Assembly: GCA_947457395.1 (NCBI GenBank)
Contig: CANGVA010000021.1
Span: 1-36,360, forward strand
Origin: Bacteroidota bacterium
GTDB taxonomy: Bacteria; Bacteroidota; Bacteroidia; UKL13-3
Length of the DNA: 36,360 bases
Direction of reading: 5' to 3'
Shown here: piece after piece, positions 1 to 36,360 of the stretch
Layout of the letters: every line of letters begins with the position of its first letter
How positions within the stretch are numbered: the stretch's first letter is position 1
Notes under the pieces: generated by a model
Seen by the model: only the letters and a program-made list of their open reading frames with translations
Told to the model about the DNA's origin: nothing
The model's database searches: none
Made by a program: the position numbers and the translations under genes

Positions 1-1677
1 GTTATTGATTCGGTAACCAACCCAACAGTACCATTGGGAACGTTTAATTTTAATTTAGCCGGGTTATCTCATTCTACCAAATACTTCTATAGAGCTTATG
101 CAATAAATGGCGTGGGAACAGCATATAGTACGCAGGATAGTTTTACTACCCTGCCGATAATCTCAATACTACCATACACTGAAAACTTTGACGGTGCAAC
201 AACACTTTGGGTTGCTTCTGCTATCAACACCGCCACAAATGCATGGGTTAGGGGTACACCGGCCAAAACATTTATTAATGGCGCCTTCTCTCCTCCGAAT
301 GCTTTTGTTACAACGCTTACAGGTAATTATCTTGGGACTGAAGATTGTGTTGTATTATCTCCACAATTCGATTTTACTTCATTTAGCGCAGATCCGGTAC
401 TCCGTTTCCGTCATAAAATGGATGTTGATGCTGATATAGGATATGATGGGGGTGTAGTTGAAATTTCTATCAATGGCGGGGCATGGACAAGATTGAATTC
501 CGCTGTTGGAACAGGTACTAACTATAATACACCAACCAGCTTTTCATGGTATAATGATGCTAGCGCATTTTATACTTTAGGAGCAAATATGTTTAGTATG
601 ATTTCAACATCCTATTCAAGCAATACAAATGGTTGGATTGAGTCCGCAACTATTTTAACTGGTGCTGCCGGCCAATCTAATGTTAGAGTAAGATTTCGTT
701 TTGCTGCTGATGGAGTAACAGACGAAGGTTGGGCAATTGATAATGTTGAGGTAGTAAACATAGTTACTCCAACAACTCCTGCATCAAATGTAACTATTAC
801 TCCTGCCAATACTTCTGCTACTGTGAATTTTACATCAGGAAATGGCCAGGGAAGGTTGGTAGTTGCTCGCTTAACAACAACTACTGCTGTGGCTCCAACC
901 AATAATACCTTGTACACTGCAAATACTGCTTTTGGTAGTGGCTCAACTACAGGTACAGGAAACTTTGTGGTGTTTGTTGGAAACGGAACCAGCGTGAATG
1001 TTACCGGACTTACACAACTAACAGGTTATACCTTCGATGTTTATGAATACAATGGCAGATACATGCATAATGCATTTGCATCGGCAGCCACAAATGCAAC
1101 CACTACACTCCCTGTTCAGTTAATTGATTTTAAAGCCAAAGCTAACGAGTTAGATGTGGTGTTAAATTGGGTTACTGCAGCGGAGATCAATAATAAAGGT
1201 TTTGAAATTGAGCGCAGCACTAATGGAGATCGTTTTGAATTGATTGGATTTAGCAAAGGTGCAGGTAATACCAACTCAGTTGTTAATTACCAATACATTG
1301 ATGAAGATGCATTTAGTATGACCAATAGCTCAAACCTGTATTACAGATTACGTCAGGTTGATTTTGATGGAGCATTTGAATACAGCCCAACAGTATTGGT
1401 TAAAAAACATACAACTATTTTTGATGGCAATGTTTCCGCTCAGCCTGTTCCGTTTAACAGTAACCTGCAGATCAATGTAAATCTGAACGGACCATCTGCG
1501 CTACAAATTAGCTTAACCGATATTACAGGTAAGATAGTAAGGCAAATGAGTTATAGCGGTAAAGATGGAAGCAATCTCATTAACTTCAATGATTTGGCTA
1601 ACTTTAGCTCTGGAATCTATATGATTCGTGTAAGCGGTGCAGAGCAAACCCAAGTAATTAAGGTTATAAAAGAGTAA
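1..1677 (+). CDS. Partial secreted protein with T9SS C-terminal sorting domain (5' end outside window)
   Basis: The reading frame is open from base 1, so the gene starts upstream and only its last 558 codons are visible. The first visible residues look like the end of a fibronectin type III repeat (GLSHSTKYFYRAYAING). A jelly-roll/MAM-like module follows (from about PYTENFDG to DEGWAIDNVEV), then a second Fn3-like segment. Next comes the typical pre-sorting module (LPVQLIDFKAKANE, NNKGFEIERS, YYRLRQVDFDG). The last 70 or so residues match a type A T9SS C-terminal domain (ITGKIVRQ, SSGIYMIRV, KVIKE). Such domains direct export by the T9SS and are then removed by PorU, which this window encodes at 8253-12107. 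The protein is therefore inferred to be an extracellular or surface-attached adhesin-like or enzymatic cargo; its catalytic part, if any, lies upstream. A strong terminator follows. Confidence 0.88.
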   Translation, partial: VIDSVTNPTVPLGTFNFNLAGLSHSTKYFYRAYAINGVGTAYSTQDSFTTLPIISILPYTENFDGATTLWVASAINTATNAWVRGTPAKTFINGAFSPPNAFVTTLTGNYLGTEDCVVLSPQFDFTSFSADPVLRFRHKMDVDADIGYDGGVVEISINGGAWTRLNSAVGTGTNYNTPTSFSWYNDASAFYTLGANMFSMISTSYSSNTNGWIESATILTGAAGQSNVRVRFRFAADGVTDEGWAIDNVEVVNIVTPTTPASNVTITPANTSATVNFTSGNGQGRLVVARLTTTTAVAPTNNTLYTANTAFGSGSTTGTGNFVVFVGNGTSVNVTGLTQLTGYTFDVYEYNGRYMHNAFASAATNATTTLPVQLIDFKAKANELDVVLNWVTAAEINNKGFEIERSTNGDRFELIGFSKGAGNTNSVVNYQYIDEDAFSMTNSSNLYYRLRQVDFDGAFEYSPTVLVKKHTTIFDGNVSAQPVPFNSNLQINVNLNGPSALQISLTDITGKIVRQMSYSGKDGSNLINFNDLANFSSGIYMIRVSGAEQTQVIKVIKE

Positions 1678-1700
1678 TTGCTTAAGTAAACCATACCCTA

Positions 1701-1735
1701 AAAAGGCTGCCTTCATGAAGGCAGCCTTTTTTTTT
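1701..1735 (+). terminator. Intrinsic terminator after the T9SS cargo gene
   Basis: Bases 1701-1730 form a perfect inverted repeat (AAAAGGCTGCCTTC and its complement) followed by a run of T up to 1735. It lies 24 bases past the stop codon. The opposite strand also ends the stem in five T, so the hairpin may stop transcription from the converging tcdA as well. Confidence 0.93.
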
Positions 1736-1872
1736 GAAACAAATAGTAAAGAATAATATCTAAACTAACGGGTATTAACTGACTTACTCATTGAATCAAT
1801 GAAATGATTAACTAATTAGAAAGTTAGAGTAATGGTTGGGCTGTTGCGCAATTATTTTAGTGCAATTTCTTT

Positions 1873-2607
1873 TTATTTCTGCTCGAATAAATCCCTGATG
1901 GCTACCGATGCAACCGTACATCCAAATACCGCAGGCATATAGCTCATGGTACCGGGAGAAGAACGCTTATTAATGCCATTTACTGTTTTTATATTCATGA
2001 ATGGAGCAGGTTTTTCAGCTGAAAATACTGCTTTAACACCTCTTCTAATGCCAAACTTGTGGAGATATTTTCTGGTATATTTTGCAAGGTGGCAATTATA
2101 TGTATCTGCTATATCTGCTACTTTGACCATTGTTGGATCAACTTTTGAACCGGCACCCATAGAACTTACAATGGGTATTCTACGATCTAAACATGCCTTG
2201 ATAAAAAAAACTTTCGGAGATAAGGTATCGATGCAATCAAGTGCGTAGTCAAATTTGCCATTGTCGAGTACACTATGTGTTAAATCATCTCTGAAAAATT
2301 CGCTGATGATTTCTAATTCAATTTCCGGGTTTATATCGCGTATGCGCGCTGCGAGCACTTCTGATTTTAGTTTGCCATCCGTACTGATTAATGCCGGTAT
2401 CTGACGGTTACGATTCGTTTCCTCAACAACATCCGCATCAACTATGGTCATTTTGCCTACTCCTGCGCGTGCAATCATCTCGGCAGCAATGCCACCAACT
2501 CCGCCTAGGCCTACCACCAACACATTTTTATTAATCAGCTTAATTAATCTTTCTTCACCCAGCAGCAGCTGTGTGCGTCCCATCCACGACTGTATTTCTT
2601 TTTTCAT
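1873..2607 (-). CDS. tcdA: tRNA threonylcarbamoyladenosine dehydratase (TcdA/CsdL, ThiF/E1 superfamily)
   Basis: A 244-residue protein of the ThiF/MoeB/E1 family. The nucleotide-binding motif GLGGVGG is at residues 33-39, followed by the acidic strand end (IVDADVVEETNRNRQ), with the conserved R for ATP activation. The D-C-I-D segment (YALDCIDTLSPKV), the SSMGAGSK motif and the C-terminal SYMPAVFGCTVAS segment are typical of the YgdL/CsdL branch rather than ThiF or MoeB, and there is no CxxC zinc pair. TcdA dehydrates t6A at position 37 of ANN-decoding tRNAs to the cyclic ct6A form in an ATP-dependent reaction in the cytoplasm. The ATG overlaps the tatD stop codon (ATGA), so the two genes are translationally coupled. 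Confidence 0.9.
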   Translation of the reverse strand: MKKEIQSWMGRTQLLLGEERLIKLINKNVLVVGLGGVGGIAAEMIARAGVGKMTIVDADVVEETNRNRQIPALISTDGKLKSEVLAARIRDINPEIELEIISEFFRDDLTHSVLDNGKFDYALDCIDTLSPKVFFIKACLDRRIPIVSSMGAGSKVDPTMVKVADIADTYNCHLAKYTRKYLHKFGIRRGVKAVFSAEKPAPFMNIKTVNGINKRSSPGTMSYMPAVFGCTVASVAIRDLFEQK

Positions 2608-3275
2608 TGCCTGTGTTTTCCAAAAATTCTGTCAAAGTTATGAAAGACTTGTGCTTTTAATAGCGACATTTCTGTTTTCCTTATCTCAGCAGCTTTTTCA
2701 TATATATCCACTATGTGAAGGTGTGCTGCAGTATCTGTTTCAAGCATGAAAGCAGATGCCGGTATTTGTCTCAAAATATCATCACTTCTGTAATTAAAAA
2801 GATTGTTTCCAAATGAAAGAATACACCCCAAATCAATGAGTTTGCTTGCTTCAGTTTGGTTACCATTGAAATGATGAATGATATGGGGTACTCCGGTTCT
2901 TTTAATAAATGGCACAATATCCGTGTATGCTCTAACGACATGCCATATTACAGGTAAATTTTGTTCGGTTGCCACTTGTAGCTGAATATTAAGTACTTCA
3001 ATCTGTAATCCTAGGCTAGGTCCATTGATCCTATCAATACCTATTTCCCCTATTGCCCAGGTCATCGGTTGTATTAGCAATGAATTAAGCGTTGTATAAA
3101 TTAGTTCAGGTGCAAGTGTATGTGCATTCCATGGATGTAATCCTCTGGAAATGGGATACTTCAAAATTTTTAGCTGCCTAAGGTATGCATTTCTTACAAT
3201 AAATTCCTGCGCCACCCTACGTTTGTGATGCGTGTGAATGTTTATATAAGATTCAATAGTGGGATACATGGGCAT
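2604..3275 (-). CDS. TatD family metal-dependent hydrolase (probable DNase)
   Basis: A TIM-barrel amidohydrolase-type protein of about 223 residues. The HxH metal pair is at residues 14 and 16 (INIHTH), the bridging acid is in GEIGID, the further histidines are in WHVVRAYTD and HHFNGN, and the final aspartate is in ETDT. These match the TatD family, whose members are metal-dependent 3'-5' exonucleases linked to DNA repair and oxidative damage. It is a little shorter than the usual 255-265 residues. The frame extends to a TTG at 3305, but the ATG at 3275 (or a second at 3269) directly precedes the conserved start of the domain and is preferred. It overlaps tcdA by four bases. It is divergent from the serine-hydrolase gene, with a small inverted repeat between them. 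Confidence 0.85.
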   Translation of the reverse strand: MPMYPTIESYINIHTHHKRRVAQEFIVRNAYLRQLKILKYPISRGLHPWNAHTLAPELIYTTLNSLLIQPMTWAIGEIGIDRINGPSLGLQIEVLNIQLQVATEQNLPVIWHVVRAYTDIVPFIKRTGVPHIIHHFNGNQTEASKLIDLGCILSFGNNLFNYRSDDILRQIPASAFMLETDTAAHLHIVDIYEKAAEIRKTEMSLLKAQVFHNFDRIFGKHRQ

Positions 3276-3300
3276 AAAGTTATTATATTGTTGATAGTAA

Positions 3301-3317
3301 TACAATCAAGGATTGTA
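3301..3317. promoter_or_regulatory. Short inverted repeat between divergent tatD and serine-hydrolase genes
   Basis: TACAATC-AAG-GATTGTA is a 7-base inverted repeat with a 3-base centre. It sits in the 56-base gap between the ATG codons of two divergent genes, where an operator or overlapping promoters would be expected. A binding role is inferred from position and symmetry only. Confidence 0.3.
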
Positions 3318-3331
3318 AATTGCATATAGTT

Positions 3332-4447
3332 ATGAGAAAAGCATTGTTAATTTCGACCTCAATTTTAACCCTTGGACTTAGTTCTTGTTACCTGGGAAGG
3401 CAATTCATATATTTCAAACCGGATATCAATGATCATAAAATTTTCCCTAAGAGTTTATTGCACGGCAGTAATCACCCCTTAACATTTTACAAAGGTTCAA
3501 CAGGTAACAACAATATTCCTAAAAATGTTGTGATTAAGGGTCAATCAATGTCGTTTGAGGATTATCTGATGGTTAATAACACGGCAGCTTACCTTATTAT
3601 TAAAGAGGATACCATAATTTACGAAAAATATTTTATGGGCAAAGATACATCCAGTATTATGCCTTCTTTCTCAATAGCCAATTCATATTTATCAGCGCTA
3701 ATCGGTTGCGCCATTGCTGATGGCTATATCCAATCGGTTCATGAGCCAATTACCAATTATATTCCGGAGTTAAAATTAAATAAGTTTGATAGCATTACCA
3801 TTCATCATCTACTTCAAATGACTTCCGGCATAAAATTTAAAGAAAGCTATAATGATCCCTTTAGTGATTTGTCTAAGCTTTATTATGGTAATGATGCTAA
3901 GTTCTACATCACTGATTATTACAGAATGGAGAAGCCGGGAACCGCTTTCAGGTATAATAGTGGTAATGTGCAGCTTCTGGGCTGGGTTTTACAAAGGGCA
4001 TTAAGGGGAGAAAGCATATCGCACTACCTTGACAGGAGAATATGGTTTAGGCTAGATCCCCAGTATGACGGTTCTTGGAGTTTGGATAGAAATCAAGATG
4101 GCATAGAGAAAACTTTTTGCTGTATAAACGCAACAGCCAGAGATTTTGCAAAACTTGGTCGATTGTATCTCAATAAAGGTAAGTGGAAGGATAAACAAAT
4201 TATTCCTGCAGATTGGATTAAGGAGAGCATCACTCCAAGCACAAGTGAAGGAGCATCTGAAGCATTTAAATACCAGTGGTGGTTAAGAAATAAAAATGGG
4301 GAGCAAGCATTTATGGCTGTCGGCCACTTAGGTCAATATGTTTATGTTTATCCTTCAAAGAAACTCATTATTGTTAGGCTTGGTGATGATTATGGAAATG
4401 TGAATTGGCCACGCTTATTTTATGACTACGCCAATCATATGGATTAA
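3332..4447 (+). CDS. Serine hydrolase lipoprotein of the class C beta-lactamase fold, SxxK lysine replaced by Asn
   Basis: A 371-residue protein. The ATG at 3332 gives a lipoprotein signal (MRKALLISTSILTLGLSSC, lipid-carrying C19); the TTG at 3320 is an unlikely start. The body matches the beta-lactamase/D-alanyl-D-alanine carboxypeptidase/EstB superfamily as found in Bacteroidota: the nucleophile segment FSIANSYLSALIG, the second motif YNS in FRYNSGN, the family marker CCINATARDFAKLG, and GHLGQYVYVYP in the place of the KTG-like motif. In active relatives the nucleophile motif reads S-x-x-K. Here it is S114-I-A-N117 (AAT codon), so the usual general-base lysine is missing. The protein may be an inactive or altered enzyme, anchored in a membrane and facing the periplasm or outside. 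Its substrate is unknown. A terminator shared with gldJ follows. Confidence 0.8.
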   Translation: MRKALLISTSILTLGLSSCYLGRQFIYFKPDINDHKIFPKSLLHGSNHPLTFYKGSTGNNNIPKNVVIKGQSMSFEDYLMVNNTAAYLIIKEDTIIYEKYFMGKDTSSIMPSFSIANSYLSALIGCAIADGYIQSVHEPITNYIPELKLNKFDSITIHHLLQMTSGIKFKESYNDPFSDLSKLYYGNDAKFYITDYYRMEKPGTAFRYNSGNVQLLGWVLQRALRGESISHYLDRRIWFRLDPQYDGSWSLDRNQDGIEKTFCCINATARDFAKLGRLYLNKGKWKDKQIIPADWIKESITPSTSEGASEAFKYQWWLRNKNGEQAFMAVGHLGQYVYVYPSKKLIIVRLGDDYGNVNWPRLFYDYANHMD

Positions 4448-4482
4448 CTAACTTTACCAGCGCGATGTTTTATCTACCAAAT

Positions 4483-4514
4483 AAAAAAGCCTGCTTGTAG
4501 AAGCAGGCTTTTTT
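4483..4514. terminator. Bidirectional intrinsic terminator
   Basis: A perfect 14-base stem (AAAAAAGCCTGCTT and complement) closes over a GTAG loop, ending in T runs on both strands. It lies between the convergent serine-hydrolase gene and gldJ and can serve both. Confidence 0.93.
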
Positions 4515-4536
4515 ATTATTAACTAAATATTTGCTA

Positions 4537-5985
4537 TTAGTCTTGTTTTCTTGAGTCTCCCAATCGATCCATTACACATCGGAATCCAATTGTTGCGGTA
4601 GAAAGATCCTGATCAAGGTATCTTCTGTTGCCAGGATGCAACCAATAAGCCTTATCACTCCATGATCCTCCTTTGTATACCCTTGCAATATTGTTTACAA
4701 GAGAGCTTGCTGCATACTCATATTGTTGGTCAACATCTGTATATTTAAGTTCATCTTTAAATCCGATATTGTCGGCTTTCTGGAAATTTCTGCGCTGGCC
4801 GGGAGTAATCTTTGTCGGATCAACATCTTTATAAGGAATGCGGCCCATGCTGTCTTTTTCTGTAACCATACCATCGGCATCAGTAATTTTAGTTTTATAT
4901 ACGTTACCCCTGAAAGGGTTTAAGTCGTTCACGTCTTCCCAACTTAGCGGACGATATACATCCATCACCCATTCACTAACATTACCCGCCATGTGATACA
5001 ACCCAAAATCGTTAGGAAGGAATTCCTGACTTTTAACTGGTGCTGAATAGAAAAAAGCGTCATTTAGTTTTCCGGCTACACCTGCTGCATCACCTCTTCC
5101 ACGGGTATAGTTGGCATACATATTACCTCTGGTTTTTTCGTAGTCACTTCTGCGGAGTGTCAAACCATCCCAAGGATAAATCCGTTTGATATCAATGTTT
5201 TCATTGAAGTCTGGAGAGATGTATGAGTATGCGGCATATTCCCACTCAGCTTCAGTAGGTAGGCGGTATTCAGGCAACAGGATTCCATCTTCAATTCTGA
5301 TAGTTCTTGTTTTTCCATTAGGTGCATAATCCTTTAGTTCCTTTTTAACATCAGGAGTATAGAGACCTAATAAATATGCTTCTGTGTTAAAGTTATTATC
5401 GTCTACAGATTTTTCAACGGAAAGGTTGATTAACCCTTCTCTTACTAGGATCATTTCATTTACACGGTCTGTACGCCATTGGGCATATGCAGTGGCTTGA
5501 AGCCAGCTCACACCCACAACAGGATAGTCTCTGTATGCCGGATGGCGGAGATAATAAAGCACATGAGGTTCATTGTATGATAATTTATTTCTCCAAACAA
5601 GCGTGTCAGGTAGTGCTTTCTGGTGAATTATAGGGTTGCTAACATACACTCGATTTAACCAATACAAATACTCAAGATAATGAAAATTGGTAACCTCTGT
5701 TTCATCCATGTAGAAACTAGGCACGCTCACGCGTCTTTTTAAATTATTTCTTTCGTAGGTTACGTCTTGCTCATGAGAGCCTAATGTGATAGATCCTCCC
5801 TCTACAAAAACAAGGCCTGGACCTGTTTCCTGCTCTGTGAACTTGTGACGTTCAAAACCACCCCATTTAGGGTCGTTGTATTTCCAGCCGGTTGTGGCTG
5901 ATTTTTTATTTTTGTTGCAAGCTGTGCCGATTAAAATAATCTGCGCAAACAAAACAGCATAAATAAATCTTGAAGCGTGCTTCAT
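4537..5985 (-). CDS. gldJ: T9SS/gliding motility lipoprotein GldJ-like (FGE-sulfatase fold)
   Basis: A 482-residue lipoprotein. From the ATG at 5985 the signal peptide ends in GTAC with lipid-carrying C23. A longer reading from a TTG at 6015 is rejected because that TTG lies inside a TATATTTG promoter box. After the linker come GWKYNDPKWGGF, the QETGPGLVFVEGG start of the formylglycine-generating-enzyme (FGE) sulfatase fold, YMDETEVTN, RLPTEAEWEYAA, GNVSEWVMDVY, and the closing GGSWSDKAYW and IGFRCVMD. This pattern matches GldJ of Flavobacterium better than GldK. GldJ is an outer-membrane lipoprotein required for T9SS function and gliding. The active-site cysteines of true FGE enzymes are absent, so the role is structural. 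Adjacency to porU and porV supports the call, because gldJ-porU-porV is also adjacent in Flavobacterium johnsoniae. It is shorter than the F. johnsoniae protein. Confidence 0.85.
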   Translation of the reverse strand: MKHASRFIYAVLFAQIILIGTACNKNKKSATTGWKYNDPKWGGFERHKFTEQETGPGLVFVEGGSITLGSHEQDVTYERNNLKRRVSVPSFYMDETEVTNFHYLEYLYWLNRVYVSNPIIHQKALPDTLVWRNKLSYNEPHVLYYLRHPAYRDYPVVGVSWLQATAYAQWRTDRVNEMILVREGLINLSVEKSVDDNNFNTEAYLLGLYTPDVKKELKDYAPNGKTRTIRIEDGILLPEYRLPTEAEWEYAAYSYISPDFNENIDIKRIYPWDGLTLRRSDYEKTRGNMYANYTRGRGDAAGVAGKLNDAFFYSAPVKSQEFLPNDFGLYHMAGNVSEWVMDVYRPLSWEDVNDLNPFRGNVYKTKITDADGMVTEKDSMGRIPYKDVDPTKITPGQRRNFQKADNIGFKDELKYTDVDQQYEYAASSLVNNIARVYKGGSWSDKAYWLHPGNRRYLDQDLSTATIGFRCVMDRLGDSRKQD

Positions 5986-6012
5986 AAGGTTATATGATTG
6001 TCTTAAAGTTTT

Positions 6013-6020
6013 CAAATATA
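6013..6020 (-). promoter_or_regulatory. TATATTTG -7 box upstream of gldJ
   Basis: The minus strand reads TATATTTG, an exact match to the Bacteroidota consensus TAnnTTTG, 27 bases before the gldJ ATG. No clear TTG -33 element is seen. It suggests that gldJ has its own transcription start in addition to read-through from the porP/sprF genes. Confidence 0.5.
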
Positions 6021-6054
6021 ACGAAAAAAAAAGGAGAATATTCCTAAAATATTA

Positions 6055-7050
6055 TCAGAAGGTAGGGCAATTCAGGGCCCTGGTGGTTTTTCTAACAGTC
6101 TTTTTTCTGGAAATTTCAAATCCCAACGACACCTCATGCGAACCATAAGTGGCTGATCTAGAGTCGGATATTGTTGCATCAAAACTATAACCTACCCTAA
6201 ATTTTGGAAATTTGAGGCCAAGTAAAAATATGATTGCATCTGCATTATTTGTGGTTTGTCTGAACCACATCCCCGTTGTTAGTGCTTGTTTTTTGAAGTA
6301 TAAACCCAAGTTAAGTTGATTAAAATTACGTTGCTGCATGTATAAAATAGCAGGAGAGAGGGTGCTTCGAGCCGATTCGTTTCTTTGTCTGGTTAGGTAA
6401 ATATTTCCTCCTGCATGGAAGGTATAGCGCCTTGGTAACCTGAAGGCTTCATCACTTGCGTTGGGATTGTAAAACGATTGATTTGGTTCAGTAAGATTAT
6501 GAACTGCAACACCACCATATAGTTGATTGCTGTAGACCAACAATCCTGTACCAAAATTCATAAAACCAATTTGCTCTTGACCAACTCTTTCGTTAGTGGG
6601 TTTTACAAAACCATATCGGTCGTCTATTTGGTCTCCAAATTTAAATTTACTGAAATCATAAACCCGTTGGTGGTAATTGGCTTCAATACCAGCCCGCAAA
6701 GAAACATAACGGTTAAGTGCTACATGATATGAATAAACGCCACCAATCACAGTTGATGTTAAATTACCATCACCCGCAATGTCTGTTAATGCTATAATTC
6801 CAATGCCGCCATTAAGCTCAGCCATATTCATATCAAATGAAGCTATACCTGTGCGATAATTTTTATTGAGACCAACATACTGGCTGCGCGCACTCATTAC
6901 AAAACGTGCATTTGTTGCTGAACCTGCAAAAGCCGGATTTGTATAAATAGGGTTTGAATAAAACTGGGACAGTTGCGGGTCTTGACCAAACATCACAGTT
7001 GGTAATGATACACCAATTAGAATAGCCAAATTTTTTACCGCTAGCTTCAT
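6055..7050 (-). CDS. PorP/SprF family T9SS outer-membrane protein, copy 2
   Basis: A 331-residue protein with a signal peptide (MKLAVKNLAILIGVSLPTVMFG, then QDPQLSQFYSNP). The QDPQxSQ(F/Y)Y(S/A)NPxYTNPAFAGS opening is the signature of the PorP/SprF family. The rest is predicted outer-membrane beta-barrel, with repeated segments such as GGIGIIALTDIAGDG, LSPAILYMQQRNFNQLNLGLYF and LGLKFPKFRVGYSFDATISD, and the C-terminus LNCPTF. PorP/SprF proteins interact with PorK/PorN or anchor specific surface adhesins. This copy and its upstream neighbour share the opening, the barrel motifs and the closing R-(A/S)-x-(N/K)-C-P-(T/E)-F, so they are tandem paralogs. It may have its own promoter in the 28-base gap. 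Confidence 0.88.
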   Translation of the reverse strand: MKLAVKNLAILIGVSLPTVMFGQDPQLSQFYSNPIYTNPAFAGSATNARFVMSARSQYVGLNKNYRTGIASFDMNMAELNGGIGIIALTDIAGDGNLTSTVIGGVYSYHVALNRYVSLRAGIEANYHQRVYDFSKFKFGDQIDDRYGFVKPTNERVGQEQIGFMNFGTGLLVYSNQLYGGVAVHNLTEPNQSFYNPNASDEAFRLPRRYTFHAGGNIYLTRQRNESARSTLSPAILYMQQRNFNQLNLGLYFKKQALTTGMWFRQTTNNADAIIFLLGLKFPKFRVGYSFDATISDSRSATYGSHEVSLGFEISRKKTVRKTTRALNCPTF

Positions 7051-7060
7051 ATAAGCAATT

Positions 7061-7068
7061 CAAATGTA
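7061..7068 (-). promoter_or_regulatory. TACATTTG -7 box upstream of second porP/sprF gene
   Basis: The minus strand reads TACATTTG, an exact TAnnTTTG match 10 bases before the ATG at 7050, in the short gap between the two paralogs. It would allow independent expression of the second copy, with a very short leader. Confidence 0.45.
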
Positions 7069-7078
7069 GTATATTCTG

Positions 7079-8092
7079 TTAAAACTCCGGACATTTAATT
7101 GACCGTATCGATCTTTTAGGTGTTCGTTTGCGTAATTCGAAAGCAAGCGACACTTCATATGATTGTCTGGCACCTGGCCTTGCTTCGGAAACGGTAGCAT
7201 CGTAAGAGAACCCAATCCTTAATTTTGGCAGACGCAAGCCTAGCAAGATTATGATTGCATCCGAATTCACGGAATTTTGTCTGAAATAGCCGCCAATTAC
7301 ATACTGCCCCTTGCTCAAATAAAGCCCGGCATTAAGTTGATTAAACTGCTTTTGTTGCATGTAGAGGATATTTGGATACAGGTTTGTGGCACGTTTTTCA
7401 AATCGTGTTTTAATAATCGGAATCATTAATCCCAAATGGCCTGTATAGCGCATAGGTACTACGGATGGTGTATTGCTCTGATCATTGGTGCCACTGTAAA
7501 AATCAGGGCTTGGTTCGTTTAGGTTGTGCACGGCAAAACCACCATAGAAATAATTGGTGTAAGCAACCATACCTGCTGAAAAATTGGTATAGAAAACAGT
7601 AGGAGAAGTGGGTAATTCCTGTGTAAGGTTTACAAAACCTCGTTGCTTTACTATCTGATCGTAGAATTTAAGTTTACCAAACTCTATAGATTTCTGGAAG
7701 ATAGAAGCCTGAAGACCTGCCCTAATCGTAAGATAACGGTTAATTATAATTTGGTAGGAATAAGCTCCGCTAATACTCATCGTTCTCAGGGTTCCCTCGC
7801 CCGCTTCATCACCTGTAACCATAATGCCAATGCCTCCGTTTATAATATCATAGTGTTCATCGTATGATGCGGAAAATGTTCTGAATGTACCTGATATAGA
7901 AGGCCACTGACTTCTGTAGTTGATAACACCCCTCCCTACAGTTGAACTACCGGCAAATGCAGGATTGGTGTAAACAGGATTGGCATAATATTGCGAGAAC
8001 TGAGGATCCTGACCGCAGAGGTCAATAGCCAATACCAGTGCCGCAAGTATAAATACTAATTTATTAATACCTAAAGAGTACCCCTGTTTCAT
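7079..8092 (-). CDS. PorP/SprF family T9SS outer-membrane protein, copy 1
   Basis: A 337-residue protein with a signal peptide ending near DLCG and a mature start of QDPQFSQYYANPVYTNPAFA. It has the same predicted outer-membrane beta-barrel as the neighbour at 6055-7050: GGIGIMVTGDEAGEG, LYPNILYMQQKQFNQLNAGL, LGLRLPKLRIGFSYDATVSE, and C-terminus IKCPEF. The family includes PorP of Porphyromonas gingivalis and SprF of Flavobacterium johnsoniae. The assignment to the core PorP or to an accessory SprF role cannot be made from one locus. It is first in a minus-strand row (porP/sprF, porP/sprF, gldJ) and divergent from porU. Confidence 0.88.
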   Translation of the reverse strand: MKQGYSLGINKLVFILAALVLAIDLCGQDPQFSQYYANPVYTNPAFAGSSTVGRGVINYRSQWPSISGTFRTFSASYDEHYDIINGGIGIMVTGDEAGEGTLRTMSISGAYSYQIIINRYLTIRAGLQASIFQKSIEFGKLKFYDQIVKQRGFVNLTQELPTSPTVFYTNFSAGMVAYTNYFYGGFAVHNLNEPSPDFYSGTNDQSNTPSVVPMRYTGHLGLMIPIIKTRFEKRATNLYPNILYMQQKQFNQLNAGLYLSKGQYVIGGYFRQNSVNSDAIIILLGLRLPKLRIGFSYDATVSEARPGARQSYEVSLAFELRKRTPKRSIRSIKCPEF

Positions 8093-8106
8093 TTAATCAT
8101 TTACTC

Positions 8107-8151
8107 GGATAACGAATTATCCAGTTGTAAAGTTGCTTTTAAAACGTTTTC
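8107..8151. promoter_or_regulatory. Inverted repeats in the divergent porU / porP-sprF intergenic region
   Basis: The 160-base gap between the ATG codons at 8092 and 8253 holds GGATAA-CGAA-TTATCC at 8107-8122. It also holds the 10-base palindrome AAAACGTTTT at 8141-8150, flanked by GTTG and CAAC. These are candidate operator sites for joint control of both arms of the T9SS block. The function is inferred from position and symmetry alone, and AT-rich DNA produces such repeats by chance. Confidence 0.25.
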
Positions 8152-8252
8152 AACAATTGCATGTTTTGATTACTACACACAATTAATTTCATTTGTTAGC
8201 GTTTAATTGCAATCATTCTAAAGTTTCAATTATAGCAAAAATTAATGTTGTT

Positions 8253-11200
8253 ATGCAATCAATATTTCTTAAAATAGATAAAATCCTGTTACTGCTCGTG
8301 GTTTTTTTTAGCTTAAGTGCTTACGGTTTAGAGCGTAAAACGAGTCACCAAATATCATGGCAAACACATGATAATTATCTGTTTAAAGGAAAATATTACT
8401 CCAAATTTACCACCTTTCCTACAGCAATTTTCCCTAAAATTAACTTAATGGGAATGCCTGAGTACCATACTTCGATTAAAATATCTGGCAATAGAATTTT
8501 GAGTGTGAGTTTAATAACTATTCAAACACGAACCTTATCGGCTGCACAATTTCAGCTCTCTGAGGCAGAAACAAAAGACCTAAAGGACTTCACTATAACT
8601 TATGAAATAACATACAATCGTGGTGAAACAGAGATATTGGTGAAAGTCGTACCTGTTAGAAAATCATCAATCGGATCAGGCTTTGATTTGCTTGAAAAGT
8701 TTGATTTGGATATTGAATACGAAGCCACATCTGGCTCACAGCAATTTGGCAAGAAGCCTGTATTTGCAACATCCTCCGTACTTGCAAGCGGAGACTGGAT
8801 CAGGCTGGGTGTTGTAAACACAGGGGTACATCAGCTTACACGAGGCTACCTTCAATCAATTGGGATAGATATGGATAATATCAATCCCAAAACCATTAAA
8901 ATTTATGGAATGGGAGCAGGCATGTTGCCACAAAAAAATAGTGAGAACAGATTTGATGATCTTTTTGAATTATCGATTCAGGTTAATGGAGAATCTGATG
9001 GTGTATTTAATGAAGGGGATGCAGTTTTATTTTTTGGGCAGTCACAGCAAGATGTGTGGCGTTTTAATGCCACTAACTCTCGATTTGTCAGAGAGAATAA
9101 TATCTATGCCGATACTACTTATTATTTTCTTACTTATGGAGGGGCAAATGGCAAGCGCATAGCTACGCAGCCAACTGCTGCACCTTCAACCAGAACTTCT
9201 TCCGGCATGGATGTTTTATATGCATATGAGAATGATCGGGTAAACCTCATAAAATCTGGAAGATTGTGGTTGGGTGAAGATTTTGATAAAACTACGCAAC
9301 GCAATTTTACAGTGAACTTGCCTCCCTTGGTAAACGGTGCCACAGCAATTTTTACATCCGCTGTCGTGGCAAGGTCATTTACTCCCAGCAGCTTTACCGT
9401 ATCAGTAAACGGTACAAATTATGTTACACATAGTATTCCCAATGTTCCAAGTCGATACGATGCTGAATTTGCATCTGATTTGGATGGTTTAAAAACTGTT
9501 TCTTTCCCTGTTGTTTCAGGTAATTTAAATATTGCATACACCTATAATCAGTCTAGTCCCGGTTCTGTTGGTTGGCTTAATTATTTTCAAATTCAAACAA
9601 GGGGTTTATTACAATTGATAGGTAATCAGTTGGTGTTTACCGATGCACAAAGCATTGCTCCGGCCGCTGTTACACAATTTGATATTATGGGTGCTGCGGG
9701 TGCCGGTGTTTGGGATATTACCAATTCAATACAACCATCTGCTTTGCAAACAAATTTCACTGCAAACAATTTGATCTTTCGTGCAGCAACAGATTCACTC
9801 AGGAAGTTTGTTGTATTTAAAAATACAGGATTTTTTGGACCTGTTTCAGCCAATCGAGTTGCTAACCAGAACTTACATGCGCTTGCACCTGCCGATTTAT
9901 TAATTATTACGCATCCTGAGTTTTTAAACGAAGCATTTAAACTGGCAGAATTCCACAGAGGAAGGGGACTAACTACACACGTGGTAAATGTATTTGAGAT
10001 TTATAACGAATTCTCTTCAGGTTCACAAGATATTTCTGCAATAAGAGACTTTATAAGAATGATTTATTACAAGGGTTTTTCTACCCAGGATATGCTTAAA
10101 TATGTTACACTCTTCGGCAGGGCATCATACGATTATAAATATAGATTGGCCAATAATACCAATTATGTGCCAACCTTCGCCAGTCTAAATTCATTTGACC
10201 CGGTTCTTACTTACAATACCGATGACTTTTTTGGTTTGCTGGATGACAATGAAGGTAAGTGGGAAACCGATGAAGATAATAATGCAGAAAAGTTGGATGT
10301 GGCCATTGGCAGGTTACCTGCACAGAATAATGCACAGGCGCAGGCCATGGTGAATAAAATCATACAATATGCGTCTAAAAATGGTGCAGGCGATTGGAGT
10401 TCCCGACTCGTCTTTGTTGCAGATGATGAAGATGGAGGGATACATACTTTTCAGGCCAATGGGCTTGCCAATACTGCCATCCAAAGATTCAATCATTACA
10501 ATGTAAGAAAAATATTTATTGATGCATATAAAGAAGAATTAGGCACCGGTGGACAAAGGAATCCTGCAGCACAAGATGAAATTGTAAGAAGTGTGGAACG
10601 GGGGGCACTTATCATCAACTATACGGGCCATGGAGGTGAAGTTGGCTGGGCAGAAGAAAGAATACTCAATACGGATGATATTAATAGATGGAGAAATGGA
10701 TTCAAACTGCCGGCCTTTTTTACTGCTACCTGTGAATTTAGCCGCTTTGACGACCCAGCCAGAACCTCAGCAGGAGAGATGGTTTTGCTAAACCCCGATG
10801 GCGGTGGTATTGCTTTGTTTACAACTGTAAGGCTTGTTAACTCCGGAGATAATCTTGCCCTGAATAACTATTTTTATGATTTTGTAGGTTTGGATTCCGC
10901 TTCGCTTCAATCTCCAAAAACTATGGGAGAAATCATGCGTTTAACCAAAAATGCATATTTATCAATCAACACAAGGAATTTCGCATTACTTGGAGATCCT
11001 GCTATCACTTTCTCATTACCCAATCATTATGTAAAAACTTCCAGCATTAATAAACTGCCTGTAAACAGTTTAAACCCTGATACCATCAGTGCATACGAGA
11101 AGGTGGAAGTGGGGGGTATAATTACCGATAAAACCGGAAAGCTGCTCAGTGAAATGAATGGTGTTATATACCCTACTGTTTTTGACAAACCTACAATCTA

Positions 11201-12107
11201 TCGTACACTGGGAAATAATGCTACAAGCCCGGTTATTAACTTTAATATGCAAAACAATGTTATTTTCAGAGGTCAAGCCAGTGTTAAAAATGGAGTATTC
11301 AATTTTAGTTTTGTAGTTCCTAAAGATATTGCCTATGAGGTAGGTAAAGGTAAAATGAGTTATTATGCTTTGGGCTCAGGAGCCCATGCCATCGGTAGTT
11401 TTACTGATTTCTTTGTGGGTGGCACTGCTGATTCTTTCGCAATAGATAAGGTGGGGCCTGAAATGAAATTGTATTTAAATGATGAGAAATTTGTTTTTGG
11501 TGGCATCACAGATGAAAATCCATTTTTGATTGTTAAAATCAATGATGAAAGTGGTATTAATATAACCGGTAAAGGCATTGGCAGAGATATTTCGCTGGTG
11601 CTTAATGAAAAAACGGATAATGTGGTTTCATTGAATGAATACTATCAAACCAATATGGATGATTATAAAAGTGGAGAGGTTCGTTATCAACTCAAAGGTT
11701 TACAACAAGGCACAAATAAACTGGTTGTAAAAGCATGGGATAGTTATAACAATTCCACTGAGAGCATGTTGGAGTTTGTGGTTGCAAGTTCTGAGAAAAT
11801 GGCTATCAAGAATATGCTCAATTATCCCAATCCTTTTACTACACAAACCACTTTTCATTTTGATCATAACAAAGCCGGTCAGGCACTCACGGTTTTGTTG
11901 CAGGTGTTTACCGTTAGCGGCAAGCTTGTTAAAACACTGAGTGCGGATGTCATCAATCCTGGAAATCATTTTGACAACTTGGTTTGGGATGGCAAGGATG
12001 ATTATGGAGACCTTATAGGTAAAGGCGTTTATGTATATAAGGTTAAGGTAAGAACATCAAATGGTGAAGCAGCAGAGGCCATACAAAAACTGGTGATATT
12101 GAATTAA
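8253..12107 (+). CDS. porU: T9SS C-terminal signal peptidase/sortase PorU
   Basis: A 1284-residue protein from the ATG at 8253; an in-frame TTG at 8193 is less likely because the signal peptide (MQSIFLKIDKILLLLVVFFS) starts at the ATG. A long N-terminal beta-rich part is followed by the gingipain-like peptidase C25 domain. The catalytic histidine is H793 in INYTGHGGEVGW and the catalytic cysteine is C827 in FTATCEFSRFDDP. The C-terminus has a T9SS-type domain (LNYPNPFTTQTTF, FTVSGKLVKTL, GKGVYVYKVKV). PorU cleaves the C-terminal domain from T9SS cargo at the cell surface and transfers the cargo to an anchor. Its own CTD is retained and mediates docking to PorV, whose gene is next downstream. 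It is expected to process the cargo proteins encoded at 1-1677 and 15246-17609. Confidence 0.94.
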   Translation: MQSIFLKIDKILLLLVVFFSLSAYGLERKTSHQISWQTHDNYLFKGKYYSKFTTFPTAIFPKINLMGMPEYHTSIKISGNRILSVSLITIQTRTLSAAQFQLSEAETKDLKDFTITYEITYNRGETEILVKVVPVRKSSIGSGFDLLEKFDLDIEYEATSGSQQFGKKPVFATSSVLASGDWIRLGVVNTGVHQLTRGYLQSIGIDMDNINPKTIKIYGMGAGMLPQKNSENRFDDLFELSIQVNGESDGVFNEGDAVLFFGQSQQDVWRFNATNSRFVRENNIYADTTYYFLTYGGANGKRIATQPTAAPSTRTSSGMDVLYAYENDRVNLIKSGRLWLGEDFDKTTQRNFTVNLPPLVNGATAIFTSAVVARSFTPSSFTVSVNGTNYVTHSIPNVPSRYDAEFASDLDGLKTVSFPVVSGNLNIAYTYNQSSPGSVGWLNYFQIQTRGLLQLIGNQLVFTDAQSIAPAAVTQFDIMGAAGAGVWDITNSIQPSALQTNFTANNLIFRAATDSLRKFVVFKNTGFFGPVSANRVANQNLHALAPADLLIITHPEFLNEAFKLAEFHRGRGLTTHVVNVFEIYNEFSSGSQDISAIRDFIRMIYYKGFSTQDMLKYVTLFGRASYDYKYRLANNTNYVPTFASLNSFDPVLTYNTDDFFGLLDDNEGKWETDEDNNAEKLDVAIGRLPAQNNAQAQAMVNKIIQYASKNGAGDWSSRLVFVADDEDGGIHTFQANGLANTAIQRFNHYNVRKIFIDAYKEELGTGGQRNPAAQDEIVRSVERGALIINYTGHGGEVGWAEERILNTDDINRWRNGFKLPAFFTATCEFSRFDDPARTSAGEMVLLNPDGGGIALFTTVRLVNSGDNLALNNYFYDFVGLDSASLQSPKTMGEIMRLTKNAYLSINTRNFALLGDPAITFSLPNHYVKTSSINKLPVNSLNPDTISAYEKVEVGGIITDKTGKLLSEMNGVIYPTVFDKPTIYRTLGNNATSPVINFNMQNNVIFRGQASVKNGVFNFSFVVPKDIAYEVGKGKMSYYALGSGAHAIGSFTDFFVGGTADSFAIDKVGPEMKLYLNDEKFVFGGITDENPFLIVKINDESGINITGKGIGRDISLVLNEKTDNVVSLNEYYQTNMDDYKSGEVRYQLKGLQQGTNKLVVKAWDSYNNSTESMLEFVVASSEKMAIKNMLNYPNPFTTQTTFHFDHNKAGQALTVLLQVFTVSGKLVKTLSADVINPGNHFDNLVWDGKDDYGDLIGKGVYVYKVKVRTSNGEAAEAIQKLVILN

Positions 12108-12147
12108 TTTTATAAATAACAGATTAGGATTTAATTTGCAGAACTTA

Positions 12148-13416
12148 ATGAAGCGAAAGTTTGAGATGAATAAAAGAAGCATTGTTTATTTAATTGTTTT
12201 CTTTTCGGCAATTGGAGCAAAGGCACAGATTAGTACCGGCTCCCTAGATGGACGACAAAATACCATTACCACGGCCGTGCCTTTTTTAATGATAACACCT
12301 GATGCCCGCGCGGGTGGTATGGGAGACGCTGGGGTGGCCATGCCCAATGATGTAAATGCCATACATTGGAATGCAGCTAAACTGGTGTTTAATGAAAAGA
12401 AAGGTGCTGTTTCCGTTTCATATACACCTTGGCTAAGGGCATTGGTTCCTGATGTTTCTTTATCCTATCTTTCTTTCTATTCGCATATAAACCAACGTTC
12501 CTCTTTCGGTATGTCACTTCGTTATTTTTCACTGGGAGAAATTCAGTTCACAGATATTGTTGGTAACAGCATGGGTAATTTTAATCCAAATGAGCTGGCT
12601 GTAGATCTTGCATATGCCCAAAAATTATCCGATGAGTTTTCAGTTGGAATCGCTTTCAGGTACATCTATTCCAATATTGCCGGAGGAGCAAACTTCTCCA
12701 ACAATGCCATAAAGGCTGGAACATCTTTTGCAGGCGACATAACCGCTTATTACCGTAACAATACTCGTATAAAAGGTTATAAGTGGAACTATGGTTTTGG
12801 TGCAGCCATTACCAATATCGGTAACAAAATCACCTATACAACTGCTGCTCAGGAAAATTTTATACCTATTAACTTAAGATTAGGTACCTACTGGCAGGTT
12901 GAAATTGATAAATTTAATAAACTCGCATTACTGGTTGATTTTAACAAGTTACTTGTACCCACTCCGCCAAAATATAAATTTGATAGCAATGGCAAGCTAG
13001 TTATAGATCCGGCAACCAATGAGCCGGTTATCGAAAGTGGTAAGAAAAGCAATGTGCCTGTTGTATCAGGTATGTTTCAGTCTTTTGGTGATGCACCGGG
13101 CGGATTCAGTGAGGAAATACAGGAAATTAATACATCTGTAGGTTTGGAATACTGGTATGATAACCAGTTTGCACTTAGAGGTGGCTATTTCTACGAGCCG
13201 CTGGAGAAAGGTAACCGCAAATACGCAACCATTGGTGCAGGCATTCGCTATAATGTGTTTAGTGTAGATGTAGCATACTTATTTTCCTTTCAGCAACGCC
13301 ACCCTCTGGAAAACACCCTGCGTTTTACACTTGGATTTGATTTTGATGCATTCAAATCTCAAAAAGAAGGAAGTAATACAAACGATAATAGCATTTTTAC
13401 TCCACCTGCACCATAA
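12148..13416 (+). CDS. porV: T9SS outer-membrane protein PorV (LptO/FadL-like barrel)
   Basis: A protein of about 422 residues with a signal peptide ending AKA|Q. Two ATG codons are possible (12148 and 12166); both give a usable signal peptide, and a TTG at 12136 is unlikely. The conserved PorV opening AVPFLMITPDARAGGMGDAG is followed by AMPNDVNAIHWNAAKLVF, VSVSYTPWLRALVPDVSLSY and a predicted outer-membrane beta-barrel of the FadL-like type, ending LENTLRFTLGFDF. PorV shuttles exported cargo from the translocon to the PorU attachment complex by binding C-terminal domains. It lies 40 bases after porU and is probably in the same transcript. Its stop codon overlaps the ispF start (TAATG). Confidence 0.94.
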   Translation: MKRKFEMNKRSIVYLIVFFSAIGAKAQISTGSLDGRQNTITTAVPFLMITPDARAGGMGDAGVAMPNDVNAIHWNAAKLVFNEKKGAVSVSYTPWLRALVPDVSLSYLSFYSHINQRSSFGMSLRYFSLGEIQFTDIVGNSMGNFNPNELAVDLAYAQKLSDEFSVGIAFRYIYSNIAGGANFSNNAIKAGTSFAGDITAYYRNNTRIKGYKWNYGFGAAITNIGNKITYTTAAQENFIPINLRLGTYWQVEIDKFNKLALLVDFNKLLVPTPPKYKFDSNGKLVIDPATNEPVIESGKKSNVPVVSGMFQSFGDAPGGFSEEIQEINTSVGLEYWYDNQFALRGGYFYEPLEKGNRKYATIGAGIRYNVFSVDVAYLFSFQQRHPLENTLRFTLGFDFDAFKSQKEGSNTNDNSIFTPPAP

Positions 13417-13886
13417 TGAGAATAGGCTTTGGATTTGATGTTCATCAGTTGGCCGAAGGTCGAGATTTTTGGCTGGGAGGTATAAAGGTTCCTGCGGCAA
13501 AAGGTGCAGTAGGTCATTCTGATGCAGATGTGCTGCTACATGCCATTTGTGATGCTATACTCGGTGCACTTGCCTTGGGTGATATTGGTAAACATTTTCC
13601 TGACACAGATCAATCTATTAAAGGTATTGACAGTAAAATTTTGCTTTCAAAAGTAATTTCACTGATGGAGGAGAAAGATTACAGCATTGGAAATATTGAT
13701 GCAACCTTGTGCCTACAACAACCCAAAATAATGCCTTACGTTCCGCAAATGTGTGAGGTAATTGCAGGCATCTGTAAAGTTAGTACAGCAGATGTTTCTG
13801 TAAAGGCCACCACCAATGAAAAAATGGGTTTTATTGGCAGGGAAGAAGGAGTTACAGCATATGCCGTAGTTCTGCTCAAAAAATAA
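13416..13886 (+). CDS. ispF: 2-C-methyl-D-erythritol 2,4-cyclodiphosphate synthase
   Basis: A 156-residue protein of normal family length. It converts CDP-methylerythritol 2-phosphate to the cyclodiphosphate with loss of CMP, in the MEP route to isoprenoids. The metal ligands are in place: D8 and H10 in GFGFDVHQ and H42 in ADVLLH. GDIGKHFPDTD and the C-terminal KATTNEKMGFIGR are family signatures. The ATG overlaps the porV stop by one base, so translation is coupled to the T9SS genes although the functions are unrelated. The stop codon directly abuts the convergent murF stop with no gap, so the two transcripts must overlap. Confidence 0.96.
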   Translation: MRIGFGFDVHQLAEGRDFWLGGIKVPAAKGAVGHSDADVLLHAICDAILGALALGDIGKHFPDTDQSIKGIDSKILLSKVISLMEEKDYSIGNIDATLCLQQPKIMPYVPQMCEVIAGICKVSTADVSVKATTNEKMGFIGREEGVTAYAVVLLKK

Positions 13887-15191
13887 TCAGCTAATACAGT
13901 CCAATAAGGTTTCAAGACGCATGCCACGCGAGCCTTTGATAAAGAAATGAGCTCCCGTGTAATTTCTGCTTTGTATATATGCTTTGGTTTCCTCCGTTGT
14001 ATCAAAGCTCTTAATGGCACCATGTTTATTTTGAGCCTGAAAGGCTTTGCCAACCAAAATTATTTCATCTATATTTAATGATGATGCCAACGTTATCATC
14101 TGCGCATGTTCTGCAGCTTCGTATGCTCCCAATTCAAACATGTCTCCCAAAACGGCTACTTTGTTTTTTACCTGGCTTTGTGCAAAATTTCTTAGTGCAG
14201 CTTCCATGCTACTTGGATTTGCGTTGTATGCATCAAGAAAAATCGTGTTGTGTTCCTTACGGATGATTTGTGAGCGATTGTTAGAAGGTACGTATGATTC
14301 TATACCTTCTTTAATCAGTTCATCAGACACGTTAAAGTGCAAACCAAAAGCAACGGCTGCCATAATATTATCATAATTATAATCACCGGTTAAAACAGAT
14401 ACAATTGGGGATTGCTTACCTTCGATTTGAAAGCGTATTTCAGGGTTTATGGAACCTGCCATGGCCATATAATCTGCATGAATATTTCTGTTGGCATGGT
14501 TACCCGCATAGGTCTTTTTGTTACTTAATCTGGATGCCATCCGCATCAGCCATTCATCGTGTGCATTTACAAATGCCAAACCATTGTGCTTAAGCAGGTA
14601 GTAATACAATTCGCTATTGCTTTGAGCCACACCCTCAATGCTGCCAAAACCTTCTAGATGATCTTTGCCATTGTTGGTAATCACACCAAGAGAAGGTTTT
14701 GCTATCTCACAGAGCACTGCGTTTTCACCAATATGGTTTGCTCCCATTTCAATAATGGCTATTTGATGTGATGCCTGTAATTGCAGTAATGTTAGCGGCA
14801 GACCAATATGGTTATTAAAATTGCCGGGTGTGGCATGCACCACATACTGCTGAGATAAAACAGAAGTAATAAGTTCTTTGGTGGTTGTTTTTCCGTTAGA
14901 GCCAACAATGGCTATTACGGGTATATTAAGTTGCTCACGGTGATAGGTTGCAAGTTGCTGGAGTGTCACCAATGCGTCATTTGTTAAAATTGTTTGCTCA
15001 CCTGAATTATATGAGGCTTCATCAATGATAGCATAAGCAGCACCTTTCTTTAATGCATCTACTGCAAAGGCATTCCCGTTAAAATTAGGACCCTTTAAAG
15101 CAAAAAACATGCAACCTTCTGTTATCTTCCGCGTATCTGTGCATATAGTTGGATGTTTCAAGTATAACTTATACAGCTCGGCAATATTCAT
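13887..15191 (-). CDS. murF: UDP-N-acetylmuramoyl-tripeptide--D-alanyl-D-alanine ligase
   Basis: A 434-residue Mur ligase. The N-terminal domain carries ICTDTRKITEGCMFFALKG, where the tripeptide substrate's uridine part binds. The ATP loop is GSNGKTTT at residues 97-104. NFNNHIGLPLTLL, EMGANHIGE, GVITNNGKDHLEGFGS, the C-terminal DAYNANPSSM and AVLGDMFELG fit MurF specifically. It adds D-Ala-D-Ala to the peptidoglycan precursor in the cytoplasm. The length is typical for Bacteroidota. It stands alone here, outside the usual dcw cluster, and is divergent from the FG-GAP gene with a 54-base gap. Confidence 0.95.
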   Translation of the reverse strand: MNIAELYKLYLKHPTICTDTRKITEGCMFFALKGPNFNGNAFAVDALKKGAAYAIIDEASYNSGEQTILTNDALVTLQQLATYHREQLNIPVIAIVGSNGKTTTKELITSVLSQQYVVHATPGNFNNHIGLPLTLLQLQASHQIAIIEMGANHIGENAVLCEIAKPSLGVITNNGKDHLEGFGSIEGVAQSNSELYYYLLKHNGLAFVNAHDEWLMRMASRLSNKKTYAGNHANRNIHADYMAMAGSINPEIRFQIEGKQSPIVSVLTGDYNYDNIMAAVAFGLHFNVSDELIKEGIESYVPSNNRSQIIRKEHNTIFLDAYNANPSSMEAALRNFAQSQVKNKVAVLGDMFELGAYEAAEHAQMITLASSLNIDEIILVGKAFQAQNKHGAIKSFDTTEETKAYIQSRNYTGAHFFIKGSRGMRLETLLDCIS

Positions 15192-15219
15192 TTTAATAAT
15201 ATTTTATGATTTAATGCAT

Positions 15220-15227
15220 TAACTTTG
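15220..15227 (+). promoter_or_regulatory. TAACTTTG -7 box upstream of the FG-GAP gene
   Basis: An exact TAnnTTTG match, 18 bases before the ATG at 15246. A TTG inside the box (15225) could be mistaken for a start codon. No clear -33 TTG is seen at the expected distance. Confidence 0.5.
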
Positions 15228-15245
15228 AATACAAACATCTACAAT

Positions 15246-17609
15246 ATGTTTCGGATTATTATAGTCAGTTATCTACTCATTGGGTGTGCAAATCTTTACG
15301 CCCAAACATATAAATTCTATTACTCCAACTATCCTAAGTTTTTAAAGCAGGGCACCACAGATACCTTGAAGATGCCATTTACCGGAGGTTTAAATACAGC
15401 GCAATTTCAAAATTTTGATTTTAATAATGATGGTAAGCTTGATTTGTTTGTGTTTGACCGCGCAGCAAACAAGCCTTTAACATTTTGCAGAGACGGAAAC
15501 AATTATGTTTATGCACCTCAATTTGAAAGTCAGTTTCCCAGATTACGCAGTTGGGCTATTCTCAAAGATTATAATGGAGATGGCAAGCCTGATATTTTTA
15601 CGGAAGTAACACAGGATAGAAATGAGCTACGTGATACGGTGCAACCGGTTTTTCAAAATGGACTGCGAATTTTCAGGAATATATCTGATGGGCAGGGTCT
15701 CAAATTCAGGTTAATGAGTAATCAAGTAAGGGATACAGGTGGTATCTGGCCTCCTCCATTCTCTGTTCCCAGACAAGCCGCTGATGTGGGCATTAACAGT
15801 TCGGATATTCCTGCTATAGATGACTTGGATGGAGATGGCGATATTGATATCCTGGCCTACGCAGGATTTAGCCTATCTGCTTCATACTATGAAAATTTCG
15901 CCAAGAATAAATTAAATATTCCATATGCAAGCGATACTGTAATTTATATTTTGAGAGATGAATGCTGGGGCTATATGCAGTTTAATGTAAACAGCGGGCA
16001 ATATGGAAAGTTCTTTATTCATCAAACAAAAGATCAGATGCCATCCTGCTTTTTTCAAATGTATGGTAAACATGGTAAACATGCAGGTACCTCGCAGTTG
16101 ATGCTTGACATGAATAATGATGGGGTAAAAGATATTGTTTACGGAGACGCTTCTTACAACAATTTGGTATTACTAATAAACGGAAGAAAGCAGAATAGTT
16201 TGGGCAGAGATTCCATCGTTTCTCAGGATACTTTGTTTCCGCGAAATTCTGTTCTAGCTAACTTTATTCTTTTCCCGGCTGCTTACTATGCTGATATAAA
16301 TGCAGATGATAAGCCTGAATTACTTGTAACAACCAATGAAATTAGTGGTGTAAAAAGTGCCGATAATGTTTGGGTATATAATAATACTTCAACCACAGCA
16401 TCACCTGTATTTACCTATGATGGCAAAACTCTTTTTATAAACAGTCAGACAATTGATTTAGGCACACGTGCCGTTCCTACTTTTACTGATATTGATTCTG
16501 ATGGTGATCAGGATCTAATTGTTGGCACCAGTGGTGATTTTGAATTTACGCGCAATTTAAATGACAGGTTAGTATTATTTGAAAACATCACCAATAATGA
16601 CCAACCTGTTTTCATACTAAAGGATACAAATTTCTTGCAGTTAAGCAAGGATACTCCCATTATTCACATCTCTCCGACATTTGCAGATATTAATGCAGAT
16701 GGAAAGGCTGATTTGATTATTGGTAATGAGGCGGGCAATATTATGTATTTCCAGAACCAATCGATTAGTAAGAATTATCAGTTTACACTGCAAACCCGTA
16801 AGCTTGGAAATATAGACGTGGGCTCACATGCAGCACCTGCTGTTTTTGATGTTGATAATGATGGTGCTGCTGATTTGATTGTAGGTAATAAAGCGGGCTT
16901 TCTTCAATACTATAAAAATACAGGAACGGCTTCCAATCCTGTGTTTACTGCTACACCCACTATTGACTCATTGGGTAAAGTACTGGTTAATGATTCTTAC
17001 CAGGATGTAATGGGAAACAATATTATACTACCCAATGGTTATGCTACACCTGCGCTGTTTGATCTGGATAGCAATGGTAAACCTGAGTTGATTATTGGAA
17101 GTGAAAGCGGCAAGGTTTTCTTGTATGAAAATATTAAAATTCATCCAGACACTGTTTACAGAAAATTTGAAAATATTTTTGTAGACTACAGTAACGCAAA
17201 CAATGCCAAATCACTGCTTTTTGGTTCCCGCACTGCTCCTGCCATAGCCAGACTGGATGGTGATTCTAAAGCTGATATCATGATTGGCAACATTCGAGGT
17301 GGTTTAACTTTTTATGCAAGTACCAACAGGGGGGGTGTTACACCAGTTACACCAGAAATACCTGCTATTAAGTTTGATTTATATCCTAATCCGGCAACAA
17401 ACGAGTTTTATATTTCTCTCAGCAATCATATAACAGATGCTACCTATCGGATTTATGATTTGGTTGGTCGCTTGCAGGCAGAGGGCCAAATAAGCAGGTA
17501 TCATACTACCACAACCGTTCATACGGAATCATTTGTAAACGGAATTTACTTATTGGTAATAAAAAGCGGAGATCAGACAAGCACAGCTAAAATGCTTATT
17601 AGCAAGTAG
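15246..17609 (+). CDS. FG-GAP/VCBS repeat protein with T9SS C-terminal sorting domain
   Basis: A 787-residue secreted protein. The ATG at 15246 gives a signal peptide (MFRIIIVSYLLIGCANLYAQ). It contains at least ten calcium-loop repeats of the D-x-(D/N)-x-D-G-x-x-D type, for example DFNNDGKLDLFVFD, DYNGDGKPDIF, DLDGDGDIDILAY, DIDSDGDQDLIVG, DINADGKADLIIGNEAG and DVDNDGAADLIVGNKAG, as in integrin-like beta-propellers. The C-terminus FDLYPNPATNEFYIS, YRIYDLVGRLQ, FVNGIYLLVIKSG, AKMLISK is a type A sorting domain. It is inferred to be an extracellular, Ca2+-stabilised surface protein exported by the T9SS. The signal contains LIGC, which resembles a lipobox, but the rest favours ordinary cleavage after LYA. 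The stop lies four bases from the convergent gene's stop. Confidence 0.9.
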   Translation: MFRIIIVSYLLIGCANLYAQTYKFYYSNYPKFLKQGTTDTLKMPFTGGLNTAQFQNFDFNNDGKLDLFVFDRAANKPLTFCRDGNNYVYAPQFESQFPRLRSWAILKDYNGDGKPDIFTEVTQDRNELRDTVQPVFQNGLRIFRNISDGQGLKFRLMSNQVRDTGGIWPPPFSVPRQAADVGINSSDIPAIDDLDGDGDIDILAYAGFSLSASYYENFAKNKLNIPYASDTVIYILRDECWGYMQFNVNSGQYGKFFIHQTKDQMPSCFFQMYGKHGKHAGTSQLMLDMNNDGVKDIVYGDASYNNLVLLINGRKQNSLGRDSIVSQDTLFPRNSVLANFILFPAAYYADINADDKPELLVTTNEISGVKSADNVWVYNNTSTTASPVFTYDGKTLFINSQTIDLGTRAVPTFTDIDSDGDQDLIVGTSGDFEFTRNLNDRLVLFENITNNDQPVFILKDTNFLQLSKDTPIIHISPTFADINADGKADLIIGNEAGNIMYFQNQSISKNYQFTLQTRKLGNIDVGSHAAPAVFDVDNDGAADLIVGNKAGFLQYYKNTGTASNPVFTATPTIDSLGKVLVNDSYQDVMGNNIILPNGYATPALFDLDSNGKPELIIGSESGKVFLYENIKIHPDTVYRKFENIFVDYSNANNAKSLLFGSRTAPAIARLDGDSKADIMIGNIRGGLTFYASTNRGGVTPVTPEIPAIKFDLYPNPATNEFYISLSNHITDATYRIYDLVGRLQAEGQISRYHTTTTVHTESFVNGIYLLVIKSGDQTSTAKMLISK

Positions 17610-17613
17610 CAGA

Positions 17614-18477
17614 TTAATCAATCTGGCTCTTGTCTTTCAGTTTTTTCATTTGTTTTAAATCATTCTCCGTGCACTTGCATTTATCTGTGTTTTCCTGCTT
17701 AAAATACATCAGCTGACCATCGGATGTCACAACAAGTTTGTTGCAGTTTTTTTCGTTATTTGAAAAGTAATAATGCATGAGCGCTGCATCCTGCGATAGG
17801 ATTGATTTTTGAATTGCTTCCTCATTCTCCAGCTCTTCTATTTCACCATCAAGCAGGGTGCTGGCATCTACCTTACCTTTTATTTCCAGCAACCTGCCCT
17901 CAATCAGCAGTTTCTTTCCTGCCATCATGCCCTTATCATTCGGGTAGCGAGTTTGTAGATACGACTCTGACATTTCTTTATCACTTTTGGCTTCAATCGC
18001 AAGTGTAAAATAGTTATTTAACAATTGCACACCTCTTATTAATTCTGCCTGCCAGTCAAATGTATCAATGGTATTCGAGCAGTATGCCTTGCCAATAATT
18101 TCAACCTCGGTAGCACGCTTTTTAAATTTGTTGAGCACAAGCAGTCCGTTAAAATCAGGTTCGGCAGAACAAAGTTTGGCTTTAATTTTTGTTCCTTTTG
18201 ATTTACTGAAAACAAGGAAACTATAATCGCCTTTACTATATGCTTTTAAACCCGTATCATAAGCAAATAAAAATGCCCCGTTAAAATTCCAATAGCGCTC
18301 CACGGCATACTTGATGGCAGCGTTATACGCGCTGTCGGCAAACAATACGACAACCATTCTTGAGTCCTTAAACTTATCTATATCGGCTTTTTTCTTATTA
18401 CCGAATTGTGCAATGGCATTGCTACCTGTGAGCAGCACGCAAAAAAGACTAATGAGATAACGATTTTGCTTATTCAT
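17614..18477 (-). CDS. Secreted protein of unknown function
   Basis: A 287-residue protein I do not recognise. It has a clear signal peptide (MNKQNRYLISLFCVLLTGSN...AIA, cleavage before QFGNKKK), so the mature protein is periplasmic or exported. The mature part starts with a lysine-rich stretch and a strand-rich segment (MVVVLFADSAYNAAIKYAVE, FNGAFLFAYDTG), has a cysteine in KLCSAEPDF and another in AYCSNTIDTF, an acidic helix (LLDGEIEELENEEAIQ), a further cysteine in EKNCNKLVV and a C-terminal CKC pair in DKCKCTEND followed by a lysine-rich end. There is no T9SS sorting domain. It is divergent from the GreA-like gene (68 bases between ATG codons) and convergent with the FG-GAP gene. No function can be assigned. 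Confidence 0.75.
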   Translation of the reverse strand: MNKQNRYLISLFCVLLTGSNAIAQFGNKKKADIDKFKDSRMVVVLFADSAYNAAIKYAVERYWNFNGAFLFAYDTGLKAYSKGDYSFLVFSKSKGTKIKAKLCSAEPDFNGLLVLNKFKKRATEVEIIGKAYCSNTIDTFDWQAELIRGVQLLNNYFTLAIEAKSDKEMSESYLQTRYPNDKGMMAGKKLLIEGRLLEIKGKVDASTLLDGEIEELENEEAIQKSILSQDAALMHYYFSNNEKNCNKLVVTSDGQLMYFKQENTDKCKCTENDLKQMKKLKDKSQID

Positions 18478-18545
18478 GATGGTTGAATTTATTTATAAAA
18501 ATAATAAACTTATTTCAGACTAAAGTAATTAATTATTTTCGAAAC

Positions 18546-19001
18546 ATGAATAATCAGTTCAGGAAAGCGTTGCTTGAAGTTTGCAAAGATAGGTTAACCG
18601 AACGGTTGCATGTATTTGAAGAGGCTATGCTTAGGGCACAAGCCTTTGCAAACGAGCAGGAAAAAAGCAGTGCAGGTGATAAATATGAAACATCAAGGGC
18701 TATGGCCCAGCTTGAGCGTGAAATGAATGCTGCACAGGCTGCTGAGGTACGAAACGAATTACAGTTTTTAATGAAGATTGACCCTGATTTGATAAGCAGT
18801 AAGATTGTAGTGGGGTCTGTTGTAGCGTCAGCGCGGTCTTGCTATTTTATCGGAGTAGGACTCAATACAATCAATGTCAATAATACAATGGTAGTAGCAC
18901 TATCAGCCAGAGCACCGTTAAGTAAAGCATTGCTGGGTAAACAGGCAGGTGATGTGGTTTATTTTAACAATATGGAGATTGCGATTAAGGCTGTTTATTA
19001 A
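18546..19001 (+). CDS. GreA/GreB-like small protein (often labelled 3-oxoacyl-ACP synthase)
   Basis: A 151-residue protein; the ATG at 18546 is chosen over a TTG at 18483. The N-terminal half is helical and charged, with SSAGDKYETSRAMAQLERE around residues 41-59 at what would be the tip of a coiled-coil hairpin. G44-D45-x-x-E48 matches the G-D-x-x-E tip of GreA, whose two acids promote RNA cleavage in RNA polymerase. The C-terminal half (ALSARAPLSKALLGKQAGDVVYF) matches the FKBP-like GreA domain, including the S-P-(I/L)-x-(R/K)-A-L-(I/L)-G-K motif. Proteins like this in Bacteroidota are commonly annotated as 3-oxoacyl-ACP synthase, but there is no thiolase fold or catalytic Cys-His-His here. 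It is inferred to bind the RNA polymerase secondary channel. Its end overlaps the convergent LolA-like gene by four bases. Confidence 0.78.
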   Translation: MNNQFRKALLEVCKDRLTERLHVFEEAMLRAQAFANEQEKSSAGDKYETSRAMAQLEREMNAAQAAEVRNELQFLMKIDPDLISSKIVVGSVVASARSCYFIGVGLNTINVNNTMVVALSARAPLSKALLGKQAGDVVYFNNMEIAIKAVY

Positions 19002-19642
19002 TTTCTAAGGTCAATCACCTCAACTTTTGGGTACTTTTTCGGGTCAAACTTAAAAAAACCGTCTTCCATTTTAAGATTAGGAACTTGATTGGTGATAATG
19101 TAAGTGTGTATGGTGCCACTTTTATCATATACCACTGATTTAATGATGCTCTGGTTCGTTTTATCAATGGTAAGTTTTATTTTAAAAAAATTTTTCTTCT
19201 TATCCTTGGGTGTGAGTTCTACAATGGCCAATTCTTTATTACCCTCTTTCTTTTCTTCATCCATTTTATACAAAAAACCTTTATCATACATGGTAAAAAT
19301 ATCATCAAGCCTGATGGTTGCCTGCTTGGGGTTATAATTGTTAATTTGAACTTCATTTACTTCATGACTGTAGGTCCAAACGGTTTCATTGTCGCAAATA
19401 ATAAGTTGGCCTGCAACATCCAATCTGAATTTATTACCCTTAATAAAAATTGTGCCTTTTTGTTTCTCTTGAGATTTATCGACCTTGCTCTCTATGGTGT
19501 AAGTAAAATCAGCCTTATTGGTTTTAAATTTCTTATACCTGTTGCTAATGGTGCCAAGCAATTTTTCTGCTTTTTTGTCTTTCTGGGCATAACTGCTCAG
19601 CATGGCAATACAGAGTATAATAAGAATTGATAATTTTTTCAC
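18998..19642 (-). CDS. LolA-like outer-membrane lipoprotein carrier protein
   Basis: A 214-residue protein with a GTG start and a signal peptide (KKLSILIILCIAMLSSYA, cleavage before QKDKKAEK). The mature part shows the LolA pattern: LLGTISNRYKKFKTNKADFTYT, GTIFIKGNKFRLDV, ICDNETVWTYSHEVNEVQIN, TIDKTNQSIIKSVVYDKSG and a closing F-F-K-F-D-P-K segment near the C-terminus. LolA family members carry lipoproteins across the periplasm in an open beta-barrel. In Bacteroidota the family is broad, and some members may act on other lipids. No LolB or LolCDE gene is near. It converges on the GreA-like gene with a four-base overlap. Confidence 0.82.
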   Translation of the reverse strand: MKKLSILIILCIAMLSSYAQKDKKAEKLLGTISNRYKKFKTNKADFTYTIESKVDKSQEKQKGTIFIKGNKFRLDVAGQLIICDNETVWTYSHEVNEVQINNYNPKQATIRLDDIFTMYDKGFLYKMDEEKKEGNKELAIVELTPKDKKKNFFKIKLTIDKTNQSIIKSVVYDKSGTIHTYIITNQVPNLKMEDGFFKFDPKKYPKVEVIDLRN

Positions 19643-19701
19643 GGTACAAATATCTGTTTTGTTTTGAACTTAGAATAAAAATTATGCCATGGATTAATTA
19701 C

Positions 19702-21039
19702 TTATTCTTCAGCTGCCCTATCAAGTAATGATTGTGGTAAGGATTTGGTGGCTTTGGCACCCAGTGTTTTCAAGTTTTCTACCCGTTTTATGAGATTACC
19801 GGTACCAGTTGAAATTTTTTTCATTGCTTCTTCATAAGAGCGCTTAGAGTCGTCCATTTTCTTACCAATTTCAAGTAAGTCCTTAACAAAACCTTCAAAC
19901 TTATCATATAAAGCACCGGCTTGCCCGGCAATTTCAAGTGCATAGCGATTTTGGCTCTCTATTTTCCATAAACTGGCAACTGTTTTTAATGTAGCCAGTA
20001 GTGTTGTAGGCGAAACAATAACGGTTCTTTTCTCCCATGCAAAATTAAACAACTCCTGATCGTGCTGAATTGCGGCACTAAAGGCAGACTCCATTGGTAA
20101 AAATAGCAGTACAAAATCAGGTGTGGCAAATTCATCTGAAGTGTAATAATTTTTATCACTTAGCAGCTTTACATGGTTTCTTACAGAGTTTACATGCTCT
20201 TTAAGCAGTTTTTCTCGTGTTTCCGCATCATCTGCATTCACCATCTGCTCATATGCGGTTAAAGATACTTTAGAATCAATTACCAAATGCTTGCTTTCTG
20301 GTAAAAACACTACTACATCCGGCTTTATGGTATCCCCATCTGTATTTTTAGTTACCACCTGTGTGCGGTATTCCCTATCTTTTACAAGACCGCTTCGCTC
20401 CAGCACCTTTTCTAATATCAATTCTCCCCAATTTCCTTGTCTTTTGGTATCGCCTTTCAAAGCGTTGGTCAGGTTATGCGCCTCTTCACTTATCTTGGCA
20501 TTTAATTCGTATAGTTTCTTAACCTCTTCACGCAAGGAAATTTTATCACGCATTTCCTTATCGTATGCCTCACCCACTTTCTTTTCAAAGTCTTTTATCT
20601 TCTCATTGAATGGTTTCAGAATTTCATCCAGGTTATGCCTGTTTTGCTCGGTAAATTTTTGTGATTTTTCTTCCAGTATTTTATTAGCCAGATTTTCAAA
20701 ATCAGTTCTAAAACGCTCACTCATTTTTTCCAGTTCCTGCTTTTGCTCCTGCAGTTTGCTCTCTAGGTTTTTTCCATTGCTTATTGCAGCAGAAAGTTCA
20801 TTGTTTAATCTAATAATTTCTGCTCGGCAACTCGTTAGTTCAGATTTGGTCTGTTCATACTCCTGCGATAGCTGCTCATAGCGGCTTTGCCATGCACTTG
20901 CTTCTTTGGTTGCATGTAATATTTCATTACGCAATTGCACCGTGTCTTCACCGGATACAGGCAAATAAGCAGATTTCTTTATAAACCATGCAAGGGCAAA
21001 TCCAAGGATGATACCAACTAATAAATAAACTAATTCCAT
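19702..21039 (-). CDS. rmuC: DNA recombination protein RmuC
   Basis: A 445-residue protein. An N-terminal membrane segment (LVYLLVGIILGFALAWFI) is followed by a long coiled coil (about residues 35-150, many E/K/Q heptads). The conserved RmuC nuclease-like domain follows: TKRQGNWGELILEKVLERSG, PDVVVFLPESKHLVIDSKVS, YTSDEFATPDFVLLFLPMES and ALEIAGQAGALYDKFEGFV. RmuC limits inversions at short inverted repeats in E. coli, and the core belongs to the PD-(D/E)xK-like fold. The length is within the family range. It is monocistronic, divergent from the sigma-factor gene with a 135-base gap. Confidence 0.93.
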   Translation of the reverse strand: MELVYLLVGIILGFALAWFIKKSAYLPVSGEDTVQLRNEILHATKEASAWQSRYEQLSQEYEQTKSELTSCRAEIIRLNNELSAAISNGKNLESKLQEQKQELEKMSERFRTDFENLANKILEEKSQKFTEQNRHNLDEILKPFNEKIKDFEKKVGEAYDKEMRDKISLREEVKKLYELNAKISEEAHNLTNALKGDTKRQGNWGELILEKVLERSGLVKDREYRTQVVTKNTDGDTIKPDVVVFLPESKHLVIDSKVSLTAYEQMVNADDAETREKLLKEHVNSVRNHVKLLSDKNYYTSDEFATPDFVLLFLPMESAFSAAIQHDQELFNFAWEKRTVIVSPTTLLATLKTVASLWKIESQNRYALEIAGQAGALYDKFEGFVKDLLEIGKKMDDSKRSYEEAMKKISTGTGNLIKRVENLKTLGAKATKSLPQSLLDRAAEE

Positions 21040-21133
21040 GCTGCAAATATTGTTTAAATATACCGCATTCAGCTACATGCATTTTAAAACATTTAATAAA
21101 GATACTGAGGAAATTATATTTTTATACACCAAA

Positions 21134-21161
21134 GGGTTAAACCCAAATCAATAAATCGTAT
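21134..21161 (+). promoter_or_regulatory. Candidate ECF-type promoter/operator upstream of the sigma-factor gene
   Basis: GGGTTAAACCC (21134-21144) is a palindrome with a single-base centre. It contains TTAAAC, and CGTAT lies at 21157-21161, 14 bases further on. The AAC and CGT elements recall ECF-dependent promoters, although the usual spacing is about 16. The ATG follows at 21175. Autoregulation by the sigma factor is an inference. Confidence 0.3.
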
Positions 21162-21174
21162 CTTACACAGGCAA

Positions 21175-21732
21175 ATGACGGATGCCTCTGCAATAAATGA
21201 CCGCGAGTTGTTGGCTGCTTTTAAGCAAAAGGCAACCAGGAACATTGCTTTTAGCCAAATTTTAAAGGCCTACCAGAAAAAAACCTACTGGCATATCAGA
21301 CGTATTGTAATAGACCATGACGATGCTGATGATGTGGTGCAGAATACCTTTATTAAAGTCTGGGAAAATCTTGAACAATTTAGGGGCGACTCGCAGCTTT
21401 ACACATGGATTTTTCGCATAGCTACCAATGAAGCACTCTTGTTTCTAAATAAGAAAAGGGTAGGGAAAAATATCTCTTTGGATGACGTGGATTATGATTT
21501 GATTGAAACCCTGCAATCATCCGCTTATTTTAATGGGGACCGTGCAGAACGAAAGTTGCAAACGGCTATTTTGCAATTACCGGAAAAACAACGACTGGTG
21601 TTTAATTTGAAATACTATGAAAACATGAAATATGAAGAGATTGAAGCGGTTTTAGGTACCTCTGTTGGTGCTCTAAAGGCATCTTATCATCATGCCGTTA
21701 AGAAAATTGAGGAATTTTTGAAACGGGATTAA
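21175..21732 (+). CDS. ECF (group 4) sigma-70 family RNA polymerase sigma factor
   Basis: A 185-residue protein with only sigma regions 2 and 4. Region 2 contains DDADDVVQNTFIKVWENLEQF and TWIFRIATNEALLFLNKKR. Region 4 contains LPEKQRLVFNLKYYENMKYE and EEIEAVLGTSVGALKASYHH, with the helix-turn-helix near the end. No region 1.1 or 3 is present. ECF sigma factors redirect RNA polymerase to a small regulon once a membrane anti-sigma factor releases them. The next gene (33 bases downstream) encodes a single-pass membrane protein and the third a periplasmic protein, so the operon has the order sigma, anti-sigma, periplasmic partner. A candidate autoregulatory promoter lies just upstream. Confidence 0.92.
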   Translation: MTDASAINDRELLAAFKQKATRNIAFSQILKAYQKKTYWHIRRIVIDHDDADDVVQNTFIKVWENLEQFRGDSQLYTWIFRIATNEALLFLNKKRVGKNISLDDVDYDLIETLQSSAYFNGDRAERKLQTAILQLPEKQRLVFNLKYYENMKYEEIEAVLGTSVGALKASYHHAVKKIEEFLKRD

Positions 21733-21765
21733 ACCTCTGGTATTTAATATTATCTATAACAGCAA

Positions 21766-22257
21766 ATGTTTGAAAATAATGAACATATAAATTTGGAAAG
21801 CATACGTCAACATGATTCCGGAACAGGTTTTGATGTGCCTGAGGGTTACTTTGATCGCCTGGAAAGACAAGTATTGAGTAAAACTTCAGCGAATGGCTTT
21901 ACGTTGCCTGATGCATACTTTGATACGCTTAAAGGGAGAATTGAAAGTAGGGTAGCACCACCTGATAGATGGCAACCGATTTTGCTTATAGGCGGTAAAA
22001 AATGGATGTCTCTGGCTGCCGCCTCGCTCATTGCCATCAGTTCATTGGTATTATGGCTTAATTTTAAAACACCGGCATATGTGGCCCGATTAAACGAGTT
22101 GAGTGATGATGAAATCATTCATTATGTTGCAAAGTATGATTTGCATGACGAAGGTTTGCTGGAGCTTGCAATAAAGGTTGATGAAAAACCTACTGATCAA
22201 ACAGAACAATATTTACTTAACACAGCGGATGCTGATTTAATAATGGAGGAATTATGA
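21766..22257 (+). CDS. Single-pass membrane protein, putative anti-sigma factor
   Basis: A 163-residue protein with no recognised catalytic domain. The N-terminal 78 residues are predicted cytoplasmic and contain two copies of one motif, at residues 21-39 (GFDVPEGYFDRLERQVLSK) and 44-62 (GFTLPDAYFDTLKGRIESR). The shared core is G-F-x-(V/L)-P-x-x-Y-F-D-x-L. One membrane segment lies at about 81-100 (SLAAASLIAISSLVLWLNF). A periplasmic tail of about 60 acidic residues follows (LNELSDDEIIHYVAKYDLHD). There is no zinc-binding H-x3-C-x2-C motif of the ZAS type. Its place directly after an ECF sigma gene and its topology suggest that the repeated motif binds the sigma factor; this is inference. The stop overlaps the next ATG (ATGA). 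Confidence 0.75.
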   Translation: MFENNEHINLESIRQHDSGTGFDVPEGYFDRLERQVLSKTSANGFTLPDAYFDTLKGRIESRVAPPDRWQPILLIGGKKWMSLAAASLIAISSLVLWLNFKTPAYVARLNELSDDEIIHYVAKYDLHDEGLLELAIKVDEKPTDQTEQYLLNTADADLIMEEL

Positions 22258-22709
22258 GACTAACGAATATTTTTTTACTAGTGGCTTTACTTAGTGTGTC
22301 AACCATCTTTGCTCAGCAAACAGATGAAGATGATGATGGCAAAGCAGATAAAGTAGAGGCACTGAAAGTGGGCTTTATAACAGAAAAATTAAACCTAAGT
22401 AGCACTGAAGCCAAAAGTTTCTGGCCGGTTTATAACGAGTTTGAAGAGCAGATGAAACAACTCAGAGCAAAGGAAAGGGAGAATGTTAGGCTTCTTAAGG
22501 CCAAATCCAGTCTTACGGATGCCGATGCAGATAAATTTCTGAATGAACAATTAAGCCTGAAACAACAACAACTGGATTTAAACAAAAAGTATGTTGCAGA
22601 GTTTAAAAAGGTATTACCTGCAAAAAAAGTAGCTCGCCTGCTCATGCTGGAGCAAGAGTTTAAGCAGCAATTACTAAACCGGCTCAAAGAACGTAAAGGT
22701 AAAATGTAA
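22254..22709 (+). CDS. Small periplasmic helical protein (Spy/CpxP/ZraP-like) with an EF-hand-like loop
   Basis: A 151-residue protein with a signal peptide (MRLTNIFLLVALLSVSTIFA, then QQTDEDDD). The mature protein is almost entirely helical and charged (FITEKLNLSSTEAKSFWPVY, LKQQQLDLNKKYVAEFKKVL), resembling the Spy/CpxP/CnrX-type periplasmic sensors or chaperones often encoded beside ECF sigma genes. Residues 24-35 (DEDDDGKADKVE) match the EF-hand loop pattern D-x-D-x-D-G-x-x-D-x-x-E. The mature part has no histidine or cysteine, so transition-metal sensing as in CnrX or ZraP is unlikely. It is translationally coupled to the anti-sigma gene and ends the operon at a terminator. It may be the signal-receiving partner of the membrane protein; this is inferred. 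Confidence 0.78.
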   Translation: MRLTNIFLLVALLSVSTIFAQQTDEDDDGKADKVEALKVGFITEKLNLSSTEAKSFWPVYNEFEEQMKQLRAKERENVRLLKAKSSLTDADADKFLNEQLSLKQQQLDLNKKYVAEFKKVLPAKKVARLLMLEQEFKQQLLNRLKERKGKM

Positions 22710-22724
22710 AGAAATATAATCAGG

Positions 22725-22750
22725 AAAGGGGGCTCAGGGCCTCCTTTTTT
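22725..22750 (+). terminator. Intrinsic terminator after the sigma-factor operon
   Basis: AAAGGGGGC pairs with GCCTCCTTT (one G-T pair) over a TCAGG loop, followed by further T. It lies 16 bases after the stop codon at 22709. Confidence 0.85.
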
Positions 22751-22766
22751 ATTTGGTTAGTAGGGC

Positions 22767-22774
22767 TATATTTG
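22767..22774 (+). promoter_or_regulatory. TATATTTG -7 box upstream of the DHS-like gene
   Basis: An exact TAnnTTTG match, 17 bases before the ATG at 22792 and just after the preceding terminator, so the DHS-like gene has its own promoter. A TTG at 22753 upstream of the box cannot be the translation start from this promoter. Confidence 0.55.
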
Positions 22775-22791
22775 CCGCAAATTCTACAGAA

Positions 22792-23766
22792 ATGACTAAA
22801 GGACCTGTTTCTCAGTTTATAGAAAAGCACTACAAACACTTTAATGCAGCTGCACTGGTTGATGCGGCCAAAGGATATGAAACCCATTTAACCGAAGGGG
22901 GCAAAATGATGGTAACCCTTGCCGGTGCCATGAGCACAGCAGAGTTAGGAAAATCGCTGGCCGAAATGATCAGGCAGGGAAAGGTGGATATCATCAGCTG
23001 CACAGGAGCTAACTTGGAAGAAGATATCATGAATCTGGTGGCACATAGCCACTATAAACGTGTTCCTAATTACCGCGATCTTTCACCACAGGATGAGTGG
23101 GATTTACTGGAAAATCATTTTAATCGTGTAACCGATACCTGTATTCCGGAGGAAGAAGCTTTTCGCAGGTTGCAAAAGCATATTCATAAAATCTGGAAAG
23201 ATGCCGATACCGCAGGTGAGCGCTATTTTCCGCATGAGTATATGTATAAGATATTACTGAGTGGTGAGTTGGAGCAGTATTATGAAATAGATCCAAAAGA
23301 TTCTTGGATGCTGGCCGCTGCCCAACGCAATCTGCCAATTGTAGTACCGGGTTGGGAAGACAGTACCATGGGTAATATTTTTGCGTCCTACGTAATTAAA
23401 GGAGAAATTAAAGCGGTAACCATGAAGAGCGGTATTGAGTATATGGCTTGGCTAGCCGATTGGTACGTAAAGAATAGCAGCGGTAAGGGAGTAGGTTTCT
23501 TTCAAATTGGTGGTGGCATTGCAGGCGATTTCCCTATTTGTGTAGTGCCTATGTTATATCAGGATATGGAAATGGAAAACATTCCTTTTTGGAGTTATTT
23601 CTGTCAAATCAGTGATTCAACCACCTCTTACGGTTCTTACTCCGGTGCAGTTCCCAATGAAAAAATCACTTGGGGAAAGCTTGATATTCATACACCAAAA
23701 TTTATTGTAGAAAGCGATGCAACTATTGTTGCTCCGCTCATCTTTGCCTGGATCTTGGGTTGGTAA
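22792..23766 (+). CDS. Deoxyhypusine synthase-like protein, altered amine site
   Basis: A 324-residue protein of the deoxyhypusine synthase (DHS) superfamily, with a Rossmann-type NAD fold. The family motifs are SCTGANLEEDIMNLVAHSHY near the N-terminus, GGGIAGDFP, SYGSYSGAVPNE and the catalytic segment ITWGKLD, with K296 in the place of the human K329 that forms the enzyme-imine intermediate. Bacteria lack eIF5A, the substrate of the eukaryotic enzyme, so a bacterial homolog is expected to act on small amines such as in homospermidine formation, or on something else. Compared with human DHS as I recall it, the histidines after GGG are missing and the acid in DGSDSG is replaced (YGSYSG). The W-G-K and the preceding Glu are kept. 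The product is undetermined. The start is set by the promoter box and domain start. Confidence 0.85.
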   Translation: MTKGPVSQFIEKHYKHFNAAALVDAAKGYETHLTEGGKMMVTLAGAMSTAELGKSLAEMIRQGKVDIISCTGANLEEDIMNLVAHSHYKRVPNYRDLSPQDEWDLLENHFNRVTDTCIPEEEAFRRLQKHIHKIWKDADTAGERYFPHEYMYKILLSGELEQYYEIDPKDSWMLAAAQRNLPIVVPGWEDSTMGNIFASYVIKGEIKAVTMKSGIEYMAWLADWYVKNSSGKGVGFFQIGGGIAGDFPICVVPMLYQDMEMENIPFWSYFCQISDSTTSYGSYSGAVPNEKITWGKLDIHTPKFIVESDATIVAPLIFAWILGW

Positions 23767-23895
23767 GGGTTAGCCGATTGGTTAATAGGGATTAGAAGAT
23801 TATTAAATCTCTGGTACTCTAGCCTTTTTATGCTATGCACTTCATCAATCAAAATTCATTTTACGTAATTCAATATATTAATCGTTTCAAGAAAC

Positions 23896-24909
23896 TTACT
23901 TCACAGGGAACACAATTTCAGTAAGCCATTTGGCGGTATCTTTTTCCATCATTGGGTCGGTAATATATATCTCCATAGGTGCACCAACCATTTCTATTCC
24001 TTTTGTTTTAAAGTAATCAAATGTGGCAGCATACACCCTAGCCGTACCGGAATAGTCGCCCAGATATTTTACAACAAGTGCTTTGCAGGCAGGTAATTCG
24101 TGAAACTTAACCATACCCACATCCTTCCCTATGCTTGATACAGGCATGGCAGCTTCCATATCGGTGGTTTCATTTTCAAAAGAATAATAAATGGCCATAG
24201 GTGGGCCGGTTGGAGCTATTTTCCCTGTTTCAAGTGTTTTGCCAATAGCACCAAACCAATTAGCAAATTTGGCCGAGTTAAATTCACTCATTTTTACCGT
24301 TTCTCTTATACCCGCAATCATCAAAGCCTGCATATCGTGTTGCTCAAAATCAAAACCTGCAATTGTTTCTTTTTCGGGTACGCGTTCACTTATCTCTTTA
24401 ATGGCTTGCAAACCTTTTTCATAATCAGGGCCAATCATCCGGTCCATAAACACACCAAACCATCTACCTATTGGATTCAAGCCCATATCAGAATCCATAG
24501 TCCATGTAAGTTTGTAACCGTCTGTAGTGGGCGTAAAGATAAAATCCGAATGTGCAGGGGTCATTTTTTCAAATTGTAATGCTGTGCTGATTATTTCATA
24601 TGGCTTGCTATTGGTGATAGTAAGTTTGCCGCTGCCAACATTTCTAACTTCACTTTCCCATGTATACCACGCACCTGTTCCTTCGGTTTGTTCACTGTAT
24701 ATCCATTTTGCGTTGGTATCCAGCTTATGCCAGGGCGACCATTGTTTCCATTCTGTAATACGGTTAACAAGGTTATACGCGTTAGCAGGATTTCCTTTAA
24801 TTTCTATGGATCGCTCAATATGAACTTTAGAAGGAAGGAAAAAGGCAATAACTAGTAGCAAAAGAATTACTCCAATCAATCCAATGCCAATGGTTTTTAA
24901 AGTTTTCAT
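23896..24909 (-). CDS. Membrane-anchored SRPBCC (polyketide cyclase-like) plus GyrI-like effector-binding protein
   Basis: A 337-residue, two-domain protein. An N-terminal membrane segment (IGIGLIGVILLLLVIAFFLP) is followed by an SRPBCC/START-like lipid-binding domain, about residues 28-165 (ERSIEIKGNPANAYNLVNRI, EWKQWSPWHKLD, YKLTWTMDSDMG, PIGRWFGVFMDRMIGPDYEKG). The C-terminal part, about 180-337, resembles the GyrI-like/AraC effector-binding (SOUL-like) domain (ALMIAGIRETVKMSEFNS, YYSFENETTDMEAAMPVS, GDYSGTARVYAATFDYFKTK, PMEIYITDP). Both domains are known to enclose hydrophobic small molecules. There is no DNA-binding domain, so it is not a classic regulator. The membrane anchor suggests a role at or beyond the inner membrane. 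It stands alone; its ligand is unknown. Confidence 0.85.
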   Translation of the reverse strand: MKTLKTIGIGLIGVILLLLVIAFFLPSKVHIERSIEIKGNPANAYNLVNRITEWKQWSPWHKLDTNAKWIYSEQTEGTGAWYTWESEVRNVGSGKLTITNSKPYEIISTALQFEKMTPAHSDFIFTPTTDGYKLTWTMDSDMGLNPIGRWFGVFMDRMIGPDYEKGLQAIKEISERVPEKETIAGFDFEQHDMQALMIAGIRETVKMSEFNSAKFANWFGAIGKTLETGKIAPTGPPMAIYYSFENETTDMEAAMPVSSIGKDVGMVKFHELPACKALVVKYLGDYSGTARVYAATFDYFKTKGIEMVGAPMEIYITDPMMEKDTAKWLTEIVFPVK

Positions 24910-25114
24910 AGTGTTGTAATTGAATAGGTAAAGTTAGGAGGAAATTAATTAAAGTCAAAATTGCAGCAATAGAAGATCGAATCTCGTTACACCTTTATTA
25001 TTCAATATTGAATATTCTTTCTCGCATCTTATCTCTCAAATCTTTTATCTTTCAACACAGCTGTCTTTTCTCTTTCTTCTCTCCACTCATTCCTGCCAAT
25101 TCCACATAAAAAGG

Positions 25115-25122
25115 TATCTTTG
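25115..25122 (+). promoter_or_regulatory. TATCTTTG -7 box directly before the transglycosylase ATG
   Basis: An exact TAnnTTTG match ending four bases before the ATG at 25127. If the box is used at its normal distance, transcription would start at or next to the A of the start codon and the mRNA would be leaderless. Confidence 0.5.
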
Positions 25123-25126
25123 CAAC

Positions 25127-26095
25127 ATGTTTAGTGCAAAAGCCAAATTCTATTTGTTTGTTTTGATACTTCTTACAATTACGGGGTTGTTTATTCAGTC
25201 CAAATTAAATGAAGATGATAAGCACAAGGAAGAATTTGAAACTTACTATAAAATATACAGTTTAAGTATTCCGGACAACCTCTCTTTTGCCGGTGAGGTG
25301 GTTCCTTTGTCTGATTTTGATGTGAAGGAACGTTATGACAAGGAGTTGCTTACCAATGTGTACTGGCAATCTCAAACTTTGCTAATGATTAAACGTGCTG
25401 AAAAATATTTTCCGATAATAGAGCGCATTCTCAGGCAAAACAATATTCCTGTGGATTTAAAATATATTGCGCTTGCCGAAAGTAGTTTGCAGCCTCAGGT
25501 AGTTTCTCCGGCCGGTGCTGCAGGCTGGTGGCAGTTTATTGATAAAACAGCAAAGGTTTATGGTTTAGAAATTAGTGAAGAGGTAGATGAACGATATCAT
25601 CTTGAAAAATCAACCGAAGCAGCTTGCGCCTATTTCAGGCAGGCTTACCGTGAGTTTGGAAGTTGGGCACTGGTTGCCGCATCATATAATATGGGAGTAG
25701 AGGGTGTTAAAAGACAAATGCAACAACAACGGGTAAACAATTATTATGACTTGTATTTAAATACCGAAACTTCCCGATATGTATTGCGCATCATGGCTAT
25801 TAAGGAAATACTGGAACATAAGCAGAAATACGGCTTTAAGTTGGTTCACAATCATCTGTACAGTTCCGTTCCTACGGTAAAAGTTAAGGTATCCAAACCA
25901 ATTGAAGATTTGGCAAAATTTGCGCTGGAGCATAATTGTAATTACAAACAGCTTAAGTTATGTAATCCATGGTTGCGTAAAAACACACTGAGTAATAAGG
26001 AAGGAAAAACTTATATCATTGAGTTGCCCAAAGAAAGATTATTGCCAACTGTTGCTGCGGATTCCCTGTTAAACGATACCCTTAGTTTTGATTAG
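25127..26095 (+). CDS. Lytic transglycosylase (SLT/MltD-like)
   Basis: A 322-residue protein with an N-terminal membrane anchor or signal (FYLFVLILLTITGLFIQ). The goose-lysozyme/SLT catalytic domain covers about residues 85-220. VDLKYIALAESSLQPQVVSP carries the catalytic glutamate E118, followed by GAAGWWQFIDKTAKVYGL and the closing WALVAASYNMGVEGV motif. Lytic transglycosylases cleave the MurNAc-GlcNAc bond and form 1,6-anhydroMurNAc during cell-wall remodelling. The C-terminal part (VKVSKPIEDLAKFALEHNCN, YKQLKLCNPWL) is LysM-like and would bind peptidoglycan. The reading frame runs 14 bases into the convergent nadD. The promoter box lies only four bases upstream of the ATG. Confidence 0.9.
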   Translation: MFSAKAKFYLFVLILLTITGLFIQSKLNEDDKHKEEFETYYKIYSLSIPDNLSFAGEVVPLSDFDVKERYDKELLTNVYWQSQTLLMIKRAEKYFPIIERILRQNNIPVDLKYIALAESSLQPQVVSPAGAAGWWQFIDKTAKVYGLEISEEVDERYHLEKSTEAACAYFRQAYREFGSWALVAASYNMGVEGVKRQMQQQRVNNYYDLYLNTETSRYVLRIMAIKEILEHKQKYGFKLVHNHLYSSVPTVKVKVSKPIEDLAKFALEHNCNYKQLKLCNPWLRKNTLSNKEGKTYIIELPKERLLPTVAADSLLNDTLSFD

Positions 26096-26669
26096 CGGTA
26101 TATAAACCGTGTTTTAGTATATAATCTTCCACAGGTGCAGGTACCAGGTATCTCACAGACTTTCCTGCCTGTATCATTTCCCTGATATAGGTAGAAGAAA
26201 TATTGAGCAGGGGCACTTCAAAAATCTTTATTTTAGGATGATTGGCCAGTAAGGGGTTTTCATGAAATCCGGCCCTTCGGTATACATATACCTCATGATG
26301 GTTTAAGATGGTTTCATAGTCTTTCCAGAGATGAAAAGATTGTAGATTGTCTCCGCCAATGATGGGGATAAACGTATGCTGAGGAAATGTTTCCCTTAAT
26401 TTTTCTAATGTATTAACTGTGTATGACGGACGGGGCAAGCCAAATTCAAAATTGCTTGCTTCAAAATGATCATCATTGGTTATAGCCAACTCCAGTAAAT
26501 GCAGGCGTGTGTTTTCATCCAGCAGGTTATCATTAATTTTAAATGGGTTTTGAGGTGATACCACAAACCAAATTTTATCGAGGCCGGCAAACTCTATAAA
26601 GTAGTTGCCTATAAGCAAATGTCCGGTATGCACCGGATTGAATGAGCCAAAGAATAATCCGATCTTCAT
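26082..26669 (-). CDS. nadD: Nicotinate-nucleotide adenylyltransferase
   Basis: A 195-residue nucleotidyltransferase of usual length. GLFFGSFNPVHTGHLLIG contains the (H/T)xGH motif (H14, H17) at the AMP-transfer site; PQNPFK lies in the substrate loop; IIGGDNLQSFHLWKDYE and LLNISSTYIREMI (the ISSTxIR motif) complete the family signature. It converts nicotinate mononucleotide and ATP to nicotinate adenine dinucleotide in NAD synthesis. The ATG overlaps the gmk stop by four bases. It is the last gene of the yicC-gmk-nadD operon, and its 3' end overlaps the transglycosylase gene by 14 bases. Confidence 0.95.
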   Translation of the reverse strand: MKIGLFFGSFNPVHTGHLLIGNYFIEFAGLDKIWFVVSPQNPFKINDNLLDENTRLHLLELAITNDDHFEASNFEFGLPRPSYTVNTLEKLRETFPQHTFIPIIGGDNLQSFHLWKDYETILNHHEVYVYRRAGFHENPLLANHPKIKIFEVPLLNISSTYIREMIQAGKSVRYLVPAPVEDYILKHGLYTANQN

Positions 26670-27229
26670 TTTTGTAAAAAGTCGTTTACCATTCGTTCTG
26701 CTTCTGCCAGCGCATGTTCCAGAAAGTCGTTTAGTAGTACCGCTTCAAATTTTGTTTCGTAATTCATTTCATGCACTGCTTTATCAATGCGCATGCGCAA
26801 GGTTTCTTCCGTTTCGGTAGATCGTTCTCTTAACCTTTTTTCAAGTGTAGCAACATCAGGTGGTTTAACAAATACAGCCAGGGCATTATTACCAAAATAC
26901 TTCTTGATATTCAATCCTCCTTCTACATCTACGTCAAACACAACAGCTCTTTGTTGTGCCCAAATACGTTCTACTTCAGATTTAAGGGTGCCATAATAAT
27001 TTCCTCCGTAAACCTCTTCATACTCCAGAAATTCATCATTGGCTATTTTCTGTTTAAAATCATCGTGCGTAAGAAAATAATAATCCCTGCCATGCACTTC
27101 ATTGACTCTTTGCTTTCTGGTGCATGCACTCACCGAGAATGCCAGTCTTTCATCAATTGAAAGCAGGTGTTTTACAATGGTAGTTTTACCTGAACCGGAA
27201 GGTGCACAAAAAATGATGGCTTTATTCAT
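26666..27229 (-). CDS. gmk: Guanylate kinase
   Basis: A 187-residue P-loop kinase. The Walker A loop is PSGSGKT at residues 10-16. The GMP-binding part shows FSVSACTRKQRVNEVHGRDY, DEFLEYEEVYGGNYYGT and VVFDVDVEGGLNIKK, and the lid has LEKRLRERSTETEETLRMRI. It phosphorylates GMP to GDP with ATP. It overlaps nadD and follows yicC by eight bases, which is a widely conserved pairing of yicC and gmk. Confidence 0.96.
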   Translation of the reverse strand: MNKAIIFCAPSGSGKTTIVKHLLSIDERLAFSVSACTRKQRVNEVHGRDYYFLTHDDFKQKIANDEFLEYEEVYGGNYYGTLKSEVERIWAQQRAVVFDVDVEGGLNIKKYFGNNALAVFVKPPDVATLEKRLRERSTETEETLRMRIDKAVHEMNYETKFEAVLLNDFLEHALAEAERMVNDFLQK

Positions 27230-27237
27230 GCCCGGAT

Positions 27238-28107
27238 TTATATCACGTTATTAATTTGTTCCTTTATTTTCTCCAGTTCATCCTTCATCTCCACTACACG
27301 TTGCTGTATCTTAAAATGATTGGCCTTGGATCCTATGGTGTTTATTTCCCTTCCCATTTCCTGTGCAATAAATCCTAGTTTTTTCCCGGCAGATTTTGTT
27401 TTCATTGTTTCCATAAAATACTGGCAATGCTGCAGAAGCCTTGACTTCTCTTCGCTTATATCCAGTTTTTCAATGTAATAAATCAGCTCCTGCTCAAATC
27501 GGTTTTTATCCAGGTTGTCTTCATGCAATTGTTTTAGTTCGTTTTCAATTCTGCCGCGTATGGTTTCCATTCGTTCAGGCTCTATCACCTCAATTTCTTT
27601 TACCAGTTGAACTATAGCCTGTGTCATTCTGCTTAGTTCATCAGCAAGCATTTCTCCTTCTTTTATCCTGAACTTTTCAAATTCGGTAAAAGCCTTACTA
27701 ACTGCCTCCATAATGGTTTTCCCGTCATGTTCATTATTCTCCTCATCGGCCGGTTGAAAGAGGTTAGGCATGGCAAGCAGGTTTGCCGAAAGCATTTGCG
27801 GATTGATACCAGCATGATTGCAAACATCCGTAAGTTCTTTTAAATAGTATGCTGCTACATCTTTGTTTAGCGGCATCACTTTATCTTCGGCATGTTTAAA
27901 TTGAACAGTAATATTTACCGAGCAACTGCCCCTCTCAACCAGTTTAGTAATTTCTCTGCGCAATTCAAGGTCGCGGCTTTGCCATACTTTTGGCAAACGG
28001 AGATTCAGCTCCAGAAATTTGTTGTTTAATGATTTAAACTCAGCTTTTATGGTAAAACGCTCGGTTTCTTTTTCTGCCTGACCATAACCGGTCATAGATC
28101 GTATCAT
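27238..28107 (-). CDS. yicC: YicC/YloC family endoribonuclease
   Basis: A 289-residue protein of full family length. MIRSMTGYGQAEKE is the highly conserved N-terminus; SLNNKFLELNLRLPKVW and the C-terminal EKSRLLQHCQYFMETMKTKS, GKKLGFIAQEMGREINTIGS (here the E-M-x-R-E-x-N-T-x-x-S-K signature) are typical. YicC/YloC proteins cut RNA in a metal-dependent manner and affect small-RNA stability. It is the first gene of a three-gene operon with gmk and nadD and has an exact TAnnTTTG box upstream. Confidence 0.93.
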   Translation of the reverse strand: MIRSMTGYGQAEKETERFTIKAEFKSLNNKFLELNLRLPKVWQSRDLELRREITKLVERGSCSVNITVQFKHAEDKVMPLNKDVAAYYLKELTDVCNHAGINPQMLSANLLAMPNLFQPADEENNEHDGKTIMEAVSKAFTEFEKFRIKEGEMLADELSRMTQAIVQLVKEIEVIEPERMETIRGRIENELKQLHEDNLDKNRFEQELIYYIEKLDISEEKSRLLQHCQYFMETMKTKSAGKKLGFIAQEMGREINTIGSKANHFKIQQRVVEMKDELEKIKEQINNVI

Positions 28108-28124
28108 AGCATATATACTTTGGA

Positions 28125-28132
28125 CAAATGTA
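28125..28132 (-). promoter_or_regulatory. TACATTTG -7 box upstream of yicC
   Basis: The minus strand reads TACATTTG, an exact TAnnTTTG match, 17 bases before the yicC ATG. It is the likely promoter of the yicC-gmk-nadD operon, located in the 39-base gap after the EamA-family gene. Confidence 0.55.
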
Positions 28133-28146
28133 AACGAAAAGATGAA

Positions 28147-29037
28147 TTATACCTCTTTATCTTGCCTTTGGTTAACCAGCAATACTCCAACAAAAATTAT
28201 TAGTATATCTAAGGCCTTTACCCATGTGAGTGCATCTTTACCTGAAATTAGCGCAATAAACACTGCTAAAACAGGTTGCAGATAAATATATGATCCAACG
28301 AGCGAAGAAGTAGCATGTCTGAGTGCATAGGCATTGAGTACATAGGTAATAAATGTGGAGCCAACTGTTACAAATGCAATAGCTGCCCAAATGCCCGGAG
28401 TAAAGGTGGCCCATTGAATATCCATAAAATCAATTGCACCAAATGGCATTACCAAAAATAAACCAAAGAAAAACGACCACAGGGTAACGGTAAGCGGGTG
28501 GTATTTTTTCATAAGCGATTTTGCATACACCAGATAAAACGCATAGATGATGGCATTGAGAGAAACCAGTATATCGCCTAATACAGTTTCGGTACTGAAA
28601 TTAAATTTACTTCCACCCATGAGCATAATAGCCCCTGCGGCTGCAATGAGTATACCTGTAATTTTAGTAACCGATAGTTTTTCTTTTAATAGCAAGGCTG
28701 CAAATACCACTACAAAAATGGGCGTATTCATCATAAGTACTGCTCCATTAATGGGCGTGGTAATGCTTAATCCTTTAAAAAACAAAAGCATATTAAATGC
28801 CACACCAAACATGGCACTGATGAATAGTTTTTTAATATCGGCCCACTCTATTATCTTTTCCTTGATGGCAAACGAATGAAAAAGAAAGATGCAAAAAGCA
28901 GCAACGGAAACGCGTAGCAGGATAAAAGCAGCAGGCTTTACATAAGCAGGCATTACTTCTTTGGCAATGGTAAACGTACCTGCATAAATGAGGGAAACAA
29001 TAAAGAGTGAAAGGTGTACTTTTAATCTAATGCTCAT
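28147..29037 (-). CDS. EamA/DMT family transporter
   Basis: A 296-residue integral membrane protein with about ten predicted membrane helices in two EamA repeats. The first repeat spans roughly residues 8-140 (FIVSLIYAGTFTIAKEVMPA, MLLFFKGLSITTPINGAVLM, LLLKEKLSVTKITGILIAAA) and the second roughly 150-290 (LVSLNAIIYAFYLVYAKSLM, YALRHATSSLVGSYIYLQPV). This is the drug/metabolite transporter superfamily, whose members export amino acids, metabolites or drugs. The substrate cannot be read from the sequence. The ATG overlaps the MATE gene stop by four bases, so the two transporters are co-translated. Confidence 0.9.
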   Translation of the reverse strand: MSIRLKVHLSLFIVSLIYAGTFTIAKEVMPAYVKPAAFILLRVSVAAFCIFLFHSFAIKEKIIEWADIKKLFISAMFGVAFNMLLFFKGLSITTPINGAVLMMNTPIFVVVFAALLLKEKLSVTKITGILIAAAGAIMLMGGSKFNFSTETVLGDILVSLNAIIYAFYLVYAKSLMKKYHPLTVTLWSFFFGLFLVMPFGAIDFMDIQWATFTPGIWAAIAFVTVGSTFITYVLNAYALRHATSSLVGSYIYLQPVLAVFIALISGKDALTWVKALDILIIFVGVLLVNQRQDKEV

Positions 29038-30452
29038 GCTTCGTTAACTAATTCTTTATAATGCTTTTTCATATCGGCAACAAATTGAAACGACTTTGAT
29101 TCTTTTAAAAACCTTATACTTAACATAAACGCAGAGAAGGTAAGTCCTGCACATAGGCCAAACCAAATACCATTAAGCGAGAGGTTAGCATATTTAGCCA
29201 TCAGCCATCCACTCGGTATACCAATTACCCAATAGGCAACAATGGTGATAATGGTTGGAACTTTTGTATCGGCAATGCCACGTAATATTCCTAAACTCAC
29301 ACATTGTACCCCATCACTTAGCTGAAAAAGCGCTGCAATGAGCAGCAAATTGGCTGCCATGGGTGCTACAGCTGTATCGGTTGTATAAAAAGAAACCAGC
29401 AATTCATTACCAAATGCAAAGACTAAAGCCATCAGTACCATAAAGCCAAATCCCATAATCAGTGAGGCGCGGCCTGCTTTCATCATGTCTGATTTATCTT
29501 TTCGGCCCCAGGCCTCTCCAACCAGGATAGAACCTGCAGCAGAAAATCCGGTTGCCACCATATATGTAACTGATGCAATATTAATGGCTATCTGATGCGC
29601 GGCCAGCTGCTCTTTACCAAACCAGCCAATCATAATGGCTGCACCTGCAAAAGCACCAACCTCAAAAAAATATTGCATGCCGGATGGTAATCCTACGATA
29701 AAGATTTGTTTAAATAAAGAGAGGCCAAATTGTTTATCCTTTACATGGAGCCATGTTTTGTAGATTGGATTTTTAAATACATACAATATCATGCTCAAAG
29801 CCATCAGTACCCGAGTAAGACTGGTTGCAATTCCTGCACCAAACAGACCAAGTGCCGGGAAACCAAATTTCCCATAAATTAAAATCCAGTTCCATAAAAT
29901 ATTAAACAGCAAACCGGCTATGGTGATGATAGCAGATGGTTTGGTTATGGAAAGGCCATCACTAAATTGTTTGGCAGCTGTAAACAACAGCATAAAGAAT
30001 GTACCCGCATTAAGCGTATGCAGGTAGCTACGTGTGAGTGTTGTTACATCGGCTGCCTGTCCAAACCAATGCAGATTCATGGTTAGCACCCACAATATAA
30101 TACCAATACCTGCGCTCAATGCAACAGATGCCCATAAACCTTGTCTGAAAAGAAGTGCAGTTTCATTGCTATGTGAAGCGCCCTTTGCTTTGGCAACCAA
30201 GGGTGAAACAGCAGTGAGCGTACCTATACCCAAAATAGTTATTAAAAAATAAACTGAGTTGGCAAATCCGGCTGCTGCCAAATTGGTTGCATCAAGCTTG
30301 CCTATCATTACAATATCGGCTACCCCCATTAATATGATACCAATTTGTCCGATGATAATCGGATAGCTTAGTTTAATAATTTGTTTGAAATATGGTTTAT
30401 AAATTTGCAGCACACAGGAAAAATGAGGCGCGAAGATAAGGAAAGATACCAT
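29034..30452 (-). CDS. MATE family efflux transporter
   Basis: An integral membrane protein of up to 472 residues with about twelve helices. The MatE domain pattern is clear: IIKLSYPIIIGQIGIILMGV, DIVMIGKLDATNLAAAGFAN, FGKEQLAAHQIAINIASVTY, GFSAAGSILVGEAWGRKDK and GVQCVSLGILRGIADTKVP. MATE proteins export cationic drugs or metabolites in exchange for Na+ or H+. The annotated ATG (30452) adds an unusual 15-residue lead (MVSFLIFAPHFSCVL) before the conserved start; a GTG at 30413 is an alternative. A 17-codon open segment lies in the same frame just upstream, closed by a TGA. It is followed immediately by the EamA gene. Confidence 0.92.
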   Translation of the reverse strand: MVSFLIFAPHFSCVLQIYKPYFKQIIKLSYPIIIGQIGIILMGVADIVMIGKLDATNLAAAGFANSVYFLITILGIGTLTAVSPLVAKAKGASHSNETALLFRQGLWASVALSAGIGIILWVLTMNLHWFGQAADVTTLTRSYLHTLNAGTFFMLLFTAAKQFSDGLSITKPSAIITIAGLLFNILWNWILIYGKFGFPALGLFGAGIATSLTRVLMALSMILYVFKNPIYKTWLHVKDKQFGLSLFKQIFIVGLPSGMQYFFEVGAFAGAAIMIGWFGKEQLAAHQIAINIASVTYMVATGFSAAGSILVGEAWGRKDKSDMMKAGRASLIMGFGFMVLMALVFAFGNELLVSFYTTDTAVAPMAANLLLIAALFQLSDGVQCVSLGILRGIADTKVPTIITIVAYWVIGIPSGWLMAKYANLSLNGIWFGLCAGLTFSAFMLSIRFLKESKSFQFVADMKKHYKELVNEA

Positions 30453-30559
30453 ACCTGCTCATATAATATCAGCAGCATCAGCTTCTTCTGGTGTAGCATA
30501 TTTCTTGCCTTAAAATAAAGGTATTTTGACAAGTTTTCACAGAGGCAAATGGTAAAAAA

Positions 30560-31093
30560 TCACTTCCAATGTTTTATATACTCCTTACTTAAATCTACAT
30601 AAGCCTGCGCGTTTCTTTTTACTTTTTCAATATGCTCCGGTGTAAGTTGTTTTTTTATCTGAGCAGGAGAACCCATCACGATTGAATAATCAGGAATCTT
30701 CATACCTTCTGTTACCAATGCATTAGCTCCTATTATGCAGTAGTTGCCAATTTGTGCTCCGTTTAATATGGTGGCATGCATGCCAACCAATACATGATTG
30801 CCCAGTGAAGCACCATGTAAAATGGCCCCATGCCCTATGATGCAATCATCACCTATATGAACCGGGAACCCCGGGTCTACATGTAATACAGCATTTTCTT
30901 GCACATTGCTGCGATTGCCTAATACTATTTCATCAGCATCACCTCTTAGCACTGCACCAAACCAAACAGAGCATTCATTGCCTAGCGTAACTTTGCCAAA
31001 AACACGTGCTGTATCTGCAATCCAAACATCGTTACCTTTTTGTATGGGCGTGTCAAGAATGGATTTCATTTCTTTTAAAAAAGGATAGGACAT
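30560..31093 (-). CDS. Gamma-class carbonic anhydrase family protein
   Basis: A 177-residue left-handed beta-helix protein built from hexapeptide repeats (GKVTLG, IVLGNRSNVQENAVLHVD, VHIGDDCIIGHGAILHGASL, AQIGNYCIIGANALVTEG). The three zinc histidines of the gamma carbonic anhydrase family are at H71, H88 and H93, and R50 with D52 (VLRGDADEI) is conserved. It belongs to the CamH/YrdA/PaaY branch, whose members lack the acidic loop of methanogen Cam; some hydrate CO2, and others such as PaaY are thioesterases. The protein is cytoplasmic and probably trimeric. It follows folB by four bases and is likely co-transcribed with it. Confidence 0.9.
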   Translation of the reverse strand: MSYPFLKEMKSILDTPIQKGNDVWIADTARVFGKVTLGNECSVWFGAVLRGDADEIVLGNRSNVQENAVLHVDPGFPVHIGDDCIIGHGAILHGASLGNHVLVGMHATILNGAQIGNYCIIGANALVTEGMKIPDYSIVMGSPAQIKKQLTPEHIEKVKRNAQAYVDLSKEYIKHWK

Positions 31094-31097
31094 AGTT

Positions 31098-31448
31098 TTA
31101 TTTTCTTAAGGTAATAACCGCTTCACCACTACCAAATAATCCTGCAGGATTGGGTTTGATTAGTTCAACCATGATCTCATCTGCTTGCATGGTTTTCAGT
31201 ACCTCATCAAAAATATTTTTGGCTATGGTTTCAATGAGTGGCTGCGTTTGCTTCATGTGCTTTTGTGCAATGGCAAATAGATGCTCGTAGTTGTACAGTT
31301 GCTCAAGGCTACTATAATTGATTGTGTCTGCCGCGTATTTACTTACCGCTATGCTCACGTAAAATGTTGCACCCAATATTTGTTCTTCGGCATACAAACC
31401 ATGATAGGCATAAAAAGCAACCCGGTTCAATTTGCAACTATAAATCAT
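31098..31448 (-). CDS. folB: Dihydroneopterin aldolase
   Basis: A 116-residue protein when the ATG at 31448 is used. An upstream in-frame ATG at 31529 would add 27 residues absent from the family and run into the divergent promoter region, so it is rejected. IYSCKLNRVAFYAYHGLYAE and EQILGATFYVSIAV form the conserved N-terminus with the active-site Tyr/Glu; LNYEHLFAIA-like (YNYEHLFAIAQKHM), PLIETIAKNIFDEVL and MVELIKPNPAG complete the FolB pattern. It cleaves 7,8-dihydroneopterin to 6-hydroxymethyl-dihydropterin and glycolaldehyde in folate synthesis. A near-consensus box (CATATTTG, minus strand 31454-31461) lies just before the chosen ATG. Confidence 0.9.
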   Translation of the reverse strand: MIYSCKLNRVAFYAYHGLYAEEQILGATFYVSIAVSKYAADTINYSSLEQLYNYEHLFAIAQKHMKQTQPLIETIAKNIFDEVLKTMQADEIMVELIKPNPAGLFGSGEAVITLRK

Positions 31449-31605
31449 ATGGGCAAATATGGAATAAAATAATGCACGCACAAACCTTAACGGTTGGGGC
31501 TTTGTTTTTTTAACGGTGGTAGGGTGCATAAGCTACTGGAATACAGCGAGTGGTAAGCACTATTTTGTATAAGTAACCCTAAACGGATAAATAGTGAAAA
31601 AACCT

Positions 31606-31613
31606 TACTTTCG
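31606..31613 (+). promoter_or_regulatory. TACTTTCG -7-like box upstream of the acyl-CoA dehydrogenase gene
   Basis: TACTTTCG differs from TAnnTTTG at one position and lies 22 bases before the ATG at 31636. It argues against the upstream in-frame GTG at 31594 as the start. Confidence 0.4.
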
Positions 31614-31635
31614 CAGCCATAAAAATCAAACGTTC

Positions 31636-32859
31636 ATGAGTACATCAACATCAAAAGAGCAGTTCCATCAATCCAATAAGCCTGATCAATACAATCATCC
31701 TGATTATTATTTGATGGATGAGTTGCTCACGGAAGAGCATAAAATGATTCGTTCAACCGTGCGTGACTATGTGAAGAAAGAGCTTTCTCCAATTATTGAA
31801 GATGTAGCACAAAAAGCAGTATTCCCATATCATATCGTAAAGCAGTTAGGCGATTTGGGTTGCTTTGGTCCGCAATTACCTATTGAATATGGTTGCGGAG
31901 GTATGGATTATATTACCTATGGTATTATGATGATGGAATTGGAACGCTGCGATTCCGGAGTACGCTCAACAGCTTCGGTTCAAGGTTCTTTGGTGATGTA
32001 TCCGATTTATAAGTTTGGAAGCGAAGAGCAAAAGAAAAAATATTTACCCAAGCTTGCCAAAGGTGAATGGCTGGGATGTTTCGGCTTAACGGAGCCAAAC
32101 CATGGTTCTAATCCTGCCGGTATGACCACCAATTTCCGAGACGCAGGTGATGGTAAACATGTAATACTGAATGGTGCAAAAATGTGGATTAGCAATTCTC
32201 CTTTTGCAGATGTAGCTGTGGTTTGGGCGAAAAATGAACAAGGTATAATAAAAGGCATTATTGTGGAGCGTGGCATGGAAGGATTTACCACCCCTGAAAC
32301 ACACAATAAGTGGAGTTTGCGCGCCAGCGCTACAGGTGAATTGGTGTTTAATGATGTTAAGGTTCCTGTAGAAAATATTATGCCGGGTGTAGAAGGATTA
32401 AAAGGCCCGCTTACTTGTTTGAACAGCGCACGCTATGGCATCAGCTGGGGAGCCCTTGGTTCTGCTATGGATTGTTATGATACAGCATTACGTTACTCCA
32501 AAGAACGTGTTCAGTTTGGTAAGCCTATAGCAGGTTTTCAACTGCAACAGAAGAAACTGGCAGAGATGCTAACAGAGATAACAAAAGCGCAATTGCTTAC
32601 CTGGAGATTGGGTGTGCTGATGAATGAAGGAAGAGCCACACCGGCACAAATTAGTATGGCTAAGCGCAATAACGTGGATATGGCTTTGAACGTTGCACGC
32701 AATGCGCGTCAGATGTTAGGTGGCATGGGCATTACCGGTGAGTATCCGATTATGCGCCATATGATGAATCTGGAATCGGTTGTTACCTATGAAGGCACAC
32801 ATGATATTCACTTGCTCATTACAGGTATGGATATCACAGGCGAGAATGCCTTCCAATAA
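31636..32859 (+). CDS. gcdH: Glutaryl-CoA dehydrogenase-like acyl-CoA dehydrogenase
   Basis: A 407-residue FAD enzyme. It matches glutaryl-CoA dehydrogenase closely along its length: GCFGPQLPIEYGCGGMDYIT, GEWLGCFGLTEPNHGSNPAG, KMWISNSPFADVAVVWA, KWSLRASATGELVF, CLNSARYGISWGALGSAMD, QLQQKKLAEMLTEITKAQL and NLESVVTYEGTHDIHLLITG. The catalytic base is E386 in TYEGTHDIH. Glutaryl-CoA dehydrogenase oxidises and decarboxylates glutaryl-CoA to crotonyl-CoA in lysine and tryptophan breakdown, passing electrons to ETF. A different acyl-CoA substrate cannot be fully excluded. The ATG at 31636 follows a near-consensus -7 box; no other lysine-degradation gene is in the window. A terminator follows. Confidence 0.9.
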   Translation: MSTSTSKEQFHQSNKPDQYNHPDYYLMDELLTEEHKMIRSTVRDYVKKELSPIIEDVAQKAVFPYHIVKQLGDLGCFGPQLPIEYGCGGMDYITYGIMMMELERCDSGVRSTASVQGSLVMYPIYKFGSEEQKKKYLPKLAKGEWLGCFGLTEPNHGSNPAGMTTNFRDAGDGKHVILNGAKMWISNSPFADVAVVWAKNEQGIIKGIIVERGMEGFTTPETHNKWSLRASATGELVFNDVKVPVENIMPGVEGLKGPLTCLNSARYGISWGALGSAMDCYDTALRYSKERVQFGKPIAGFQLQQKKLAEMLTEITKAQLLTWRLGVLMNEGRATPAQISMAKRNNVDMALNVARNARQMLGGMGITGEYPIMRHMMNLESVVTYEGTHDIHLLITGMDITGENAFQ

Positions 32860-32878
32860 ACCAACCTGTTTAAAAATG

Positions 32879-32912
32879 AAAAAGGAACAGCTATGATGCT
32901 GTTCCTTTTTTT
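32879..32912. terminator. Intrinsic terminator between gcdH and the ureohydrolase gene
   Basis: AAAAAGGAACAGC pairs with GCTGTTCCTTTTT over a TATGAT loop, with T runs on both strands. It can end both convergent transcripts. Confidence 0.92.
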
Positions 32913-32942
32913 AGGACTTTAATTCAGATTATTTGGTTTGTA

Positions 32943-33998
32943 TTATACTGTAATGCTGTTGGAAACCATACACAGGTTTGCAACCTTATATAATAAACGT
33001 GCGCCCACATTTGCATCCCATTCATCTTCACCGGGGCTCACTTCATTGATATCAAAAGCAATGATTTGTTTTTTCGCAACCACCAGTTGTTGTATGAGGT
33101 AAATCAGCTGCTCAAATTCAAATCCGCCAGGTACAGGTGTCCCCGTGTTAGGGCATAGTTTAGGATCAAGGCCATCAATATCAATACTCAGGTAAATTTT
33201 ATCAGGTAAGGTTTTTATGATTTGCTGGCAGATATTTTTCCATGTGGCACCCTCGTATTCCTGATGTTTGATATCGGCATCAAAAAAGGTAGTGATGCGT
33301 TTGTTTTGTTCAATCAGATTTTTTTCATCCTCACAGTAATCCCTGATGCCAACCTGAACAAGATTTGATACTTCTTTTAATTTTAGTGCATTAAACATGA
33401 TGGATGCATGTGAAAACTCAAAGCCTTCATAAGCGTCTCTTAAATCGGCATGTGCATCAATTTGTAAAATGCCAAATGACTTGTGCTTTTCAGCAAGTGC
33501 TTGCATGAGTCCAAGCGGAGTGCTGTGATCACCGCCAAGCAATGCAGGAATCTTTCCTTTGTCCAGTTGTTTCAGTGCTTCTTTTTTTACCCATTTATTT
33601 AGTTCCCTGCATCCGGTATTTACTTCTTTCTGAATTTGCTTCATCTTATTATTCTTGGAAGCATCTTTGCCTTGTGCATACAAATCAATATAATGCGCAG
33701 CTTTTTTGCGTAGTTTGTTGCTGGTAGATTTTATCTTTTTACTTACCGGTAACATGGCCATACCCATTTTCCATGCATCCTTCACATTTGGGTCATACAG
33801 GTCAACCTGATAAGAAGCCTCATAAACTGCTTCTGGTCCGTTGGCTGTTCCGGCACTGTAAGAAACAGTCACTTCCCACGGCACAGGGATGATAACCAGC
33901 GAAGCTTCTTCGGGTGTAAATGGCAATCCATAAATATTGTTATCGGCATTACCAATATCATTTGGGTTAAATGCTGCTATTTTCTTTTCCTTTGTCAT
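32943..33998 (-). CDS. Ureohydrolase family protein (agmatinase/arginase/formimidoylglutamase)
   Basis: A 351-residue protein with the two-manganese ureohydrolase site: H158 in LLGGDHSTPLG, D181, H183 and D185 in IDAHADLRD, and D273 and D275 in SIDIDGLDP. FDINEVSPGEDE near the end is also conserved. The family hydrolyses guanidino groups of agmatine, arginine, formimidoylglutamate or guanidinobutyrate. The opening VIIPVPWEVTVSYSAGTANG resembles the agmatinase branch (SpeB-like), which would give putrescine and urea. Relative to SpeB there is a lysine-rich helical insert at about residues 85-148. The substrate is not certain. A DHS-like enzyme, also from a polyamine-related family, lies 9 kb away. 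Confidence 0.85.
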   Translation of the reverse strand: MTKEKKIAAFNPNDIGNADNNIYGLPFTPEEASLVIIPVPWEVTVSYSAGTANGPEAVYEASYQVDLYDPNVKDAWKMGMAMLPVSKKIKSTSNKLRKKAAHYIDLYAQGKDASKNNKMKQIQKEVNTGCRELNKWVKKEALKQLDKGKIPALLGGDHSTPLGLMQALAEKHKSFGILQIDAHADLRDAYEGFEFSHASIMFNALKLKEVSNLVQVGIRDYCEDEKNLIEQNKRITTFFDADIKHQEYEGATWKNICQQIIKTLPDKIYLSIDIDGLDPKLCPNTGTPVPGGFEFEQLIYLIQQLVVAKKQIIAFDINEVSPGEDEWDANVGARLLYKVANLCMVSNSITV

Positions 33999-34014
33999 AC
34001 ATGCTTATTTGCAG

Positions 34015-34022
34015 CGAAAATA
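34015..34022 (-). promoter_or_regulatory. TATTTTCG -7-like box upstream of the ureohydrolase gene
   Basis: The minus strand reads TATTTTCG, one mismatch from TAnnTTTG, 16 bases before the ATG at 33998. Confidence 0.35.
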
Positions 34023-34063
34023 GCAAAAGCAACGAAAGGATGATGCAATGAAACTTTTAAATG

Positions 34064-35092
34064 CTAATTGAATTTTTTCTGCTGTTTTAAAGCAAATTGC
34101 ACCAACAGAATAAGTACAGGCACTTCAATGAGTGGTCCTATTACAGCAGCAAAAGCAGCACCGGAGTGAATGCCGAAAATGGCAATAGCCACAGCTATAC
34201 CCAGTTCAAAGTTGTTACTGCCTGCCGTAAAAGCCAGTGTGGTGGTTTCTTTGTATTTTCCTCCCATTAGTTTTAATAGGTAAAAGGTGCTGAAGAACAT
34301 AAACAGAAAAAAGATGGTAAGCGGAATGGCAATTTTTATAACATCCATCGGAATTTGCACAATCATTTCTCCTTTTATACTAAACATCATGACTATTGTA
34401 AACAGCAAGGCAACAAGTGTAATGGGGCTAACGGCCGGTATGTATTTGCGATTAAACCACTCTTGCCCTTTTATCTGTATTAGTACATAGCGGGATATTA
34501 GGCCGGCAAAAAATGGTATGCCAAGATAGATGAGAACACTCTGTGCAATTTCTGCCATGCTAATGTTTACTTCATAACCTTGTATCCCCCACATTTGCGG
34601 AACATAGGTTACATAAAACCATGCATATGTACTGTAAAATAAAATTTGCAAAATGCTGTTAAGTGCCACCATACCTGCACATAATTCATTATCACCTTTG
34701 GCTAGATCGTTCCATACCAACACCATGGCTATACAAGGTGCAAGACCAATAAGAAGCAGGCCTGCCATGTATTGCGGATAATCTTTCATAAATACATAAG
34801 CCAATAAGAACATAAACAGCGGGCCAATAACCCAGCTCTGAAAAATACCCACTGCAAGCACCCTCGGATGTTTTACTATTTTCCCAATTTCCTCATATTT
34901 AACCTTGGCAAGAGGCGGATACATCATCAGGATTAAACCAATTGCCAGGGGGATATTGGTTGAGCCATTCTGAAAGGAATTGATATAACCAACAACTGCA
35001 GGCATAAAGTATCCGATGGCAACGCCAGCAAGCATTGCCAGAAATATCCATAGGGTAAGAAACCTATCCAGAAATGATAATCTTTTATTCAT
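34064..35092 (-). CDS. acr3: ACR3 family arsenite efflux transporter
   Basis: A 342-residue membrane protein with about ten helices. [60 protein letters not shown] and [20 protein letters not shown] are family signatures. C120 in LAPC and the Glu in NNFELG correspond to the residues needed for arsenite transport in characterised ACR3 proteins. It exports As(III), driven by the proton gradient. It lies 137 bases downstream of arsC on the same strand and probably acts with it: arsenate is reduced by ArsC and the arsenite expelled here. No arsR gene is visible. Confidence 0.94.
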
Positions 35093-35229
35093 GTGTTTTC
35101 TTTTATTGATACTTTTTTATTCAGTGGCCAGGTTGTCTGTTGTTTGTTTTATTTGATACATGAAGGTTGATTCTATTTTTTTTGAATTAGAAGTTTTACG
35201 TTCAAAGCAACATTTAATTTCCAACCTAT

Positions 35230-35646
35230 TTAGTTCACGAATTGCACTGCAAAATCTTTACAATAGGTTTTTATCTCATTCCTTACTTGTGCAAAAACCT
35301 GCATCACCTCTTCAGCTGTTCCGGTTGCTTTTGCCGGGTCGGTAAAATTATGATGAAACCTTTGTGCCTTCCCCGGAAAGTAAGGGCAGTTTTCTTTGGC
35401 ATTGTCACAAACGGTAATGATATAATCAAAAGGAATTTGTAAGTACTCTTTTAAGTTATTAGAGGTGTGGTGTGAAATATCAATACCATCTTCTTTCATA
35501 GTAGCAATGGCTTTTGGGTTAACCCCATGTGTTTCTATTCCTGCGCTGTAAATGGAGGCTTTACCTTTAGTAAAATGTTCCAGATAGCCATGTGCTATCT
35601 GACTTCGGCAACTGTTGCCGGTGCATAAGATGAGGATGTTCTTCAT
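35230..35646 (-). CDS. arsC: Arsenate reductase, thioredoxin-coupled type (low-molecular-weight phosphatase fold)
   Basis: A 138-residue protein with the P-loop CTGNSCRS; C8 is the nucleophile. C80 and C87 in TVCDNAKENCPYFPG are the resolving cysteines, spaced as in the Staphylococcus aureus pI258 enzyme. FHHNFTDPAKATG carries the catalytic aspartate (D-P). The family reduces arsenate to arsenite through a C8-C80-C87 disulfide relay that is recycled by thioredoxin. The start is the only ATG before the P-loop, and an exact TACATTTG box lies upstream. It forms a unit with acr3. Confidence 0.94.
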   Translation of the reverse strand: MKNILILCTGNSCRSQIAHGYLEHFTKGKASIYSAGIETHGVNPKAIATMKEDGIDISHHTSNNLKEYLQIPFDYIITVCDNAKENCPYFPGKAQRFHHNFTDPAKATGTAEEVMQVFAQVRNEIKTYCKDFAVQFVN

Positions 35647-35663
35647 ACTAACTTAATCGTCTT

Positions 35664-35671
35664 CAAATGTA
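35664..35671 (-). promoter_or_regulatory. TACATTTG -7 box upstream of arsC
   Basis: The minus strand reads TACATTTG, an exact TAnnTTTG match, 17 bases before the arsC ATG, in the 134-base gap shared with the divergent phosphohexomutase gene. The surrounding alternating TA-rich sequence could hold a regulator site, but no clear symmetrical operator is seen. Confidence 0.5.
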
Positions 35672-35780
35672 TATATGTTATATTAAATTAATGTAAATCA
35701 AATGCAGTATAATACTTACACGCCTTTAAACTTTGCAGAAATAGGGGAAACGTATTATTTTGTGCCGTTAATTAAAAACT

Positions 35781-36360
35781 ATGTATCAGATAAAGTTTGG
35801 AACAGACGGATGGCGTGGAATTATAGCGGCTGAATTTACAGTTGAGAATGTGAAACGAGTTGCTCAGGGAACAGCAACTTATATAAAAGCAAAACATGCC
35901 ACCAATTTACAGATTGTATTGGGTCATGATTGCCGTTTTGCGGGCCCGCTATTTGTGCAAACGGTTGCCCAAGTAATGTGTGCCAATGGTATTAAAGTTA
36001 AAATGGCTAAAGGTTTTGTTTCAACACCTATGGTTTCATTGGGTGCGGTAAAGCATGGTGCAGCTTTAGGTGTAATCATCACAGCAAGCCACAATCCACC
36101 GGAATACAACGGTTTTAAGTTAAAAGCACACTATGGCGGGCCTTCATCTCCTGCTGTAATTGATGAGGTGGAGCAAGCCATTCCTGATGAAGTGAACCTG
36201 CAACTGGATGCTATTGCAACTTTAGAATACAGTGGCATGATTGAATATGTTGACTTGGAAACTTTATACGTAAATGAAGTAGAAGATAAGTTTGATTTGG
36301 CTGCTATCAAAAACTCAGGAATGGAGTTTGCATACGATGCCATGTATGGTTCGGGGCAAA
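35781..36360 (+). CDS. Phosphoglucomutase/phosphoglucosamine mutase family protein (3' end outside window)
   Basis: The first 193 codons of an alpha-D-phosphohexomutase are visible, open to the window end. The N-terminus IKFGTDGWRGIIAAEFTVEN and the phosphoserine loop ITASHNPPEYNGFK (S103) are diagnostic; VLGHDCRFAGPLFVQTVAQV and GFVSTPMVSLGAVKHGAALG also fit. The enzyme moves a phosphate between C1 and C6 of a hexose phosphate through the serine. Whether it acts on glucose, mannose or glucosamine phosphates depends on the missing sugar-binding loop (domain 3), so no symbol is given. It is divergent from arsC. Confidence 0.9.
   Translation, partial: MYQIKFGTDGWRGIIAAEFTVENVKRVAQGTATYIKAKHATNLQIVLGHDCRFAGPLFVQTVAQVMCANGIKVKMAKGFVSTPMVSLGAVKHGAALGVIITASHNPPEYNGFKLKAHYGGPSSPAVIDEVEQAIPDEVNLQLDAIATLEYSGMIEYVDLETLYVNEVEDKFDLAAIKNSGMEFAYDAMYGSGQ

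Follow-up and report, generated by a model that had tools for sequence, protein, structure and literature searches.

The window, that is, the whole 36,360-nucleotide stretch of Bacteroidota DNA that was analysed, carries a gene for a Gre-like protein, whose features are collected in Table 1. The reading frame opens with an ATG at 18546 and its stop codon ends at 19001; the product of 151 amino acids carries SSAGDKYETSRA and APLSKALLGKQAGDVVYF and has only two cysteines. At this place the initial annotation had described a 151-residue open reading frame in which G44-D45-x-x-E48 is followed by a C-terminal motif of the Gre type, and reading of the sequence confirmed it. The mechanically called ORF begins further 5′, at a TTG at 18483, but the ATG is the likelier start, since in the same-genus orthologue no more than three codons of open frame precede the corresponding ATG. 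The profile built for the family matched the genome once only, at this gene.

Table 1. Coordinates of the Gre-like gene and of the features of its product in the window
Feature	Position	Strand	Basis
Gre-like gene, product of 151 aa	18546..19001	+	ORF reading; sole match of its own family profile in the genome
Two-helix hairpin, residues 3-76 (helices 3-41 and 44-76)	18552..18773	+	AlphaFold2 model
Tip motif KSSAGDKYETSRAM, residues 40-53	18663..18704	+	K40, S42, G44, D45, K46 and E48 invariant in 78/78 members
D45 codon, counterpart of E. coli GreA D41	18678..18680	+	Alignment to 1grj, column counts, profile alignment
E48 codon, counterpart of E. coli GreA E44	18687..18689	+	Alignment to 1grj, column counts, profile alignment
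Gre-type C-terminal globular domain, residues 88-151	18807..18998	+	PF01272 match, model, structure alignment
Codons S120-P124, counterpart of GreA S121-P125	18903..18917	+	S120 and P124 invariant in 78/78 members

Upstream, in divergent orientation, lies the gene of a 287-residue protein (17614-18477, minus strand) which has no Pfam match at E ≤0.001 and is also found in the same-genus locus. Downstream are a LolA gene, in convergent orientation, and an RmuC gene; the Gre-like and LolA genes share their final four bases (18998-19001). Among the 40 neighbourhood loci compared, the two adjacent genes of the window recur only at the same-genus locus (L112), so that the neighbourhoods give no indication of an operon kept across the family. 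Of the 41 stretches (these loci and the window), 40 had the family gene among their called ORFs; in L120 the ORF caller missed it. In three loci (L140, L144 and L147) ketoacyl-synthase-like genes are no more than a few genes away from it; for this assignment, Pfam was run on just two genes, both at L140. These three loci also present FabH-like and, judged by eye, biotin-carboxylase-like genes nearby, and in L130 the family gene has one FabH-like neighbour. Elsewhere in the window, between 4537 and 12107, there are genes that we take to resemble components of the type IX secretion and gliding machinery (a GldK-like gene, a PorP/SprF-like pair and a PorU-like gene).

Relationship to the Gre factors

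The window protein did not reach the cut-off of any Pfam or NCBIfam model. The greA model TIGR01462 matched residues 30-142 with E 1.9e-5 and 24.8 bits, far under the curated cut-off of 139 bits, and PF01272, the Gre C-terminal domain, gave a weak match (E 0.0018, 18.6 bits against a cut-off of 26.9). PF03449 was not listed for the protein at E ≤10, nor at the place of the gene in the genome profile search. Across 30 aligned family sequences, PF01272 was matched by 29 and TIGR01462 by 25, both at E ≤1. By these sequence comparisons, the Gre likeness of the window protein is greater than chance.

A first local profile comparison with canonical GreA was significant only for the 23-residue stretch 119-141 (probability 91%, E 1.1e-6), and a second one, with 79 family rows and 29 GreA rows, gave a match over the greater part of the C-terminal domain (probability 94.7%, E 5.9e-8). 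The GreA rows of this second comparison were chosen by a pattern that includes the tip, so that the tip identity of GreA in it is circular. The global profile alignment with GreA ran end to end and superposed G-D-x-x-E on G-D-x-x-E and the S/P loop on the S/P loop, although local confidence was low in the hairpin and nine gap columns directly preceded the tip. Sequence profiles gave a best E of 0.038 for Gfh1 versus 0.64 for GreA, a preference that was set aside because neither value is significant.

A separate canonical GreA, for which a search had been suggested in the initial annotation, is present in the genome on another contig (PF03449, 99.2 bits; PF01272, 82.8 bits). Its alignment to E. 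coli GreA (1grj) sets the numbering used here (D41, E44, S121 and P125), and the placing of the GreA tip acids at about 41 and 44 in the initial annotation was right.

The column counts refer to 78 main members, which are distinct sequences with that of the window included; matches beyond those 78 stand outside the counts. Main and weaker rows were split by score, the former all above 100 bits and the latter all below. In all 78, K40, S42, G44, D45, K46, E48, G90, S120 and P124 are invariant by alignment column, although the invariance of the tip is somewhat favoured by this selection, since the tip contributes to the splitting score. At position 41, 64 members have S and 13 have G; T stands at position 49 in 76, and M at position 53 in 77. 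It is on these columns that the tip claim stands, because the GDxxE string turns up by chance in the C-terminal parts of some paralogues.

Mean pairwise identity in the family is 0.81 at the tip and falls to 0.27-0.33 in the two helices and in the C-terminal domain. Such a peak is shared with GreA and not peculiar to the family, as GreA is also most conserved at its tip (a circular figure). The window gene and its same-genus orthologue, with 74% protein identity, differ in codons 36-65 by nine synonymous and no amino-acid-changing differences, and in codons 86-151 by about 27 synonymous and about 29 amino-acid-changing ones; ratios drawn from these counts are rough, because dS is near 1 in this pair.

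The Asn and Tyr of the GreA string GDxxENxxY occur in none of the 78 family members, versus all of 30 GreA loci (GDLSENAEY). The family therefore resembles GreA and GreB in its predicted fold, its G-D-x-x-E tip and the presence of Ser and Pro in the C-terminal loop, and differs from them in lacking N-A-E-Y after the Glu, in the unmatched PF03449 and in a PF01272 score under the cut-off. Since it fails both on the Asn and Tyr and on the curated cut-offs of canonical GreA, we regard it as a separate Gre-like family and not as GreA.

Predicted fold and structural matches

The AlphaFold2 model, built on a 30-sequence alignment, has a mean pLDDT of 88.8 and a pTM of 0.75; a single-sequence model was poor (pLDDT 44.9) and was discarded. 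After a helix at residues 3-41, a turn and a helix at 44-76 comes a domain rich in strands, whose single helix is at 124-129. The acids D45 and E48 are at the tip of the predicted hairpin, where the initial annotation had placed them, with helix 1 ending at 41 and helix 2 starting at 44; this is the lower-confidence part of the model, with a mean pLDDT of 67 for residues 41-50 and of 76 for the preceding block.

The Foldseek search of the PDB returned five matches at E ≤0.001, every one of them a Gre factor: Gfh1 (2f23, 3aoi and 3aoh), GreA (9a7t, an integrative model) and GreB (2p4v). TM-scores of the five best were moderate, from 0.37 to 0.66, with rmsd values from 3.8 to 12.7. With VIA-align, the model was aligned to Gfh1 in complex (3aoh) over 138 residues at 3.3 Å (Z 12.0) and to E. 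coli GreA (1grj) over 134 residues at 3.9 Å (Z 10.6), scores to be read with the caution that helical models with Z below about 13 may share merely a common arrangement. Unrelated coiled coils reached a Z of about 10 on the hairpin alone, nearly as good a score, so that the structural weight lies on the full-length coverage and on the C-terminal domain, of which 62 residues superpose on Gfh1 2eul at 1.3 Å. The expectation of a Gre fold thus held when it was checked on the predicted structure, which has a hairpin and a Gre-type globular domain and aligns over 134-138 residues with 3aoh, 3aoi and 1grj. A search of BFVD with the model gave nothing at E ≤0.001.

Gfh1 of Thermus (2eul, 2f23, 2etn, 3aoh and 3aoi) includes the best structural match, 3aoh, and has, as the predicted model of the window protein has, a long hairpin and a globular domain. 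Gfh1 coexists with a cleavage factor in Thermus, and the window protein likewise coexists with GreA. The tips differ: that of Gfh1 is a run of acids (SSDDYDDSG in the aligned chain), and that of the window protein, KSSAGDKYET, has one Asp and one Glu amid invariant Lys and Ser. A block of the Gfh1 type is therefore no close match, the Gfh1 tip being richer in acids. In addition, whole-molecule superposition of the model on the free Gfh1 crystal 2f23 is bad, with an rmsd of about 12. Rnk (3bmb) was matched by Foldseek with E 9.2e-3 over 96 columns; its coiled coil is described in a review (PMC4598747) as too short to reach the active site, and the predicted helices of the window protein have 39 and 33 residues. 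Rnk_N (PF14760) was not listed for the window protein, and none was found in the genome at E ≤1.

Distribution and paralogues

The single-sequence search found matches in 48 of 58 relatives, and the profile search across the phylum found them in 59 of 296 genomes. Of these, 56 belong to the class of the window genome, which is itself included, and three lie outside it, one being a GreA-type match (G246). In a larger sample of the class, 270 of 396 genomes matched the family profile at E ≤0.001, a count that includes eight rows with E >1e-20 (read by eye from the list), among them three (G455, G619 and G643) with E of merely 1e-5 to 1e-3, which are perhaps GreA. Canonical GreA is present in all of 35 chosen genomes (37 matches), eight of which are without a single-sequence match to the family. 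The scan of genome contigs gave one relative only (L036). No plasmid or phage homologues were found for P0001, and a second family member likewise had no homologue on a plasmid; in viral contigs, 37 stretches fitted a pattern and none was confirmed as a homologue. No paper on the present Gre-like family appeared among the titles and opening lines of abstracts given by literature searches, which covered few subscription journals.

Extra copies in some genomes make up a set of 15 weaker paralogues, obtained from 17 weaker rows by removing two by eye, one with a GreA tip (L110) and one without clear family features (L111). In all 15 the C-terminal loop retains its Ser and Pro, and only one (L104) has the G-D-x-x-E string at the tip. 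The phylogenetic tree was made from 70 rows, namely 40 main ones (every second of the 78, plus P0001), the 15 paralogues and 15 GreA sequences. GreA was split from all else by a long branch with 100% SH-aLRT. Main rows and paralogues did not form two clean groups: the main label needs six changes on the tree, of which well-supported branches force one.

Six paralogues of one bacterial family, f21, grouped with three main copies of the same bacterial family (support 92), which suggests local duplication with a later loss of the acids. These second Gre-like genes, at about 2419-2932 of their respective stretches (L097, L098, L099, L101, L102 and L103), have a conserved tip, RDIKKTPKYDS or REIKKTPKYDS, in which D45 is lost and Asp replaces E48, and they keep the C-terminal loop. 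From their sequences, it is possible that they are tip-dead blockers. Three other weaker paralogues (L095, L108 and L109) have acid-rich tips (NEEDDSGN; D-x-D-E...DPEDFSHQ) that recall the tip of Gfh1.

A proposed second secondary-channel factor

The predicted fold and the conservation lend good support to the proposal of the initial annotation that the protein is a secondary-channel RNA polymerase factor, and from them we infer that it binds the polymerase. In GreA, D41 and E44 interact with the catalytic Mg2+ and the S121P mutant acts in vivo as if it could not bind RNA polymerase, according to PMC7527559. We propose, with a probability of about one half, that the window protein is a further secondary-channel factor, distinct from GreA, for which a role as modulator or GreA competitor is more likely than one as canonical cleavage factor. 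The C-terminal domain would dock at the rim of the secondary channel via the S120-P124 loop, and the hairpin would enter the channel and bring D45 and E48 to the catalytic Mg2+. As a modulator, the protein would then occupy the active site, so that catalysis would be slowed or blocked, or GreA displaced, as reported for Gfh1 and Rv3788; in this way it may tune or block RNA polymerase.

A functional precedent for the tip is Rv3788 of M. tuberculosis, a protein from another phylum, which is likened to the window protein from its description in PMC3132773 and not by sequence. It is described there as having a Gre-like domain organisation and both acids and as missing, like the window family, the Asn and Tyr said to bind backtracked RNA; it does not stimulate cleavage. 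According to the review PMC4598747, Rv3788 is a competitor of GreA and keeps nucleotides from being added. GreA-like stimulation of cleavage by the window protein is unlikely, since its tip is without the Asn and Tyr by which Gre factors reportedly contact backtracked RNA and has an invariant K-x-S-x-G-D-K-x-E instead. The absence of Asn and Tyr from all 78 members, taken with Rv3788 as PMC3132773 describes it, argues against ordinary cleavage stimulation, an argument with one characterised precedent. Between a cleavage helper and a competitor, the choice tilts by this analogy to a modulator or competitor.

The strongest alternative, which we consider unlikely, is a true transcript-cleavage factor, a GreB-like specialist for one class of backtracked complexes in which the new invariant residues of the tip replace the Asn and Tyr; K40, S42 or K46 could be the substitutes in RNA contact. 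It would agree with the invariance of both acids (78/78), with a long predicted hairpin that aligns end to end with GreA, and with the strong selection on the tip seen in its identity and codon differences. In addition, the Asp alone is essential in MtbGre, where D43N is dead and E46R active (PMC3132773). On the other hand, the Asn and Tyr of GDxxENxxY are absent throughout, as in the inactive Rv3788 of the same source, and all 35 genomes tested already have a canonical GreA.

An initiation-level regulator of the DksA/TraR kind, acting through the secondary channel on promoter complexes and not on elongation, is improbable. DksA shares the use of the secondary channel and an acidic coiled-coil tip, and the coiled coil of DksA2 (4ijj) appeared at rank 16 of the Foldseek matches with an E of 1.2, which is not significant. 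However, the zinc finger PF01258 was not listed for the window protein at E ≤10, and the genome already has a match to the DksA/TraR zinc finger, with 32.8 bits against a cut-off of 24.9.

It is still less probable that the protein is a descendant of the Gre factors that has left RNA polymerase and whose hairpin and globular domain serve another partner. The divergence of the helices and the C-terminal domain (mean identity 0.27-0.33) would suit such a change, and the family has no conserved gene neighbours that would indicate a pathway; the invariant tip acids, S120 and P124 are, however, the sites that are important in GreA. Last, homologues in Bacteroidota are, according to the initial annotation, commonly named 3-oxoacyl-ACP synthase, a name met in no record here, but this identity is refuted by a length of 151 residues, no ketoacyl-synthase match at E ≤10 and a Gre fold in the model, so that family scan and predicted fold agree with the earlier judgement that the sequence offers nothing for the name, of which the ketoacyl-synthase-like neighbours at L140, L144 and L147 may be the source.

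Less work has been done on the control of transcription in Bacteroidota than on that in E. coli. A broader reading, which we hold tentatively and at somewhat less than even odds, is that about two thirds of the genomes of the class have a dedicated second active-site factor that keeps the metal-binding acids and in which an invariant frame of Lys and Ser has taken the place of the RNA-binding portion of the tip, giving a new activity; later duplicates without the acids in some lineages may be pure blockers. The new activity would be an active-site brake, a control of pausing or initiation, or an antagonism of GreA, under very strong selection. The family is set apart from GreA by a sharp sequence signature, and the analysis provides a grounded name for a family whose window protein passes no Pfam or NCBIfam cut-off. 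If true, a class-wide second factor of this kind would allow a direct test of which residues of the tip make a cleavage factor and which an inhibitor.
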